This document shows positions 1-64,000 of a stretch of DNA of 64,000 nt, one piece after another. Where the stretch lies: NCBI RefSeq assembly GCF_009733815.1, contig NZ_WNXY01000003.1, positions 186,001 to 250,000 on the forward strand, written 5' to 3'. The position numbers were made by a program, and so were the translations under genes. This DNA is from Pseudactinotalea suaedae. Lineage in GTDB: Bacteria; Actinomycetota; Actinomycetes; Actinomycetales; Beutenbergiaceae. Positions within the stretch are counted from its first letter, which is position 1, and each line of letters starts with the position of its first letter. The notes beneath the pieces are model-generated. The model saw only the letters and a program-made list of their open reading frames with translations. It was not told the origin of the DNA and made no database searches.

Positions 1-102
1 CCGACCGGAGGGATGGTGTTTCAGCCGGACGGCGTCCTGCTGCTGCTGGACAACGAGGTCGTGCGACTCGCCTGGGACCGCGCCGGAACGGCTGTGTGGT
101 GA
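1..102 (+). CDS. C-terminal end of an unidentified protein (cut by window start)
   Basis: An open frame runs in from the left edge and stops with TGA at 100-102, giving only the last 33 residues. The tail reads as ordinary coding sequence, with a hydrophobic LLLLDNEVVRLAW segment. It is too short to assign to a family. It converges on the sigma factor gene that follows on the other strand, with about 11 bases between the two stop codons. Confidence 0.5.
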   Translation, partial: PTGGMVFQPDGVLLLLDNEVVRLAWDRAGTAVW

Positions 103-113
103 GGAACGCGCGC

Positions 114-1343
114 TCAGAGACGGGCTGCCTTGGCCCTGAGCACCTCGGCCTCACGCTCGTTGGTCGCGAGCAGGGCAGCGGCACCGAGCTCGGTGCGTGC
201 CTCCTCCGTGCGGCCGAGCCGCGACAGCAGCTCGCCCCGCACGCTGGGCAGCAAGGCGGAGTCCTTGAGCTTGCCGCCGTCGCGCACCCGGTCGACGAGC
301 CGTAGCGCGACCTCGGGACCGGCTGCGGTCATCGAGACCGCGACCGCACGATTGAGGTCGACGATCGGGCTCGGCGCGATCCGTCCGAGCGCTTCGTAGA
401 TCAGCACGATCCGGTCCCAGTCCGTAGCCTCCACACTGCTGGCGATCGCGTGGCACTCGGCGATGGAGGCCTGCAGCGCGTAGCTGCCGCGGCCACGACC
501 GATCTCGTCGACCCGCGCCAGTGCGGCTCGTCCGCGGCGGATCTGTGCATGGTCCCAGCGGCGGCGGTCCTGGTCGGCCAGCAGCACCGGGGTGCCGTCA
601 GCGGCGACCCGGGCCGCGAACCGGGAGGCCTGCAGCTCCATCAGCGCCACCAGCCCGTGCGCCTCCGGCTCCTGCGGGAGCAACCGCGCCAGCACGCGCC
701 CCAGCCGGAGCGCCTCGTTGGCCAGGTCGGGGCGCAGCCACCGGTCCCCCGCCGTCGCCGCGTAGCCCTCGGTGAACACGAGGTAGACGACGCCGAGCAC
801 GGCACCCAGCCGCTCGCCCCACTCCGCGGGCTCCGGCGAGGCGAACCGCACGTGCGACGCCGCGAGCGTGGCCTTGGCACGCACGATCCGCTGCTGCACG
901 GTGGCGACCGGCACCAGCATCATGCGCGCGATCTCCTCGGTCGACAGGCCGCCCACCGCGCGCAGGGTCAGGCAGACCTGCGCCTGCCGCGACAGCACCG
1001 GGTGGCAGGCCATGAAGACCAGGCGCAGCACGTCGTCCTCGATCGGCTGCCACTCGTCCTCGGTGGTCTCGGCGAGGTCGTGCGCGATCGTGCGGTACTT
1101 CTCGTCCTGTCGCTCGCGCCGCCGCCAGGCGTCGATCGCCTTGCGCTTGGCCACGGCCGTGAGCCAGGCGCCCGCGTTGCGCGGGACGCCCGCCTCCGGC
1201 CACTGGGTCAGCGCATCGGCCACGGCCTCCTGAGCGAGGTCCTCCGCCATCCCGACGTCACCGGTCACGCGGACCAGGGTCGCCACCACCTGCGCACCCT
1301 CGATGCGCCAGACGGCGTCGACCGTGCGTCGGATGTCGGTCAT
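114..1343 (-). CDS. ECF42-group RNA polymerase sigma factor with C-terminal TPR-like extension (DUF6596)
   Basis: Extracytoplasmic-function sigma factor of about 409 residues, roughly twice the usual ECF length. Region 2 lies at about residues 12-80 (EDLAQEAVADAL, then the AWLTAVAKRKAIDAWRR helix). Region 4 lies at about 115-170 (LSTEEIARMMLVPVATVQQR). The rest is the long C-terminal domain typical of ECF42/SigJ-like factors, with the signatures SIAECHA and DLNRAVAV. No anti-sigma factor is visible. In this family the C-terminal extension is thought to control activity. The ATG of MTDIRR was chosen because it begins 13 bases after the upstream DGPF gene stops; an in-frame start at 1388 would overlap that gene. 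The YCII/DGPF neighbour is the standard genomic partner of ECF42, which supports the call. Confidence 0.92.
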   Translation of the reverse strand: MTDIRRTVDAVWRIEGAQVVATLVRVTGDVGMAEDLAQEAVADALTQWPEAGVPRNAGAWLTAVAKRKAIDAWRRRERQDEKYRTIAHDLAETTEDEWQPIEDDVLRLVFMACHPVLSRQAQVCLTLRAVGGLSTEEIARMMLVPVATVQQRIVRAKATLAASHVRFASPEPAEWGERLGAVLGVVYLVFTEGYAATAGDRWLRPDLANEALRLGRVLARLLPQEPEAHGLVALMELQASRFAARVAADGTPVLLADQDRRRWDHAQIRRGRAALARVDEIGRGRGSYALQASIAECHAIASSVEATDWDRIVLIYEALGRIAPSPIVDLNRAVAVSMTAAGPEVALRLVDRVRDGGKLKDSALLPSVRGELLSRLGRTEEARTELGAAALLATNEREAEVLRAKAARL

Positions 1344-1356
1344 GCTGGAGACCGCG

Positions 1357-1788
1357 TCAGCCCTCGGAGCGGGCGGCCTGCTGCTCACGCCACTCCGGCT
1401 CCTTCTGGACGAACTCGTTGTCGGCGTAGTCGGCGAAGTCGCTCTCGTCGGTCACCCGGCGCACCTCGAGCTTGCTCCCCGGACCCAGCGGGCACCGGCT
1501 CGCCCACTCGGCGGCCTCCTCCTTGCTGGCGACCTCGAGGATCCAGAAGCCGTTGAACAGCTCGTGGGTCTCGCCGTAGGGGCCATCGGTCACGATCGGG
1601 GTGTCGGCGTCGAAGTCGACGACGAAGCCCTCCTCGGCCTCCGCGAGGCCCTCACCGGCGAGCAGCACGCCCGCGTTCATCAGGGACTCGTTGTAGCGAC
1701 CCATCGCGTTGATGATCTCCTCGAAGTCCATCTCCTTGGAGGCCTCGAGCGCCGCGTCGGTGGACCGCATGATCAGCATGTACTTCAT
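1357..1788 (-). CDS. YCII/DGPF-domain protein, partner of the ECF42 sigma factor
   Basis: A 143-residue protein beginning MKYMLIMRSTD, with the DGPYGETHE segment and ILEVASKEEAAEWA typical of the YCII-related (DGPF) family, a ferredoxin-like fold. The biochemical role is not established. The family is repeatedly found beside ECF42 sigma factors and may be their regulatory target or partner. A clear AGGAG ribosome-binding site sits 7 bases before the ATG. The gene lies directly upstream of the sigma factor, separated by 13 bases, so the two are probably co-transcribed from a promoter in the 1789-1913 interval shared with the divergent oxidase gene. Confidence 0.9.
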   Translation of the reverse strand: MKYMLIMRSTDAALEASKEMDFEEIINAMGRYNESLMNAGVLLAGEGLAEAEEGFVVDFDADTPIVTDGPYGETHELFNGFWILEVASKEEAAEWASRCPLGPGSKLEVRRVTDESDFADYADNEFVQKEPEWREQQAARSEG

Positions 1789-1913
1789 GGTCGTACTCCT
1801 CGGTTTCGGGAGCGCCGTGTGCGCCCTCCTGCAAGACCGTCGAGCGGCACGAGCCCGGATCGACATGGGTGCGCCCACAATCTTGCCGCCTGCCGAGGGG
1901 GCAGGATCAGCAC

Positions 1914-3227
1914 ATGGTGTGGCAGAACTGGGCGAGGACGGCGAGCGCCGACCCGGAGGTCGTCGAGAGACCCGGGAACGACGCGGAGGTCGCCGCCGTG
2001 GTGCGGTGGGCGGCGGCACGCGGCAAGCGGGTGCGCGCGGTCGGTGCCGGGCACTCGTTCACCGACTGCGCCGCGACCGACGGCGTCCTGCTGAGCCTCG
2101 ACGCGATCAACCGCGTGGAGCATGTCGGGGCCGCAGGCGCCGACGGCTCCCGTGAGGTCCGGGTGGGCGCCGGGATCCGGCTGCGCCGGCTGTGCTCCGA
2201 GCTCGCTGCGCGCGGGCTCGCGCTGGAGAACATGGGTGACATCGACCGGCAGTCGATCGCCGGGGCGATCTCCACCGGCACCCACGGCACCGGCGCGCGG
2301 CTGGGTGGCCTGGCCACCCAGGTCCGCGCCCTCCGACTGGTGACGGCGAACGGTGAGATCGTCGAGACCAGCCCCACCCGGCGGCCCGACCTCTTCGAGC
2401 TCGCCCGACTGGGGCTGGGGGTGGCCGGTGTGCTGACCGCCGTCACGCTCCGCGCGGTCCCGGCGTTCGAGCTCGAGGCTCACGAGGCGCCGATGCCGCT
2501 CGGCGAGGTGCTCGAGTCGTTGCTCGAGCCCGACGGCCTCGTCGACAGCCACGACCACGTCGAGCTCTACTGGTGGCCGCACACCGACGTGGCCCAGACG
2601 AAGGTGAACGACCGGCGCAGCAGCGGCGCGGGTCCGCTGCACCCGGTGCGGCGGCTCATCGACGACGAGGTGCTCTCGAACGGCGCGCTCGCGCTCACCA
2701 CCGGGCTGTGCTCGGCGGTCGGTGCCCTGACGCCCGCCGTCAACAACGTCGCGGCGCGGGCGCTGACCGAGCGGCGGTACCGGGCGGCGAGCCACCGGGT
2801 GTTCACCTCGCCCCGACGGGTGCGGTTCCGCGAGATGGAGTACGCGCTCCCGCGGCAGGCCGTCGTCCCGGTGCTCGAGGAGATCCGGTCGTGGCTGGGC
2901 CGCAGCGGCGAGAACGTGCCGTTCCCGATCGAGGTCCGGTTCGCCGCGGCCGACGACGTCTGGCTCTCGACCGCGCACCGGCGCGAGACCGCCTACATCG
3001 CGGTCCACCAGACCCGGTGGCTGCCGTTCGCTCGGTACTTCCGCGCCGTGGAGGCGATGATGGCTGAGCACGCGGGCCGGCCGCACTGGGGCAAGCTGCA
3101 CCGCCTCCGCGCCGACGACCTCCGCGCGCTCTACCCCAGGTTCGACGACGCGCTCACGACCAGGGACGCCGTCGACCCCGGTCGGGTGTTCGGGAACACG
3201 TACACCGAGCGGGTCTTCGGCGACTGA
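1914..3227 (+). CDS. FAD-linked sugar-1,4-lactone oxidase (D-arabinono-/L-gulono-lactone oxidase family)
   Basis: A 437-residue cytoplasmic flavoprotein. The FAD-binding PCMH-type domain occupies about residues 10-145, with GAGHSFTD (the histidine is the usual flavin attachment site of this family) and the SIAGAISTGTHGTG loop. The ALO catalytic domain follows to the end, closing with HWGKLHRL. The family oxidises aldonolactones such as L-gulono-1,4-lactone to ascorbate-like products; the real substrate here is unknown. The ATG of MVWQNWA fits the family start. It is transcribed divergently from the DGPF/sigma pair and is followed 50 bases later by the transglutaminase-like gene. Confidence 0.88.
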   Translation: MVWQNWARTASADPEVVERPGNDAEVAAVVRWAAARGKRVRAVGAGHSFTDCAATDGVLLSLDAINRVEHVGAAGADGSREVRVGAGIRLRRLCSELAARGLALENMGDIDRQSIAGAISTGTHGTGARLGGLATQVRALRLVTANGEIVETSPTRRPDLFELARLGLGVAGVLTAVTLRAVPAFELEAHEAPMPLGEVLESLLEPDGLVDSHDHVELYWWPHTDVAQTKVNDRRSSGAGPLHPVRRLIDDEVLSNGALALTTGLCSAVGALTPAVNNVAARALTERRYRAASHRVFTSPRRVRFREMEYALPRQAVVPVLEEIRSWLGRSGENVPFPIEVRFAAADDVWLSTAHRRETAYIAVHQTRWLPFARYFRAVEAMMAEHAGRPHWGKLHRLRADDLRALYPRFDDALTTRDAVDPGRVFGNTYTERVFGD

Positions 3228-3277
3228 ACCCTCGTGCCGAGGACCTATCCTCGTCGGAGCCGAACGAGGAGAGTCCG

Positions 3278-4105
3278 ATGCGCCGCACCGTCAGTGCCGA
3301 TGTCTCGTTCACCACGATCGCGGGGGCCACCCGCGTCGTGATGCAGATGGCGGTCGCGCGGGTGCCTGGGCTGGACATCGACGAGACGCTCACGGTCACG
3401 CTCGACGGCGAGCCGTTGACGCCCGTCGAGGTCCCGACGGCGCACGGCGGCTTGATGCACACGTTCGACTTCGCGCCCGAGACCCCGTGGGGCAAGAAGG
3501 TGCAGGTGCGGTACGCCGCGACCGTGACCTCCGACGCGAACCTGCCCACGAGCGCCCCGGACAACCCCGACGACCGCGATATCTACCTGCGGCCCAGCCG
3601 GTACGCCGAGTCCGACCGGATGCTGCCGGTGGCGCGGCGTGAGTTCGGGAAGACGACCGGGCTGGAGCTCGTCGACGCCGTGTCGGCCTTCGTGCACCAG
3701 CACCTGCGCTACGTCCCGGGGTCGAGCCGGTTCACCGACGGCTCGGTGGAGACGTTCCTGGCCGGAGCGGGCGTGTGCCGGGACTACGCGCACCTGACGG
3801 CCTCCCTGCTGCGCGGGCTGGACGTCCCCGCCCGGGTGGTCGCGGTGTACGCGCCGGGCCTCGCCCCGATGGACTTCCACGCGGTGACCGAGGCGTGGGT
3901 GTACGGCCGGTGGTACGTGGTGGACGGGACCCGGCTGGCGCCTCGACCCGCGCTGCTGCGGATCTCGACGGGCCGGGACGCCGCCGACACCGCGTTCCTG
4001 TCCAGCTACGGCTCCGGCATCCTCATGGGGCCGCAGTCCGTGATGGCCACGATCGACGGCGACCTGCCCACCGACGACCACACCGACGCCATCCAGATGG
4101 CCTGA
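3278..4105 (+). CDS. Transglutaminase-like cysteine peptidase family protein
   Basis: A 275-residue protein with an N-terminal beta-rich domain (about 1-110) and a transglutaminase-like core. The catalytic triad is readable: cysteine in GVCRDYAH, histidine in DFHAVTEAW and aspartate in VVDGTRLA. Bacterial members are usually peptidases or amidases rather than cross-linking enzymes; the substrate is unknown. No signal peptide is seen, so it is probably cytoplasmic. The ribosome-binding site GAGGAG lies 6 bases before the ATG. A small 6-bp stem (CGAGGA / TCCTCG, about 3239-3254) lies between it and the oxidase gene, so the two may or may not share a transcript. Confidence 0.88.
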   Translation: MRRTVSADVSFTTIAGATRVVMQMAVARVPGLDIDETLTVTLDGEPLTPVEVPTAHGGLMHTFDFAPETPWGKKVQVRYAATVTSDANLPTSAPDNPDDRDIYLRPSRYAESDRMLPVARREFGKTTGLELVDAVSAFVHQHLRYVPGSSRFTDGSVETFLAGAGVCRDYAHLTASLLRGLDVPARVVAVYAPGLAPMDFHAVTEAWVYGRWYVVDGTRLAPRPALLRISTGRDAADTAFLSSYGSGILMGPQSVMATIDGDLPTDDHTDAIQMA

Positions 4106-4166
4106 CGGCGGCGCTCGTCGCTCGCCCTAGACTGCCAACCGCGGCCCGAGCGAGCACTCGCGGCCC

Positions 4167-4239
4167 GGGCCTCTAGCTCAACTGGCAGAGCAGCGGACTT
4201 TTAATCCGTGGGTTGTGGGTTCGAGCCCCACGGGGCCCA
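4167..4239 (+). tRNA. tRNA-Lys (anticodon TTT)
   Basis: A full 73-base cloverleaf folds. The acceptor GGGCCTC pairs with GGGGCCC and the discriminator is A. The D arm is GCTC/GAGC, the anticodon stem is GCGGA/TCCGT with loop CTTTTAA giving anticodon TTT, and the T arm is GTGGG-TTCGAGC-CCCAC. The 3' CCA is not encoded. A possible -10 box TAGACT lies at 4128-4133. Confidence 0.95.
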
Positions 4240-4352
4240 CGCATCGAGCCGTCGGCCCGGTGAGCGCGGCGCCGACAAGCCGCACTCCCCACCGGCGCTC
4301 GTCCGAGACCAATCGCTCAGTCCGATGTACTCGTCTCAGCACTGGAGGTTCC

Positions 4353-4646
4353 ATGCCCAAGGGCTACTGGGTCAGCGTCTACCGCACCATCTCGAACCCT
4401 GAGAAGCTTGCCGCCTACAACGAGCTGGCCCGTCCGGCCGTCAAGGCCGGGGGCGGTCGGACCCTCGTCCGTGGCGGCCGCGTCGTGGCACATGATGCCG
4501 GGATCGCCGAGCGGACCGTCCTCGTCGAGTTCGACAGCTTCGAACAGGCCGTCGCGACGCATGAGAGTGCGGCCTACCAGAAGGCGCTGGCCGCCCTCTC
4601 GGGTGGCGTCGAGCGTGACTTCCGCATCGTCGAAGGTCTGGACTGA
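4353..4646 (+). CDS. DUF1330 family protein
   Basis: A 97-residue protein of the DUF1330 dimeric alpha/beta-barrel family, beginning MPKGYWVSVYRTISNPEKL. The typical features VLVEFDSFEQAVA and SAAYQKALA are present, and the length matches the family. Function is unknown; such proteins resemble small ligand-binding or monooxygenase-like folds. A GGAGG ribosome-binding site sits 5 bases upstream of the ATG at 4353. In-frame codons before this ATG run back into the tRNA-Lys gene and are not coding. No operon partner is evident. Confidence 0.85.
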   Translation: MPKGYWVSVYRTISNPEKLAAYNELARPAVKAGGGRTLVRGGRVVAHDAGIAERTVLVEFDSFEQAVATHESAAYQKALAALSGGVERDFRIVEGLD

Positions 4647-4817
4647 CGGTCGACGAGACCGCGTCGGCGACGAGCACGGAAGCCGACCGCTCGCGTCCAC
4701 ACCAACTCGTTCACGCACCTCACGATCGCGCACGCCGCACGTCCGCTCATGTCGCGAGCACCCCGTCGCGCACGGGGCCAGGGCGCGGCTCCATACCGAG
4801 ACCTCCTCCAGGAGCGC

Positions 4818-4952
4818 TTACAGGTCGCCTGCATGCCGGTCCGCGGGCGCGAAGACGCCGGTGACGGTCGCCTCGGTCGCATCGACATTCGTGTAGTTGA
4901 AGTCGGCGAAGGTGCTCAGCCCGACCTGGGTGGCGACGTCCCCCGTCTCGTC
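4818..4952 (-). pseudogene. C-terminal remnant of an unidentified protein
   Basis: Reading leftward from an in-frame TGA at 4953-4955 there are 44 sense codons ending in TAA. They include STFADFNYTNVDATEATV and VFAPADRHAGDL, with actinobacterial third-position bias and a protein-like composition. No start codon and no upstream coding is found in any frame, so this looks like the 3' end of a gene whose body was lost. The parent family was not recognised. Confidence 0.4.
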
Positions 4953-4979
4953 TCAGCGCGACCTGGACCCCCGGGATCG

Positions 4980-5054
4980 CCTATCACGGCCGGCGAGCGC
5001 GACGCCTGGATCTCCGAGGACATGCGCGCGTTCGTGCGCGGCTACAGGCCCTGA
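4980..5054 (+). pseudogene. C-terminal remnant of an unidentified protein
   Basis: Twenty-four codons ending in TGA encode a tail containing ITAGERDAWISEDMRAF, which reads like a genuine protein C-terminus. The same frame stays open further upstream to 4749, but that part is not protein-like and coincides with the opposite-strand remnant. It is interpreted as the end of a truncated gene; the family was not recognised. Confidence 0.35.
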
Positions 5055-5125
5055 CGGACCTGTCCGGGCTGCGGTCACGCGCCAGACGGGTGTCGCCCAC
5101 GGTTGCGGCGGTCGGCCGCCGTGCT

Positions 5126-6823
5126 TCACAGGTAGACCGCGCGGAACTCCCAGGGCCGCAGCGGACCCGGCGCACCGCCGTCGGGGTAGTTGCCCAGCAG
5201 CAGGCGGCCGCCGTCGAGACCGGTGAAGGCATCGCCGTCGGGGATACCGAGCTCGTCGTCCGAGAAGTTCGCGAGGACGAGCAGGCGATCGCGCTCGTCC
5301 GCCCGCAGGAACGCCCACAGCTGCTTGTGGTCGGGCTCCAGCAGGGTGAAGGTTCCTGTCGTGAGCACGTCCTCGCTCTTGCGGAGGGCGATCAGCCGCT
5401 TGTAGAAGGACAGCACCGAGTCGGCGTCCTCGACCTGGTCGGCGACGTTCAGCCACAGGTGGTTCAGGTGGACGGGCAGCCACGGCTGCCCGGTGGTGAA
5501 GCCCGCGTGCGCCTCGCCGTCCCACTGCATCGGCGTGCGGGCGTTGTCGCGGCTCATCTTCGCCATCGTGCCGAGGATCAGCTCCGAGGGCAGACCGAGG
5601 GCGGTGGCGACCTCGTAGGCGCGCGCGGCCTCGATGTCGCGGTACTCCTCGATGCGCGCGAACGGGTAGTTCGTCATCCCGATCTCTTCGCCCTGGTACA
5701 CGAACGGGGTGCCCCGGTGCATGTGCAGCACACCCGCGAGCAGAGTCGCCGACTCACGCCAGTACTGGCTGGTGTCGCCCCAGCGAGAGATCGCGCGCGG
5801 CTGGTCGTGGTTGTTGAAGTACAGCGAGTTCCAGCCCCGTTCGGCGAGCGCCACCTGCCACCGCGCCAGCGACGCCTTCAGGTCGCGCAGGTCCAACGGT
5901 TGCGGGTCGTACTTGCCGAGCTGGCCGTGGTCCACGTCGACGTGCTCGAACTGGAACACCATGTCGAGCTCGCGTCGCTCGGGGTCGGTGACCAGCACCG
6001 CCTGCTCGGGGGTCACCGCCAGCATCTCGCCGACCGTGAGGAAGGTGCGATCGGGGTAGCGGTCGAAGACCTCCCGACGCATCTCCGCCAGGTAGGTGTG
6101 CAGCCCGGGGTCGCCGACGACCATCTCGAGCTGGTTGCCGGCGGTCGGCCCGCCCGGCGCGTCCGGCAGCCCCTCGGGCTTGGAGATCAGGTTGATGACG
6201 TCCATGCGGAAGCCGTCGACGCCGCGGTCCAGCCACCACCGCATCATCGAGTAGATGGCCTCCCGCACCGCCGGCTCGCCCCAGTTGAGGTCGGGCTGCT
6301 TCGCCGCGAACGAGTGCAGGTAGTAGCTGCCGCCGGCATCCTGCTCCCAGGCCGACCCCAGGAACACCGAGGACCAGTTGTTCGGCGGCAGGGTCGCCCC
6401 CGGCCCGCCGTCCGGGTCCGGGCGCCCGGGCCGCCAGAAGTACCAGCTGCGCTTGGGGTTGGCCGGGTCGCGCGACGCCACGAACCACGGGTGCTCGTCC
6501 GAGGTGTGGTTGACGACGAGATCCATGACCAGCCGCATGCCACGTTCGTGCATGGCGGCGATCAGGGCGTCGAGGTCCTCGAGGGTGCCGAACACCGGGT
6601 CGATCGCCTGGTAGTCGGCGATGTCGTACCCGTTGTCGACGTGCGGCGAGACGTACACGGGTGAGAGCCACACCGCGTCGACACCGAGCGCGGCCAGGTG
6701 GTCGAGCCGCGACGTGATGCCGGGGATGTCGCCGATCCCGTCGCCGTCGGAGTCGGCGAAGCTGCGGGGGTAGACCTGGTAGACCACGGCTCGCCGCCAC
6801 CACGGCTCGTCAGCGCTGCTCAC
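5126..6823 (-). CDS. GH13 alpha-glucosidase / oligo-1,6-glucosidase
   Basis: A 565-residue cytoplasmic glycoside hydrolase family 13 enzyme that hydrolyses alpha-glucosidic bonds of maltose- or isomaltose-type oligosaccharides. The (beta/alpha)8 barrel signatures are in order: YQVYPRSFADSDGDGIGD near residue 15, DLVVNHTSD near 101, GFRMDVINL with nucleophile Asp208, VGEM with acid/base Glu266, and NNHDQPR with Asp340. Length and the VINL sequence after the nucleophile fit the oligo-1,6-glucosidase/alpha-glucosidase subgroup. The start is GTG at 6823. It is divergent from the FAA hydrolase gene, with 105 bases between them. No regulator or transporter is adjacent. Confidence 0.93.
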   Translation of the reverse strand: MSSADEPWWRRAVVYQVYPRSFADSDGDGIGDIPGITSRLDHLAALGVDAVWLSPVYVSPHVDNGYDIADYQAIDPVFGTLEDLDALIAAMHERGMRLVMDLVVNHTSDEHPWFVASRDPANPKRSWYFWRPGRPDPDGGPGATLPPNNWSSVFLGSAWEQDAGGSYYLHSFAAKQPDLNWGEPAVREAIYSMMRWWLDRGVDGFRMDVINLISKPEGLPDAPGGPTAGNQLEMVVGDPGLHTYLAEMRREVFDRYPDRTFLTVGEMLAVTPEQAVLVTDPERRELDMVFQFEHVDVDHGQLGKYDPQPLDLRDLKASLARWQVALAERGWNSLYFNNHDQPRAISRWGDTSQYWRESATLLAGVLHMHRGTPFVYQGEEIGMTNYPFARIEEYRDIEAARAYEVATALGLPSELILGTMAKMSRDNARTPMQWDGEAHAGFTTGQPWLPVHLNHLWLNVADQVEDADSVLSFYKRLIALRKSEDVLTTGTFTLLEPDHKQLWAFLRADERDRLLVLANFSDDELGIPDGDAFTGLDGGRLLLGNYPDGGAPGPLRPWEFRAVYL

Positions 6824-6928
6824 GCCTCGAACGTACCCAACCTGCCCCGGCGCGTCCTACGATCCGGTCGCGATCCGCCGTCGAGCGCCGCCTGCGACAT
6901 GCTGAGCACACCCTGACGGAAGGACATC

Positions 6929-7768
6929 ATGGAACTCCTGCGACTGGGCGAGCTCGGCGAGGAGATCCCCGCCGTCCGCCACGACGGCGTCGTCCGCGAC
7001 CTGCGCTCGCTCACCCACGACATCGACGGCGCCTTCCTGGAGGCCGACGGCGTCGCTCGCGTCCGGGATGCGATCGCGACCCTGCCCGTGCTCGAGGGAG
7101 CCGATGACCTGCGCGTCGGCGCCCCGATCGCCAGGCCGAGCGCGGTGCTGTGCATCGGGATGAACTACGAGGCGCACGCCGCGGAGTCCGGTGGCACCCC
7201 GCCGTCGGTCCCGATCCTGTTCTTCAAGCACCCCAACACGGTCGTCGGCCCGTACGACGACGTGCCGTTCCCCCCGGGCTCGACGAAGCTCGACTGGGAG
7301 GTCGAGCTGGGCGTCGTCATCGGCAAGCGCGCCAGCTACCTGGCCTCGCCCGAGCAGGCGTGGGACCACATCGCCGGGTTCGTCACGAGCCAGGACCTCT
7401 CCGAGCGCACCTGGCAGCTCGAGGACTCGGGCGGCCAGTGGAGCAAGGGCAAGTGCGGTCCGTCCTTCAACCCGCTCGGCCCCACCCTGGTGCCGGTCAG
7501 CGAGCTCGCCGACCCCAACGCGCTGCGGCTGTGGTCGACCGTGAACGGCGAGGCCCGTCAGGACTCCTCGACGGCGGACATGATCTTCGACGTCGCCACG
7601 ATCGTGTGGCACCTGAGCCAGTACCTCACGCTCGACCCCGGCGACCTCATCAACACCGGTACGCCCGAGGGCGTCGCGCTGTCGGGCCGGTTCCCCTACC
7701 TGGCCGCGGGCGACGTCATCGAGATCGGCATCGAGGGGCTCGGCGAGCAGAAGCAGCGGGTGGTCTGA
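6929..7768 (+). CDS. Fumarylacetoacetate hydrolase family protein
   Basis: A 279-residue enzyme of the FAH superfamily, which cleaves C-C bonds in 2-keto or acylpyruvate compounds using a divalent metal. Visible signatures are IGMNYEAHAAESG, the substrate/metal segment FFKHPNTVVGP, the metal ligands in DWEVELGVVIG, TSQDLSERTWQ, and the closing loop LINTGTPEGVAL. The exact substrate (for example 2,4-diketo-3-deoxy-sugar acids, acylpyruvates or ureidoglycolate) cannot be told from sequence. The gene stands alone between the alpha-glucosidase and nagB, so context does not help. It converges on nagB with 6 bases between stop codons. Confidence 0.9.
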   Translation: MELLRLGELGEEIPAVRHDGVVRDLRSLTHDIDGAFLEADGVARVRDAIATLPVLEGADDLRVGAPIARPSAVLCIGMNYEAHAAESGGTPPSVPILFFKHPNTVVGPYDDVPFPPGSTKLDWEVELGVVIGKRASYLASPEQAWDHIAGFVTSQDLSERTWQLEDSGGQWSKGKCGPSFNPLGPTLVPVSELADPNALRLWSTVNGEARQDSSTADMIFDVATIVWHLSQYLTLDPGDLINTGTPEGVALSGRFPYLAAGDVIEIGIEGLGEQKQRVV

Positions 7769-7774
7769 CGGCGG

Positions 7775-8560
7775 TCAGAACCGCTGCCAGGCGGGCTTGC
7801 TCGCGTAGGTCTCGCGGTAGTAGTCCGAGAGAGCGAGGCGCGAGGCCGCGGCGGCGTCGATCAGCACCGTGACCTTCGGGTGGTGCTGCAGGATCGTCGC
7901 GGGCCACATCGCGGAGACCGCGCCCTCCACCAGGTGGTGGATCGCCTCGGACTTCGCGCGCCCGGTCGCGACCAGCAGCAGGTGTCGGGCTTCCATGATC
8001 GTGGCAAGGCCCTGCGTGAGGCAGTGCTGCGGCACCGCCTCGGGGTCGCCGCCGAAGAACCGCGCGTTGTCCACGCGGGTCTGCGCCGTCAGGGTCTTGA
8101 TGCGGGTGCGTGAAGCCAGCGAGGACCCCGGCTCGTTGAAGGCGATGTGACCATCGGTGCCGATGCCGAGGATCTGCAGGTCCACACCGCCGGCCTGCAC
8201 GATCGCGGCGTCGTAGGCGGCGCAGGCGGCGGCGATGTCCTCGGCGAGCCCGTCGGGCCCGTGCACCCGGCCCGGGTGGATGTCGATCCGATCGGTGAGC
8301 TCGGAGGCGATCACGTTGCGGTACCGCTGCGGATGATCGGCGGGAAGCCCGACGTACTCGTCGAGCGTGAACGCCGTCGCGCCCGCGAAGCTGACCGCCC
8401 CCGCCTCGTGACGGCGGACGAGCTCGTCGTAGATCGTCAGCGGTGACGACCCGGTCGCGAGCCCGAGCACGGCCTCGGGCTTGCGGTCGAGCAGATGGCA
8501 GAACGCGTCAGCGCCGATCGTGGCGATCTCGTCCGGACCGCTGGTGATGATGACCTCCAC
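7775..8560 (-). CDS. nagB: Glucosamine-6-phosphate deaminase
   Basis: A 261-residue enzyme converting glucosamine-6-phosphate to fructose-6-phosphate and ammonia in amino-sugar catabolism, in the cytoplasm. The family motifs are complete: ATGSSPLTIY (phosphate loop), LDEYVGL with catalytic Asp67, and GIGTDGHIAFNEPGSS with Asp136, His138 and Glu143. Length equals that of characterised NagB proteins. nagA and an N-acetylglucosamine transporter are not in the window. No convincing DasR-type operator was seen upstream. Its start lies 84 bases from the stop of the GlsB-like gene, with a terminator hairpin between. Confidence 0.95.
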   Translation of the reverse strand: MEVIITSGPDEIATIGADAFCHLLDRKPEAVLGLATGSSPLTIYDELVRRHEAGAVSFAGATAFTLDEYVGLPADHPQRYRNVIASELTDRIDIHPGRVHGPDGLAEDIAAACAAYDAAIVQAGGVDLQILGIGTDGHIAFNEPGSSLASRTRIKTLTAQTRVDNARFFGGDPEAVPQHCLTQGLATIMEARHLLLVATGRAKSEAIHHLVEGAVSAMWPATILQHHPKVTVLIDAAAASRLALSDYYRETYASKPAWQRF

Positions 8561-8588
8561 GGGGCCAGTCTGGCATCCCTGGCAACGA

Positions 8589-8623
8589 CGCAGGACCCCC
8601 GGCGCCGTGCCGGAGGTCCTGCG
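8589..8623 (-). terminator. Intrinsic-terminator-like hairpin between the GlsB-like gene and nagB
   Basis: A 15-bp stem with one mismatch (left arm 8589-8603, right arm 8609-8623, loop GCCGT) lies just after the stop of the GlsB-like gene and before nagB. There is no T-tract, as is common in high-GC actinobacteria. It should separate the two minus-strand transcripts. Confidence 0.65.
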
Positions 8624-8644
8624 GTGCGTGGGGAGAGCGGGTCG

Positions 8645-8935
8645 TTACCTGGCGGTGCCGCCTCGACCCTTGCCGCCGCTCATGCCGATGTAGATGCCGA
8701 GCACGATGACCGCCACGACGATCGAGATGAGCCAACGGATCCAGTCGATGCCGCCGGTGGACTCGACGCCGAGCAGGCCGGCGAGGAAGTAGCCGACGAC
8801 CGCGCCGATGATGCCGATGATCACGGTCGCGACGATGCTGACCCGCTGTGGGCCGGGCTTGACCAAGCGAGCGAGGATCCCGATCACGGCACCGAAGATG
8901 ATCGTTCCGATGATGCCGCCAACAGTGAACTCCAT
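8645..8935 (-). CDS. GlsB/YeaQ/YmgE family stress-response membrane protein
   Basis: A 96-residue protein with three hydrophobic helices (about residues 5-25, 33-55 and 64-86) separated by glycine-rich turns. The GIIGTIIFGAVIGILARL start is characteristic of the transglycosylase-associated GlsB/YeaQ family. These are small inner-membrane proteins linked to general stress; their molecular role is unknown. The tail is short and basic (GGKGRGGTAR). The ribosome-binding site AAAGGGG lies 6 bases before the ATG. A TTGACA hexamer on the minus strand about 35 bases upstream of the gene could be a -35 element. It is divergent from the GNAT gene. Confidence 0.9.
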   Translation of the reverse strand: MEFTVGGIIGTIIFGAVIGILARLVKPGPQRVSIVATVIIGIIGAVVGYFLAGLLGVESTGGIDWIRWLISIVVAVIVLGIYIGMSGGKGRGGTAR

Positions 8936-9050
8936 GGAACACCCCTTTCTGGACGGAGGCCCATCGCCTCGTTGTCAAACTCTGGCACAAGCGGGGTGGC
9001 GGAGGTGGGCGACTCGCTGCCTTCCGTTCTCTGGGCGGTACTGTCGAGCG

Positions 9051-9527
9051 ATGCCGCAGACACCCGTCCCGCGCATCCTTGCGCCGCGTGCGGACCAGGC
9101 GGCCGAGCTCACCGAGCTGGCGCTGCGCTCCAAGGGGCACTGGGGCTATGACGCCGCCTTCCTCGCCGCCTGCCGAGCTGAGCTGACCTACACCGCCGCC
9201 GACTGCCGGTCCGGCGACATGGCGGTCGCCTACGTCGGGGAGGAGCTGGCCGGGCTCGTGCGGCTGACCGGTGCGGCGCCCGAGGGCGAGCTGCAGTCGT
9301 TGTTCGTCGACCCGCCCTGGATCGGCACGGGGGTCGGGGCAGCCTTGCTCGGGCACGCGTTGGACGAGGCTCGACGGCGGGGCATGAGTCGCGTCGTCCT
9401 CGACGCCGATCCCGGGGCTGAGCCGTTCTACGCCCGCTTCGGCGCGCGAAGGACCGGCGAGGTGCCCAGCGGTTCCATCCCGGGTCGGATGCTGCCCCGG
9501 ATGGAGCTCACGCTGTCCTCGGTGTGA
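9051..9527 (+). CDS. GNAT family N-acetyltransferase
   Basis: A 158-residue acetyl-CoA-dependent acetyltransferase. The GNAT fold is visible from AELTELALRSKGHWGY through LQSLFVDPPWIGTGVGAALL, the acetyl-CoA-binding motif A, to the late AEPFYARFGARRTGEV segment. Substrate is unknown; it may be a small-molecule amine or a protein. The ATG at 9051 was chosen because the frame upstream is not protein-like and overlaps the promoter region of the divergent GlsB-like gene. The stop converges on the EamA transporter gene with 3 bases between. Confidence 0.87.
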   Translation: MPQTPVPRILAPRADQAAELTELALRSKGHWGYDAAFLAACRAELTYTAADCRSGDMAVAYVGEELAGLVRLTGAAPEGELQSLFVDPPWIGTGVGAALLGHALDEARRRGMSRVVLDADPGAEPFYARFGARRTGEVPSGSIPGRMLPRMELTLSSV

Positions 9528-9530
9528 GGC

Positions 9531-10448
9531 TCAGGCGCCGTCCGGTCCCAGCGCGCGCCTGCGGGGTGCCAGCGCGACCGCCACGCTGATCGCGAGGAGG
9601 CCGGCGATCTCGCCGATCGTGGGCTGCTGCTGCAGCGCCAGCAACCCGACGACCGTGGCGGTGGCGGGCAGCAGCGCGTTGAGGAGGGCGAACGTCGCCG
9701 TGCCCAGCCGCACGATCGCGACCTGGTCCAGGATGTACGGGATCACCGACGACAGCACCCCCACACCCAGCACCGCCAGCCAGATGCTGCCGCCCGAGGT
9801 GAGCAACGGGCCCGCCCACGGCGCTGCCAGCGGGGCCAGCAGGACGACGGCGATCGACGTGCCCACGGCGAGCGAGGCCTGGCCGTCACGCACAGCCGCG
9901 ATCCGGCCCGCGAGCACCATGTACCAGGCCCAGGTCGCTCCCGCCGCGACAGCGCACAGCAGCCCGAGGACCATGGGCGCGGTGCCGCCGACACCCGCCT
10001 CGTCCCAGCGCAGCCCGACCAGGCTGATCGCCGCCACGCCGGCCGCTGCGAGCGCCACCGCCACCCGCCCGCGTGCGCTCCGGCTCCCCCATGCCGCAAC
10101 CAGCGCCGGGCCGGCGAACTCGATCGCCACCACGGCACCCAGCGGCAGGTAGTGGATCGCGATGTAGAACAGCATGTTCATGACGACCAGCACGACGCCG
10201 AAGAGTCCGGTCTGCCGCAGCGTCGCGCGGGTCCACGGCGTGCGCCAGGGCCGGATCAGCACCAGCAGGATCACGGCGCTCACGAGCGCGCGCGCCCAGG
10301 CGACCGTGTGCGGCGGCATCAGCGCGAACAGGCCGACGGCGAGCGCCGCCCCGCTGTACTGCGCGATCCCGGACGTCGCGAACAGGGCCGGCGCCGGCAC
10401 CCGGGCGAGCGCGCGGCTCAGACCCCGCGCGGGTGGCTCGTCGCTCAC
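9531..10448 (-). CDS. EamA/DMT-family transporter (RhtA-like exporter)
   Basis: A 305-residue inner-membrane protein with about ten transmembrane helices arranged as two EamA repeats (about residues 20-145 and 160-290). The segments GAVVAIEFAGPALVAAW and SSVIPYILDQVAIVRLG are typical of threonine/homoserine exporter RhtA-like DMT proteins; the actual substrate is not known. The GTG start at 10448 overlaps the stop of the upstream endonuclease-like gene in a GTGA quartet, showing translational coupling. It is the last gene of the msrB - EEP-family - EamA operon. In-frame sequence upstream of the GTG belongs to the overlapping gene. Confidence 0.9.
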   Translation of the reverse strand: MSDEPPARGLSRALARVPAPALFATSGIAQYSGAALAVGLFALMPPHTVAWARALVSAVILLVLIRPWRTPWTRATLRQTGLFGVVLVVMNMLFYIAIHYLPLGAVVAIEFAGPALVAAWGSRSARGRVAVALAAAGVAAISLVGLRWDEAGVGGTAPMVLGLLCAVAAGATWAWYMVLAGRIAAVRDGQASLAVGTSIAVVLLAPLAAPWAGPLLTSGGSIWLAVLGVGVLSSVIPYILDQVAIVRLGTATFALLNALLPATATVVGLLALQQQPTIGEIAGLLAISVAVALAPRRRALGPDGA

Positions 10449-11209
10449 GCCTCGGTCGGTCTCAGCGTCGCCAGCAGCCCGCGGTGGTCCGAGACGGGCA
10501 GCTCGACAGCCTCGACCCGGTCGATCGCGATCCCGCGCGCGAGCACGTGGTCGATCTGGCGGCGCGGGGCACGTGCCGGGAAGGTCAGCGCTCGCGGCAG
10601 CTGCCACCCAGGTGCCAGCGGGCGCAGTGCCCACGGGTCGAGGTCGAGGTCCCCGCACACCAGTGCCGGACCGGGCATCGTGGCCACCGACCGCAGCAGG
10701 TTCCGCAGCTGCACCGCGGCCACCGGGCCCAGCAGCGACAGGTGCGCGCACGTGACGCTCAGCTGCCCCTGCGGGGTCTGCAGCACGGCAGCGAGGGCGC
10801 CGCGCTGCTCGTCGTCACGCAGCTTCAGCTGCCCGCCGGCGAGCACCGGGTGCCGGACCGGCAGCCGCGGCAGCGGCTTCACGAACCAGGCGAGAACGGG
10901 CCAGCGCGAGGCGATGGCCAGTCCGTACGCCGCGCCGTCGGCCGTCCCCCACCGCGAGGGTGAGGACTTGCCCTTCCGGACGTCACCGGTGAGCGCAGCC
11001 GCGAACCGCACGTGGGGCAGCCCCAGCGCGTCCGCGACGACCCGTGCCTGGTCGACCCCGCCGCTGCGCGGCTGCCCGCGGTCGACCTCCTGCAGCGCGA
11101 GGACGTCGACCTCCAGCCCGGACACCGCGCCCGCCAGCTCCTCGGCGCTCGTGGCCGTGCCCTCGCGGGAGAGCCCGTGCTGGAGGTTGAGGGTGAGGAC
11201 GCGGGTCAT
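10445..11209 (-). CDS. Endonuclease/exonuclease/phosphatase (EEP) family protein
   Basis: A 254-residue protein of the EEP superfamily (DNase I / AP endonuclease / sphingomyelinase fold). The four signature blocks are present: LNLQHG near the start, LALQEVD with the metal-binding Glu, LVCGDLDLD (usually GDFN) and IDHVL...SDHRGLLA at the end with the catalytic Asp-His. The substrate could be nucleic acid or a phosphoester. No signal peptide is seen. It is translationally coupled on both sides: its ATG overlaps the msrB stop (ATGA) and its stop overlaps the EamA start (GTGA). Confidence 0.88.
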   Translation of the reverse strand: MTRVLTLNLQHGLSREGTATSAEELAGAVSGLEVDVLALQEVDRGQPRSGGVDQARVVADALGLPHVRFAAALTGDVRKGKSSPSRWGTADGAAYGLAIASRWPVLAWFVKPLPRLPVRHPVLAGGQLKLRDDEQRGALAAVLQTPQGQLSVTCAHLSLLGPVAAVQLRNLLRSVATMPGPALVCGDLDLDPWALRPLAPGWQLPRALTFPARAPRRQIDHVLARGIAIDRVEAVELPVSDHRGLLATLRPTEA

Positions 11210-11604
11210 TCCTGCGGAGCGAACCGCAGCGACACCGAGTTGATGCAGAACCGGTCCCCGGTGGGGGTCTGCGGGGCGTCGTCGAACAGGTGCCCCAGGT
11301 GCGAGCCGCAGCGGGCGCAGCGGACCTCGGTCCGCACCATCCCGTGCGAGCGGTCCTCGACCAGCTCGACCGCGTCGCCCTCCTTCGGCTGGTAGAAGCT
11401 CGGCCAGCCGCAGTGGCTCTCGAACTTCGTGTCGCTGCGGAACAGCTCGGCGTCGCAGGCCCGGCAGGAGAAGATGCCGGTGCGGTGCTCCCCGAGCAGC
11501 TCGCCCGTGAACGGGCGCTCGGTGGCCGCCTCGCGGAGCACCGCGTACTCCATCGGGTCGAGCTCGGCGCGCCACTCGTCTTCGGTCTTGCTGACCTTGT
11601 CCAT
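11206..11604 (-). CDS. msrB: Peptide-methionine (R)-S-oxide reductase
   Basis: A 132-residue repair enzyme that reduces methionine R-sulfoxide in proteins, regenerated by thioredoxin. The structural zinc ligands are visible as CRAC (Cys47/50) and CARC (Cys96/99). The catalytic cysteine is in RFCIN (Cys120) and the resolving cysteine in SHCGWPSF (Cys65). The ending CINSVSLRF is diagnostic. ATG at 11604 gives the usual length; an ATG three codons upstream (11613) is equally in frame, and neither has a strong ribosome-binding site. It is the first gene of a three-gene overlapping operon with the EEP-family and EamA genes. Confidence 0.95.
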   Translation of the reverse strand: MDKVSKTEDEWRAELDPMEYAVLREAATERPFTGELLGEHRTGIFSCRACDAELFRSDTKFESHCGWPSFYQPKEGDAVELVEDRSHGMVRTEVRCARCGSHLGHLFDDAPQTPTGDRFCINSVSLRFAPQE

Positions 11605-11672
11605 GCCGACCATTATCGCCCGTCCGCAGCGCGATGCCGGAGCGGGGCCGCGGCAGCCCGGGACGCCGCCGG

Positions 11673-12512
11673 TCAACGGAAGGCGTCCGCGTGCGCGGCC
11701 GCCCACTCGGTCACCTCGCGCGCCGGGCGTCCCGTCACCTGCTCGACGACGCCCGACGGCGTCCGGCCGATCTCGGGACCGCCGTCGCCGTAGATCCAGT
11801 GCGAGAAGGCGACGGTCTCGTCATCCATCCCCTGGGCGCGCCAGCGCGCCTCGGCCTCCTCGACGGTCAGCTCGACGAGCCCGATCTGGCTCCCGGTGGC
11901 GGCCCCGACGGCGTCGAGCTTGTCGCGGAGCGTGAGCGGGCGGGGTCCGGTGAGGACGAGCTCGGTGCCCTCGTACCCGCCGGCGGTGAGGGCGATCGCG
12001 GCCACGTCCCCGATGTCGGCCTCGTGGACCATGGCGCTCAGCCGGTCGACGTAGGGCTCCTCGACAGGCCCGGAGGCACGGATCTGCTCGGCCCAGTCGC
12101 CGATCATGTTCGCCATGAACTCGACCGGCTGCAGGATCGTCCAGCCGATCGCGTCCTGCTCGGCGATCGCCGCCTCCAGCGGGCCGGGATAGCCGTTCTG
12201 GAGCACGGTCACGCGGCGCACACCCGCGGTGCGCAGCTGGGCCAGCAGCGGTTCGACCTCGGTGAGCGCAGCCCCGCCGCCGCTGCCGCGAGGCGCGTCG
12301 AAGGCGATGAGGTGCACCGCCTCCACCCCCTGCAGGGCGGGCGCCAGCGTGGTCGGGTCGGTCAGGTCACCCCGCACCACCTCCACCTCGGCGGGCAGCG
12401 CCGCAGTGGCCGGCTCCCGCGACAGCGCGCGCACGGCGTGGCCGCGCTCGAGCAGCGCGCGCACCACCTCCCGCCCGACGGTCCCGGTGGCTCCGGTGAC
12501 GAGAACCTGCAT
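11673..12512 (-). CDS. NmrA-like / atypical SDR NAD(P)-binding oxidoreductase
   Basis: A 279-residue Rossmann-fold protein. The N-terminal VTGATGTVGREVVRALL carries the GxxGxxG dinucleotide-binding motif of NmrA-like atypical short-chain dehydrogenases, and SREP after the second strand suggests NADP preference. The classical YxxxK catalytic pair is not evident, as expected for NmrA or azoreductase-like members. Function may be redox sensing or quinone/azo reduction. It stands between msrB and the MFS-SRPBCC gene, all on the minus strand but separated by 68-87 bases, so it is likely its own unit. Confidence 0.88.
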   Translation of the reverse strand: MQVLVTGATGTVGREVVRALLERGHAVRALSREPATAALPAEVEVVRGDLTDPTTLAPALQGVEAVHLIAFDAPRGSGGGAALTEVEPLLAQLRTAGVRRVTVLQNGYPGPLEAAIAEQDAIGWTILQPVEFMANMIGDWAEQIRASGPVEEPYVDRLSAMVHEADIGDVAAIALTAGGYEGTELVLTGPRPLTLRDKLDAVGAATGSQIGLVELTVEEAEARWRAQGMDDETVAFSHWIYGDGGPEIGRTPSGVVEQVTGRPAREVTEWAAAHADAFR

Positions 12513-12599
12513 GGTCGACCTCCTGGTCTCGGGGATGTACCCCGACCCTAGGAAGCCTTCAGGACAGCTTCTGTCCTCGTTGAACGGCTTGCGCTGCGG

Positions 12600-14291
12600 T
12601 CAGCTGCTGACGGCGGCCGCGAGGTTGCCCAGCGAGGCCTCGAGCTGCTCCTGGGTCACGAGCGGGAAGCGGGTCGTCTTGAGGATCTCGGGGTCGGTGA
12701 CCTTGCCCCAGTCGTAGGTGAGCGTGACCTCGGTGGCGTCGGGACCGGTCGGCTTCAGCTCCCAGACCCATTCCCACCCGGGCGGCTCGGTGCCCTCGGG
12801 CGCGGTCTGCCACGCGAGCAGGGCGTTCTTGTCGTAGCCGGTCACGTGGTTCTCCGTGCGGTAGTCGCCGCCCATGTGGTCGCCCGACATCTCCATCGTG
12901 AAGACGTCGCCGACCCCCTGCACGCGGTTCGTGCGGTCGCCGGAGCGCATGAAGCCCGAGCCGTCCACCTCGGGGTGCCGGCGGGGGTTGCTCAGGATGT
13001 CGAACAGGTCGCTGGCGGACGCGTCGATGGTGCGGGAGACGGTGATCCTGGTGTCGTCGCTCATCTCTCGATGGTGCCACGGACGCGGTCCGGGGGCGGC
13101 CGACATCCGGTCGTCGAGTGCTCGCCAGGCGGCGACAGCACCCAGTGCCGCCGCTGCGAGCGCGACGGCAGCCACCGCCGGCGCGACCGTGGAGCCGCTC
13201 GTCAGCAGCCCGACGGTCGCGAAGCCCACGAGCGCGGCACCCTCCTTCACCAGACCCGCCACCGAGGTCACCGTCGCCCGGGCGCGCCCCGAGATGCGGT
13301 GCTGCAGCTGCGCCTCGGTCGCGACCATCGCGTTGTTGGTGAGCCCGTAGCCGAGCGCCACGAGCGCGAAGCCCCAGGGGCCGGACGTCGTCGCTCCGGC
13401 GGCCAGCAGCACCCCCGCGGCCAGCACGAGGACCGCGAACGGCGCCCGGCGCCACGAGGCCGTCCACCCCACGGCCGCGGTGCCGAGGGCCTGCATCAGC
13501 GAGCACGCGGCGATGAGCCACGGGACGTGCGCGGTGCGCACACCCAGGTCGCTCGCCACCAGCGGGAAGAACTCGTCGACCGCCATCACCACCACGACCA
13601 GGAACAGCAGCAGCAGCGTGCGTCGGACCGGTCGGCTGCTGCTCGCCTCGCCCAGCCCGACGCCGAGGGTCGAGAGATAGCCTCGCAGCACGCCGCCGCG
13701 GCTCGGGTCGTCGTCGTCGTCGACCGCGTCGGCCGGTCGGCCCGGCGCCGTCGAGATCACCGGACGCGCCCGCGGCAACGCCAGCGCCGCCGGGACCCCC
13801 AGCAGGGCGAGCGCCACGCTCGTCCAGCCCACCAACGGGTAGCCGCCGGCCGCGTACAGCGGCGCGGCCGCGGCGATGGCCATGGCCATCACCCCCATCG
13901 CCACGCCCTGGGAGAGCCCCAGCAGCCGGGCGTAGGACGCCGCGCGTCCCTGGGTGCTCAGCTCGTCGAAGACCAGGGCCTCGAACGTCCCGGACTGCAG
14001 CGCCGAGCCCATGCTCCACACCACGAACCCGAGGGCGTATCCGAGGTACGTCGGCCACAGCATCCACGTCGCGAACGCTGCCGCCTGCAGCACGGCCCCC
14101 AGGGCCAGCAGCAGCCTCCGGTCGAGCAGGTCCGCCCACACCCCGGAGGGCACCTCGAGCACGAACGCCGTGGCCGACCAGATGATCAGCAGCGTGCTGA
14201 CCTGCGGCGCAGACAACCCGCTGTCGGCGAACAGCAGCGTGTAGAGCGCATACAGCGGGAAGCAGTCCCGGGCGACGGCGAACGCGATCAC
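12600..14291 (-). CDS. MFS transporter continuous with a C-terminal SRPBCC (polyketide cyclase-like) domain
   Basis: A single uninterrupted frame of 563 residues. Residues 1-395 are a 12-helix major facilitator transporter (VARDCFPLYALYTLLFAD, VPSGVWADLLDRR, TNNAMVATEAQLQHRISG). Residues 410-563 are an SRPBCC/START-like ligand-binding domain beginning MSDDTRITVSRTIDA. Each half normally occurs as a separate protein. Either the two genes have fused through loss of the transporter stop, joined by a short linker (SAAPGPRPWHHRE), or the second half is also translated from its own ATG at 13064, which has only a poorly placed GAGAG in front. The GTG at 14291 is used; the frame is open for nine more codons upstream without an ATG. 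No neighbour suggests the substrate. Confidence 0.8.
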   Translation of the reverse strand: MIAFAVARDCFPLYALYTLLFADSGLSAPQVSTLLIIWSATAFVLEVPSGVWADLLDRRLLLALGAVLQAAAFATWMLWPTYLGYALGFVVWSMGSALQSGTFEALVFDELSTQGRAASYARLLGLSQGVAMGVMAMAIAAAAPLYAAGGYPLVGWTSVALALLGVPAALALPRARPVISTAPGRPADAVDDDDDPSRGGVLRGYLSTLGVGLGEASSSRPVRRTLLLLFLVVVVMAVDEFFPLVASDLGVRTAHVPWLIAACSLMQALGTAAVGWTASWRRAPFAVLVLAAGVLLAAGATTSGPWGFALVALGYGLTNNAMVATEAQLQHRISGRARATVTSVAGLVKEGAALVGFATVGLLTSGSTVAPAVAAVALAAAALGAVAAWRALDDRMSAAPGPRPWHHREMSDDTRITVSRTIDASASDLFDILSNPRRHPEVDGSGFMRSGDRTNRVQGVGDVFTMEMSGDHMGGDYRTENHVTGYDKNALLAWQTAPEGTEPPGWEWVWELKPTGPDATEVTLTYDWGKVTDPEILKTTRFPLVTQEQLEASLGNLAAAVSS

Positions 14292-14425
14292 CCGGGTCGT
14301 CAGCGAGGTGGTGAATCAAGGCTGGGCGGCAGGAAAACGCATGGTCCGACGATAACGGGTGTCGCTCACCGAGGCAGGGGCTCGCGGTGACCTGGTGCGC
14401 GCTCGCGCACCGCGCCGGTCGCTGC

Positions 14426-14785
14426 CTACGCCCACCCCAGCTCGTGCAGCCGGGCGTCGTCGATGCCGAAGTGGTGGGCGATCTCGTGGACCACCGTCAC
14501 CGCGACCTCCTCGGCCACCTGGTCGACGTCCTCGCAGAAGCGCAGCGTGGGGTTGCGGAAGATCGTGATGCGGTCCGGGAGCGAGCCCGCGGCCCACCAC
14601 TCGCCGCGCTCGGTCAGCGGCGTGCCCTCGTACAACCCGAGCAGGTCCGGGTCCTCCGCGTCCGGGGGCGGCTCGTCCTCGACCAGCACCACGACGTTGT
14701 CGATGTGCCTCGCCAGCTCCTCCGGGATGAGGTCGAGGCCGTCGGCGACAGCCTCCTCGAACGCCTCGGGCGACATCTCGATCAC
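14426..14785 (-). CDS. Metallopeptidase (zincin-like, MMP family)
   Basis: A 119-residue minigluzincin-like protein of the actinobacterial metallopeptidase family. The zinc motif HEIAHHFGIDD (HExxH...D) lies near the C-terminus, and the start VIEMSPEAFEEAVADGLDLI is family-typical. Such proteins are cytoplasmic and of unknown substrate. The GTG at 14785 gives the usual length; an ATG three codons later (14776) is possible. It is transcribed leftward and is separated from the transporter gene by 134 bases with no evident feature. Confidence 0.88.
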   Translation of the reverse strand: MIEMSPEAFEEAVADGLDLIPEELARHIDNVVVLVEDEPPPDAEDPDLLGLYEGTPLTERGEWWAAGSLPDRITIFRNPTLRFCEDVDQVAEEVAVTVVHEIAHHFGIDDARLHELGWA

Positions 14786-14958
14786 GGGCCCAGTCTCACA
14801 CCCTGAGTCATCGGGGTGAGATCCCGGGTGAGATGCCCACGCGATCGTTGATCGCACGGTTCGTCGACCGATTCGCTTACGCCGACGCCGTCCCGCAGAG
14901 CCGCCACGGAGCGAGCCGACGGCGTCGCCAGATGGAGCAGATCGGGGAGGAACTATCC

Positions 14959-17900
14959 ATGAGCAGCAGACGTGTGCGCTCCGCGCACGAGAAGGATCCC
15001 AGGCCATCGGTGCCACGTCGAGCGCCGCGAGGCAGCGGCGTCCTCGCGCGTGCGTTGCGAGGAGCCCTCGCGGTCGCGCTGGCGACCGTGGCGCTGACGG
15101 CGGCGGGCGCCGCCACGACCACCATGACGGCCAGCGCCGCACCGGGCGACCCCTTCGACCCGGCCGCGGCTGCGGTCTTCATCTCACAGGGCCGCAACGC
15201 CACGGTGCTCTACACCGGGGTGCAAGCCGGACCTGAGTTCTCCTACGTCGAGGAAGGCGCGGGTACCCATGACTACAACGGCATGGGCTACAACGCTCTC
15301 GACAACTACATCTACGCCATCAGCACCGAGATCAACCACCTCATCCGCATCGGCCAGGGCGGCATCACCGAGGACCTGGGTCCGATCGCCGGTCTGGACG
15401 GCATGCAGTTCAACCAAGGCACCTTCGGGGCCGGCGACGACGCCGGCACGTTCTTCGTCCGCAGCCAGAACGACACGAGCACGGTCTTCGCCGTCGACGT
15501 GACCACGGTCGAGGCCGCCGCGATCGTCGTCGACGAGGACCTCCCGAACTTCGCCGACCTCGTCTACCTGGACGGCTACCTCTGGGGTGTCGACGGCACC
15601 AGCCAGATCTGGCGGATCGACCTCGGGTCCGGCGCGGTCGCCAGCTGGCCGATCGCTGTGGAGCTCGCCTCGTTCGGTGGGCAGTGGCTGTACGGCAACG
15701 GCAACCTCGGTCTGGCGAACAACCGGACAGGTGAGATCACGCAGATCGAGGTGAGCAACGCGGGTGCCGACAACCCGACCTTCAGCATCATCACGACGTC
15801 GCAGGGGCCGGCATGGGACACCTCGACCGTCAACTACGACGCGACCAGCAACCTCGGCGCTGACGTCGATCTCAGCATCGAGAAGTCCGGCCCGTCCAGC
15901 TACATCCCTGGCAGCACCGTGACCTACTACTTCAATGTCACCAACCACAGCGACGTCGCCTCCAGCGGGTACTACTTCCAGGACCTGCTGCCGGCGTCGA
16001 TGTCCAACCTGTCCAGCCCGAACGACGAGTGCTCGTTCGAGGGCAACCTCATGACCTGCGTCGACGGCAGGACCGCACCTGGTCAGTTCTTCACCTTCAT
16101 GGTCACCGGGACGGTCACGGGCACCATCGAGACGCTCACCAACACGGCGACCGTCACCGGTAACGAGAACGACCCGAACCCCGACAACAACACCTCGACG
16201 GTCACCACGCCGGCGAACTACGCGCCGGGCGTCTCGGTGGTCAAGTCGGCCGCTCTTCCCGACGGCGAGCCCTTCGCCACCGGCGGCACGCTCGAGTACA
16301 GCTTCCTGGTGACCAACACCGGCAACACAGCGCTCACCGGCATCGTGGTCAACGAGGGCGACTTCACCGGCACCGGCGATCTCGGCGCGATCGAGTGCCC
16401 GACGACGACGCTCGCCCCGGGGGCCAGCACCACCTGCACGGCCGACTACACGCTCACCCAGGCCGATGTCGACGCCGAGCTGATCACGAACTCGGCGACC
16501 GTCACCGGCACGCCGCCCTTCAGCCCGCCGATCACCTCGACGCCGTCGACCTTCGACTACGAGGACGAGGCCGAGGACGGGCTGACCCTCACGAAGACCG
16601 CCCTCCCGGCCACCAGCGGCACCGTGGGCGAGGAGATCACCTACAGCTTCGACGTCACCAACACGGGCGGCTCCACGCTGACCGACGTCAGCATCGAGGA
16701 GGGTGCCTTCAGCGGCACGGGCGACCTGGGTGCCATCACGTGCCCCGACGCACCGCTCGCGCCGGGCACCACCATGACCTGCACGGCGCCCTACGTGCTC
16801 ACGCAGGCCGACATCGATGCCGACGGCGTGACCAACACCGCTACGGCGACCGGGACCCCGCCGGGAGGCGGCACGATCGACTCGCCGCCGTCCTCGGTGA
16901 CGGTGGAGACGCCGGACGCGCCCGCCATGACGCTGGTGAAGTCGGCGACGCCGACGACCGCCGGCACCGCCGGGACCGAGATCACCTACTCGTTCACGCT
17001 GTCGAACACCGGCAACGTGACGCTGACCGACGTGCACGTCGACGAGACCGAGTTCACCGGGACCGGCGACCTCTCCGCCGTGACCTGCTCGAGCACGGCC
17101 CTGGCTCCGGGCGCCTCGACGACCTGCACGGCGCTCTACACGCTGACCCAGGCCGACGTCGACAACGGCGGCGTGACCAACACCGCGACCGGTGGCGGCA
17201 CGCCCCCGGGCGGCGGCGTCACGGACACCCCGCCCTCGACCGTCACGGTCGACTCGCCCGACGACCCCTCGCTCACGGTGGCCAAGTCGGCCTCCCCGGT
17301 GGGTGCGGCCGCGGGCAACCCTGTGACGTACTCGTTCCTGGTGACCAACACCGGCAACGTGACGATCGACGAGCTCGCTGTGGTCGAGGTGGACTTCTCG
17401 GGCACGGGTGACCTGTCTGCGATCAGCTGCCCCGCCACCACGCTGGCACCTGAGGCGACCACGACCTGTACGGCGACCTACACGCTGACCCAGGCCGACG
17501 TCGACAGCGGCTCGCTCGAGAACACGGCCGTCGCCACGGGCAACACCCCCTCCGGCGGCAGGTCCGACTCGCCGCCCTCGCAGGTGGAGGTGCCGCTGCC
17601 GCCGAACCCGTCGCTGAGCGTCGTGAAGACCGCGACCCCGGCCACGGTCGACCGCGCCGGCGAGGAGGTCACCTACAGCTTCCGGGTGATCAACACCGGC
17701 AACGTGACGATGAGCGGGATCACCGTTCAGGAGCAGGACTTCACCGGCACCGGTGACCTCTCCGAGATCCTCTGCCCGGTGACCACGCTGGCTCCGGCTG
17801 CGGAGACGACCTGCACCGCGACCTACGTGCTCACCCAGGAGGACGTCGACGCGCGTGGCGTCACCAACGTCGCCACCGCGGCCGGCACCCCGCCCGGCTC

Positions 17901-19152
17901 GGACACGCCGGTGGAGTCACCGCCCTCGGAGACCACCGTCGGGAGCGACCCGGCACCGGGGCTGAGCGTCGTCAAGACCGCGAGCCCGGCCTCGGCATCG
18001 GCGGTGGGTGACGTGATCACCTACGGCTTCCTGCTGACGAACACCGGCAACGTGACGCTGTCGGACGTGGCACCGGTGGAGGGCGAGTTCTCCGGGAGCG
18101 GTGAGCTGTCCGCGATCGAGTGCCCCGTCACGGTCCTCGCGCCGGGCGACGACGTCACGTGCACCGCGACGTACGAGCTCACGCAGGAGGACGTGGACGC
18201 CGGAGCCGTGACCAACGTGGCGACAGGCACCGGAACACCTCCGGGCGGCGGCACGCCGGTCGAGGCACCACCGTCCGAGATCGTCGTCGAGGTGCCGTCC
18301 GCGCCGGGGATCACCCTGGTCAAGACCTCGGACGTCGAGGAGATCACGAACGCCGGTGACCAGGTGCTCTACAGCTTCCTGGTGACCAACACCGGCAACG
18401 TGACGCTCACCGAGATCGTCGTCGACGACGGCGGGTTCACCGGCACAGGCGAGCTGGACGCGATCGAGTGCCCCGCCGTCGTGCTCACCCCGCAGGAGTC
18501 CATGACCTGCGAGGCGGCCTACGTCGCGACGCAGGCCGACGTCGACTCCGGGTTGCTCAGCAACACGGCGACCGTGACCGGCGCCTCGCCGGGGACCGAG
18601 GCACCGCCGGTGACCTCGCCGCCGTCGGAGGTGAACATCGAGGCACCGCACGCACCCGGGATCGGACTGGTCAAGACCTCGGACGCCGCGACGATCACGG
18701 CGGTGGGCCAGACCGTGACGTACAGCTTCCTGGTGACCAACACGGGCAACGTGACGCTGAGCTCGGTGGCCGTCACCGAGGGTGCGTTCACCGGTGCGGG
18801 CGACCTCTCGGAGGTCGCGTGCCCGGAGACGTCGCTGCTCCCCGGCGAGGAGATCGTCTGCACGGCGAGCTACACCGTGCAGGAGGCCGACCTGACCGGT
18901 GCGGCGCTGTCGAACACGGCGACCGCGAGCGCCGCACCCCCGGGCGACGGCACGGGTGGCGGTGACCCGATCACCTCGGACCCCTCGACCTCGGAGTCCG
19001 GTTCGGTGGTTCTCTCCGAGGACCTCCCGACGACTGGCGCTCAGATCGGGTGGGGTCTCGCCCTGGGTGCTCTGGTGCTGCTGCTGCTGGGTGGAGCCCT
19101 GGTGCTCGCCCGGCACAGCAGGCGTGGGGCGGACGAGGTGCTCCCCCACTGA
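14959..19152 (+). CDS. LPXTG-anchored surface protein: DUF6923-like head, DUF11-like domain and eight DUF7507-type repeats
   Basis: A 1397-residue cell-wall protein. A basic N-terminus and hydrophobic segment (about residues 28-50) end at an ASA cleavage site. Residues about 55-290 form a beta-propeller-like DUF6923 domain (HDYNGMGYNALDNYIYAIS). A DUF11-like domain follows (about 295-420), then eight tandem repeats of about 114 residues, each with YSFLVTNTGN, an FTGTGDLxxIxCP block, an LAP-x-TTCTATYTLTQADVD block and TNTATxTGTPPGG. The end is a sorting signal: LPTTG, a hydrophobic helix and RHSRR. A sortase should attach it to peptidoglycan, but none is in the window. The ATG at 14959 has GGAGGAAC upstream. 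It likely forms a long stalk for adhesion or surface structure. A terminator hairpin follows. Confidence 0.9.
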   Translation: MSSRRVRSAHEKDPRPSVPRRAPRGSGVLARALRGALAVALATVALTAAGAATTTMTASAAPGDPFDPAAAAVFISQGRNATVLYTGVQAGPEFSYVEEGAGTHDYNGMGYNALDNYIYAISTEINHLIRIGQGGITEDLGPIAGLDGMQFNQGTFGAGDDAGTFFVRSQNDTSTVFAVDVTTVEAAAIVVDEDLPNFADLVYLDGYLWGVDGTSQIWRIDLGSGAVASWPIAVELASFGGQWLYGNGNLGLANNRTGEITQIEVSNAGADNPTFSIITTSQGPAWDTSTVNYDATSNLGADVDLSIEKSGPSSYIPGSTVTYYFNVTNHSDVASSGYYFQDLLPASMSNLSSPNDECSFEGNLMTCVDGRTAPGQFFTFMVTGTVTGTIETLTNTATVTGNENDPNPDNNTSTVTTPANYAPGVSVVKSAALPDGEPFATGGTLEYSFLVTNTGNTALTGIVVNEGDFTGTGDLGAIECPTTTLAPGASTTCTADYTLTQADVDAELITNSATVTGTPPFSPPITSTPSTFDYEDEAEDGLTLTKTALPATSGTVGEEITYSFDVTNTGGSTLTDVSIEEGAFSGTGDLGAITCPDAPLAPGTTMTCTAPYVLTQADIDADGVTNTATATGTPPGGGTIDSPPSSVTVETPDAPAMTLVKSATPTTAGTAGTEITYSFTLSNTGNVTLTDVHVDETEFTGTGDLSAVTCSSTALAPGASTTCTALYTLTQADVDNGGVTNTATGGGTPPGGGVTDTPPSTVTVDSPDDPSLTVAKSASPVGAAAGNPVTYSFLVTNTGNVTIDELAVVEVDFSGTGDLSAISCPATTLAPEATTTCTATYTLTQADVDSGSLENTAVATGNTPSGGRSDSPPSQVEVPLPPNPSLSVVKTATPATVDRAGEEVTYSFRVINTGNVTMSGITVQEQDFTGTGDLSEILCPVTTLAPAAETTCTATYVLTQEDVDARGVTNVATAAGTPPGSDTPVESPPSETTVGSDPAPGLSVVKTASPASASAVGDVITYGFLLTNTGNVTLSDVAPVEGEFSGSGELSAIECPVTVLAPGDDVTCTATYELTQEDVDAGAVTNVATGTGTPPGGGTPVEAPPSEIVVEVPSAPGITLVKTSDVEEITNAGDQVLYSFLVTNTGNVTLTEIVVDDGGFTGTGELDAIECPAVVLTPQESMTCEAAYVATQADVDSGLLSNTATVTGASPGTEAPPVTSPPSEVNIEAPHAPGIGLVKTSDAATITAVGQTVTYSFLVTNTGNVTLSSVAVTEGAFTGAGDLSEVACPETSLLPGEEIVCTASYTVQEADLTGAALSNTATASAAPPGDGTGGGDPITSDPSTSESGSVVLSEDLPTTGAQIGWGLALGALVLLLLGGALVLARHSRRGADEVLPH
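16222..18990 (+). repeat. Eight tandem ~342-bp coding repeats (DUF7507-type)
   Basis: Repeat units begin near 16222, 16576, 16918 and 17260 and continue at about 342-bp spacing to the sorting signal. Protein identity between units is moderate and they have diverged at the DNA level. Most units have one Cys before LAP and one in the TCTA block, suggesting an intradomain disulfide in the stalk. Confidence 0.85.
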
Positions 19153-19165
19153 GCCGCCTCGCACG

Positions 19166-19200
19166 GGGTCCCGCGCACGCCGTGTGCGTGCGCGGGGCCC
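19166..19200 (+). terminator. Terminator hairpin after the LPXTG protein gene
   Basis: A 15-bp stem (19166-19180 with 19186-19200, one G-T wobble, loop CGTGT) begins 14 bases after the TGA and is followed by TGTTCT. It very likely ends the surface-protein transcript before the LuxR-type gene. Confidence 0.75.
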
Positions 19201-19269
19201 TGTTCTGCGCAGATGCCCTAACCTCTCCTGGACACGGCCGACCCGAGAGCGGCCCGGTTCGGGGGAACC

Positions 19270-20883
19270 TTGGCTTCGCACGACGCACCTGGGACCGTGC
19301 TCGGGGCGCCCACGCCGCCCAGGCAGGCCGGCGGCGCGGAGGGCAACCCGGTCACCGCCCTGCGCGAGGCGCTCGCAGCCGAGCAGTGGTCCGTCGCCGC
19401 GCGCGTGATCGGCAGGTCCTGGGGCCTGCTGATCGAGGAGTTCCCCGCGGACCTGGACGCGGCGTTCCAGGCGCTCCCGCTGGAGTCGTTGCGCACGGCA
19501 CGCGGGGTGGCGGCCATCCGAGAGATCTGGCTCGCCACCAGCATCGAGCCGCAGCACGTCGTCCCGGCGAGCGGGCCGACACCGGCGATGGAGTTCGCCG
19601 GGTCGCTCGCCGACGCCGACGCCCGCCACCCGGTGCTGGACGAGCTTGCGCTCGCGTGCGCCCAGATGGTCGCCGCACGGATGGGCGGGCGCCACGGAGA
19701 GGCGCTCGACCACGCCCGTCGCGTGGAGACGCTCAGCCACGTCGTCGAGACGACCGTCCCGGCGGCGCGGCGCGTGCGGCAGCCGCTCGCTCTGCTGCAG
19801 GCCGGCATCACCCGCGCTCTGGCCGGCGAGGTCTGCGGCGCGCTCCCGCTGCTGCAGAGCGCGTACGAGCGCGCGCCCTACGGACGCTCCGACTACGTGG
19901 CCAAGGGCGCCGCCGGGAACCTCGCGCTCTTCCACGCCGTCGAGGGCGATCTCGACATCGCACGGCGGTGGCTGGCCCGCCACGACGAGCTGCCGTCCAG
20001 CCCTTCCCCGCACACCAAGCGGGTGCTGTTCACCGGCGACCTCGCACGAGCGCTGATCGCGATCGAGACGTTGGACCGCGACGGAGCCGAGGCGGCGCTC
20101 GCACGGCTGGAGCCCGGGATCAACGCCGAGCAGAGCTGGGGACCGGTCGTCACGTTCCTGCACGCCCGCCACGGCGTGGTGTGGGGCGACCGGTACCGGG
20201 CGCTGTCGTGGCTGCAGCGTGACTCGACGCGCTACGCGGGCAGGCTCGGCCCCGTCAGCCTGATGGGCGCGCTGCTCGTGGCGGCCGAGGTCGATCTGCT
20301 GCTCTCCCTCGGTCGGGGCGACCAGGCGCTGGCGCGGCTCAACCGGGCCGAGTCCTGCCCGGTTCTCACGGCGGCCCGGGCGCGCCTGGAGCTGCTCGCC
20401 GGGCGCCCGGACGAAGCGGCGCGCCTCGCCGCCGAGGCTGCCGACATCACGCACAGCTCCCGGGTCCGGCTCGAGGGCCTCGTGGTGCAGGCCGCCGCGG
20501 AGCTGCGCAGCGGCGACGAGCACGACACCCGGGAGGCGTGGCGGCGCGTGCAGGAGGCGGCACGCTCCACCGGCGCCCGACTGCAGCTCGCCGCGCTGTC
20601 GTGCTCCGATCAGCAAGGTCTGCTCGCGCTCGGCGGCACGCCGACGCCCGCGCCGCTGGAGCGACCGATGTTCCCGCCCGCGATCGCCCTCGTGCGCCTG
20701 ACGAACCAGGAGCTGCTGATGTTGCGCGGGCTGGCCTCGTTCCGGTCGCAGAAGGAGCTGGCCGACGCCATGTTCCTCTCGCTCAACACCGTGAAGACGC
20801 ACCTGCGCGCGGCCTACCAGAAGCTCGGCGTGTCCAGCCGCGCCGAGGCTCTCACGGTGGCCGGAGGTGCAGGACTGCTGTGA
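19270..20883 (+). CDS. LuxR-type transcriptional regulator with a large helical (TPR-like) N-terminal region
   Basis: A 537-residue regulator. The C-terminal 65 residues are a LuxR-type helix-turn-helix (LTNQELLMLRGLASFRSQKELADAMFLS, then NTVKTHLRAAYQKLGVSSRAEA). The preceding 460 residues are alanine-rich helices resembling the TPR-like region of MalT/LAL regulators. The N-terminal P-loop ATPase of that family is absent, so it is a LAL-like protein reduced to TPR plus HTH. The start is TTG at 19270 after a GGGGGAA ribosome-binding region. It lies 118 bases after the surface-protein gene and beyond its terminator; control of that gene is possible but unproven. Confidence 0.82.
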   Translation: MASHDAPGTVLGAPTPPRQAGGAEGNPVTALREALAAEQWSVAARVIGRSWGLLIEEFPADLDAAFQALPLESLRTARGVAAIREIWLATSIEPQHVVPASGPTPAMEFAGSLADADARHPVLDELALACAQMVAARMGGRHGEALDHARRVETLSHVVETTVPAARRVRQPLALLQAGITRALAGEVCGALPLLQSAYERAPYGRSDYVAKGAAGNLALFHAVEGDLDIARRWLARHDELPSSPSPHTKRVLFTGDLARALIAIETLDRDGAEAALARLEPGINAEQSWGPVVTFLHARHGVVWGDRYRALSWLQRDSTRYAGRLGPVSLMGALLVAAEVDLLLSLGRGDQALARLNRAESCPVLTAARARLELLAGRPDEAARLAAEAADITHSSRVRLEGLVVQAAAELRSGDEHDTREAWRRVQEAARSTGARLQLAALSCSDQQGLLALGGTPTPAPLERPMFPPAIALVRLTNQELLMLRGLASFRSQKELADAMFLSLNTVKTHLRAAYQKLGVSSRAEALTVAGGAGLL

Positions 20884-20951
20884 ACCGGGCGATCGCCGCT
20901 GTGCCCCTGTCCGTGCTGGCCAGCGCGTGGGATGTCCCACAGCGAGCCGGT

Positions 20952-20980
20952 TTGCTCCCGGGCCTGCCGCTCCCTTATGC
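20952..20980 (+). promoter_or_regulatory. Probable promoter of the tRNA Glu-Asp-Phe cluster
   Basis: TTGCTC (20952-20957) and TTATGC (20975-20980) are separated by exactly 17 bases and lie about 45 bases upstream of tRNA-Glu, matching the spacing of a housekeeping sigma promoter. The assignment is from spacing and similarity only. Confidence 0.45.
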
Positions 20981-21024
20981 TCGTCGAGGTTCTGGGGCGT
21001 CTGGAACGTGGGGGCGCCTGCTGG

Positions 21025-21100
21025 GCCCCCATCGTCTAGCGGCCTAGGACCCCGCCCTTTCACGGCGGTAGCACGGGTTCGAATCCCGTTGGGGGTACCA
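21025..21100 (+). tRNA. tRNA-Glu (anticodon TTC)
   Basis: A full cloverleaf folds: acceptor GCCCCCA pairs with TGGGGGT, anticodon stem CCGCC/GGCGG with loop CTTTCAC gives TTC, and T arm ACGGG-TTCGAAT-CCCGT. The 3' CCA is encoded (21098-21100). It is first of a three-tRNA cluster. Confidence 0.95.
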
Positions 21101-21122
21101 ACTCGTGCAGTGAGCAGTACCT

Positions 21123-21196
21123 GGCCCCGTAGCTCAGTTGGTTAGAGCGCCGCCCTGTCACGGCGGAGGCCGCCGGTTCAAGTCCGGTCGGGGTCG
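21123..21196 (+). tRNA. tRNA-Asp (anticodon GTC)
   Basis: A 74-base cloverleaf: acceptor GGCCCCG pairs with CGGGGTC (one G-U), discriminator G, anticodon stem CCGCC/GGCGG with loop CTGTCAC gives GTC, T arm GCCGG/CCGGT. CCA is not encoded. Confidence 0.95.
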
Positions 21197-21245
21197 CGGA
21201 ACGGTATCGCCGGAAGGCCCACCAGTTTGACGGCGACGCCGCCAC

Positions 21246-21321
21246 GGCTCTGTAGCTCAGTTGGTAGAGCGTTCGACTGAAAATCGAAAGGTCACCGGAT
21301 CGACGCCGGTCGGAGCCACCA
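21246..21321 (+). tRNA. tRNA-Phe (anticodon GAA)
   Basis: Cloverleaf with acceptor GGCTCTG/CGGAGCC, anticodon stem TTCGA/TCGAA with loop CTGAAAA giving GAA, and T stem ACCGG/CCGGT. The T loop reads ATCGACG, an A in place of the usual T at position 54. The 3' CCA is encoded (21319-21321). Confidence 0.93.
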
Positions 21322-21326
21322 CTCGC

Positions 21327-21352
21327 AGCCCTCGGGAGATCTCCCGGGGGCT
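21327..21352 (+). terminator. Terminator hairpin after the tRNA cluster
   Basis: An almost perfect 26-base palindrome (AGCCC..GGGGCT arms with one G-T wobble) starts 5 bases after the tRNA-Phe CCA. It probably terminates the tRNA transcript or marks its processing site. Confidence 0.6.
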
Positions 21353-21395
21353 GTTGTGCTTCTCCGCGGGAACTGTTGCCTCTCCGCGGGAGAGT

Positions 21396-21420
21396 CGCCC
21401 CTCCCTGGGCGGGCATTTTT
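21396..21420 (+). terminator. Second terminator downstream of the tRNA cluster (with T-run)
   Basis: CGCCC and GGGCG form a 5-bp stem with a 6-base loop (21396-21411), followed by GGCATTTTT. The five-T run is rare in this GC-rich window and fits a classical rho-independent terminator as backup for the tRNA operon. The rest of the 21322-21604 interval holds a repeated TCTCCGCGGGA motif (21361 and 21381) but no gene. Confidence 0.55.
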
Positions 21421-21604
21421 CGACGCTGTTCCGCTCGGATCACCCGTGTGAACGTTCACCCGCGCGACGGGCGACGACTTCTGCCCGCGCCGCAGCGGAG
21501 CGGTGCCCACCCGGGGGCCGTGGCAGCGGGGTCAGCGGCCCGCGACCGGGAACTTCGCGGGCACGCCGACCGTTGAACCTCGGCCGATCGACAAGGGAGA
21601 CCCG

Positions 21605-22249
21605 TTGCCCACCACCGCCGCTGCCACCGACCGCACCACCGTCGCCGAGCTCGAGCGCCAGCTCGAGAACCTCTTCCGCCTCGGCTACCCCGCCCTGATG
21701 AAGACGAGCGAGACCGACCTGCGCTCCGCCGTCGAGCGGCTGGCGGCCCGGCTCCCCGACCGGCCGAGCGCGGTCCGCCCCGAGGACCACGTCCCGTTCG
21801 TGATCGTGCCGGCCGCCGCGCCGCTGCGCCAGAGCGCGCTGCTGATGACCAAGGACGACCGCCCCGCGACCCTGATGATCGAGGACGAGCACCTCGGCCT
21901 GTACGCACCGATCGAGGCCGTGGACCTCCCGGACGCGCCGGTGTACCTGCTCACCGACATCGACACCGGGTCCGACCTCACGAACGTCACGCCCGAGACC
22001 GCCGTGACCACGATCCTCGGCCGCGGGCGCACGCCGCTCACGATCGCCGAGGGCATCGCGCTCGTCACGCAGCGGCCGGACATGCTCCGCAAGAACAAGT
22101 GCTTCTCGCTGCCGGCCTCCCGCCGCGGCAACCAGCAGGTGCCGGCGATCTGGATCTCCCAGCGCGCCCCGAAGCTGGGGTGGTGCTGGGACCGCAACCC
22201 GCACACCTGGCTGGGGTCGGCGTCGGCCGGTGAGCGCATCGCCGGGTAG
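21605..22249 (+). CDS. DUF5701-like protein of unknown function
   Basis: A 214-residue soluble protein with an N-terminal helix (TVAELERQLENLFRLGYPAL), a central alpha/beta region (YLLTDIDTGSDLTNVTPE, then GRTPLTIAEGIALVTQRP) and a Trp/Cys-rich end (PAIWISQRAPKLGWCWDRN). This pattern resembles the actinobacterial DUF5701 family; the assignment is from memory of the family, and function is unknown. The TTG at 21605 was chosen because AAGGGAG lies 5 bases upstream. The longer in-frame extension from 21503 is not protein-like. The murE-like gene starts 25 bases downstream and may be co-transcribed. Confidence 0.72.
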   Translation: MPTTAAATDRTTVAELERQLENLFRLGYPALMKTSETDLRSAVERLAARLPDRPSAVRPEDHVPFVIVPAAAPLRQSALLMTKDDRPATLMIEDEHLGLYAPIEAVDLPDAPVYLLTDIDTGSDLTNVTPETAVTTILGRGRTPLTIAEGIALVTQRPDMLRKNKCFSLPASRRGNQQVPAIWISQRAPKLGWCWDRNPHTWLGSASAGERIAG

Positions 22250-22274
22250 CCGCCCGCGGTGGGACGATGAACCC

Positions 22275-23744
22275 ATGCAGCTGCGCGACCTCTCCGACGC
22301 CGTGGGTGCCGCCCCCGGCGGGCGGCCCGCCGACCTCGACGTCAGCGCGGTCACGCACAACACGTCGTGGGTGACCCCAGGCGCGGCCTATGTCGCGATC
22401 CGGGGCGCCCGGGTCGACGGGCACGACTTCGTCGACGCCGCGATCGCCGCCGGCGCGGTCGTGGTGATCGGTGAGGGAGCGCCCGACGGCGTCACGTACC
22501 CGGTCCCGTACCTCACCGTGGTCTCGGCGCGCGCCGCGCTGGCCGACGCCGCGGCCGCCATCGCCGGCAACCCCAGCCGCGCGCTGCGGGTGGTCGGGGT
22601 GACGGGGACCGACGGCAAGACCACCACGAGCTGGCTGACCCGGCACCTGCTGCGCGCGGCGGGCCTGGCCACCGGGCTGCTCTCGACGGTGGGGTACGAG
22701 CTCGCCGACGGCGAGCTGCGCCACTTCCCCGCGCACTTCACCACGCCCGAGGCGCCCGAGGTGCAGCGCGTGCTCGGTGAGCTGGTGCGCACGGGCGCCC
22801 AGGCCGTGGTGGTGGAGGCCAGCAGCCACGCGCTCGCGATGGACCGGGTGCGGGCGGTGGACTGGGACGTCGCGGTGTGGACCCACCTCACGAGCGAGCA
22901 CCTCGACTTTCACGGCAGCCTGGAGAACTACTTCGCCGACAAGGCCAAGCTGGTCGAGCGCGCGCCGTTCGCGGTCCTCAACGCCGACGACCCCTGGACC
23001 GCGCGGCTGCGCGGTCGGGCGAGTGCCGAGACGTTCTACTCCGCTGACGGCGGGGAGGCGGACTGGGTCGCCCACGACATCGCCGAGCTGCCGGACGGGC
23101 TGAGCTTCGCCGTCGAGAGCCCGCTCGGCAGCTTCGCCGCGGTGCTGCCGATGATCGGCCGGTTCAACGTGGCCAACGCGCTCGCCGCGATGGCGGCGGC
23201 GCACCGGCTCGGGGCGACGGCGGAGCAGCTGGTCGAGGGGCTGCGCACCTTCGCGGGCGTACCCGGCCGGATGGAGCTGGTGCCGGGTGATCCCGAGCGT
23301 GACCCGCGGGTCATCGTGGACTTCGCCCACACGCCCCCGAGCCTGGAGAAGGCGCTGACCACGGTGCGTGCGACGACCGAGCGGGAGCTCTGGGTCGTGA
23401 TCGGGTCCGCCGGCGGGCCGCGCGACCCCTCGAAGCGGGCGCCGCTGGGCGAGGTCTCAGCACGGCTGGCCGACCACGCGGTCTTCACCGAGGAGGACCA
23501 CCGCGACACCCCGCTCGCCGACATCCTCGCCGAGATGGAGCGCGGCGCCCGGGGACCCGGGACGACCACGAGCATCGGCGACCGGCGGGCGGCGATCCGC
23601 CACGCCGTCGGGCAGGCACGCCCCGGCGACACGGTGGTGCTGGCTGGCAAGGGCCCTGAGGACACGCTCGAGCGCGACACCGAGACCATCCCCTGGGACG
23701 AGGTCGACGAGGCCCGCCAGGCCCTCCGCCTCCGCCACCCCTGA
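22275..23744 (+). CDS. MurE-like UDP-N-acetylmuramyl-tripeptide synthetase (stand-alone Mur ligase)
   Basis: A 489-residue ATP-dependent Mur ligase. The ATP loop is GVTGTDGKTTTSWLT, the carbamylated-lysine segment is FHGSLENYFADKAKL, and the C-terminal domain opens with IVDFAHTPPSLEKAL. Domain order and length match MurE, which adds the third amino acid of the peptidoglycan stem. The usual substrate-selecting DNPR-type loop is replaced by TEEDHRDTP, so it may not be the housekeeping diaminopimelate or lysine enzyme. It is not inside a dcw cell-wall cluster, suggesting a paralogue. It could instead act in another amide-ligation pathway. Its stop codon abuts a family A palindromic element. Confidence 0.82.
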   Translation: MQLRDLSDAVGAAPGGRPADLDVSAVTHNTSWVTPGAAYVAIRGARVDGHDFVDAAIAAGAVVVIGEGAPDGVTYPVPYLTVVSARAALADAAAAIAGNPSRALRVVGVTGTDGKTTTSWLTRHLLRAAGLATGLLSTVGYELADGELRHFPAHFTTPEAPEVQRVLGELVRTGAQAVVVEASSHALAMDRVRAVDWDVAVWTHLTSEHLDFHGSLENYFADKAKLVERAPFAVLNADDPWTARLRGRASAETFYSADGGEADWVAHDIAELPDGLSFAVESPLGSFAAVLPMIGRFNVANALAAMAAAHRLGATAEQLVEGLRTFAGVPGRMELVPGDPERDPRVIVDFAHTPPSLEKALTTVRATTERELWVVIGSAGGPRDPSKRAPLGEVSARLADHAVFTEEDHRDTPLADILAEMERGARGPGTTTSIGDRRAAIRHAVGQARPGDTVVLAGKGPEDTLERDTETIPWDEVDEARQALRLRHP

Positions 23745-23745
23745 C

Positions 23746-23830
23746 CCGCTTTCACCGCACTTCCGACACCACGTCGATGTCAACGCACTTCCGGGCTGTT
23801 CGCCACGTGTCGGAAGTGCGGTGAAAGCGG
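23746..23830. repeat. Family A intergenic palindromic element (28-bp period), small copy
   Basis: A perfect 24-bp inverted repeat (23746-23769 and 23807-23830) encloses 37 bases. Inside is a second forward unit, GTCAACGCACTTCC, exactly 28 bases after the first, CTTTCACCGCACTTCC. The same unit and 28-bp spacing form the larger array at 59007-59266. The element fills the gap between the convergent MurE-like and VOC genes; the MurE TGA (23742-23744) is directly adjacent. It may act as a bidirectional terminator. Confidence 0.85.
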
Positions 23831-23835
23831 GGACG

Positions 23836-24291
23836 TCAGGAGGCGGGGGACTCGATGTCGTCGCGGGTGATGGCGTCCGGGTCGAACGAGCGGGGCTCGA
23901 CCATGACGATCCAGTTGCCGGAGTTGTCACGGATCAGGGCCTCGACGCCGTAGGGGCGGTCGGCCGGCTCCTGCAGGATCGTGACGCCCTGGGCTGCGAG
24001 CGCCTCGCAGGTGGCGCGGCAGTCGTCGACGTTCAGGCCGACGCCGGGCATGCCGCCGGAGTCGAGGGAGCGGCGGATCTGGTCCTGCAGCTCGTCGGTC
24101 AGGGGCGGTCCGGGAGTGGTCAGGTGCAGGTGCAGCTCGGGCTGGTTCGGGTGCACGACGGTGAGCCAGCGGAAGTCCTCCGCGAGCCGGATGTCGTCAC
24201 CCACCCGAAAACCGAGGACGTCGGTGTAGAAGGCGAGCGAGGCGTCCTGGTCCTTCACCCACACGCTGACAAGGGAGACGTTCGTGATCAT
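23836..24291 (-). CDS. VOC (glyoxalase/bleomycin-resistance) superfamily protein
   Basis: A 151-residue two-domain VOC-fold protein: VSLVSVWVKDQDASLAFY and LGFRVGDDI open the first beta-alpha-beta-beta-beta unit, and GVGLNVDDCRATCEALAAQG with YGVEALIRDNSGNWIVM the second. Members bind metal and act on glyoxal adducts, antibiotics or aromatic substrates; the role here is unknown. The ATG at 24291 begins 10 bases after the AraC-type gene stops, so the two probably form an operon in which the regulator controls the enzyme. Confidence 0.88.
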   Translation of the reverse strand: MITNVSLVSVWVKDQDASLAFYTDVLGFRVGDDIRLAEDFRWLTVVHPNQPELHLHLTTPGPPLTDELQDQIRRSLDSGGMPGVGLNVDDCRATCEALAAQGVTILQEPADRPYGVEALIRDNSGNWIVMVEPRSFDPDAITRDDIESPAS

Positions 24292-24301
24292 GGTGAGCAC
24301 G

Positions 24302-24793
24302 CTACGGACGCCGGGGCTCGTCCCGCTTCTCCGCGCTTGCTGTGCCCGCTGTGCTCGCGGCGCCCGCTGAGCCCGCGTCGCCGGGCGCCCTCTCGACCAG
24401 TCCCCACATGAACACGTAGCAGCCCGGGATGCGCGGCGCACCCGTCGCGGCGTACCGCGCCTGGAACTCGCTCGGCGACTCCCCCACGATCTCGCGGAAC
24501 CGCGAGCTGAAGGAGCCCAGGCTCGAGAACCCGACGGCGTGGCACACCTCGGTCACGGACAGGTTCGTCGCGCGCAACAGGTCTTGGGCACGCTCGATGC
24601 GGCGTTCCGAGACGTACGCACGCGGGCTCACGCCGTAGGTCGCGGTGAACAGCCGGTGGAAGTGGAACTTGCTGAGCCGTGCCACGGCCGCGAGCGCATC
24701 CAGGTCCAGCGGCTCGGCGAACCGGGCGTCCGCGTGGTCTCGCGCGGCGCGCAGGTGGACGAGCACGTCGCCGTGGGCCCGCGTGGTCGTCAC
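24302..24793 (-). CDS. AraC-family transcriptional regulator (short form)
   Basis: A 163-residue regulator made almost entirely of an AraC/XylS DNA-binding domain. Two helix-turn-helix units lie at about residues 28-75 (LDALAAVARLSKFHFHRLF) and 76-125 (SVTEVCHAVGFSSLGSFSSRFRE). There is no N-terminal sensor domain; the C-terminal tail is a low-complexity AGSAGAASTAGTAS stretch. The start is GTG at 24793. It is directly upstream of and on the same strand as the VOC gene, its likely target. Confidence 0.88.
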   Translation of the reverse strand: MTTTRAHGDVLVHLRAARDHADARFAEPLDLDALAAVARLSKFHFHRLFTATYGVSPRAYVSERRIERAQDLLRATNLSVTEVCHAVGFSSLGSFSSRFREIVGESPSEFQARYAATGAPRIPGCYVFMWGLVERAPGDAGSAGAASTAGTASAEKRDEPRRP

Positions 24794-24812
24794 CCGGACG
24801 ACGCTAGCGCCG

Positions 24813-26345
24813 TCAGAAGCCTTGCGTGCACCGCGGGGCGATGGTGGCGTCGTCGAGCACCGCCGCCGCCTGCTCGCGGGCGAGGTTCCACTCCCACACC
24901 GACGTCGGCTGCGGGACGCCGCGCGCCTCGAGCAGGCACGAGCGCAACGGGTCCGCGAGACCGGCGATCGCGGGCACGGCGTCGGCGGAGAGCTGCTCGA
25001 GGTGCCAGACGTCCACCGGCACCTCCAGCAGCTGCGTGTTGTACCGGACCATCTGCGCGTCCGGGTTGAGCAGCGCCAGCGCGAGCACCGCGAGACCGGC
25101 CATCCTGACCACGGCGAGCGGCAGCCAGCGTGCGCGCCAGCGGATGCCGGCGGCGAGCACCAGCACCAACGTGGCCCCCATGACGATCTCGCCCACGGTC
25201 GCCAGCAGCCTCAGCTCGGTCAGCCCGTACGCCTGCACGTACAGCGCCATCCGGCTCAGCGCCGTCACGACCACGCCGAGCGCACCCGCGCAGAGCATGC
25301 CGAGCGCCGTTCTCGCGGCCATCCGGTCCTGGCGGTCCTCGCGGGGTGCGCGGCGCGCGAACCACGCCACGATCGCCAGGGTCAGCGCCGTCACCACCAC
25401 CAGCTGACCGAACCCGGCTCGCGCGTACTCCGCGTAGCTCAGCCCGGCGGTCCGGCGGACGTAGCTCTCACCTCCGGACGCTGCCACCACCTGGGTCAGC
25501 AGGAACGCCAGCATCAGGGCGTCCAGCGCCAGCACCGGGACGTACCACTCGGCGCGCCGGCTCGCCGCGGCGCGGGGCAGCCTGACCCTGGCCCAGGTGG
25601 GCCGGCGAACCGCGAGGCTCGCGATCGCCAGCGCCACCGAGGTGGCCAGCACGCCCACCACGACCTGCCCGGGCAGCCGCATCAGGTCGAGCGAGGGCAG
25701 CAACGTCGCGAACACGGCGTCCGCACTGGCGAGCAGGGCCGCGAATACGACGAGGAGGATCAGCGTGACGACCGCCGTCCGCACCCAGCGCAGCACCTCG
25801 GACCGGCGCCCGGTGGCAGCGCGCGAGACTCCCGACGCCAGCCAGCGGGTGGCGCGCGCGGCGGCAGCGGGAAGGGTCGGTGTCGCGAGCACGATGCCGA
25901 GCGGGCTCCGGGCTCCGGTCGCCGCGACCGCAGTCAGTCCGAACGCGGCGAGCAGGCAGAGCGCCACCACCCACTCGGCGTCCCGGACCGCGGCCATCGC
26001 ACCCAGCGCGACCGCCAGCGCAGCCGTGAGCAACCTGCTCCACTCCCGGGCTCGGACGAGCGCGGGGACCGACGGCGCCCACAGCAGCGGGACGGCGAGC
26101 GCGAGCCCCAGCCCGGGCCGGTGCCCGGCGACCAGCAAGGCCACAGCGACGCCCGCACCGAGCACGCCCCCGACGAGCGGGAGCGGGATGGGGCGCGTGT
26201 GTGCCGCAGCGAATCGCCGGATCGCCCGGCCCGCCGGTCCCGGTGGCGAGGGCTCCATGAGCTGCCGGGCCCGATGCGGCAAGGCTGGGTACGACGCCGC
26301 CGAGGACGCAGGGATCGGGGCCGGGCCGGAGGCGACGTCGCTCAT
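24813..26345 (-). CDS. DUF4173/DUF4153-like multi-pass membrane protein
   Basis: A 510-residue integral membrane protein with about 12 hydrophobic helices. The central YVRRTAGLSYAEYARAGF and FGQLVVVTALTLAIVAWFA are the signature of DUF4173 (DUF4153-like) proteins. A soluble C-terminal region of about 90 residues (YNTQLLEVPVDVWHLEQL onward) follows. Function is unknown. The ATG at 26345 is used. The stop lies 19 bases before the AraC start on the same strand, and co-transcription is possible. It follows the acyltransferase gene by 77 bases. Confidence 0.8.
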   Translation of the reverse strand: MSDVASGPAPIPASSAASYPALPHRARQLMEPSPPGPAGRAIRRFAAAHTRPIPLPLVGGVLGAGVAVALLVAGHRPGLGLALAVPLLWAPSVPALVRAREWSRLLTAALAVALGAMAAVRDAEWVVALCLLAAFGLTAVAATGARSPLGIVLATPTLPAAAARATRWLASGVSRAATGRRSEVLRWVRTAVVTLILLVVFAALLASADAVFATLLPSLDLMRLPGQVVVGVLATSVALAIASLAVRRPTWARVRLPRAAASRRAEWYVPVLALDALMLAFLLTQVVAASGGESYVRRTAGLSYAEYARAGFGQLVVVTALTLAIVAWFARRAPREDRQDRMAARTALGMLCAGALGVVVTALSRMALYVQAYGLTELRLLATVGEIVMGATLVLVLAAGIRWRARWLPLAVVRMAGLAVLALALLNPDAQMVRYNTQLLEVPVDVWHLEQLSADAVPAIAGLADPLRSCLLEARGVPQPTSVWEWNLAREQAAAVLDDATIAPRCTQGF

Positions 26346-26422
26346 GGACGCACGCTAGAACCGGGTCGCGGAAGGAGTGCGGGAGAGAGTCGGGAGCCCG
26401 CGTGCGGATCCCGTGGAGGACC

Positions 26423-27478
26423 TCAGAGCACGCGTCGCACCACCGGAACCCGCCGCAGCGGGAGGACGACGGCGAGGGTCGCCGCCACGACGACGAGCAG
26501 CCGCAGGAACAGCGTCGCCAGGTCGGGAGCGGGCTCGTTGCCCCCCAGCCATGCTGTCGCCTCGAGCACGGCGATGACGCTCATGTGGAAGCCGAAGATG
26601 CCCATGGTCGCGCCGCCCACCTCGTTCCCGATCGTCATCGCGGGTGGCCGCAGCAGGGAGCGCAGCGCCCCGTCCGGTGCGAGCAGGCCGTGCGCGAGCA
26701 GGAACACGCCGATCGAGTACAGCGCCATCCCGGCGCCGTAGTAGCTCACCGGCGCTGCCGAGTGCAGCCACAGCGGTGCGGCCTCGTTCTCCCACTGCCA
26801 CGCGGCGAGCGCGCCGAGCGCCACGGTCGCCGCTCCGACCGCCACCAGCGCGCCGCCTCGCACGCGCACCTCCCGCAGGGCCCAGCCGAGCAGGTAGTAC
26901 CCCAGGTACGGCACCCACCACAGCGCGGCGTTCTCGAGGTGCTCGCTCAGCAGCGAGGTGCCCGCCAGCAGCGCCGTGCCGAGCAGCGCCACGCCTCCGC
27001 ACACGCCGGTACCGGTCCGACCCCAGCGCCGGATCAGCGGCATCAGGACCGGCGTCACCAGCGACAGCCCGAGCACGATCCAGAAGAAGTACAGCTGCGT
27101 GTACAGGTCACCGACCACGATGCGGCGCACGACGTCGGACGCCACCAGCTCCTCGCCCCGCAGCGCGCGAACCCCGACGTACCAGGCGTGCCAGAACACG
27201 ATCGCCGGCACCAGCCGCAGCGCCCGCCGGCGCAGGAACTCCCTGCTGCCGCGGTACCGCGCCGGGTCCAGGTTCAGCGCGCCGCTGACCATCACGAACA
27301 CCGGGACGGCGAAGTGGCTCCCGAAGTCCAGCAGCAGCGCCACGACACCCGTCGGGTGCGAACGGGCGTCGGGAGCAGCGGCGGTCGAGGCGGTGGTGTG
27401 CACCACCATCACGGCCACGATGGCGAGCGCGCGCAGCCAGCTCAGCCACGCGGTCGCCGAGACATCGGTACGGGGCAC
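26423..27478 (-). CDS. Acyltransferase family 3 (OafA/YrhL-like) membrane protein
   Basis: A 351-residue integral membrane O-acyltransferase with about ten helices. The start WLRALAIVAVMVVHTTAS contains the catalytic-type histidine of acyltransferase family 3, and SHFAVPVFVMVSGALNL with RRALRLVPAIVFWHAWYV carries the conserved RR/RLVP block. The family transfers acetyl or succinyl groups to surface sugars or lipids; the acceptor is unknown. The start is GTG at 27478, without an obvious ribosome-binding site. It is divergent from the sugar ABC operon across a 183-base regulatory region. Confidence 0.85.
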   Translation of the reverse strand: MPRTDVSATAWLSWLRALAIVAVMVVHTTASTAAAPDARSHPTGVVALLLDFGSHFAVPVFVMVSGALNLDPARYRGSREFLRRRALRLVPAIVFWHAWYVGVRALRGEELVASDVVRRIVVGDLYTQLYFFWIVLGLSLVTPVLMPLIRRWGRTGTGVCGGVALLGTALLAGTSLLSEHLENAALWWVPYLGYYLLGWALREVRVRGGALVAVGAATVALGALAAWQWENEAAPLWLHSAAPVSYYGAGMALYSIGVFLLAHGLLAPDGALRSLLRPPAMTIGNEVGGATMGIFGFHMSVIAVLEATAWLGGNEPAPDLATLFLRLLVVVAATLAVVLPLRRVPVVRRVL

Positions 27479-27661
27479 CGAGCAACGGTAACGAATCGAT
27501 AACGATCGACGGCGACCGGCCGCCGTCGGGCGACCGCTTTCCTCCAGGTCACGACTTCGACACGATCCCGGCGAGGTCCACGACACGTCAGCGGCACGAC
27601 GTGAGAGCGCGCACAATGTCGGGGGCCGGGCAGGCCCGGCGAAGTCGACGAAGGAGTCACG
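27479..27661. promoter_or_regulatory. Divergent control region of the acyltransferase gene and sugar ABC operon
   Basis: The interval opens with an AT-richer patch (27485-27506) holding two near-identical decamers on the minus strand (CGTTATCGAT, then TCGTTACCGT), a plausible regulator site. Next is a perfect 8-bp stem CGACGGCG/CGCCGTCG (27507-27528), which could attenuate transcription toward either gene. GAAGGAG lies 5 bases before the solute-binding-protein ATG. No regulator gene is adjacent. Confidence 0.4.
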
Positions 27662-28954
27662 ATGCGACGAATGACAGCCCTGGCGGTGGCCTCGGCCGCC
27701 GCGCTCGCGCTCGCTGCCTGCGGCAGCGGCAACAGCGGTGGTGGCGGCGGCGACGGTGGCGGCGGTGGGGGCGGGACCGAGAGCACCGACGTCGAGGTCT
27801 TCACCTGGTGGGCCGCCGGCTCGGAGCTGACCGGCCTGGAGGCGCTGGAAGGGGTCTTCGCCGAGCAGCACCCCGACTTCACGTTCGTCAACGGCGCGGT
27901 CGCCGGCGGCGCCGGTTCCGCCGCGAAGGATCTGCTGCAGACCCGCCTGCAGGCCAACGACCCGCCGGACACGTTCCAGGCGCACGCCGGCGCCGAGCTG
28001 CAGGACTACATCGACGCCGGTCAGATCGAGGACGTCTCGGGCCTGTACGAGGAGTTCGGCCTCACGGACGCGTTCCCGCAGGACCTCATCGACCTGCTGA
28101 CGGTCGACGGTGCGATCTACTCGGTCCCCTCGAACATCCACCGCTCCAACGTGGTGTGGGCGAACCCGAGCGTGCTGGAGTCGGCCGGTCTCGACCCGAG
28201 CACCCCGCCGGCTGACATCGACGCCTGGATCGAGGACCTGCAGACCGTGCAGGACAGCGGCGTCCAGACCCCGCTCTCGGTCGCGGCCCCCTGGACCCAG
28301 GTGCACCTGCTCGAGACCGTGCTGATGGCCGACCTCGACCCCGAGACCTACATCGGCCTCTGGGACGGCAGCAGCGACTGGACCGGCCCCGAGGTCACCG
28401 CGGCGCTCGCCCACTTCGAGACGCTGCTCGGCTTCACGAACACCGACCGCGACGGGCTCGACTGGCCCGACGCCACCCAGATGGTCATGGACGGCACCGC
28501 CGCCTACAACGTGATGGGCGACTGGGCCGTGGCGGCCTTCGAAGAGGCCGGCATCGAGCGCGGCGAGGGCTTCGTCGAGTTCCCGGTGCCGGGCACCGAC
28601 GGCAGCTTCGGGTTCCTCGCGGACTCGTTCACGCTCCCGGTCGGCGCACCCAACCCCGACGGCGCGACCGCCTGGCTGGAGACGGTCGGGTCCCTGGAGG
28701 GTCAGGTCGCGTTCAACCAGGCCAAGGGTTCGATCCCGGCGCGCACCGACGCCGACCCGGCCGAGTTCTCCGAGTACCAGCAGTCCGCGATCGACTCGTA
28801 CGCCAACGACACGATCCTGCCCTCGCTGGCTCACGGCGCGGCGGCTCCGGTGGCCGTGCTCAACGCGATCACCGATGCCGTGAGCAAGTACACGGCGGGC
28901 GGGTCGGACATCGCGACCCTGCAGACCGAGCTGGCCGCGGCGGCCGGTTCCTGA
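27662..28954 (+). CDS. ABC sugar transporter solute-binding lipoprotein
   Basis: A 430-residue extracellular binding protein. A signal peptide ends in the lipobox LAAC, so Cys20 is lipidated. A 20-residue Gly/Ser linker (SGGGGGDGGG) tethers the domain. The mature part matches family 1 sugar-binding proteins (VEVFTWWAAGSELTGLEAL, then YSVPSNIHRSNVVW, then FNQAKGSIPAR), closest in pattern to glucose/mannose-type binders. Two permeases follow, but no ATPase; actinobacterial sugar importers of this type usually share an MsiK-like ATPase encoded elsewhere. Ligand identity is inferred only at the level of a mono- or disaccharide. Confidence 0.92.
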   Translation: MRRMTALAVASAAALALAACGSGNSGGGGGDGGGGGGGTESTDVEVFTWWAAGSELTGLEALEGVFAEQHPDFTFVNGAVAGGAGSAAKDLLQTRLQANDPPDTFQAHAGAELQDYIDAGQIEDVSGLYEEFGLTDAFPQDLIDLLTVDGAIYSVPSNIHRSNVVWANPSVLESAGLDPSTPPADIDAWIEDLQTVQDSGVQTPLSVAAPWTQVHLLETVLMADLDPETYIGLWDGSSDWTGPEVTAALAHFETLLGFTNTDRDGLDWPDATQMVMDGTAAYNVMGDWAVAAFEEAGIERGEGFVEFPVPGTDGSFGFLADSFTLPVGAPNPDGATAWLETVGSLEGQVAFNQAKGSIPARTDADPAEFSEYQQSAIDSYANDTILPSLAHGAAAPVAVLNAITDAVSKYTAGGSDIATLQTELAAAAGS

Positions 28955-28962
28955 CACGCGAC

Positions 28963-28998
28963 GCGCCCGGTGCCTCGAGTCCTCGGGGCACCGGGCGC
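28963..28998 (+). terminator. Intercistronic hairpin in the sugar ABC operon
   Basis: A perfect 12-bp stem (28963-28974 with 28987-28998) extended by a CGAG/CTCG inner stem lies between the binding-protein stop and the first permease. As in other importer operons, it may partly terminate or protect the upstream mRNA so that binding protein is made in excess over permease. Confidence 0.65.
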
Positions 28999-29014
28999 CC
29001 GTGGCTGCTCTGAC

Positions 29015-29917
29015 ATGAGACGAGTCAAGTCCTGGGGCCCACCGCTGCTGCTGCTGGCGCCCTCGATCCTCGTGATCGCGGTGTTCGTGTACGGCCTGAT
29101 CGCCGTCAACGTCAACACCTCGCTCACGGACAACCACACCGCGGCGCAGGCCAACGGGGTGGCACCGATCTCCTTCGTGGGGGTGCAGAACTATCTCGAC
29201 CTGCTGGCCTCCCCCGCCTTCCAGCACTCGCTGAAGAACCTGGTGCTCTACACGGTCACGTTCCTCGTGGGCACCCTGCTCATCGGGTTCGTGTGGGCCT
29301 GGCTGCTGGAGCGGCCGATCCGCGGCGAAGGCATCTTCCGCTCGATCTACCTGTTCCCGATGGCGGTCTCCTTCGTGGCCTCCGGCGTCGTCTGGCGCTG
29401 GCTGCTGAACTCGAACCAGGGCGAGGCCGCGAGCGGTCTCAACCGGCTCTTCCAGATCGTGGGGCTGGACGTCCTGCAGAACCCGTGGTGGAACAACATC
29501 ACCTGGGGCATCGCCGCGATCGCCCTCCCAGCGATCTGGCAGCTGTCCGGCTACGTGATGGCGCTGTTCCTGGCCGGGTTCCGGGGCATCCCGGACGAGC
29601 TGCGCGAGGCGGGCCGGATCGACGGCGCCTCGGAGTGGCAGGTGTACCGCCACGTGATCTTCCCCCAGCTCACGCCGGTGCTGCTGTCGGCGCTGATCAT
29701 CATCGGCCACATGTCGCTCAAGTCCTTCGACCTGATCATGTCGATCTCGAGGCCCTCGAACTACCAGACCAAGGTGCCGGCGGTCGACATGTACGTGTTC
29801 AAGTCGAGCTATGACTTCGCGAGCTCGGCGGCAGTGGGAGCGATCCTGCTGATCATCGTCGCGGTGCTGATCGTTCCCTACCTCATCCACAACGCGCGCA
29901 AGGACTCGGGCCGATGA
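29015..29917 (+). CDS. ABC sugar transporter permease (MalF/UgpA type)
   Basis: A 300-residue inner-membrane permease with six helices. The ATPase-contacting EAA loop is readable as ELREAGRIDGASEWQVYRH. The start was taken at the ATG of MRRVKSWG (29015), after the intercistronic hairpin; an extended in-frame GTG upstream runs through that hairpin. It pairs with the following permease, whose ATG overlaps its stop (ATGA). Confidence 0.92.
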   Translation: MRRVKSWGPPLLLLAPSILVIAVFVYGLIAVNVNTSLTDNHTAAQANGVAPISFVGVQNYLDLLASPAFQHSLKNLVLYTVTFLVGTLLIGFVWAWLLERPIRGEGIFRSIYLFPMAVSFVASGVVWRWLLNSNQGEAASGLNRLFQIVGLDVLQNPWWNNITWGIAAIALPAIWQLSGYVMALFLAGFRGIPDELREAGRIDGASEWQVYRHVIFPQLTPVLLSALIIIGHMSLKSFDLIMSISRPSNYQTKVPAVDMYVFKSSYDFASSAAVGAILLIIVAVLIVPYLIHNARKDSGR

Positions 29918-30807
29918 CGGCGACCGCACCCGTGGCGCCCGCCGAGCTCGTGGCGGCGCGCGACCGACGACCCGCACCGCCCCGCTCCCGGTACTCGTGG
30001 CCCCGCACGTTGCGCTACCTGGCGCTCCTGGCCGGGCTGGTGATCGTGATGATCCCCGTCTACGTGCTGGTGGTCACGAGCTTCAAGACCGGTGGCGACG
30101 CGACGCCCTCGCAGGCCTGGTCCCTGCCCACCACCTGGACGGCGGACAACTGGGTGCTGGCGTGGGACGCGCTCTCCCCCGCGCTCGGGCGGTCCATGCA
30201 GATCGTGGTGCCCGCGGCGATCATCTCGGCCTTCCTGGGCTCGATGAACGGGTTCGTGCTCAGCCGCTGGGGCTTCCGCGGCGCCGATCTGGTGTTCACG
30301 CTGATCCTGTTCGGGATGTTCATCCCCTACCAGGCGGTGATGATCCCCCTCAACCAGCTGATGCTGAACCTCCAGGTGCCCTCGGGTGTGCCCACCCTGA
30401 TCCTGCTGCACATCGTCTACGGCATCCCGATCACCACCCTGATCTTCCGCAACTACTACGCCTCGATCCCGCACGAGCTGATCGAGGCGGCACGCATGGA
30501 CGGCGCCGGGATGCTGCGGACGTACGCCTCGGTGGTGCTGCCGATCTCGTTGCCGAGCTTCGTCGTCGTGCTGATCTGGCAGTTCACCTCGGCGTGGAAC
30601 GACTTCCTGTTCGCGGTGTTCTTCTCGACGGCGAACACCGGCCCCGTCACGCTCGCGCTCAACAACCTCGCGAACGGCGCCCAGCTGCAGAACTACGGCG
30701 CGTCGATGGCCGGCGCGCTGCTGGCGTCGTTGCCCACGCTGGTCGTCTACATCATCCTCGGCAAGTACTTCGTCGGAGGCCTGATGTCCGGTTCGGTCAA
30801 GGGCTGA
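29914..30807 (+). CDS. ABC sugar transporter permease (MalG/UgpE type)
   Basis: A 297-residue second permease of the importer, six transmembrane helices with the EAA motif ELIEAARMDGAGMLRTYASV. The N-terminus has a long cytoplasmic Pro/Ala/Arg-rich stretch of about 30 residues before the first helix. The 4-base ATGA overlap with the first permease shows translational coupling. It ends the importer operon; no ATP-binding subunit follows. Confidence 0.92.
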   Translation: MTATAPVAPAELVAARDRRPAPPRSRYSWPRTLRYLALLAGLVIVMIPVYVLVVTSFKTGGDATPSQAWSLPTTWTADNWVLAWDALSPALGRSMQIVVPAAIISAFLGSMNGFVLSRWGFRGADLVFTLILFGMFIPYQAVMIPLNQLMLNLQVPSGVPTLILLHIVYGIPITTLIFRNYYASIPHELIEAARMDGAGMLRTYASVVLPISLPSFVVVLIWQFTSAWNDFLFAVFFSTANTGPVTLALNNLANGAQLQNYGASMAGALLASLPTLVVYIILGKYFVGGLMSGSVKG

Positions 30808-30881
30808 CGGCATGCTGGGCGCGCCGGGGCGGTAGTGTCAGCAGCAGCCGGCGCCCGCACGAGGGTGCTGCAAGGAGAGGG

Positions 30882-31292
30882 GTGATCACGGTGACTCAGA
30901 CGTCCCCACGCCCAGGAGGCGAACCGTCCCTGGGGCAGCTGATCGGCAAGATGACCGAGACGGTCTCTGCCCTGGTTCGCGACGAGATCCAGCTCGCCCA
31001 GGTCCAGCTCACCGAGAAGGCCAAGGCGCTCGGGACCGGAGGCGCGCTGTTCGCGGTCGCCGGCCTGTTCGGCCTGTTCGGGCTCGGCTGGCTCCTCCAC
31101 GCGGCCTATCTGGGGCTGGCCGGCGTGCTGCCGGACTGGGCCGCCGCGCTGATCGTGGCCGGCTCGGTGCTGCTGATCGCGGCGATCGCCGCCCTCGTCG
31201 GCAAGAAGCTCATGGACAAGGCCCCCGCGCCCGAGACCAAAGAGAACATCCAGAAGGACATCGACGCGATCAAGGCGGGGGTCGGCTCATGA
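30882..31292 (+). CDS. Phage-holin-superfamily-III-like (DUF1469-type) membrane protein
   Basis: A 136-residue actinobacterial housekeeping membrane protein. A cytoplasmic amphipathic N-terminus (SLGQLIGKMTETVSALVRDE, then IQLAQVQLTEKAKAL) precedes two hydrophobic helices (FAVAGLFGLFGLGWLL and AALIVAGSVLLIAAIAALV). Despite its database name it is not a phage gene. GTG at 30882 was chosen because AAGGAGAG lies 5 bases upstream. It overlaps the DUF3618 gene by ATGA, a pairing common in Actinobacteria and probably related to envelope stress or integrity. Confidence 0.85.
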   Translation: MITVTQTSPRPGGEPSLGQLIGKMTETVSALVRDEIQLAQVQLTEKAKALGTGGALFAVAGLFGLFGLGWLLHAAYLGLAGVLPDWAAALIVAGSVLLIAAIAALVGKKLMDKAPAPETKENIQKDIDAIKAGVGS

Positions 31293-31555
31293 GCCAGCAG
31301 CCGCAGGCCAGCAAGCGCAGCGCCGAGGAGATCGAGGCGGATCTGCGCCGCGCGCGCGAGGAGCTGACGCGCACGGTCGACGAGATCTCCGACCGGCTCG
31401 ACCCGAAGAAGCAGGCCCAGGCCGCCGCCGACAAGGGCCGCGCGTTCGTCGAGGACGTCAAGGCTGGTGAGCCCCGCGCCGTGCAGATCGCTGCAGGGGT
31501 CGGCGCAGCGGTCGCCGGCATCGTCGGACTGGCGCTCCTGCGTCGCAACCGCTGA
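31289..31555 (+). CDS. DUF3618 family protein
   Basis: An 88-residue protein with a charged coiled N-terminal helix carrying the DUF3618 signature (RSAEEIEADLRRAREELT, then RTVDEISDRLDPKK), a linker and one C-terminal transmembrane helix (AAGVGAAVAGIVGLALLRR). Function is unknown. It is translationally coupled to the preceding holin-like gene. The next 195 bases hold no gene; a TACCCT at 31661-31666 might be a -10 box for the DUF3073 gene. Confidence 0.87.
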   Translation: MSQQPQASKRSAEEIEADLRRAREELTRTVDEISDRLDPKKQAQAAADKGRAFVEDVKAGEPRAVQIAAGVGAAVAGIVGLALLRRNR

Positions 31556-31750
31556 CCGCGTCGAGGAGATCTCGCCGGCCGACGGCGAATGTCTCGCCAT
31601 GCGGTCCACTCACGTCCTGAGGGCGGACGCGTCAGCGCATGAGATCGCGCGCTGACGAGGTACCCTGGGATCACGACACATTGATCAGACCCGATCGCGC
31701 TACGTCCGCCGGACGATGTGTGGATCGGTCCAAGCGGAGGGGGTCACGCC

Positions 31751-31933
31751 ATGGGGCGCGGCCGTCAGAAGGCCAAGCAGACCAAGGTCGCTCGGCAGCT
31801 CAAGTACTACAGCCCATCGACCGACCTCAGCGCTCTCGAGCGCGAGCTCGGCAATGGCTCGTCCGACCAGCCGTGGGAAGCCCCACCGGCTGAGGACGAG
31901 GACGACGACTGGCCGGAGGCTAGTGGCCGTTGA
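31751..31933 (+). CDS. DUF3073 family protein
   Basis: A 60-residue basic-then-acidic protein beginning MGRGRQKAKQTKVARQLKYY, the DUF3073 signature, with an acidic tail (EDEDDDWPEA). It is conserved next to purM in Actinobacteria; the basic N-terminus suggests nucleic acid or ribosome contact, but function is unknown. GGAGGGGG precedes the ATG by 7 bases. It converges on purM with 29 bases between stops. Confidence 0.9.
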   Translation: MGRGRQKAKQTKVARQLKYYSPSTDLSALERELGNGSSDQPWEAPPAEDEDDDWPEASGR

Positions 31934-31962
31934 ACTCCTGACGGAAGCTCAGGCTCGGTGAG

Positions 31963-33099
31963 TCACGCTCGCCGGTAGCTGCCTGAGAGGCGGACCGCTC
32001 CGCCGTCGACGCCCTTGGTGCCGGTGACGTAGTCACCGGTGCTGATGTCGCTGCCCGGAGCGGGCTCGTCCTCCACTCGGCCGAGCACCCACGGTGCCAG
32101 GCCGAGCTCGTCCGCGCGCGCGAGCGCCGCGTCGGCGCCATCGGCCCCGACCACGGCGACCATGCCCACGCCCAGGTTGAGGGTGTTCTCCAGGTCGGAC
32201 CACGGCACCGCGCCGAGCTCGCGGATCAGGTCGAAGATCGGCGGGACCCCCCAGGAGCCGCGGTCGATCTCGGCGACCGCGCCGGCGGGCAGCACACGGG
32301 CCAGGTTGGCGGCGAGACCGCCGCCGGTGACGTGCGTGTAGGCGTGCACCTGGCTCGCCGGGTCCTGCGCGAGCGCGAGGCAGTCGGCGGCGTAGACCCG
32401 GGTGGGCTCGAGCAGCTCCTCGCCCAGCGTGCGGCCGAGCTCGGGGACGTGCCGGTCCAGCTGCCAGCCCGCGTGCGCGATCACCCGGCGCACCAGCGAG
32501 TAGCCGTTGGAGTGCAGGCCCGAGCTGGCCAGCCCGATCAGCACGTCCCCGCCTCGGACACGATCCGGACCGAGGACCTCGTCGGCCTCCACGACCCCGG
32601 TGCAGGCACCGGCGACGTCGTACTCGTCGACGCCGAGCAGCCCCGGGTGCTCCGCGGTCTCGCCGCCCACCAGGGGGACCCCGGCCAGCACGCAGGCCTC
32701 GGCGATGCCGCGCACGATCGCCGCGATCCGCTCGGGGACGACCTTGCCGCAGGCGATGTAGTCGGTCATCAGCAGCGGCCTGGCGCCCACGACGACGATG
32801 TCGTCGACGACCATGCCGACCAGGTCGTGGCCGATGGTGTCGTGGATGCCCATCGCCTGCGCGATCGCCACCTTGGTCCCGACGCCGTCGGTCGAGGTCG
32901 CCAGCAACGGCCGGCGCATGTCTCGCAGCGCGGAGGCGTCGACCATGCCGGCGAACCCGCCGAAGCCACCGAGGACGTCCTTGCCGTGCGTCGCGCGCAC
33001 GGCGTCCTTCATCAGCTCGACGGCGTGATCGCCCGCCTTGGTGTCGACGCCGGAGTCGGCGTAGGTGATCGGCTCGGTCATGGCGGCAGGTCTGCCCAT
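31963..33099 (-). CDS. purM: Phosphoribosylformylglycinamidine cyclo-ligase (AIR synthetase)
   Basis: A 378-residue enzyme of de novo purine synthesis that closes the imidazole ring of FGAM to AIR with ATP. Signatures include TYADSGVDTKAGDHAVELMK, STDGVGTKVAIAQAM, HDLVGMVVDDIVVVGA, LVGGETAEHPG and ASSGLHSNGYSLVRR. GTG/ATG choice: the ATG at 33099 has GAGG 10 bases upstream; the family-typical ATG of MTEPITYA at 33081 is also possible. It follows purF by 68 bases on the same strand, an expected operon. Confidence 0.96.
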   Translation of the reverse strand: MGRPAAMTEPITYADSGVDTKAGDHAVELMKDAVRATHGKDVLGGFGGFAGMVDASALRDMRRPLLATSTDGVGTKVAIAQAMGIHDTIGHDLVGMVVDDIVVVGARPLLMTDYIACGKVVPERIAAIVRGIAEACVLAGVPLVGGETAEHPGLLGVDEYDVAGACTGVVEADEVLGPDRVRGGDVLIGLASSGLHSNGYSLVRRVIAHAGWQLDRHVPELGRTLGEELLEPTRVYAADCLALAQDPASQVHAYTHVTGGGLAANLARVLPAGAVAEIDRGSWGVPPIFDLIRELGAVPWSDLENTLNLGVGMVAVVGADGADAALARADELGLAPWVLGRVEDEPAPGSDISTGDYVTGTKGVDGGAVRLSGSYRRA

Positions 33100-33167
33100 C
33101 TCGTCAGGTCCTCACCGAGCTGTGGCGCGCAGCGCGGCAGGAGAGGAAGGTCGTCGGGGTTCGAACC

Positions 33168-34721
33168 TCAGGGGTGCCGGAGCGAGCCGGACCCGCCCGC
33201 CGCGACCGTGAGGCTGGTGAGCCCGTCCTCCGGTGCGCCGAGCGGGAGCTCGTCCTGGTCGCGCAGCGCGAAGCTGTGCTCGGACACCGGGATCGGGTAG
33301 TCGCCGGTGAAGCACGCGCTGCAGAGCTTCGAGGACGGCTGCTCGGTGGCCTCGATCATGCCCTCGAGCGAGATGTAGCCGAGCGAGTCGGCGCCCAGCG
33401 AGGCACCGATGTCCTCGACCGAGAGCCCGTTGGCCACCAGCTCGGCGCGCGTGGCGAAGTCGATGCCGTAGAAGCACGGCCACTTGACCGGCGGCGAGGA
33501 GATCCGCACGTGCACCTCGGCGGCGCCGGCCTCGCGCAGCATCCGCACGAGCGCGCGCTGGGTGTTGCCGCGCACGATCGAGTCGTCGACGACGACGAGC
33601 CGCTTGCCCCGGATGACTTCCTTGAGCGGGTTCAGCTTGAGCCGGATACCGAGCTGCCGGATGGTCTGCGAGGGCTGGATGAACGTGCGGCCCACGTAGG
33701 CGTTCTTGGTCAGCCCCTGCCCGAACGGGATGCCCGACTCGGTGGCGTAGCCGATCGCGGCCGGGGTGCCGGACTCCGGGGTCGGGATCACCAGGTCCGC
33801 CTCGACGGGGTGCTCGCGCGCGAGCGCGCGACCCATCTCGACGCGGGCGGCGTTGACGCTGCGACCCGCGATCGTGGTGTCGGGCCGCGCGAGGTAGACG
33901 TACTCGAAGACGCAGCCCTTGGGCTCGGGCTCGGCGAACCGGCAGCTGCGCAGACCGTCGGCGTCGATCGAGATCAGCTCGCCCGGCTCGACCTCGCGCA
34001 CGAACGCGGCACCGACGATGTCGAGCGCGGCGGTCTCGGACGCGACGACCCAGCCCCGCTCCAGCCGGCCCAGCACGAGCGGGCGGACCCCGTGCCGGTC
34101 ACGGGCGGCGTAGAGCGTGTCCTCGGACATGAACGCGATCGAGAAGGCGCCGCGGACCCGTGGGAGCACCTCGAGGGCTGTCGCCTCCAGGGTGCGGTCG
34201 GGATCACCCGAGAGCAGCGCCGTCAGCACGAAGGTGTCGGTCGCGCAGCGGTCGACGAGGTCGTTCCGCTTCTTCGGCCCGTACCGCTCCTCGACCAGCC
34301 GCACCAGCTCGCCGGTGTTGGTGAGGTTGCCGTTGTGCGCGAGCGCGATCGTGCCGTCCGAGGTGGGACCGAGCGTGGGCTGGGCGTTCTCCCAGGTGGA
34401 GGCGCCGGTGGTCGAGTACCGCACGTGGCCCAGGGCGATGTGCCCGGTCAGCGAGGTCAGCGCCATGTCGTCGAAGACCTGCGAGACCAGCCCCATGTCC
34501 TTGTAGACCAGGATCTGCTCGCCGTTCGAGGTGGCGATGCCGGCGGACTCCTGGCCCCGGTGCTGGAGGGCGTAGAGGCCGAAGTAGGTGAGCTTCGAGA
34601 CCTCTTCACCAGGTGCCCAGACCCCGAAGACCCCGCACTCGTCCTGCGGACCCTTGTCGTGGGGATCGACCTGGTGGGTCAGTCGTCCATCGCCGCGCGC
34701 CACACCCTCATCGTCCCACAC
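33168..34721 (-). CDS. purF: Amidophosphoribosyltransferase
   Basis: A 517-residue first enzyme of purine synthesis, making phosphoribosylamine from PRPP and glutamine. The class II glutaminase nucleophile is the Cys of DECGVFGVW (about residue 29), preceded by a propeptide that is normally removed. Glutaminase motifs are HRGQESAGIA and HNGNLTNTGEL. The PRPP loop is LVVVDDSIVRGNTQ, and cysteines for an iron-sulfur cluster are seen near PCFYGID and KLCSACFTGDYP. The start is GTG at 34721, with another GTG six codons later (34703). It is upstream of purM on the same strand. Confidence 0.96.
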   Translation of the reverse strand: MWDDEGVARGDGRLTHQVDPHDKGPQDECGVFGVWAPGEEVSKLTYFGLYALQHRGQESAGIATSNGEQILVYKDMGLVSQVFDDMALTSLTGHIALGHVRYSTTGASTWENAQPTLGPTSDGTIALAHNGNLTNTGELVRLVEERYGPKKRNDLVDRCATDTFVLTALLSGDPDRTLEATALEVLPRVRGAFSIAFMSEDTLYAARDRHGVRPLVLGRLERGWVVASETAALDIVGAAFVREVEPGELISIDADGLRSCRFAEPEPKGCVFEYVYLARPDTTIAGRSVNAARVEMGRALAREHPVEADLVIPTPESGTPAAIGYATESGIPFGQGLTKNAYVGRTFIQPSQTIRQLGIRLKLNPLKEVIRGKRLVVVDDSIVRGNTQRALVRMLREAGAAEVHVRISSPPVKWPCFYGIDFATRAELVANGLSVEDIGASLGADSLGYISLEGMIEATEQPSSKLCSACFTGDYPIPVSEHSFALRDQDELPLGAPEDGLTSLTVAAGGSGSLRHP

Positions 34722-34792
34722 CCCGCGCGCGGCGGGACCGCGACCTCATCGACCGGCCCGCCCCGCGTGCCGGACCGGGCTCGCGACGGCGG

Positions 34793-36262
34793 TCAGGGGT
34801 GACTGAACGCGACGGTGCGGGTGGTCGGGTCGGCCTCCGTGAGCGTGACGGCGGTGGCCTCGCCCAGCGGCAGCGCGGGTCCGAGCACGGTCGCCTGCAC
34901 CGCGGGTTCGGCCACCACCACGGTGCCGCGCTGCTGGGTCGCGTCGCCCTTGGGCTCGTTCACCTCGACGACGACGCCGTCGAAGCTCTCCCCCACCCGG
35001 GAGGCGAGCACCAGCGCCTCGAGCAGGTTGACGCACTCCCGCTCGTAGCCGTTGGCCCGGTGGCCGGCGCTCGCCATCTGCTGGGGCAGCTGCTCGAGAC
35101 CGGCGCGCACCCAGTCGGGCACGTCGGTCCCGGCGGTCGCGGCCAGGCAGATCTCCTGTCCGTACCGGTCGACCAACCGCCGCAGCGGCGCGGTGACGTG
35201 CGCGTACTCCGAGGCGATCGCCCCGTGCGGGGACGCCGGGGGCAGGTCGCCGTCGAACGTGAGGTAGCCGGCGCCGCGGAACAGCGTGGTCGCGGCGTCG
35301 AGGAACGCCGCGTGGGCGGGGACCGAGGCGTCCAGACGGCGGAGCATCGCTCCGTAGGCCTCGCCCTGCTCCCACGCCACGCCCAGGCCGCGGGCGGCGT
35401 GCCGCAGCCGCTTGACGTCGCGCGGGTCGGCCTCGGGCAGGGTCCGGAACACGCCCATCCGCTTGCGGCGCATCAGCCCCGCGGCCGCGATGCCGGTCAG
35501 CAGCGAGATCTGGGCGTTCCACTCCTCGACGTCGAGGGTGGCGCGGTAGCGGAGCTCGTAGTGGTCGCCCACCCGGACGACCTCCTGCTCGGGGATCCGC
35601 AGCGAGGCGCCCCCGCGCTCGATCTCGCGCTCCTGGCGCAGCGTGCCGATCTCGCGCAGCAGCTCGAGCATCGCCGGGACGGCGGCGTGGTCGCCGCCCT
35701 CGCCGCCCTCGTCGCCGTCGAGGGCCGCCTGCACCTGCTCGTAGGTCAGCTGGGCGCGGCTGCGCACCATGGCGCGGCGCACGCCTGCCTCGACGATCTC
35801 GCCGCTCGCGTCCAGCTCGATCCGCCACACGCAGGCAGGACGTGCCTGCTCGGGCAGCAGGCTGGCGGCGCCCTCGGCGAGCGCCGCGGGGTGCAGACCG
35901 ATGCGGCCGTCGGGCCCGTAGAACGTCAGGCCACGCTCGTGCACCTCGGTGTCGAGCGCGCCGCCGGGGGTGATGAACGACGCCGGGTCGGCGATCGCGT
36001 ACTGCACCAGGTAGCCCTCGCCCTGACGGGACAGGTACAGGGCCTGGTCCAGGTCCCTGGACCCGGGTGGGTCGACGGTGACGAGCTCGACGTCGGTGGC
36101 GTCGAGGTCGTGCCGGGGCGGTGCGGCCGCGGCGCGCTCGGCCTCCGCGAGCGCCTCGGCGGAGAACTCGCCGGGCACCTCCAGCTCGGTACGCAGCGCC
36201 GCGAGCGCGGGCTCGACGTCGGCGGCGGTGACGCGATCGAGAACGAAGCTGCGAGACGGCAC
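34793..36262 (-). CDS. RNB-domain ribonuclease (RNase II/R-like catalytic core)
   Basis: A 489-residue RNA exonuclease-like protein consisting mostly of the RNB domain. The catalytic acidic cluster is in [13 protein letters not shown] (canonically SRDLDDA), with [28 protein letters not shown] and [16 protein letters not shown] following. The usual N-terminal cold-shock and C-terminal S1 RNA-binding domains are short or missing; this compact form is common in Actinobacteria. It probably degrades structured RNA in the cytoplasm. The start is GTG at 36262, 7 bases after the stop of the membrane protein gene upstream, suggesting co-transcription. purF begins 71 bases downstream. Confidence 0.88.
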
Positions 36263-36269
36263 CGCTACC

Positions 36270-36701
36270 TCACTTCTGTCGGCGTGACCGGCGGTCGAGG
36301 AGCAGCGCGAGGCCGCACATCAGCAGCGCACCGATCGGGACGAAGATCGCGCACATCAGCCAGAAGAAGCCCCACGTGTTCGACGCCCACGGGCCGCCCG
36401 CGAGGGCGATCGTGTCCGGGTGCGCGAGGCGGGTCTGCACGAACGCCGCCAGCATCCCCAGCAGCACACCGATGGTCACGAACCGGCCGAACCGGGGTGC
36501 GCGGCGCACCCGGGTGGGGTCGACGGCGATCTCGTTCGCCTCGCGCGGGTCCGCGGCCTCGCCCTGGCCCGGGTCGCCGTCGGGCTCACCCGCGGCAGGA
36601 CGCTCGACCGGGTCACCCACGCCGGGGCCCTCGACCGGATCCGCCGGCACCGTGGCGGCCGTGTCCGGCTCGTCGCCCTCCGGTTGCTGCACCGTGCTCA
36701 T
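36270..36701 (-). CDS. Hypothetical two-helix membrane protein
   Basis: A 143-residue protein with a long acidic, Pro/Glu/Asp-rich N-terminal half that looks disordered (about residues 1-65), a basic [13 protein letters not shown] segment, and two transmembrane helices ([15 protein letters not shown] and [19 protein letters not shown]). It ends in a basic [10 protein letters not shown] tail. Proteins of this layout sit near purF in related Actinobacteria, but no function is known. It lies 7 bases upstream of the RNB gene and 10 bases after the SCP gene, so the three likely share a transcript. Confidence 0.78.
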
Positions 36702-36711
36702 TGCGGTGACG

Positions 36712-37068
36712 CTATCCCACGAGCGGGAGCAGGTCGGACAGGTCGGCGCGCAGCCCGGAGGCGCTGACATCACCGGCCGCGAGCGCGTCGGACCACACGA
36801 GCGCACCCGTGGCCAGCAGCAGCCAGGTCTGCATCGACATCTCGACGACGTTGGGTGGCGTGCCGCGGGTGTGCCGCGGCCCCTCGACCACCTGCACCAC
36901 CCCGGCAGGCGGTACCCGTACCTCGACCGCGTGCCCGGGCGCTCGCTCGCCGAGCTCTTCCAGCAGATAGCGGACCGCCCGGATGGTGCTCGCACGGTCG
37001 GCCGTGCCCGCCTGCCACGAGACCAGAGCGGCCTCGCCCTGAGAACGCGAGATACGCCGTCGGGCCAT
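36712..37068 (-). CDS. Bacterial sterol-carrier-like (SCP_3) family protein
   Basis: A 118-residue protein of the actinobacterial SCP-2 orthologue family ([20 protein letters not shown], then [18 protein letters not shown], then [16 protein letters not shown]). The fold binds hydrophobic ligands in the wider superfamily; the bacterial ligand is not known. The N-terminus [19 protein letters not shown] is typical. It is the first gene of the SCP - membrane protein - RNB cluster and is divergent from treS across 63 bases, which must contain both promoters. Confidence 0.82.
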
Positions 37069-37131
37069 GGCACGAATCTAAACCGAGCCGTTCCGGTTGC
37101 GTGCCTGCGTCGCAACGGCCAGTGTGGTCCG

Positions 37132-38871
37132 GTGACCGACGTCAGACCAGCGCAGCCGCCCGGCGACCTCCTCAACCCGAGCACCGACACCGAGTGGTTC
37201 AAGACCGCGGTGTTCTACGAGGTCCTCGTCCGTGCCTTCTACGACTCCGACGGCAACGGCACGGGCGACTTCCAGGGCCTCACCGAGAAGCTCGACTACC
37301 TCGCGTGGCTGGGGGTGGACTGCCTGTGGGTCCCCCCGTTCTTCAGCTCGCCGCTGCGCGACGGTGGCTACGACGTGGCCGACTACACCGAGATCCTCCC
37401 GGACATCGGCACGGTCGAGGACTTCCGGGCCTTCGTGGCGGCGGCGCACGCGCGCGGCATCCGCGTGATCATCGACTTCGTCATGAACCACACCTCCGAC
37501 GCGCACCCCTGGTTCCAGGCCTCCCGCTCGGACCCGGACGGCGAGTACGGCGACTTCTACGTGTGGTCCGACACCGACGACCTGTACAGCGAGGCACGGG
37601 TGATCTTCGTCGACACCGAGCCCTCGAACTGGACCTGGGACCCGGTGCGCCAGCAGTACTTCTGGCACCGCTTCTTCTCCCACCAGCCGGATCTGAACTT
37701 CGACAACCCGGCCGTGCTCGAGGCGATGCTCGAGGCGATGGACTTCTGGCTCGCCATGGGCCTGGACGGCTTCCGGCTCGACGCCGTCCCGTACCTGTTC
37801 GAGCGCGAGGGCACCAACGGCGAGAACCTGCCCGAGACCCACGAGGCGCTCCGGAAGGTGCGCCGGTTCGTCGACGAGAAGTACCCGGGCACGGTGCTGC
37901 TGTGCGAGGCGAACCAGTGGCCCGCGGACGTGGTGGAGTACTTCGGCGGCACGCACGACGAGGAGGGCAACTGGGTCGGCGACGAGTGCCACATGGCGTT
38001 CCACTTCCCCGTGATGCCACGCCTGTTCATGTCGGTGCGGCGCGAGTCGCGGTACCCGATCTCGGAGATCATGGCGCAGACGCCGTCGATCCCCGACGGC
38101 TGCCAGTGGGGCATCTTCCTGCGCAACCACGACGAGCTGACCCTGGAGATGGTCGCCGACGAGGACCGCGACTACATGTGGGCCGAGTACGCGCAGGACC
38201 CGCGGATGAAGGCGAACATCGGCATCCGCCGCCGGCTCGCCCCGCTGCTCGACAACGACGACAACCGCATCGAGCTGTTCCACGCGATGCTGCTGTCGCT
38301 GCCCGGGTCGCCGGTGCTGTACTACGGCGACGAGATCGGGATGGGCGACAACATCTGGCTCGGTGACCGCGACGGCGTGCGCACCCCGATGCAGTGGACC
38401 GGTGACCGCAACGCCGGGTTCTCCCGCGTGACCCCGGGGCGGCTGCACCTGCCGGTGATCCAGGACCCGGTGTACGGGTACCAGAGCGTCAACGTCGAGG
38501 CGCAGACGGAGAACCCGTCCTCGCTGCTGCACTGGACCCGGCGGATGATCCACATCCGCAAGCGCCACCCCGCGTTCGGGCTCGGCTCGTTCATCGACCT
38601 CGGAGGGTCGAACCCCTCGATCCTGTCCTACGTGCGCGAGCACGCCGGGCCGGACGGGACGGACGACGTGATCCTCTGCGTCAACAACCTCTCGCGCTTC
38701 CCCCAGCCGGTCGAGCTGGACCTGCGGGCGTGGGAGGGTCGAGTACCTGTCGAGCTCGTCGGCGGTGTGCCGTTCCCCGCCATCGGAGAGCTGCCGTACC
38801 TGCTCACGCTGGGTTCGCACGGGTTCTACTGGTTCCGACTCACCACACCACCAGCCGAGGTCACGCCATGA
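37132..38871 (+). CDS. treS: Trehalose synthase / maltose alpha-D-glucosyltransferase
   Basis: A 579-residue GH13 isomerase interconverting trehalose and maltose. Evidence: the TreS-typical start [53 protein letters not shown], nucleophile Asp217 in [15 protein letters not shown], acid/base Glu259 in LLCEANQWP, and [11 protein letters not shown]. It is not fused to a maltokinase domain; the kinase is the next gene, overlapping by ATGA. The start is GTG at 37132. The pair feeds trehalose to maltose-1-phosphate, normally polymerised by GlgE into alpha-glucan. GlgE and GlgB are not in the window. Confidence 0.95.
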
Positions 38872-40355
38872 CGCCGCACCCGAGCCCGTTCCCGCACCCC
38901 AGCCCGCTGCCGCTCGACGCGCTGCCCGACCATCTCGCCGCCGCCCGCTGGTTCGGCGGCAAGGGGCGACCCTTCACGGTCAGCTCGGTGACGCGCGTCG
39001 CGGAGATCCCCACCGAGGGCGAGCCGCGGGTCGTCATCGACATCGTGGAGGTCAGCTACTCCGACGGCGCCGAGCCGGCCACCGAGCACTACCAGCTGCC
39101 GCTCTCGCTGTACGCGCACCCGCAGGAGCGGCTCAACCACGCGTTCATCAGCTGGTACGCCGACGACACCGTGGACGCCGCCGACGAGAACGAGTCCTGG
39201 CGGCACGCCTACGACGCCGTGCACGACCGGGAGGCCATGGCCGCCTGGTTGGCGGCGTTCGCCGCCGTCGAGCCCGACGGCGGAGCGAAGGTCACGGGCT
39301 CGGGCTCGACCGGTCTGGTGCTGCGTCGGGTACCCGGGCACGAGCTCGACCCCGAGGCGGTCTCCACACCGTTCTCGGGCGAGCAGTCGAACTCCTCGGT
39401 CATGTTCGGCGACGACTCCCTCATGAAGGTGTTCCGCAAGCTGACGCCGGGGGTCAATCCCGACATCGAGATCCACGACGTGCTGACCCGCGCCGGGTCG
39501 GAGCACGCCGCCGCGCTGTACGGGTGGGCCGAGCTGGCCACCGAGGACGGGTTGCTCCAGCTGGCGTTGCTGCAGCAGTTCCTCAAGACCGCGAGCGACG
39601 GCTTCGAGCTGGCGCTGGCCTCGGTGCGAAACCTGTTCGCCGAGGCGAGCGTGAACCTCGACGGCGAGCTGTCGGTCGCCGAGGCCGGGGGCGACTTCGC
39701 CGACGAGGCGCACCGCCTGGGCGAGGCGCTCGCGGAGGTGCACGCCACGATGGCCGAGCACTTCGGGAGCGAGCCGCTGCAGCCCGCCGATCTGGCGGCC
39801 CTCGGTGACCGGATGAGCGCACGCCTGGACGCGGCGGTGGGCGTGGTGCCCGTGCTCGCGGAGTACCGGGACCGGCTGCGTGCCACGTTCGCGGCCACCG
39901 CCGGGCTGACCGGGGTGACCAGGCAACGCGTGCACGGCGACCTGCACCTGGGTCAGACGTTGCGCACCGTGGTCGGGTGGAAGCTGGTGGACTTCGAGGG
40001 CGAGCCCGCCAAGCCGCTGTCCGAGCGGCGCGAGCCGGACTCACCCTGGCGCGACGTCGCCGGGATGCTTCGCTCGTTCGACTACGCCGCCCACGCCGTC
40101 GTGATGACGGCGGAGAGCGCCGACAGCAGCGACGACCCCGAGCTGCGCGAGGACCGTGCTCGTGCCTGGGCCGACCGCAACGGCCACGCCTTCCTGGCCG
40201 GCTACCTCGGCGACCGCGACCTGACACCGGACGAGGATGCGCTGCTGCGCGCCTACGTCGCCGACAAGGCTGTCTACGAAGCGGTCTACGAGGCCCGCAA
40301 CCGCCCAGGCTGGCTAGCCATCCCCCTCACCGCCCTGGCCGACCTCGGTACCTGA
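38868..40355 (+). CDS. mak: Maltokinase
   Basis: A 495-residue kinase phosphorylating maltose to maltose-1-phosphate. It has an N-terminal cap ([18 protein letters not shown], the actinobacterial Mak/Pep2 start), a kinase-like lobe ([17 protein letters not shown]), the catalytic loop [13 protein letters not shown] with its Asp, and the metal-binding [16 protein letters not shown]. The ATGA overlap with treS shows coupling. No glgB follows; instead the gene is followed by the poly-G/poly-C tract. Confidence 0.95.
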
Positions 40356-40511
40356 CCCCACCGCCACCTCGCTACCCCGAGCACATCGGCCCCACCGAGG
40401 GGGCCCCGGGCCGCCGTCCAGCTCACACCCCCACAGGGTGCGGCGACGCACGCCCTGAGCGGCGCGAAACTGAGAAGTCGGCCCTATCGCCAAGGTAGCC
40501 GACCTCGCAGC

Positions 40512-40624
<113 letters not shown>

Positions 40625-40645
40625 GCAACCCAGCCCAGCCCCGCA

Positions 40646-40676
40646 CGCTTCGCGCGCTTCGCGCGCTTCGCGCGCT
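40646..40676. repeat. Short tandem repeat, CGCTTCGCG x3
   Basis: Three perfect tandem copies of the 9-base unit CGCTTCGCG at 40646, 40655 and 40664, plus a partial fourth, lie just beyond the poly-C run. The unit can pair with itself (CGC/GCG), so the tract may form small alternate stems. Confidence 0.85.
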
Positions 40677-40767
40677 CCCGCAGCACACCGCAAACGCGAG
40701 AAGAGGGCGGGTGGCCGCAGCCACCCGCCCTCATCTCCTCACCCCCTGCGAGTGACCGCCGTCAGGC

Positions 40768-43700
40768 TCACGGCCACGGCCACCACGGGAAGAGCAGCTT
40801 CAGCAGCCCCCACAGCCACTTGGCGAACTCCTCCCAGGGCTCCCACGGGTCGGGCGCCGGGTTGTCGGCGCCGATCGTGACCTCGAACGTCCCGGTGGCC
40901 GACACGTTGCCCGCCGAGTCGTGCGCGTTGTACTTGATCGTGTACGTGCCGTCCGGCAGCTCGACCGTGGCGGTGTGGGTGCCGCTGACGGCACCGTTCA
41001 CCGGCGACTGCGTGCTGCGGACCAGCGTCCCGTCCTGGTAGACGTTGGCGACGATCCTGCTGAGCCCGTTCGCGTCGCTGGCATCCACCTGGATGGTCAG
41101 CGTCTCGAACGGTCCGGAGCTCGTCGGGGACACCAGCGTCGCGACCGGCCGCGTGGTGTCGATGACGACCTCGAAGGTCGACGTCCTCGACACGTTGCCC
41201 GCGAGGTCGTGCGCGTTGTACCTGATCGTGTACGTGCCGTCCGGCAGCTCGACCGTGGCGGTGTGGCTGGCGCTCAGAGCGCCGTCGACCCGGCTCTGGG
41301 TGCTCCGGACGAGCGCGCCGTTCTGGTAGATGTTCGCCACGATCCGGTTGAGTCCGACCTCGTCGGTCGCGTCCACCTGGATGCTCAGCGTCCGGAACGG
41401 GCCGGCGGTGGTGGGTGCCACCAGCGTCACCAGCGGGCGCGTGGTGTCGACCACGGCATCCTCGACGGTGACGGTGGTGGTGTAGACCACGCCGTTGACG
41501 TCGTCGCTCACCACGAGCTCGACCTCGCCGGTGATCCCGCTGGGGATCTCGGCCACCACCGACGCCCGCCCGACCTCGTCGGTCGTGCTGACGATCGAGG
41601 TATCGACCTGGAAGGTCCCCAGGTCGACGCCGTCGAGCGTGGCCGTCACCTCGGTGGGCTTGACCTCGTCACGGCTGAAGGCCAGCGACGAGAGGTCGAG
41701 CGCCAGCTCGTCACCGGCGGCGTAGGTGGCCGTCGGGTCGGAGACCCAGCTGACCCCGATCGCCCGCTGGACGACGTCCGGGGACGCGGAGCCGAACTCG
41801 GCCATGTAGTCCACCATCGCGACCAGGTCGCTCTGGCCCGAGTCCTGGGTGCCGGTGCCCTCGGCGAGAGTGCCGAAGTTGTCGCCACCGGAGGCCAGGA
41901 ACGAGTTGACCACGACCGTGTACGGCTCGTCGGGGTCGATCGGCACGCCGTCCAGCGACATCCCGAGGATCCGCTCACCGGCCGCCGCGTCCGGGTCGTA
42001 GGTGTAGGTGAAGCCGGCCGAGACACCCAGTCGCAGGAACGGTCGCGAGGCTGTCGCCGGCTGCCACTGCTCCTCGAGGACCTGGGCCAGCTGGGCACCG
42101 GTGAGAACCGTGGTGACCAGGGTGTTGGCGAACGGCTGGACCACCGCTGCCTCACGGTAGGTGAGCACACCGTCGCCCTCGTTGGCGGACGCCACGTACG
42201 TCATGTCCGCACGGAGCCCGCCCGGGTTCATGAAGGCGATCTGCGCAGCCGGGTTGGTCCGCTGCGCCGCCCAGAGCTGGACGTCGGCGACGAAGTTCCC
42301 GAGGGTGGACTCGCCGCCCCGGTTCTCCGAACCGTCCTCCTGAAGCGCTCGGCCGAAGTCTGCGGTGATCTCACCGAGCGGCACCGCACCGAGCTCGTTC
42401 GCGACCTCGACGGCCGCATCGACGATCGCCTGCACCTCCGGGTCGCCCGCGCAGTAGGTCTCCCGCGGGATCGGCGGTGTCGCACGGCTGTCGCCCGGGA
42501 CCGGGACCATGTCCACGTTCTCGGCCGTCGCTGCCGTGACCTCGCCGGTGGCGCGGTCGACGGTCAGCGCCAGGTTGCCCAGGCTCTCGCCGTACTGACC
42601 GGTCTGGGTCACCCACATGCCGTCCACGTCGTGCAGGTAGACCTGGTGGGTGTGTCCGGAGATGATCGCGTCGATGCTCGGGTCCGCTCCGGCGACCAGG
42701 TCGCCGTACGGCGTGCCGTCGGCGCTGTCCAGCTCTGTGCCGGGCGCGCCGTCGTGCACCAGCACCACGATCACATCGGCCTCGCCGTTGGCGTCGTCAC
42801 CGTCGGAGAGCTGGGCGGCGTAGGTGTTGACCGCCTGACCCATGTCGCTGAACGTCAGACCCTCGATGCCCGCCGGTGACACCAGGGCCGGCATCTCCTC
42901 GGTGATGGCGCCGATGAAGCCGACGGCGATCCCGTCGACGTCGAGGATCGTGTACGGGTCGTACACCGGGTCACCGTTCGCGTCCACGATGTTCGCTGCC
43001 ACGTACGGCCAGTCGGACTCCGGGATGACGCGTTCGTTCACGTCCTCCTGGCTCTGGTCGAACTCGTGGTTGCCGAACGCCGAGACGTCCAGGCCGATGT
43101 GGTTGAGCACGTCGAGCGTGGGCTGGTCGTTCTGGATGAACGAGGTGAACGTCGACGCCCCGATGTTGTCCCCGGCCGAGAGGAAGATCGTGTTCGGGTT
43201 GGCCTGCCGGTAGCTGTCGACGGTGCACGCCAGCACCGCAGCGCCCGCGGACTGGCCGTCCGCCTCGATCCGACCGTGGAAGTCGTTGATCGACAGGAGG
43301 TTGATGTCCACCGTGGGTGTGACCTCGTCCGGGACGTCGATCCCGACGAGGATCGGGTCGTGGTCCGAGGCCCGGAACGGTGTCCCCTCCTGGACGTGCG
43401 TGCTCGCGAAGTAGTTGTAGCGGGAGTACTCGGCCAGCACCGACTCGGCCGAGTTGATGCTCCACACGTCCACGCCGGAGACGCGGGCGCCGGCCGAGGC
43501 GTTGGCGAACACGTGGTCGAGGGAGCCGACCTTGCCGTCGAAGACGTAGGTGGTCTCCTGGGAGAAGGCGGTGTTGAGGTTCGTGTACCCGGCGGTCTCC
43601 AGCGCCACGAGCGGGTTCTCCGCACCGTAGGAGTTGAAGTCACCGAGCAGGAAGATGTCCTCGATGCCCGCCGCGTCGGCCACGTCCTCGGCGAACGCGG

Positions 43701-45726
43701 TCAGGGCCTGCGCCTGAGCCACCCGGTCGCCGTCGAAGCAGCCCTCCGGCAGGTCGCCGCAGTCACCGCCCTTGGACTTGAAGTGGTTCGTGACCGCGAG
43801 GAAGGAGTACTCGGTCCCGACGACCGTGAACGCCTGAGCCAGCGGCTCGCGGGCGTTGCTGAAGGCGCTCGAGCCGACCAGCACCACCGACTCCCCGGCC
43901 GGCGTCACGCTTGCCGGCTTGAAGATGAAGGCGTTCCGGATCACATCCTGCTCGGCCAGCTCGGGCAGCTGCGCCGGCGAGGCGGCGTAGTCCCAGGTGC
44001 CGGCACCGGCGTCGGCGTTGAGGGCGGCCACCAGCGCCGCGAGCGCCTCGTCCCGGTCCTCGCCGAACTTCGCCGAGTTCTCGATCTCCTCGAGGGAGAC
44101 GACGTCGGCGTCGAGCCCGTTGATCGCCGCGACGATCTTGTCCTGCTGGCGCTGGAGGTTCGTCTCGTCCCAGGCACCGCGGGCGTCGCAGCCGCCGCTG
44201 ACCGTGATCGGGTTGCCCGCACGGTCGGTGTAGGGCTCGCAGCCGGCGAGGTCGACGCCCAGGGTCGTGAAGTAGTTCAGGACGTTGAAGGTGGCGATGG
44301 TGACGTCACCACCGACATCCTCCGGCGCGGCGTTCGCGGCCTGCGTGTTGCCGCCCGAGACCAGGACCACGTCGTCGCCGTTGCCGGTCACCGGAGTCGC
44401 CGGCTGGAAGTTCCACTGGAACCGGTAGTCCACGACCACCGGCGACACGAAGTGCAGCTCGGCACCGGTGCGCACGTCGGGGTTGCCCGTCAGGTAGGGC
44501 ACATCGGCGTCGACATCGGTGCGTTCGGACTGGCCGTCGTCGAGCGTGACGGAGCGGGCGGCGTTGTCGGCGGCGACCTCGTCGAACTCGGCGGTGCCCG
44601 GGAGGGCGACGTCGGTCTCCTGGACCAGCGGGCCGTCGAGACCCAGCCCGATCGAGCCGAAGCGGGTGTTTCCCCAGCCACCGAGAGCGTAGGTGTCCGA
44701 GACCACGTAGCGCGCGGCCGGTTCGACCAGCATGCCTTCGAAGACCTCGCGTCCGGCCTCCTCGGCAGGGAGCACGAAGTCGGTGATCGGCTGCACCGGC
44801 TCGAACGCCTCGGTCAGCTGCGTGACGCCGCCCGCGGGCACCGTGAGCTCGGTGAGACCGTTGAACTCGGTGACCGTGCCGGTCACCTCGATGTGCTGGC
44901 CGATCGCCACCTCGCCGACCGTGGCCTCGGAGAACACGAAGATGCCGTCCGACGCGGTCCGGCTGCCCGGATCGACGTCGCCGCCGCTGCCCGCGGTCTG
45001 GATGTAGTAGCCGTCGAAGCCGCCGGTCGGGTAGACCCCGGTCACGACGCCCGTGGTGGTGACGGTCTGGCCCACGAGGGTCGAGGCGTCACCGGTGCCC
45101 TGGATCTCCGCGATCGTCACCGGGTCGCCGGGCTCAGGATCGGGATCCGGGTCGGGGTCACCGCCGGTGTTGAGGGCCCCGAACGTGCTCGCGGCCGGGC
45201 CGGTCCACGTCCCGTCGATGCGTTGCAGGGACTGCCCGGCCGGGGTGGTGTTCGTCTCGGCGACCCCGATGTCGGTGCTGGTCAGTCCGTCCGCGGCGCC
45301 GCCGACCCCCGTGAGGACGCCTTCGTAGGAGAGGAACTCGACGACGGCACCTTGCAGATCGACCAGAGCGACGCCGTCGGAGACGCCGTTCTGGATCCCG
45401 TCCGACGGGTACTCGGCCACCGCGACGCCTGCCTCGCCGACCACACCGGACAACGTGCTCGTGCTGTACACGGCGCCGTTGCTCCCGTTGTAGAGCACCA
45501 GGCTCCAGCCGCTCAGGTCGGTGCCGACCGGCGCCTGGATCTCGATCGCTTCACCGGCGTCGGTGCTGGCGTTGTCGTAGTGGATCTCGCTGATGAAGAT
45601 GTCGCCATCGGTCGTGACGGCGAGGGCGGGGGCGGCCATGAGGCCGAATCCGGCGAGGGAGAGCGCTGTTGCTGCGGCGAGTGCACGGACGCCAGGACGG
45701 GCGGGCGCGAGCCGGGAAGAGGACAT
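40768..45726 (-). CDS. Secreted ExeM/NucH-type endonuclease fused to 5'-nucleotidase, with Ig-like repeats and a Trp-rich tail
   Basis: A 1652-residue exported multi-domain enzyme. Signal peptide, residues 1-36 (ending APALA). Lamin-tail domain, about 38-165. ExeM OB-like domain, about 205-315. Endonuclease/exonuclease/phosphatase domain, about 470-800 (ATFNVLNYF, SLEEIENSAKFGED, LLGDFNSYGAENP, SDHDPILVG). 5'-nucleotidase metallophosphatase, about 805-1050 (INDFHGRIE, SAGDNIGAS, FGNHEFDQS, SGHTHQVYL). 5'-nucleotidase C-terminal domain, about 1100-1290. Then an Ig-like domain and two near-identical 96-residue Ig-like repeats, and a final Trp/Pro-rich hydrophobic tail. It should cut extracellular DNA and dephosphorylate the nucleotides. 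The ATG at 45726 has AAGGG upstream. Confidence 0.92.
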   Translation of the reverse strand: MSSSRLAPARPGVRALAAATALSLAGFGLMAAPALAVTTDGDIFISEIHYDNASTDAGEAIEIQAPVGTDLSGWSLVLYNGSNGAVYSTSTLSGVVGEAGVAVAEYPSDGIQNGVSDGVALVDLQGAVVEFLSYEGVLTGVGGAADGLTSTDIGVAETNTTPAGQSLQRIDGTWTGPAASTFGALNTGGDPDPDPDPEPGDPVTIAEIQGTGDASTLVGQTVTTTGVVTGVYPTGGFDGYYIQTAGSGGDVDPGSRTASDGIFVFSEATVGEVAIGQHIEVTGTVTEFNGLTELTVPAGGVTQLTEAFEPVQPITDFVLPAEEAGREVFEGMLVEPAARYVVSDTYALGGWGNTRFGSIGLGLDGPLVQETDVALPGTAEFDEVAADNAARSVTLDDGQSERTDVDADVPYLTGNPDVRTGAELHFVSPVVVDYRFQWNFQPATPVTGNGDDVVLVSGGNTQAANAAPEDVGGDVTIATFNVLNYFTTLGVDLAGCEPYTDRAGNPITVSGGCDARGAWDETNLQRQQDKIVAAINGLDADVVSLEEIENSAKFGEDRDEALAALVAALNADAGAGTWDYAASPAQLPELAEQDVIRNAFIFKPASVTPAGESVVLVGSSAFSNAREPLAQAFTVVGTEYSFLAVTNHFKSKGGDCGDLPEGCFDGDRVAQAQALTAFAEDVADAAGIEDIFLLGDFNSYGAENPLVALETAGYTNLNTAFSQETTYVFDGKVGSLDHVFANASAGARVSGVDVWSINSAESVLAEYSRYNYFASTHVQEGTPFRASDHDPILVGIDVPDEVTPTVDINLLSINDFHGRIEADGQSAGAAVLACTVDSYRQANPNTIFLSAGDNIGASTFTSFIQNDQPTLDVLNHIGLDVSAFGNHEFDQSQEDVNERVIPESDWPYVAANIVDANGDPVYDPYTILDVDGIAVGFIGAITEEMPALVSPAGIEGLTFSDMGQAVNTYAAQLSDGDDANGEADVIVVLVHDGAPGTELDSADGTPYGDLVAGADPSIDAIISGHTHQVYLHDVDGMWVTQTGQYGESLGNLALTVDRATGEVTAATAENVDMVPVPGDSRATPPIPRETYCAGDPEVQAIVDAAVEVANELGAVPLGEITADFGRALQEDGSENRGGESTLGNFVADVQLWAAQRTNPAAQIAFMNPGGLRADMTYVASANEGDGVLTYREAAVVQPFANTLVTTVLTGAQLAQVLEEQWQPATASRPFLRLGVSAGFTYTYDPDAAAGERILGMSLDGVPIDPDEPYTVVVNSFLASGGDNFGTLAEGTGTQDSGQSDLVAMVDYMAEFGSASPDVVQRAIGVSWVSDPTATYAAGDELALDLSSLAFSRDEVKPTEVTATLDGVDLGTFQVDTSIVSTTDEVGRASVVAEIPSGITGEVELVVSDDVNGVVYTTTVTVEDAVVDTTRPLVTLVAPTTAGPFRTLSIQVDATDEVGLNRIVANIYQNGALVRSTQSRVDGALSASHTATVELPDGTYTIRYNAHDLAGNVSRTSTFEVVIDTTRPVATLVSPTSSGPFETLTIQVDASDANGLSRIVANVYQDGTLVRSTQSPVNGAVSGTHTATVELPDGTYTIKYNAHDSAGNVSATGTFEVTIGADNPAPDPWEPWEEFAKWLWGLLKLLFPWWPWP
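40873..41448 (-). repeat. Two tandem 288-bp Ig-like domain repeats in the secreted nuclease gene
   Basis: Copies at 41161-41448 and 40873-41160, each beginning DTTRP and each 96 codons, are highly similar at protein level (both contain ATVELPDGTYTI) and retain long DNA identity. This points to a recent internal duplication. Confidence 0.85.
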
Positions 45727-45824
45727 GCGTGACCCTTTCGGGGGTGTGATCCAGGACACGGAGAGCCCCGACGGTAGCGGAGGCCGTCAGCCCGTGGAGG
45801 TCGATTCGATGACGAACATGAAAC

Positions 45825-45888
45825 ATTCGTCCATCGGGCACCGGACTCACGGAACGTTCGTCCATCGTTCACCTCCCGTCACTTCCAT
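45825..45888 (-). promoter_or_regulatory. Possible PHO-box-like direct repeats upstream of the secreted nuclease/nucleotidase
   Basis: Three adjacent 11-base units, GTTCGTCCATC, GTTCACCTCCC and GTCACTTCCAT (45856-45888), have the period and GTTCACC-like core of actinobacterial PhoP boxes. An extra TTCGTCCATC copy lies 31 bases away (45825-45835). They lie about 100-160 bases upstream of a phosphate-releasing enzyme. The orientation is opposite to the gene, and no PhoP gene is in view. Confidence 0.35.
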
Positions 45889-45915
45889 CACCCGCGGGAG
45901 CGCGTCCCGGGCGGG

Positions 45916-46938
45916 TCACCCCTCGACGTGGATGTGCCCGGAGCGCCGCATCGACCTGATCGTGCGGGCGAGCTGCTTGGCCTCCCGCGTCTTGGCCGCC
46001 GCCACCCGGGCGTCGGCACGCGCCGCCTGGCGCGCGGCCTCTCGACGAAGCGAGTGCCAGGACTCGAGCCGACGTTCGGGCAGGTCACCGGCGTCGACCG
46101 CCGCGACGACGGCGCAGCCTGGCTCGGTCGTGTGGAGGCAGTCACGGAATCGGCACCCCTGGGCGAGGTCCTCGACGTCCGAGAACGTGGCGGCGACCGC
46201 GGCCTCGGTGGCGACCAGCCCGATCGACCGGACTCCTGGGGTGTCGATGAGCCACCGGCCGTCGGGCAACCCGATCAGCTCGCGGTGGGTGGTGGTGTGC
46301 ATGCCGCGCCCGTCGCCGCGCACCTCACCGGTGGCCATGACCTGGCCGCCGGCCAGGGCGTTGACCAGGGTCGACTTCCCGGCACCCGACGGTCCGACGA
46401 GCACGAGCGTGCGCGCCGGCCCGATCACCTCGACGAGCTCGGGCAGCCCCTCGCCGGTGCTGGCCGACACGGCGACGACCTCGACGCCGGGGGCGACCTC
46501 GCGCGCGTGCTCGAGCCAGCGCTCGGTGTCGTCGACGAGGTCCGACTTGGTCAGCACCACGAGCGGCGTGGCGTCCGAGCGCCAGGCGATCGTGACCAGC
46601 CGCTCGATGCGGCCGAGCGAGGGCTCCGGCTCGAGGTGCTCGGCGATGAGCACGACGTCGACGTTGGCGGCGATCACCTGCACCCGCGAAGTCGTGCCGA
46701 CCGTGTCGCGCACCAGCTCGGAGGTCCGGGGCAGGATCAGGGTGCGGTCGCCGTCACGTACCGCTCGGTCGCCCACGGCCGGGACGACCGGGTCGCCGAC
46801 GGTCATCGGCAACGTGCCGTCGCGATCGGTGCGGACGACGAGGGTCTCGCTCGAGGGCACGGCGGCGTCGCCGTCAGGCGTGATCCTGACGGCTCCCCTG
46901 TCCACGCGCGCCACGCGCCACATCGAGCCCATCGCCAT
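45916..46938 (-). CDS. rsgA: Ribosome small-subunit-dependent GTPase A
   Basis: A 340-residue circularly permuted GTPase that assists late maturation of the 30S subunit. The order of motifs shows the permutation: G4 TKSD (residues 130-133), then G1 GPSGAGKST (182-190), then G3 DTPG (232-235). The C-terminal zinc site is Cys262, Cys267, His269 and Cys275, with an N-terminal OB-fold domain. ATG at 46938 was chosen, giving the usual length; a TTG immediately before and ATGs within the next five codons are alternatives. It is transcribed alone, leftward, after the small kinase gene. Confidence 0.94.
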   Translation of the reverse strand: MAMGSMWRVARVDRGAVRITPDGDAAVPSSETLVVRTDRDGTLPMTVGDPVVPAVGDRAVRDGDRTLILPRTSELVRDTVGTTSRVQVIAANVDVVLIAEHLEPEPSLGRIERLVTIAWRSDATPLVVLTKSDLVDDTERWLEHAREVAPGVEVVAVSASTGEGLPELVEVIGPARTLVLVGPSGAGKSTLVNALAGGQVMATGEVRGDGRGMHTTTHRELIGLPDGRWLIDTPGVRSIGLVATEAAVAATFSDVEDLAQGCRFRDCLHTTEPGCAVVAAVDAGDLPERRLESWHSLRREAARQAARADARVAAAKTREAKQLARTIRSMRRSGHIHVEG

Positions 46939-46980
46939 CAACGCTAGGCGCGGGCGGCAAGCGAATACCCTCCCCGGCGA

Positions 46981-47520
46981 TCAGCTGCGGTCGGGCACCC
47001 AGCCCAGCAGCGCGAGGATCTCCTCGACGACGGCCTCCCGCGGGCGCCCGTCCGTGCTCACGACGTGGTCGTCGAGAGCGGCTCGGTCCAGGGTCGCCGC
47101 CAGCTCCGGGGCACGGGCCACGTGCCAGTCCCGCTCCGCGTCGGTGGCCGAGCGCGCGCTGACCCGCTCCTGCAGCACCGCCACCGGCGCAGTCAGCCGG
47201 ATCAGTGTCGGCCGCAGCCCGAGCGCCTCGGTGAGGTGGTCGCGCTGCGTCTTCGTCTCCACAACTCCCGCCAGCACCAGCGAGGTCATGCCGTGCCGGG
47301 CGTAGACCGCGGCGACCGCGGCCAGGTTCTCCCACGTCACGGCGAGCCGGAACGGGTCGCCCGGCGGCGCCGGCCATCCCGAGGCGAGATGGTCGAGGTC
47401 GACGACGGCGCCCGGCACCCCGGCCGCCGCGAGCGCCGTCCCCAGCGCGGACGCCGTGGAGGTCTTGCCCGAGCCGACGCTGCCGTTGAGCAGCACCGCA
47501 CGCCGCAGGGAGGGCGGCAT
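46981..47520 (-). CDS. P-loop ATPase / small kinase-like protein
   Basis: A 179-residue AAA-type nucleotide kinase-like protein. Walker A is VLLNGSVGSGKTSTASAL, with VVDLDHLASGWPAPPGDPF after it and an arginine-rich lid (QERVSARSATDAERDWHV). The pattern resembles adenylyl-sulfate/shikimate-type kinases and uncharacterised zeta-like ATPases; the substrate is unknown. The stop of the epimerase gene and this ATG overlap in TGATG, so the two are translationally coupled, suggesting a joint role in a nucleotide-sugar or antibiotic-modification step. Confidence 0.8.
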   Translation of the reverse strand: MPPSLRRAVLLNGSVGSGKTSTASALGTALAAAGVPGAVVDLDHLASGWPAPPGDPFRLAVTWENLAAVAAVYARHGMTSLVLAGVVETKTQRDHLTEALGLRPTLIRLTAPVAVLQERVSARSATDAERDWHVARAPELAATLDRAALDDHVVSTDGRPREAVVEEILALLGWVPDRS

Positions 47521-48509
47521 CAGCGGCTGCTGAGCGCCGTCAGCAGCTCGAGCTCCTCCGTGCGTGTCAGGCCGGCGCGACGACCGCGGTCGAAGCCGAG
47601 GCGGCGCTCGTCCGTGAGCGCCTCGTCGATCATGCGGCGGTAGGGACGCCAGCCCAGACCGGCGTCGCACGCGCGCCGCGAGGCACGCGTGACCGTCAGC
47701 TCATGGCCGGCGGGCAACCAGAACGGCAGCGACCGCGGCCCCATGAAGTAGCCGACACCCTGGGCCAGCAGCCAGTCGTGGTCGGCCGTGACGACCGGCC
47801 CGCTGTGCCCGGCGGCCGTGCGCGCCTGAGCGATCAGGTCGGTGAAGGCGATCGGCTGGCCGTAGGTGTCGTAGATGCCGTGCTGGCTCGGGTCGGCACC
47901 CACCGCGACGAGCCAGGTCGCCAGGTCCGCGGCGCTGACCGTCTGCACCTGTGCGTCGCCGAGGTCGGGCAGCAGCACCGGCTCGCCGCCCGCGCGGGCG
48001 AAGGCCGCGGGGTAGTACCCGAACCGGTCCGAGCCGTCGCCACGCCCGCCGATCAGCCCGGCGCGCGCGATCACGGCCCGGTCGCCGAGACGGGTCGTGA
48101 CGATGTTCTCGCACGCCACCTTCGCGCAGGCGTACTGGTCCGCATCGGCATGGTCGGCGTCGAGGGGGTCGTGGAGCGGGTCCGTCTCGTCACCGGCCGG
48201 GGTGTCCGTCGCGCGGTACACCGAGCCGGACGAGACGTAGGCCCAGCGGGCCGCCCGGTCACCCAGGGCGTCGACCGCCGAGCGCACGAGGCCAGGCTGC
48301 CACGCGACGTCGAGCACCAGGTCCCAGTCCCGGCCGCGCACGTCGTCGTACGCCCCGGGATCGGCGCGGTCCGCGCGCACGAGTCTCACGCCGTCGGGCA
48401 CCGCTGCGGTCCCACGCGCCAGCGCCGTGACCTCATGACCGCGGGCCAGACCGGCGCGGGCGATCTCCCCGCCGAGCCACCCGGTCCCTCCCAGCAGCAG
48501 CACGTCCAT
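47520..48509 (-). CDS. NAD-dependent epimerase/dehydratase family protein
   Basis: A 329-residue extended short-chain dehydrogenase. The Rossmann motif is LLLGGTGWLGGEIARAGL, strand 4 is AYVSSGSVYRATDTP, and the catalytic tyrosine/lysine pair lies in DADQYACAKVACE (YxxxK). The substrate is probably a nucleotide-linked or free sugar; the family has many roles. It is coupled to the small kinase by a TGATG overlap. Its upstream intergenic region (48510-48647) is C-rich and contains family B element copy 1. Confidence 0.87.
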   Translation of the reverse strand: MDVLLLGGTGWLGGEIARAGLARGHEVTALARGTAAVPDGVRLVRADRADPGAYDDVRGRDWDLVLDVAWQPGLVRSAVDALGDRAARWAYVSSGSVYRATDTPAGDETDPLHDPLDADHADADQYACAKVACENIVTTRLGDRAVIARAGLIGGRGDGSDRFGYYPAAFARAGGEPVLLPDLGDAQVQTVSAADLATWLVAVGADPSQHGIYDTYGQPIAFTDLIAQARTAAGHSGPVVTADHDWLLAQGVGYFMGPRSLPFWLPAGHELTVTRASRRACDAGLGWRPYRRMIDEALTDERRLGFDRGRRAGLTRTEELELLTALSSR

Positions 48510-48596
48510 CGCCCCACCTTGCCACGCCGGCCCCGGACCACCCGTCCCCCACGCCCCACCTCGGCCAGCCCGGCCCCACCCCGCCCAGCTCTCCCC

Positions 48597-48660
48597 TTCT
48601 CGTACCTGAGCGCGGTTCTCGTACCGTGCGCACTACGAGACGCGCGCTCAGGTACGAGAA
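48597..48660. repeat. Family B 64-bp palindromic element, copy 1
   Basis: Two forward TTCTCGTA units (48597 and 48616, 19 bases apart) are followed by two inverted TACGAGA units ending at 48641 and 48660, also 19 apart. The outer arms are a perfect 18-bp inverted repeat (48597-48614 with 48643-48660). The stop codon of the AbiEi-like gene (48648-48650) lies inside the right arm. A second copy of identical length lies on the other side of that gene. Confidence 0.88.
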
Positions 48661-49682
48661 CCGCGCCCGGGACGGAGCTGCAACGCGCGTCGTGCCGTCC
48701 GTCCGACCGGGACCGGGAACGCGTTGCGGAGCCGCTGGCCAACCGCAGGCGGATCGAGCAGGTCGGCTGTGGTGAACCGCTCGAACCGCACGATCGGCGC
48801 TGCAGTCCGCCGGATGAGGTCCTCCCGTTCCTTCTCTTCGAGGACGATCCTGGCCGCGCGCGCTGGGTCCCGTTCGTCGCCCGCGTACTTGACCGCGCCG
48901 TCGAACTCCGCCACCAGCAGCCAGCGACCCGCTGGGCCCTCGCCCTCCCACCCGAGGTCGGTGAAGAACTGTCGGGCCCTGGATGAGCAGACGATGCTGC
49001 ACATCCGGTTCCGGAAGGCCCGCGGTGAGTGCGATCCAACGCAACCGGCTCTCCGGCGGCGTGTCCGCGAAACCCGTGCCAGCGGCGATGACGGCGCGAG
49101 CCCGTACCACCCCCGGCACCGACCCGAGGCCGGAAGACGGCGCAGCACCGTCGCCCGCAGCCGTTCCTGCCGCACGACGGACTTCTCCCAGCGGTGCACC
49201 GACACCCGCGCGAGCCGTCGGAAGGCACTGTCGACCACGACCAGCGCCCGATCGGCGGGCAGGAACCGGGCGCAGTCGAGGATCGTGCGGACCGCTGCGG
49301 TGGCCGGCAGCCCTTCGATCACGATCACGTCATCGTCGACGAGCTGGGCACGCACGTGGCGCTCGACGTCATCCGTTCCGACGCCACCTGGGTTGACCGT
49401 CTGGATCAGCCGGATCCGATCGTCCACCGTCGCGACCGACCAACCGTGCAGCAGGGCTGCCGTCTCGTGGCTGAAGGCGAACCTGGTGGTGTAGGTCGCC
49501 GCCACCGCGACGCACCGCGCCAGCATCATCGTCCGACGACGCTCCCACCTCGCCTGCGCAGGATCCGGTCGGATGTAGGCGCCACGTCGCAGTCTCGTCA
49601 GGGCGCCGGCCTGGATCGCCGGGCGAAGCGTGTCGAACCCGTGATCGCGGGTCGTCATCACCTCGGGCAGCTCGATGGGCAT
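48648..49682 (-). CDS. AbiEi-like / DUF559-type protein with two compensating frameshifts
   Basis: A 344-codon frame. The N-terminal part (about residues 10-190) resembles AbiEi-type winged-helix antitoxin proteins: TLRPAIQAGALTRLRRGAYI, FSHETAALLHGWS, RTILDCARFLPADRALVVVD. The C-terminal part looks like a Vsr/DUF559 endonuclease fold (LVAEFDGAVKYAGDERDP, then VLEEKEREDLIRRTAAPIV). Between about 49106 and 48978 the true-looking protein is in another frame (VVRARAVIAAGTGFADTPPE, then LRWIALTAGLPEPDVQHRLL). So one base seems lost and later gained, leaving the frame open but about 43 residues scrambled. ATG 49682 has GAGG upstream; an in-frame duplicated ATGCCCATCGAG lies 18 bases before. No AbiEii toxin partner is adjacent. 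It is flanked by family B elements. Confidence 0.7.
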   Translation of the reverse strand: MPIELPEVMTTRDHGFDTLRPAIQAGALTRLRRGAYIRPDPAQARWERRRTMMLARCVAVAATYTTRFAFSHETAALLHGWSVATVDDRIRLIQTVNPGGVGTDDVERHVRAQLVDDDVIVIEGLPATAAVRTILDCARFLPADRALVVVDSAFRRLARVSVHRWEKSVVRQERLRATVLRRLPASGRCRGWYGLAPSSPLARVSRTRRRRAGCVGSHSPRAFRNRMCSIVCSSRARQFFTDLGWEGEGPAGRWLLVAEFDGAVKYAGDERDPARAARIVLEEKEREDLIRRTAAPIVRFERFTTADLLDPPAVGQRLRNAFPVPVGRTARRALQLRPGRGSRT

Positions 49683-49809
49683 GTCGACCTCGATGGGCAT
49701 GTCGACACCGTGGCCCACATCCACACAGGCCGGTAGGCGCGTCCCGTGGCTGCTGTGGATGGACGTGCATCGGCGAGCCCTGTGGATGACGCGCAGGATG
49801 CAGCCGACA

Positions 49810-49873
49810 TTCTCGTAGCTGAGCGCGGTTCTCGAACTGTGCACGCTACGAGAACCGCGCCACGTTACGAGAA
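49810..49873. repeat. Family B 64-bp palindromic element, copy 2
   Basis: Same layout and same 64-bp length as copy 1: forward TTCTCGTA (49810) and TTCTCGAA (49829), inverted TACGAGAA units ending at 49854 and 49873, all at 19-base spacing. It differs from copy 1 at scattered positions, mostly in the right half, and is in the same orientation, so the two are direct repeats about 1.2 kb apart around the AbiEi-like gene. Confidence 0.88.
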
Positions 49874-49929
49874 GGCGGTTCCCGGAGGCAGGAGACCGGG
49901 CCGCGCCGAGGCCGGGTGGGCGGCGCCCA

Positions 49930-51546
49930 TCAGACCAGCGCCAGGTACTGATGGACGAAGGCGATGCCCATGCCACCCTCACCGACGCCCGCGGCGACCC
50001 GCTTGACCGAGCCCGAGCGGACATCACCGATGGCGAAGATGCCCGGGACGCTGGTCTCGAGCGCGAACGGACGGCGAGCGAGCGCCCAGTGCCCGCGCTC
50101 GGCGGCGTCGGGGCCGGTGGCCACGAAGCCGTGCTCGTCGCGTGCGATCTCCTGGGGCAACCACTGGGTGACCGCGTCCGCGCCGATCATGACGAACAGC
50201 ACCCGCGCCGGTCGTCGCGTGGTCGACCCCGTCTCGGCGTCGGGCCCGCGGACCTCGATCTCCTCCAGGTCGGCCTCGCCGTGGAGGGCGACCACCTGGC
50301 TGCGCGTCTCGACGCGGATCGCGGAGTTGGCGGCGATCTGATCGATCAGGTACCGCGACATGCTCGTCTCCAACGACGCGCCGCGCACCAGCATGGTGAC
50401 CGACCGCGCGAACCGCGAGAAGAAGATCGCAGCCTGACCGGCGGAGTTGCCCGCCCCGATGATCACGATGTCCTGCCCCGCGGTGAGCGCCGCGTCGCTG
50501 CGGGCCGCGCCGTAGTAGACGCCGCGTCCCAGATAGCTCTCGACGTTCGCCACCCCGAGCGTGCGCCACTCGACGCCCGTGGCGATCATGATGACGCGCG
50601 CACGCAGCGTCTGGCCGCCGTCGAGCACGACGGCGTGCTCGCCGGGTGTGAGCGAGGTGACCGACCGGGTCACGACGATCTCAGCACCCAGGCGCTTGGC
50701 CTGCTGCAGGGCGCGGCTCGCGAGCTCGTCCCCGGAGACACCGAAGGGGAAGCCGGTGTAGTTCTCGATCCGGCTGGACGTGCCGGCCTGCCCGCCCGGT
50801 GCCAGGCACTCGACGACCAGCGTCCGCAGCCCCTCGGCCGCGGCGTTCACCGCCGCCGTGAGGCCCGCGGGGCCGGCGCCCAGGATCACGACGTCGTACT
50901 CCTCGTGGGTCGGCTCGACGTCGAGCCCGACGGCCACGGCCGCCTCCCGCATCGTCGGCGCGAGCAGCCTGGTGCCGTCACGCAGCTCGAGGACCGGGTC
51001 GGTGACGACGTCGCCGTCGGGCAGCACCCGCTCGATCGCGACCTGGTTCCTGGTCAGGAACGTGGCGAGCTCACGCACACGGGCGTCGACGCGCGGTCCG
51101 TGCAGCCGGGCCACCGGGTCGGGCTGGGTGGCGGCCCAGGTCTGCAGATCGCCCAGGTAGCCGCGCGCGACATCGCCCACCGTGGTCGTCACCGAGGGCG
51201 CCATCGCCGCGAGCGTGTAGTACTCGGCGGGGCCGAGTCGCAGCACGCGCGAGGCCCGCGTCGCCCTGCCGCTGGCGGGGAACTTCGTGCTCAGCGTCAT
51301 CGGCACCTCGCCGAACGCCATGCCGTGGGTGCGCTCACCGATGACCCGTTCGTCGCCGTTGACGATCTTGGTGATCTCGACGTGACCCTCGAGCACCACG
51401 AACAGCGACCGCTCGTCGCCCTCGTGCGCGAAGTACTCACCCGGGACGAGGTGGATGTCCTCGACCGCTCCGACCAGGTGATCCAGGGCCGGCTGCTCGA
51501 GCGCGGCGAACAAGGGGACCTCGCGGAGCTCCGCGCTCGTGATCAC
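49930..51546 (-). CDS. Cyclic-nucleotide-binding domain fused to a thioredoxin-reductase-like flavoprotein lacking CxxC
   Basis: A 538-residue protein. Residues 10-115 are a cNMP-binding domain (VPGEYFAHEGDERSLFVVLE, HGMAFGEVPMTL). Residues 150-208 look like a degenerate thioredoxin fold (ATFLTRNQVAIERVLPDG, then DGTRLLAP). Residues 215-538 are a class II pyridine nucleotide-disulfide oxidoreductase with FAD motif GAGPAG (223-228), NADPH motif GAGNSAG (364-370) and the closing FAIGDVRSG. At the place of the redox-active Cys-x-x-Cys (about 343-350) the sequence is VYYGAARSDA, so it cannot reduce thioredoxin in the classical way. The start is GTG at 51546. It is 48 bases downstream of purL but probably independent. 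Confidence 0.9.
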   Translation of the reverse strand: MITSAELREVPLFAALEQPALDHLVGAVEDIHLVPGEYFAHEGDERSLFVVLEGHVEITKIVNGDERVIGERTHGMAFGEVPMTLSTKFPASGRATRASRVLRLGPAEYYTLAAMAPSVTTTVGDVARGYLGDLQTWAATQPDPVARLHGPRVDARVRELATFLTRNQVAIERVLPDGDVVTDPVLELRDGTRLLAPTMREAAVAVGLDVEPTHEEYDVVILGAGPAGLTAAVNAAAEGLRTLVVECLAPGGQAGTSSRIENYTGFPFGVSGDELASRALQQAKRLGAEIVVTRSVTSLTPGEHAVVLDGGQTLRARVIMIATGVEWRTLGVANVESYLGRGVYYGAARSDAALTAGQDIVIIGAGNSAGQAAIFFSRFARSVTMLVRGASLETSMSRYLIDQIAANSAIRVETRSQVVALHGEADLEEIEVRGPDAETGSTTRRPARVLFVMIGADAVTQWLPQEIARDEHGFVATGPDAAERGHWALARRPFALETSVPGIFAIGDVRSGSVKRVAAGVGEGGMGIAFVHQYLALV

Positions 51547-51594
51547 GGCCAGACGCTACCGCGCCGGGCGGTCCAGCCTCTAGGGGCCCGCGCC

Positions 51595-53922
51595 TCAGCC
51601 GAACGCCTGCGGCAAGGTGCGCCCGCTGACGTCGCGAAGCTCGCTGACCGGGATGCTCACCTCGTTCGCCCCCGGCAGCGTGAGCGTCAGGCTGTCGCCG
51701 CCCGTGACACCGACACCGGCTGCCGGCACGCCGTGCTCGGCGGCGAGCAGCAGGAGGCGGTCACGGTGATCCGCGCGCACGGCGACCAGCGCGCGGGCGC
51801 CGGACTCGCTGAAGAGCGCGGACGTGGCGTCGACGCCGTCACGCGTCGCCGGCTCCTCGAGCGCGACGGTGGCACCCAGGCCGAACCGCAGCACGCTGTC
51901 GACGAGGGTCTGGGCCAGCCCACCGACCGAGACGTCGTGCGCGGCGGTCACGAAACCTCCGCTCGAGGCCTGCACCAGCACCTGCGCGAGCGCGCGCTCG
52001 GCCGTCAGGTCCGCCATCGGCGGGCGGCCGCCGAGGTGGCCGTGCACCACGCCCGACCACGCCGATCCGGAGAGCTCCTCGCGGGTGGTCCCGAGCAGCA
52101 CCAGCTCGAGACCGTCCTCGCGCCAGCCCGACGGTGTCACCCGAGCCACGTCGTCCAGGACCCCGAGCACCCCGATCACCGGGGTGGGGTTGATCGAGGC
52201 GTCGATGTGCCCGACGCCGACGTCACCGGCCAGGGTCGAGTTGTACAAGGACACGTTGCCGCCGGTCACCGGGACGCCGAGCTCGGCGCACGCGTCCGCG
52301 AGGCCGGTGATCGTCTGCACCAGCTGCCACATCGCGTCGGGGTCCTCGGGCGAGCCGATGTTGAGGCAGTCCGTCACCGCGAGCGGCCGCGCACCGACCG
52401 TGGCGACGTTCCGATAGGCCTCGGCGAGCGCGAGCTGGGCACCCGTGTACGGGTCGAGCTTGCTGAACCGGCCGTTGGCGTCGGTCGCGATGGCGACCCC
52501 GAGCCCGCTCTCCTCGTCGACGCGGACCACGCCGGCGTCGTCGGGCTGGGCGAGCGCGGTGTTGCCCTGCACGTACCTGTCGTACTGGTCGGTCACCCAG
52601 GACTTGCTCGCCAGGTTCGGGGAGCCGGCGACGGCGAGCACCTGAGCGCGCAGCTCCGCCGCCGTGCCGGCCCGCGGCAGGGCCTCGGCGGCGTCGGCGT
52701 TGAGGGCGTCCTGCCAGGCCGGCCGCGCGTGGGGGCGGTCGTACACCGGGCCGTCGTGCGCGACGGTGCGCGGGTCCACGTCGACGATGCGGTGACCGTG
52801 GTGGTCGATGGTGAGCCGACCGGTGCCGGTGACCTCGCCGATGACGGCGGACTCGACGTCCCACTTGGTGGTGATCGCCAGGAAGGCGTCGAGCTTGTCG
52901 GGCGTGACCACCGCCATCATCCGCTCCTGCGACTCCGACATCAGGATCTCGCCCGCGGTCAGGCTGGGGTCGCGCAGCAGCACGTTCTCGAGGTCGACGT
53001 GCATGCCGCCGTCGCCGTTGCTGGCGAGCTCGGAGGTGGCGCAGGAGATGCCGGCCGCGCCCAGGTCCTGGATGCCCTCGACCACGCCGGCGGCGAACAG
53101 CTCGAGGCAGCACTCGATGAGCACCTTCTCCATGAAGGGGTCACCGACCTGCACGCTGGGCCGCTTGGACGGCTTGTCGGCGTCGAAGGTCTCGGAGGCG
53201 AGGATCGAGGCACCGCCGATGCCGTCGCCGCCGGTGCGCGCACCGAAGAGGACCACCTTGTTGCCGGCACCGGAGGCGTTGGCGAGGTGGATGTCGTCGT
53301 GGCGCAGCACCCCCACGCACAGCGCGTTGACGAGCGGGTTGCGCTGGTAGGAGCTGTCGAACTCGGTCTCACCGCCGATGTTGGGCAGGCCCAGGCTGTT
53401 GCCGTAGCCGCCGACGCCACTGACGACGCCATGGACCACGCGTGCGGTGTCGGGGTGGTCGATCGCACCGAAGCGGAGCTGGTCCATGACCGCGACCGGG
53501 CGTGCGCCCATCGAGATGATGTCGCGCACGATCCCGCCGACGCCGGTCGCCGCACCTTGGTAGGGCTCGACGTAGCTGGGGTGGTTGTGGGACTCGACCT
53601 TGAACGTCACGGCCCAGCCGTCGCCGATGTCGACGACGCCCGCGTTCTCCCCGATGCCGACCAGCAGGTGCTCGCGCATCTCCTCGGTGGTCTTCTCGCC
53701 GAACTGCGCCAGGTGGATCTTGGACGACTTGTAGGAGCAGTGCTCGGACCACATCACCGAGTACATCGCGAGCTCGGCGTTGGTGGGCCGACGGCCGAGG
53801 ATCTCGCGGATCCGGGCGTACTCGTCGTCCGCCAGGCCCAGCTCCCGGTACGGCTGCTCGAGATCGGGGGTGGCGGCGGCGGTCTCAATCGTGTCGGCAG
53901 GGCCGGCAGCAGCAGGGGTCAC
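51595..53922 (-). CDS. purL: Phosphoribosylformylglycinamidine synthase subunit PurL
   Basis: A 775-residue small-type PurL, which with PurS and PurQ converts FGAR to FGAM. Signatures: [70 protein letters not shown], and [15 protein letters not shown] in the second half. purS and purQ are not visible here. GTG at 53922 was chosen because AAGGAAG lies 5 bases upstream; the GTG two codons earlier (53928) abuts that ribosome-binding site. It is divergent from the beta-propeller lipoprotein gene. Confidence 0.96.
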
Positions 53923-54105
53923 GTGCACTTCCTTCGGGCGCGGGCAGGCGGGGCCAAATCTACGTCAGCCGCGGCGGGTGGGACGAAGGCGTCCACGGCC
54001 GGTGGCCGCCCCGCCGTCGAGAACCGAGCCCCGGCCGCGCGTCGGCGAGGCGACCGCCACGACAGAGGGTTGAAACCGGGACGTCGCTGGTGACACAGAG
54101 AGGAC

Positions 54106-56001
54106 ATGAGACCCACGCGAGGTGTGCTCGCCGTCGCCGCGATCGGTTCCTTGCTGCTGACAGCGTGCACAGCCACGCAGCTCCCTCCGCCGCAAGCGGC
54201 AGGCCCGGGTGCGATCCCGTTGGCCGCGTTCGACTCGTGCGACGACCTGCTCGCCCACCTCAAGGGCGAGGCGGCCGAGCAGGTGACCGCGTGGGGCCTG
54301 GGGCCGTCCGGGCCGATCATGTTCGCCGCTGAGGACCAGGCCGTGACCGACGGTGCGGAGAGCAACGCCGGTGGCGGCGACTCGGCCGTCTCGAGCACCA
54401 ACAACCAGGTCGAGGGCGTCGACGAGGCGGACGTCGTCAAGACCAACGGCGAGGTCGTCGTCACGTCGGTCAGCGGCAAGATCCGGGTCGTCGACGCCTC
54501 GACGGCCGAGGTCGTGGCCACGATCGCTGTGCCCGGTATGTCCGAGGGTTTCGCCGAGCTGCTCCTGGACGGCGACGACCTCGTGGTGCTCGCCGCCGAG
54601 TGGGGTGGCTGGGCGGCCGACGGCGCCGCGCCCGTGGAGCGCACCACGATCCACCGCGTGGACCTCAGCGACCCGGCGAACCCGCGAGCCGTGGGCAGCA
54701 CCCGGGTCGAGGGCAGCTACCGCTCCGCGCGGATGATCGACGGCACCGTGCGGCTCGTGCTGGTCAGCCAGCCCCCGGGCCTGGCGTTCACGCACCCCGC
54801 GGACGGCTCCTTGTCGGCGGAGTCCGACGCGCTGGAGGCCAACCGGCAGATCGTCGCCGACTCCACGATCGACGACTGGCTGCCGCACCGGCAGCCGATG
54901 GACGCCTCAGGTAACGGTGGCGAGCCCGAGCTGCTGCTCGACTGCACGGCGATCGGCCGCCCTGGCGACTTCAGCGGCTTCTCGACGGTCTCGGTGATCA
55001 CGCTCGACGACGACGGCGACGCCACCCCGACCTCGGCGGCGGGCGTGCTCGCCGAGGCAGGGACCGTGTACGCCTCGACCGACCGGCTGATCGTCGCGAC
55101 GACCCCCTGGTGGATGTTGTGGGCGCAGGACACCGACGACGGCCCGCACACCGACCTCCATGCCTTCGACATCTCCGAGCCCGGCGCCACGACCTACGTC
55201 GCTTCGGGTCGGGTCGAGGGATGGCTGCTCAACCAGTTCTCGCTCGACTCCGCCGACGGCATCACGCGCGTGGCGACCACGCGCAACCCGCCCTCGGCTG
55301 CCGAGCCGAGCTCGTCCTCGCTGGTGGTGCTCACCGAGGACGGCGACGAGCTGGTCGAGGCGGGGCGCGTCGACGGTCTCGGCGAGACCGAGCAGATCTA
55401 TGCGGTGCGCTACCTCGGACCCGACCTCGCCGCCGTCGTGACCTTCCGGCAGACCGATCCGCTGTACCTCATCGACACGAGCGACCCGAGCAGTCCGCGG
55501 GTCACCGGTGAGCTCAAGATCCCCGGCTACTCCGCCTACCTGCACCCGTGGGGCGAGGACCGGCTGCTGGGGGTCGGCCAGGACGCGACCGACGAGGGTC
55601 AGACCACCGGCTTGCAGGCGTCGCTGTTCGACATCGCTGACACCGCCGCACCGGAGCGGGTGGGGCTCCTCACCTGGGAGCACACCTCGTCGACGGTGGA
55701 GTGGGACCACCGAGCGTTCCTGCTCTGGGAGGACCGGGTGTACCTGCCGGCGGAGACCTACGACTGGGAGTCGGACACCGACGGCACCGGCAAGCTGCAG
55801 ATCGGGATCGTCACGGTCGACCTCGCCGACGGCACCCTCACCGAGGGTCCACGCATCGACACGGCGGGGGCGAGCGATGCGTGGGCGGGCAGCGTGATCC
55901 GGGTGCTCGTGACGGGCGACACCCTCTGGGCCGTCGGGCAGAACGACCTCTACCGGTTCGACCTCGCCACGCTCGAGGGTGGGCACGTCACCAGGATCTG
56001 A
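54106..56001 (+). CDS. Beta-propeller domain secreted lipoprotein
   Basis: A 631-residue exported protein. The signal peptide ends in a lipobox (SLLLTAC, Cys21). The mature part carries the Beta_propel family signature NNQVEGVDEADVVKTNG, followed by repeated blades such as HRVDLSDPANPRAVGS, HAFDISEPGATTYV and YLIDTSDPSSPRVTGELK. The family is extracellular and membrane-tethered, of unknown function, possibly a binding or assembly scaffold. The ATG at 54106 follows GAGAGGAC. It is convergent with the HAD gene (26 bases between stops) and divergent from purL. Confidence 0.9.
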   Translation: MRPTRGVLAVAAIGSLLLTACTATQLPPPQAAGPGAIPLAAFDSCDDLLAHLKGEAAEQVTAWGLGPSGPIMFAAEDQAVTDGAESNAGGGDSAVSSTNNQVEGVDEADVVKTNGEVVVTSVSGKIRVVDASTAEVVATIAVPGMSEGFAELLLDGDDLVVLAAEWGGWAADGAAPVERTTIHRVDLSDPANPRAVGSTRVEGSYRSARMIDGTVRLVLVSQPPGLAFTHPADGSLSAESDALEANRQIVADSTIDDWLPHRQPMDASGNGGEPELLLDCTAIGRPGDFSGFSTVSVITLDDDGDATPTSAAGVLAEAGTVYASTDRLIVATTPWWMLWAQDTDDGPHTDLHAFDISEPGATTYVASGRVEGWLLNQFSLDSADGITRVATTRNPPSAAEPSSSSLVVLTEDGDELVEAGRVDGLGETEQIYAVRYLGPDLAAVVTFRQTDPLYLIDTSDPSSPRVTGELKIPGYSAYLHPWGEDRLLGVGQDATDEGQTTGLQASLFDIADTAAPERVGLLTWEHTSSTVEWDHRAFLLWEDRVYLPAETYDWESDTDGTGKLQIGIVTVDLADGTLTEGPRIDTAGASDAWAGSVIRVLVTGDTLWAVGQNDLYRFDLATLEGGHVTRI

Positions 56002-56027
56002 CCCGGCCGACCTGGCTCGGTGTGGTC

Positions 56028-56819
56028 TCAGACCAGGTCGGCGACGCCGTCGAGCACATGGGCGGGGCGCTGCCGCTCGGGCAGCGCGCCGGCCTCGGCG
56101 GCGGTCGAGTCACCCGTGAGCACGAGAGCGGTGGCCGTCCCGGCGGCCACACCCATGGCGATGTCGGTCGCCAGCCGGTCGCCGACCATCAATACGCGGT
56201 CGAGCGAGATCTCCGACCCCGCCAGCGCGAGCTCCAGCACCGCCGGGTCGGGCTTGCCGAAGGTCCGCTCGCAGCGTGTCCCCGTGCTGGCCTCGATCGC
56301 CGCGACGATCGCTGCCGCGTCCGGCTCGCCGCGCCCGCCCGGGTACGGGCAGAACCGGTCCGGGTTGGTGCTCATCAGGCGTGCGCGCCGGTGGTACCAG
56401 ATCGCGTCGAAGGCGATCTGCAGCTTGGCATAGCTGAAGGATCGGTCGTAGGAGGCGAGCACGATGTCGATGCGCTCCGGGTCCTGCCCGACGGCGATGC
56501 CCGCCTCGGTCAGAGCGCTCACCACGGGCTCGGGCGCGATCGGGAAGACCACCGCGTCGGGGGCGTGCTCGAGCAGCCAGCGGACCGCCGTCACCGTCGG
56601 GGTGAGGACCTCGTCGAGGTGGACCTCGATGCCGAGTCGGGTGAGCTTGTCGACGTACTGCTGCGGCGAGCGAGTGACGTTGTTGGAGACGAACCTGACG
56701 AGCGCCCCGCCCTCACGGAGCGAGGCGACGGTCGCGGACGCACCCGGGAGCAGGTCGTCGCCGAGGTAGAGGGTGCCGTCGAGGTCGAAGACGTAGGCGT
56801 CGTAGCGCGGGAGGGGCAC
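56028..56819 (-). CDS. HAD-IIA family hydrolase (NagD/p-nitrophenylphosphatase-like)
   Basis: A 263-residue phosphatase of haloacid dehalogenase subfamily IIA. Motif I is YDAYVFDLDGTLYLGDD with the nucleophilic Asp, motif II is VRFVSNNVTRSP, and motif III/IV is FGKPDPAVLELAL followed by VLMVGDRLATDIAMGVAAG. The cap type C2 fits NagD-like enzymes acting on nucleotides or sugar phosphates. The start is GTG at 56819. The TetR gene ends 28 bases upstream on the same strand. Confidence 0.91.
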   Translation of the reverse strand: MPLPRYDAYVFDLDGTLYLGDDLLPGASATVASLREGGALVRFVSNNVTRSPQQYVDKLTRLGIEVHLDEVLTPTVTAVRWLLEHAPDAVVFPIAPEPVVSALTEAGIAVGQDPERIDIVLASYDRSFSYAKLQIAFDAIWYHRRARLMSTNPDRFCPYPGGRGEPDAAAIVAAIEASTGTRCERTFGKPDPAVLELALAGSEISLDRVLMVGDRLATDIAMGVAAGTATALVLTGDSTAAEAGALPERQRPAHVLDGVADLV

Positions 56820-56847
56820 CTCGTCAGGCTACCCAGACCGGCACCGG

Positions 56848-57459
56848 TCAGCCGCGCTCGTCCGCGAGGGCCCGCACGATGCCGGCCTTCTGCGGCATCG
56901 CGGTGGTGATCATCTCGCTGACGTCCGGATCGTCCCAGTCGGCGGCGAGCCGCAGACCGACGAGGGTGTTGATCAGCATGCCTCGGTCGAGGATCCCGAC
57001 GACCTCCTCCGACGTGAGGCCGATCTCGTCGCGCAGGCAGCGGTACACGCGCATCCAGCCGGCGCGCGCCACCGGACCGATCTCGGGATCGGCTCCGAGC
57101 ATGAAGGCCTGCATGAGGCTCAGCAGGATCCCCCGGTCCCGCAGCAGGTCCACGTAGTTCCGCCCGATGCAGAGCGCGAGCTCGGTCTCCGGATCGGTGG
57201 CGCGCTCCTCCTCGAAGGCCGCGGCCGCGTCGCGGAACATGGCGAGCAGGCGGTCGAGCGAACGCGTCAGCACCGCCTCGAACAACGCCGCCTTGGAACC
57301 GAACATGCGCACGACGTAGGGCTGGCTGACGTCCGCCTCGCGTGCGACGGCGTCGGTGGTCGCGCCCACGTAGCCGCGCTCCCCGAACACCTTCGCGGCC
57401 GCCTCCAGGATCAGCTCGCGACGCTCGGTCGCGGGCATCCTGCGCGCCGGTGGTGACAT
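56848..57459 (-). CDS. TetR-family repressor of the adjacent efflux gene
   Basis: A 203-residue regulator. The helix-turn-helix lies at about residues 14-60 (ELILEAAAKVFGERGYVGAT, TDAVAREADVSQPYVVRMFG). The remaining helices form the ligand-binding domain, including the YCRLRDEIGLTSEEVVGI-like region near 150. ATG 57459 is used; a GTG one codon earlier is possible. It is divergent from a DHA2 efflux gene, with a strong symmetric operator between the two, so it very likely represses both. Confidence 0.92.
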   Translation of the reverse strand: MSPPARRMPATERRELILEAAAKVFGERGYVGATTDAVAREADVSQPYVVRMFGSKAALFEAVLTRSLDRLLAMFRDAAAAFEEERATDPETELALCIGRNYVDLLRDRGILLSLMQAFMLGADPEIGPVARAGWMRVYRCLRDEIGLTSEEVVGILDRGMLINTLVGLRLAADWDDPDVSEMITTAMPQKAGIVRALADERG

Positions 57460-57470
57460 CACGGTTGACA

Positions 57471-57522
57471 GGTTATCACTTGATTACTTACGCTTCCGAG
57501 AGCAAGTAATCATTCGATAACC
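57471..57522. promoter_or_regulatory. Twin palindromic TetR operator between tetR and the DHA2 efflux gene
   Basis: A 52-bp region perfectly symmetric at key positions: GGTTATC (57471-57477) with GATAACC (57516-57522), and GATTACTT (57482-57489) with AAGTAATC (57504-57511). Each half is itself a near-dyad: GTTATC-4-GATTAC on the left and GTAATC-4-GATAAC on the right. This suggests two repressor dimers. The AT-rich centre lies 18 bases before the efflux ATG and probably covers both promoters. Confidence 0.85.
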
Positions 57523-57540
57523 ACTCCGAACGGAACCTCC

Positions 57541-59004
57541 ATGTCAGTCGAGCTCGCCGGGCGCCGCCCGGCCTTCCCGCTCGTGATCCTCGCGACCGGC
57601 ATCCCGATGTTCATGGCGACGCTCGACAACCTCGTCATGACCAACGCCCTCCCCGTCATCCACGTGGACATGGGCGCCACCGTCGAGGAGCTGCAGTGGT
57701 TCATCAACGCCTACACGCTCGCCTTCGCCGGCGTCATCCTGCTCGCCGTCGCGCTCGGTGACCGCCTGGGCCGCCGCAACGTCTTCATCACGGGGATCGT
57801 CCTCTTCACGCTGGCCTCGGTCGCTGCCGCGCTGAGCACCGACCCGACCCAGCTGATCATCGCCCGGGCGGTGCAGGGCGTGGGCGGCGCGGGCATCATG
57901 CCGCTGTCGTTGTCGTTGCTGGCCGGCGCCGTGGACGAGCGGCGTCGACCGCTGGCCATCGGCATCTGGGGAGGTGTCGCCGGACTCGGGGTCGCGGCCG
58001 GACCACTGGTCGGAGGTGCCGTCGTCGAGGGGTGGGACTGGCACGCGATCTTCTGGCTCAACGTGCCCGTCGGGCTGATCGCCGTCCCGCTCGCGCTGCT
58101 CGTGCTACCGGCCGGGACCCGGTCGCGGCTCCCGATCGACGTGGTGGGCATGCTGCTCGCCGGTGTGGGGGTCCTCGGTGTCGTCTACGGGATCGTGCGC
58201 GGCAACGACGCGGGCTGGGGCTCGGCGGAGGTGATCGGAGCGCTGGTGCTCGGCACCGCGCTGATCGTCGCGTTCATCCGCTGGGAGCATCGCCATCCCG
58301 CGCCGCTGCTGCCGCTGCGGCTGTTCCGTGATCGCAGCTTCGCGATCGCGAACGTCGTCGGTCTCGGCTTCAGCTTCGGCATCTTCGGCGCGGTCTTCAT
58401 CCTCATCCAGTACCTGCAGGTGGTGCAGGGCGCCTCCCCGCTGGAGGCGGCCGTGCAGACGATGCCCTGGACGATGGCTCCCATGGTGGTCGCGCCGCTC
58501 GCCGGGCTGATCGCGCCCCGGGTCGGTACCCGGCTGCTCATCGTCACCGGGCTCACGCTGCAGGCCGGAGCGCTCGGCTGGCTCGGGCTCACCCTGGCGA
58601 CCGAGACCCCGTACGGTGAGATGCTGCCCGCATTCCTCGCCGCGGGGATCGGCATGAGCCTGGTGTTCGCACCCTCCTCGACGGCGGTGCTCGCCACCAT
58701 CACCGAGGCCGACACCGCGAAGGCGTCGGGGACCAACTCGACCATGCGGGAGGTCGGCACCGCCCTCGGCATCGCGGTGCTGACCGCGGTCTTCACCGGT
58801 GCCGGCGGCGAGCTGACGCCCACGGGCTACGTCGCGGCCGCCCAGCCCGCCGTCCTCGTCGGCGCCGTCGCGCTCACGCTCACAGCCGCCGCAGCGCTAC
58901 TGCTCCCCGCCGGCCGCAGCCGCACGCGGACCGCCCCTGCGCCCCTGACGGCGACACCCCCGCACGACCGCGACCCCGACCAGATCTCGGCCCTCACCCC
59001 CTGA
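57541..59004 (+). CDS. DHA2-family (EmrB/QacA-type) MFS drug efflux transporter
   Basis: A 487-residue, 14-helix proton-drug antiporter. The start LATGIPMFMATLDNLVMTNALP carries motif D1 (LDxTVxNVALP-like). GDRLGRRNVFITGIVLF is motif A, and GGVAGLGVAAGPLVGGAVV is motif C of exporters. The tail is short and Pro/Thr-rich. CGGAACC with a 6-base spacer precedes the ATG. It is controlled by the divergent TetR through the operator between them. Its stop codon falls in the first bases next to the family A palindromic array. Confidence 0.92.
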   Translation: MSVELAGRRPAFPLVILATGIPMFMATLDNLVMTNALPVIHVDMGATVEELQWFINAYTLAFAGVILLAVALGDRLGRRNVFITGIVLFTLASVAAALSTDPTQLIIARAVQGVGGAGIMPLSLSLLAGAVDERRRPLAIGIWGGVAGLGVAAGPLVGGAVVEGWDWHAIFWLNVPVGLIAVPLALLVLPAGTRSRLPIDVVGMLLAGVGVLGVVYGIVRGNDAGWGSAEVIGALVLGTALIVAFIRWEHRHPAPLLPLRLFRDRSFAIANVVGLGFSFGIFGAVFILIQYLQVVQGASPLEAAVQTMPWTMAPMVVAPLAGLIAPRVGTRLLIVTGLTLQAGALGWLGLTLATETPYGEMLPAFLAAGIGMSLVFAPSSTAVLATITEADTAKASGTNSTMREVGTALGIAVLTAVFTGAGGELTPTGYVAAAQPAVLVGAVALTLTAAAALLLPAGRSRTRTAPAPLTATPPHDRDPDQISALTP

Positions 59005-59006
59005 CC

Positions 59007-59266
59007 GATTTCAACGCACTTTCGACCCAGCCCCGATTTCACCGCACTTTCCGCACCGACCAGGTTTCAACGCACTTTCCGCACCGACCAGGGTTCAACG
59101 CACTCACCGCGACGGCCGGGTATCACCGCATCCCGACCCGGAGTTCGGTGCATCAGTCCCCGGGCCGGAAGTGCGGTGAAATCGGACTCGGGGCGAAAGT
59201 GCGTTGAAATCGAGTCCTGCCGAAAGTGCGTTGAAATCGGGGCTGGGTCGAAAGTGCGTTGAAATC
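59007..59266. repeat. Family A palindromic array: ten units at 28-bp period (five forward, five inverted)
   Basis: Forward units (GRTTTCAMCGCACTTTC core) start at 59007, 59035, 59063, 59091 and 59119, exactly 28 bases apart. Inverted units (GAAAGTGCGTTGAAATC core) end at about 59154, 59183, 59211, 59238 and 59266. The whole array is symmetric about 59136.5, with the outer ~40 bases nearly perfect and the central units degenerate. It fills the space between the convergent efflux and aminotransferase genes, whose stop codons touch its edges. A smaller copy lies at 23746-23830. Confidence 0.9.
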
Positions 59267-59268
59267 GG

Positions 59269-60453
59269 TCAGGGATGGGCGGCCTGGAAGGTGGCGATCC
59301 GGTCGAAGGCCTCGGTGACGGCAGGTGCGCCGGCGGCGAACGAGAGCCGGACGTACCGGCCGCCGTCGACACCGTCGAAGTCGACCCCCGGCACCAGCGC
59401 GACACCCTGCTGCTCGAGCAACGCCTGGCACCACGTGGCCGAGTCCGGGTAGGTCCCGAGCGGGACGCCCGCGTACAGGTAGAACGCGCCGTCGGCCGGC
59501 GCGACCGGTCCCCACCCCAGGCGGGCTGCGCCGTCGAGAGCGAGCGCTCGCGTGCGGGCGAGGTCGGCCAGCCGCGCGTCGGCCTCGGCGTAGGACTCCG
59601 GCTCGAACGCGGCGAGCGCCGCGTGCTGAGCGGGAACCGGCGGGCACAGCGCCAGGTTGCCCGCGAGCGCGTCCACGGCGTCGCGCAGGTCCGCAGGGAT
59701 CAGCGCCCAGCCGAGACGCCAGCCCGTCATGCCCCAGTACTTCGAGAACGAGGACACCACCACGGAGCTCGCGGCCGCCTCGAGCTCCCATGCGCACGTG
59801 CCGCGTGGGTCGGGCATGCCGGGCTCGGGATAGGTGAGGCCGTGGTAGATCTCGTCGGAGACCAGCCGGGTACGGTGCGCGGCGCACCACGCGGCGATCT
59901 CGGCGAGCTCGGCGCGCGAGGTCATCGACCCGGTCGGGTTGGCCGGCGAGGCGAGCACGAGACCCGCGAGCGGACCTGCCTGGTCCAGCAGCGCCGTCGT
60001 CGGCTGAAATCCGCTCTCGGGACCGACCGCGATCTCGACGACCTCGCACCCGAGCGCCGCCAGGATGTTCCGGTACGCCGGATAGCCGGGCCGCGTCAGC
60101 GCGACCCGGTCGCCGTGCTCGAACGCCGCGAGGAACGCCAGCAGGAAGGCACCCGAGGAGCCGGTGGTGACGGCGACGGCGTCCGGCTCGAGCTCGAGGT
60201 CGTACCAGCGCCGGTAGTGGCCGGCGATCGCACGCCGCAGCGGCTCGACCCCCACCGCGGGGCTGTAGCCGAACGGCGCCGCGTGCTGGTGCAGCTCAGC
60301 CGCCCGGGTGTGCACGAGCGCGGGCGCTCCCCCGGCGGGCTCGCCCGCGCACAGCGAGATCACGTCCCTCCCGGCGGCGCGCATGCGCTCGACGGCGGCG
60401 AGCACCGTCATCACCTGGAACGGCGGTACCTGCGACCGGCGCGAGGCCGTCAC
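59269..60453 (-). CDS. PLP-dependent aminotransferase (class I/II)
   Basis: A 394-residue fold-type I aminotransferase. The start SRRSQVPPFQVMTVLAAVER and DVISLCAGEPAGGAP are typical of aspartate/methionine aminotransferase-like proteins. The PLP lysine is in SSFSKYWGMTGWRLGW, the Asn/Asp pair in LASPANPTGSM and LVSDEIYHGLTY, and the carboxylate-binding Arg in GRYVRLSFA. The preferred amino acid is not evident. GTG at 60453 gives the family-like start; an upstream GTG at 60486 has AGGTGG nearby and is an alternative. No pathway neighbours. Confidence 0.88.
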   Translation of the reverse strand: MTASRRSQVPPFQVMTVLAAVERMRAAGRDVISLCAGEPAGGAPALVHTRAAELHQHAAPFGYSPAVGVEPLRRAIAGHYRRWYDLELEPDAVAVTTGSSGAFLLAFLAAFEHGDRVALTRPGYPAYRNILAALGCEVVEIAVGPESGFQPTTALLDQAGPLAGLVLASPANPTGSMTSRAELAEIAAWCAAHRTRLVSDEIYHGLTYPEPGMPDPRGTCAWELEAAASSVVVSSFSKYWGMTGWRLGWALIPADLRDAVDALAGNLALCPPVPAQHAALAAFEPESYAEADARLADLARTRALALDGAARLGWGPVAPADGAFYLYAGVPLGTYPDSATWCQALLEQQGVALVPGVDFDGVDGGRYVRLSFAAGAPAVTEAFDRIATFQAAHP

Positions 60454-60526
60454 GACTGCGCACCCGCGGCCCGCTCGGTGCACCACGCCACCTGAGGTCG
60501 CATGGCTTCAGGCTAGTGCCGCCGCG

Positions 60527-62611
60527 TCAGCGGGCCTTGGCCGCCTTCTTCTCCGCGTCGCGGAGCGCCTTCTCGCTGATCGCTTCCTGCCCGCTCGCCC
60601 GCAGGCGCCGGTAGTAGTCACGCGCCTCGTCCTGACGCTGCGCCTCGACACCGGTCCCGATCGTCGCCCCGACGTGCTCCGGTGAGTACCCGAAGGACTC
60701 GACGAGGTCGAGCGCGTACGGGCGCAGCCGCGCGAGCAGCCGGTTGATGTAGGAGGTCACGGTGCGGGCGCGCTGGCTGGAGATCCGTCCGTTGATGAGG
60801 TACCACGCGAGGTTCCGCTCGATCGTGACCAGCCCGAACAGGTCGCGCAGCCAGGTGAGGACCTTCCTGGTCTCGGCGTCCTTGATCGTCGCGAGCGCCT
60901 CGGTGAAGGCCTCCCACTGCAACAGGTCGGCGTGCGCGCGGGCGGCCTCGATCAGGTCGTTCTGGTGGTCGTTGAACAGCGCGGCGGCGACCTCGGGGGC
61001 GGCGGTGCGCGCCGGGCGCAACCCGTCGGCGATCTCCTCGACCATCGTCTCCACGCGCTCCTCGAGCAGCTCCCGCTGCACGGCGGGGTCGCGGATCTCG
61101 AGCGCGGAACGCGCAGCCGAGCCGAAGTCGGAGATCGACTGCGCCGCACGGCGCAACGGGGTGCGGTGCAGCGTCATGTCGGCGGCTCGGTCGGCCACGT
61201 AGCGCACGGTGCCGGCGACGTTCATGCGGGCGATCGAGCGGCCGTAGTCGGTCAGCAGCCGCTTCCCGACCAGCTGCAGCAGCACGGTGTTGTCACCTTC
61301 GAACGTGGCGTACACGTCCAGGTCGGAGTGCCACCCGGTGAACTTGTTCTCCGCCATGTATCCGGCGCCGCCGCAGGCCTCGCGGCACTGCTGCACGGTC
61401 TCCAGGCACAGCCAGCTGGTCATCGGCTTGCTCGCCGCGGCGAGGGTCTCGAGGTCCTCGCGGTCGGCGTCGGTGTCGAACTCGCCGGAGAACACCTCGT
61501 GGAACCGCTGCAGCAGGTGGTTGTGCATGAACTGCGCCGCGTAGGTCCGAGCGATCAGCGGCAGCAGCCGCCGCTGGTGCCGCTGGTAGTCGAGCAGCAC
61601 CATCTCGGTGTGCGGGTCGGCAGCCGTGAACTGGCGGCGCTCGTTGCCGTACCGCACAGCGGTGGCCAGCGCCATCTTCGAGACGGCGTTCGCGGCACCG
61701 GACAGCGACACCCGGCCCTGCACCAGCGTGCCGAGCATCGTGAAGAACCGGCGCCCGGGGCTGTCGATCGGGGAGCTGTAGGTCCCGTCGGCGGCGACGT
61801 CGCCGTACCGGTTGAGCAGGTTCAGCCGCGGCACCCGCACGTGGTCGAACGCGAGCCTGCCGTTGTCGATGCCGTTGAGCCCACCCTTGAGGCCGTCGTC
61901 CTCGCTCGAGACGCCGGGCAGCAGCGCGGCGGCACGACCATCCGGCCCGACCTCACGGATCGGGGTGTAGAAGGCGTGCACGCCGTGGTTGACGCCCTGG
62001 GTGATCAGCTGCGCGAACACGACGGCGGCGGTGCCATCCTTCGCGGCGTTGCCCAGGTAGTCCTTCCACGCGGCGCGGAACGGGGTGTGGAGCACGAACT
62101 CCTCGGTCGCGGGGTCGTACGTCGCGGTGGTGCCGATCGCGGCCACGTCGGAGCCGTGTCCGATCTCGGTCATCGCGAAGGCGCCGGGCGTGGTCAGGTC
62201 CAGCGCGCCGGGCAGGAGCTCGTCGTGGTGCCGCTCGGTGCCCAGGTGCAGGATCGCCGAGGCGAACAGACCCCACTGCACGCCCGCCTTGATCTGCAGC
62301 GAGGGGTCGGCGACGACGAGCTCCTCGAACCGCGCGAGGCTGCCGCCCGGGTCGTCCTGGCCGCCGAGCCGCTCGGGGAAGGCGCGCTGCACGGCGTGAC
62401 GCCGGACCAGCTCGTGCATCTGCTCGAGCACGCGTTCACGGTGCTCGGGGTAGGTGAGCCCCGGGACCCGGCGCAGCTCAGGTTCCAGGCAGAGGTCGCG
62501 ACTCTCACGACGCAGGTCGGCCCAGCGGCCGTCGAGCGCCGCGTTCACGGCGGCCCGGTCGACCGTGAGGCCCTCGGTTCCGGTCTCGGGCGAGGTCAGG
62601 GTGGCGCTCAT
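60527..62611 (-). CDS. Acyl-CoA oxidase / acyl-CoA dehydrogenase family (ACOX-like)
   Basis: A 694-residue flavoenzyme catalysing the first step of fatty acyl-CoA beta-oxidation. The acyl-CoA dehydrogenase middle domain is marked by GAFAMTEIGHGSDVAAIGTT and by GLNGIDNGRLAFDHVRVPR. The C-terminal ACOX domain has CREACGGAGYMAENKFTGW (the catalytic region) and TFEGDNTVLLQLVGKRLL. Length and the duplicated C-terminal helices match acyl-CoA oxidases of Actinobacteria. The ATG at 62611 has AGGAGAG upstream and overlaps the TetR stop (ATGA). Confidence 0.92.
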   Translation of the reverse strand: MSATLTSPETGTEGLTVDRAAVNAALDGRWADLRRESRDLCLEPELRRVPGLTYPEHRERVLEQMHELVRRHAVQRAFPERLGGQDDPGGSLARFEELVVADPSLQIKAGVQWGLFASAILHLGTERHHDELLPGALDLTTPGAFAMTEIGHGSDVAAIGTTATYDPATEEFVLHTPFRAAWKDYLGNAAKDGTAAVVFAQLITQGVNHGVHAFYTPIREVGPDGRAAALLPGVSSEDDGLKGGLNGIDNGRLAFDHVRVPRLNLLNRYGDVAADGTYSSPIDSPGRRFFTMLGTLVQGRVSLSGAANAVSKMALATAVRYGNERRQFTAADPHTEMVLLDYQRHQRRLLPLIARTYAAQFMHNHLLQRFHEVFSGEFDTDADREDLETLAAASKPMTSWLCLETVQQCREACGGAGYMAENKFTGWHSDLDVYATFEGDNTVLLQLVGKRLLTDYGRSIARMNVAGTVRYVADRAADMTLHRTPLRRAAQSISDFGSAARSALEIRDPAVQRELLEERVETMVEEIADGLRPARTAAPEVAAALFNDHQNDLIEAARAHADLLQWEAFTEALATIKDAETRKVLTWLRDLFGLVTIERNLAWYLINGRISSQRARTVTSYINRLLARLRPYALDLVESFGYSPEHVGATIGTGVEAQRQDEARDYYRRLRASGQEAISEKALRDAEKKAAKAR

Positions 62612-63270
62612 GATTTCTCTCCTGTGCTTCTGATCCGTGAGGTCGCGCTGGCACCACGCCAGAGCCAGCCGGCCAGCAGGTCGACCATCTCTGTGGCACC
62701 GAGTCGTTGTGAGGGTTCGAGGTCGAGCCAGCTCTCGCCGGCGCCGCGGACGAAACCGACCATCCCGTCGGCCCACAGCCGCGACAGGTGCCCCTCGGGA
62801 TCCGCCTCGCCGAGGAGCTCGGCGAGCGGTGCCGACACGGCGCGTGCGACCGTGTCGAGGAAGGTCGACATCGTGGCGCCGTTGGGCTGCGCGGTGACGA
62901 ACCGGTAGACGTTGGGCGAGTGCGTGAGCGTGCTGACGTAGACCTCGACCATCGCTCGCATGCGCTGCTGGGCCGGACCCTCGGCGCGCGAGGCCTCCTC
63001 GAGCGCGTCGGCGATCTCGTCGAGCACGTCCTGCCCGACGGCGGCCTGCAAGCCCGACTTGTCGGTGAAGTACCGGTACACGATCGACTTGCTCGTGCCC
63101 ATCGCTGCGGCCATCTCGTCCATCGACAGGTCCGGGCCGCGGCGGTGCACGGCCTTGCGCGCGGCACGGCTGAGCTCGGCGCGCCGCTGCTCGCGGTGCG
63201 CCTCCCAGCGGGTGGAGCGGCCGTCGGCCGCCTCCGCGCGTTCGAGATCTTCCGACGTGATCGAGGTCAC
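62608..63270 (-). CDS. TetR-family regulator of the beta-oxidation genes
   Basis: A 220-residue regulator. The HTH lies at about residues 30-75 (ELSRAARKAVHRRGPDLSMD, EMAAAMGTSKSIVYRYFTDK), followed by a ligand-binding domain that probably senses acyl-CoA or fatty acids. The GTG start is at 63270. Its stop overlaps the acyl-CoA oxidase start, so the regulator and enzyme are co-translated. It is divergent from the thiolase gene, with palindromic sequences between, implying autoregulation and control of both directions. Confidence 0.9.
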   Translation of the reverse strand: MTSITSEDLERAEAADGRSTRWEAHREQRRAELSRAARKAVHRRGPDLSMDEMAAAMGTSKSIVYRYFTDKSGLQAAVGQDVLDEIADALEEASRAEGPAQQRMRAMVEVYVSTLTHSPNVYRFVTAQPNGATMSTFLDTVARAVSAPLAELLGEADPEGHLSRLWADGMVGFVRGAGESWLDLEPSQRLGATEMVDLLAGWLWRGASATSRIRSTGEKS

Positions 63271-63277
63271 GGACCGA

Positions 63278-63302
63278 GAGTATCAGGTACTCTAGGTTCT
63301 AG
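63278..63302. promoter_or_regulatory. Likely operator in the tetR-thiolase divergent region
   Basis: GAGTA-TCAGG-TACTC (63278-63292) is a perfect 5-bp-arm dyad and is followed at once by CTAG-GTT-CTAG (63292-63302). It starts 8 bases upstream of the TetR GTG and lies 55 bases before the thiolase ATG, where a TetR protein would block both promoters. Confidence 0.5.
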
Positions 63303-63356
63303 ACAGTTCCGCCGACGGCACCGTCGGCGAGGTCCACAGCCAACGAGCGAGGTTCG

Positions 63357-64000
63357 ATGAGCACGACCAGCACGACGACACAGTCCAGCCAGGCACCGGC
63401 GAGCCCTCCCACCCAGACGCGACGCGCCGCCGTCGTCGGGGCGAACCGGATCCCGTTCGGCAAGGCGGGTGGCGCCTACTCCTCGGCCTCGAACCTCGAC
63501 ATGCTGACGGCGGCCCTGTCGGGTCTCGTGGCGCGGTACGGGCTGGCCGGCGAACGGCTGGGTGAGGTCACCGCGGGCGCCGTGCTCAAGCACTCCCGCG
63601 ACTTCAACCTCACCCGTGAGGCCGTGCTGGGGGCGAGCCTGTCGCCGCAGACACCGGCCTCCGACGTGCAGCGCGCGTGCGCCACCAGCCTCGAGGCCAC
63701 CTGGGACATCGCGAACAAGATCGCGCTCGGCCAGATCGAGTCGGGCATCGCCGGCGGCGCCGACTCCACCTCGGACGCCCCGATCGTGGTGACCGACCGG
63801 CTGCGCCGCACGCTGCTCAAGCTGGCGCGAGCCAAGACCCTGCCGCAGCGCCTGCAGCTGCTCGCCGGGCTGCGCCCCGGCGACCTCGCCCCGGTGGCGC
63901 CCGACGTCGCCGAGCCCCGCACCGGCCTCTCGATGGGCGAGCACCAGGCGCTCACCACCCGCGAGTGGGGCATCGCACGGCAGGCGCAGGACGACATCGC
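63357..64000 (+). CDS. fadA: Acetyl-CoA C-acyltransferase (3-ketoacyl-CoA thiolase), cut by window end
   Basis: The first 214 residues of a thiolase that releases acetyl-CoA in the last step of beta-oxidation. AAVVGANRIPFGKAGGAYS opens the domain, and the nucleophilic cysteine is in SDVQRACATSLEAT, followed by GGADSTSDAPIVV. This matches the FadI/FadA type with a large loop (LLKLARAKTLPQRLQLLAG). ATG at 63357 has GAGG 5 bases upstream. The gene continues beyond 64000, and a fadB-type gene is expected next. It is divergent from the TetR/acyl-CoA oxidase unit. Confidence 0.93.
   Translation, partial: MSTTSTTTQSSQAPASPPTQTRRAAVVGANRIPFGKAGGAYSSASNLDMLTAALSGLVARYGLAGERLGEVTAGAVLKHSRDFNLTREAVLGASLSPQTPASDVQRACATSLEATWDIANKIALGQIESGIAGGADSTSDAPIVVTDRLRRTLLKLARAKTLPQRLQLLAGLRPGDLAPVAPDVAEPRTGLSMGEHQALTTREWGIARQAQDDI

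Follow-up and report, generated by a model that had tools for sequence, protein, structure and literature searches.

In the window, by which we mean the whole 64-kb stretch of DNA analysed, an apparently decayed gene of the AbiEi/DUF559 type is located between two 64-bp palindromes (Table 1). The first-pass annotation had described these as four-unit palindromes around such a gene, each with two forward and two inverted units at 19-bp spacing, and both the coordinates and the architecture were confirmed, with a single one-mismatch unit in each element. In element 1 the TTCTCGTA-type units are found at 48597 and 48616 (forward), 48634 (inverted, with the mismatch) and 48653 (inverted), in element 2 at 49810 (forward), 49829 (forward, with the mismatch), 49847 and 49866 (both inverted), and the spacing is 19 bp in each arm of both. 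The two elements are 83% identical. All six occurrences of TTCTCGTA in the 64-kb window are inside one of the elements, while 0.27 are expected, and the two-unit arm (up to three mismatches) occurs four times against an expected 0.03. The elements had also been said to lie in the same orientation; aligned as direct or as inverted copies, the pair gives 83% either way, so its orientation is undecidable. Element 1 contains the stop codon (48648-48650) of the 459-codon frame, as had been noticed before, and the 3' element of the orthologue in Actinotalea caeni JCM 30447 likewise contains that of its gene.

Table 1. Features of the window around the bracketed gene
Feature	Position	Strand	Remarks
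NAD-dependent epimerase/dehydratase-type gene	47520..48509	-	left border of the syntenic site in A. caeni (G001) and G002
Element 1, 64-bp palindrome	48597..48660	.	at the 3' end of the gene, holds its stop codon
Decayed AbiEi/DUF559-type gene	48648..49700	-	AbiEi-like N-terminal part, Vsr-fold nuclease C-terminal part; 55-58% amino acid identity to the A. caeni orthologue
Segment with the homologous protein in another frame	48977..49119	-	apparent paired frameshifts; borders approximate, inferred from ORF 48433-49119 compared with homologues
Element 2, 64-bp palindrome	49810..49873	.	upstream of the gene
cNMP-binding and pyridine nucleotide-disulphide oxidoreductase gene	49930..51546	-	between element 2 and the purL-type gene
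Presumably purL-type gene (named from its sequence)	51595..53928	-	right border of the syntenic site in A. caeni (G001) and G002

The start codon of the window gene was picked by eye from homology. An exact 18-bp tandem duplication (49671-49706) at the 5' end of the gene repeats the MPIEV/L-type start, so that two start codons are possible. Since the middle part of the homologous protein is found in another frame (ORF 48433-49119), the 459-aa frame seems to be interrupted by a compensating pair of frameshifts at inferred positions of about 49.1 and 48.98 kb; this interruption may be an assembly error. The out-of-frame segment contains the invariant Glu of the family (E209 in A. caeni numbering). 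Scanned directly against Pfam, the window ORF matches no family, whereas its homologues do. The gene product is 55-58% identical to its A. caeni orthologue, whereas the epimerase is 78% and the purL-type protein 91% identical to theirs; the decay of the window gene inflates its divergence relative to the neighbours.

The gene has the same place, between the epimerase gene and the purL-type gene, in the window genome and in A. caeni. In the sister species G002 the same two neighbours are about 85 bp apart, with neither the gene nor any element between them, i.e. an empty site of the kind that had been proposed as a check in sister strains. The cNMP-binding/oxidoreductase gene is absent at the matching site in both A. 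caeni and G002. When an A. caeni element (L106) was compared with the window in search of an empty site, the region differed by about 3 kb and was of no use for this purpose.

Dispersed copies of the elements

The window genome (4.54 Mb) contains four copies of the element, the two in the window and two solo copies, one between genes that we take to be ksgA-like and rpf-like, the other over the 3' end of a presumably glycosidase-like gene (all named from their sequences). The ksgA/rpf copy is absent at the corresponding place in A. caeni and in G002; since the intergenic alignment is loose at this site, the exact ends of the element are not fixed there. Among the 24 genomes of the family the full pattern (up to three mismatches) was found solely in the window genome (4 copies) and in A. 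caeni (11), which also has the closest homologue of the window gene (58%). A search for the exact 24 fixed bases across 84,980 species genomes returned 45 copies in 25 stretches, all of them in A. caeni JCM 30447, from a collection that may omit the window genome or a near one (three of the four copies of the window genome match the exact pattern). Many of the A. caeni copies are clustered 126-255 bp apart, mostly in one orientation, and the rest are single. Only 3 of the 45 lie more than half inside gene-like ORFs, compared with 79% of random positions, as judged with our own gene caller. The many intergenic copies that the first-pass annotation had named as support for its proposal are thus present, and the element is confined neither to the two window sites nor to this genome.

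The uninterrupted gene of A. caeni goes with 45 exact copies and the frameshifted gene of the window genome with 4. A. caeni has one close homologue and one distant (37%). Three further homologues are present in the window genome (C11:54273-55247, C16:122245-123219 and C14:107656-108484; L048, L057 and L060); two of these have their own, different elements, and the third is in two pieces, with no element found.

Other dispersed motifs were seen in the relatives. An element with the motif GACCGA is present in 8 copies in G008, two of them at the gene, and in none of 23 relatives. A GAGTCAG element has 17 copies in G003 and weaker matches in G005, G012 and G013 (5, 1 and 2). In G005, a draft genome of 89% completeness, five GAGTCAG/GAGTTAG four-unit elements were noticed (e.g. 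C316:5870-5935), and the window protein found no homologue there at E 1e-6. Compensated changes between the arms numbered 22 in G003 (17 copies) against a shuffled mean of 9.0, and 16 in G008 (8 copies) against 8.5. In the 44 distinct copies of A. caeni there were 35 compensated changes versus 50.1 after shuffling (p 0.99), and most of the dinucleotides at the centre are non-complementary. A strict hairpin rule was therefore not upheld in A. caeni, where arm pairing is no better than shuffled, and these sequences argue against a strict hairpin substrate in this species.

Matching flanks across the gene family

Homologues of the window protein were found in 16 of the 24 family genomes (E 1e-6) and, in a sample of 148 genomes from the class, in 105 (E 1e-10). 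One hundred loci were examined, 30 from the family search, 30 from the class search and 40 more picked among the best of the class matches listed; exclusion of one locus without a usable flank, one repeated locus and six near-duplicates left 92 non-redundant loci. In 75 of these the left and the right flank score higher against each other than the 99th percentile of 920 cross-locus pairs, while none of 76 control pairs taken 950-1400 bp away exceeded it; 9 of the 92 loci gave no flank signal at all. The top cross-locus score, 149, is higher than all but two own-locus scores, probably because the loci concerned belong to one subfamily. Among the first 60 loci (one locus was entered twice in this count) a palindrome score of at least 23 was reached by 56 of 120 near flanks, by none of 120 Markov shuffles and by none of 106 distant flanks. 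Set against the distant flanks, the bracketing is specific to this gene family, so that the refuting outcome named in the first-pass annotation, elements just as frequent next to unrelated genes, does not hold, and the layout proposed from the window, resembling REP palindromes with their RAYT genes but with a different protein class, extends well beyond it. A purely local feature was rejected as an explanation because copies and bracketing are found across the class, and ordinary terminators were rejected as a full account because the left and right copies share locus-specific sequence.

The element sequences are mostly specific to their locus and differ even between proteins of 40-50% identity, though the left and right copies agree. 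When 32 elements were compared pairwise, a single pair was strongly alike, and it came from close homologues. Protein similarity was a weak predictor of element similarity, with a Spearman coefficient of 0.15 for either domain, because the elements change too fast.

The orientation of the flank pairs varies. Among 78 matched loci 41 pairs are inverted, 23 direct and 14 undecided; in the 39 pairs of the window's own, palindromic type the figures are 13, 15 and 11. Flanks that match without a strong palindrome (23 loci, several kinds mixed) are inverted in 19 cases and direct in 4. Direct pairs with CTTGGCACG-type units, seen at L169, L170 and L203, make up a third type of flank.

A second element type in genus g52

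The elements of genus g52 measure about 75-90 bp, have the outer end TGATCACGTTCA, and their bracketing copies are inverted. The same ends also form inverted pairs without a gene, 11 of which were read and measured 184-196 bp end to end. With query elements taken from G167, itself one of the five high-copy genomes, and with 40 candidates scored, at least 30-47 matches, some of them partial, were obtained in each of the five genomes that have an uninterrupted homologue of 65-100% identity. The homologue of G157 (80%) has an internal stop, and this genome has 2 copies, which flank the gene. G136 gave 5 matches and has no homologue at 1e-25, and G171, G174 and G175 gave no match to the query element. 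G147 and G173 have uninterrupted homologues of 62-63% and likewise no match; their elements keep the outer end and differ in the interior. Over the 12 genomes, such a grouping would arise by chance in 1 of 792 cases for the five-genome group, whose 65% identity border was set after the data had been seen, and in 21 of 792 for all seven uninterrupted homologues. Together with Actinotalea, an uninterrupted gene goes with a high copy number in two genera; the correlation of an intact gene with copy number gives no direction.

In seven g52 genomes the gene is found at one syntenic site, with both flanks matching in six of them and one in G167, where the contig ends. In two of the seven, G082 and G147, the gene unit faces the other way with respect to its neighbours (L195-L202), as if it flipped between its inverted elements. 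The eighth genome, G157, is different: the neighbours of its gene (L198) match those of none of the other g52 genomes, and the homology to the relatives stops where the two elements have their outer TGATCA ends. On this comparison the unit, which is 1,064 bp long in G157 and 1,200-1,240 bp in the other g52 genomes, has moved at least once or has entered G157 from elsewhere. Since the unit is off its usual site, the 2 copies of G157 may mean that the system arrived recently, and not that it decayed. Inspection by eye of the 11 inverted pairs and the G157 unit showed constant TGATCA ends and no target-site duplication. The GC-rich sequence flanking several inverted pairs (L175-L185) beyond their TGATCA ends was noticed by eye to be itself partly an inverted repeat, which may reflect insertion into older palindromes or terminators.

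The G157 unit is the one case in favour of the small mobile or domesticated unit that the first-pass annotation had considered. Frequent movement is not supported, since the gene keeps one syntenic place in both Actinotalea species that have it and in the seven g52 genomes, and the A. caeni protein has no plasmid match at 1e-10. Carriage as phage or plasmid cargo was rejected as well, the same protein having a single weak, partial phage match.

These data bear on the reading that we are dealing with an ordinary transposable element, the bracketing elements being its ends and the inverted pairs of about 185 bp its MITEs, moved by cut or copy and paste, either by the AbiEi-nuclease protein or by an unrelated transposase. 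As in MITEs and insertion sequences, the inverted ends of g52 are common to the gene unit and to short non-coding units, a feature seen in the g52 type and not in the window's type, and one unit is found at a new site with homology stopping at the element ends. However, no transposase-like family was matched by any of 48 homologues, the gene stays at one place in seven of the eight g52 genomes, the palindromic type has no fixed orientation, the A. caeni copies are single or tandemly clustered and mostly in one orientation, and the target-site duplications looked for by eye were not seen. We regard this reading as unlikely, though the best placed of the alternatives, and the G157 unit leaves true transposition open.

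The protein and its proposed role

The A. caeni protein was modelled with 48 homologues (pLDDT 92.2, pTM 0.90). The best structural match of residues 4-201 is the AbiEi antitoxin 6y8q (Z 10.1, 5.5 A over 165 residues), and that of residues 206-322 is 3r3p, the catalytic domain of the homing endonuclease I-Bth0305I, with Z 8.5 and 2.7 A for 96 residues; Vsr follows with Z 7.2. A Z value near 8 is ambiguous by itself, as it can reflect a common arrangement, but the Pfam matches agree with the fold assignment: up to E 0.1, the 48 homologues match AbiEi_4 (32), AbiEi_1 (12), the MTES_1575 REase family (13) and DUF559 (8). MTES_1575 is described as a Vsr-fold REase (PMC3710099). The PADLOC AbiEi models match all ten members of set A1. 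NCBIfam gave no useful family, and searching the solved structures by sequence was of no help either. Residues E209, D240, E255, D257, G258 and R282 are invariant in the 48 homologues; no His-x-His is conserved in them, the conserved residues being E209, D240, E255, D257 and K261. No HUH or DDE transposase is among the fold matches listed, an absence that carries no weight. The protein is thus predicted to consist of an AbiEi-antitoxin fold and a Vsr-fold nuclease with invariant acidic residues, nearest to I-Bth0305I.

The nearest fold, together with the empty site in G002, would suit a solitary homing endonuclease that cuts a single element, repair then copying the gene in between two whole elements and the scattered elements being potential sites. 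The target on which I-Bth0305I dimerises is described as nearly 60 bp long (PMC3943268), about the size of the 64-bp element. The likeness to the EDxHD homing endonucleases and Vsr lies in the predicted catalytic fold, and a shared EDxHD-endonuclease fold by itself shows no function; the protein differs from these enzymes in its AbiEi-like DNA-binding part and in its weak link to phages, and the gene is not inside a disrupted target but has whole elements on both sides, which would leave them still cuttable. Moreover, the G002 site has no element instead of one, the 45 exact elements of A. caeni go with one close and one distant homologue, and homing predicts direct pairs, whereas 19 of the 23 non-palindromic pairs are inverted. 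We consider homing improbable, more so than transposition.

The N-terminal part has the fold of the AbiE type IV toxin-antitoxin proteins (AbiEi; Rv2827c), and by analogy a winged-helix protein of this kind is expected to bind inverted repeats. AbiEi proteins are described as binding promoter inverted repeats, through which AbiEi and Rv2827c autoregulate (PMC7319586). Differences from AbiE are the added nuclease domain and the presence of cognate elements on both sides of the gene and elsewhere in the genome, and neither of the two immediate neighbours in the window, the epimerase and the redox gene, is an AbiEii (DUF1814) toxin gene. That the palindromes are operators of an orphan AbiEi-type repressor, the scattered copies being a regulon or terminators, fits one element lying upstream of the gene and the copies being intergenic, but it is the least likely of the alternatives, given the elements on both sides with the stop codon inside one in the window and in A. 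caeni, the tandem clusters and inverted pairs, the solo copy missing from the corresponding place in two sister species, and the invariant nuclease residues.

On balance, though with considerable reserve, we favour the reading that the window contains a decayed member of a two-part system, in which a chromosomal gene, encoding a fusion of an AbiEi-type DNA-binding protein with a Vsr-fold nuclease, goes with its own 64-bp palindromes, spread by break repair. In such a system two or more elements would bracket the gene and others be scattered between genes. The winged-helix and AbiEi N-terminal part of a dimer or tetramer would read the four repeated units, two per arm and 19-20 bp apart, i.e. 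about two helical turns, and two nuclease domains would thereby be placed at the centre of the palindrome (NN-GTGCAC-NN in A. caeni), where they would nick or cut. Repair of the break, templated by other copies, would keep the copies alike and occasionally place new ones, while the whole element-gene-element unit would move rarely. Gene and elements would remain cognate and diverge together, and when the gene is broken the copy number would fall or stay low. What was observed is the bracketing, the agreement of the two sides within a locus, the dispersal and intergenic placement of the copies, the link between an uninterrupted gene and copy number, the one unit at a new site and, as a prediction, the fold with its conserved acidic residues; binding of the element, cutting at its centre and spread by break repair are inferred. 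The size of the I-Bth0305I target, the binding of inverted repeats by AbiEi proteins and the compensated arm changes of G003 and G008 also speak for this reading. Against it speak the arms of A. caeni, the variable orientation of the flank pairs, the nine loci without signal, and the cases of G005, G136, G147 and G173. To our knowledge, hydrolytic Vsr-fold nucleases have no strand-joining activity, thus the spread would need host repair or another enzyme.

The RAYT genes with their REP sequences are the well-known example, in bacteria, of a gene that has dispersed palindromes of its own, and they raise the question of why such pairs are retained in genomes. RAYT genes are described as flanked by REPs, co-diverging with them and keeping their place while the REPs change, their presence going with REP abundance (PMC2817692), and REPINs as inverted REP pairs (PMC3116915). 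The system proposed here resembles them in the gene between cognate palindromes, in the mainly extragenic dispersed copies, in the inverted pairs, in orthologues at the same place carrying different repeats, and in the copy number following the presence of the gene, with the exceptions of G005, G136, G147 and G173. It differs in the protein, which has an AbiEi fold and a Vsr-fold nuclease here and is a HUH tyrosine transposase of the IS200/IS605 type in RAYT, in the length of the elements (64 to about 86 bp) and in the flank pairs, which are not always inverted. REPs are described as having a conserved tetranucleotide, GT(A/G)G, at their head (PMC2817692, PMC3733652); here GTAG is found in some units (CTCGTAG), is not conserved in the 45 A. 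caeni copies and is not common to the motifs of the other loci. Since both the HUH transposase and a conserved GTAG head are missing, the system would work like RAYT/REP without being a member of it. Among the open-access papers listed, no earlier description was seen that joins this AbiEi/Vsr-fold protein class with such repeats.

A wider claim, that actinomycetes independently evolved a counterpart of RAYT/REPIN in which a mostly vertically inherited, hydrolytic Vsr-fold nuclease with an AbiEi-type reader founds, spreads and maintains rapidly diversifying palindromes, is put forward more tentatively and falls somewhat short of probable. Actinomycetes often carry a nuclease-like gene between matching palindromes that can also be scattered over the genome, a layout like that of a known repeat-spreading system with an unrelated protein. 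If the proposed reading is true, this second protein with the RAYT/REP layout would allow a comparative test of why such pairs persist, and many single 'AbiEi/DUF559' genes of this class would be repeat-maintaining enzymes and not antitoxins. The arrangement offers a likely target sequence for a large family that matches antitoxin models or domains of unknown function in Pfam and PADLOC, and since the element sits next to the gene, the specificity of DNA binding and cleavage is directly testable. The fast divergence of the site together with its reader would represent a natural experiment in specificity.
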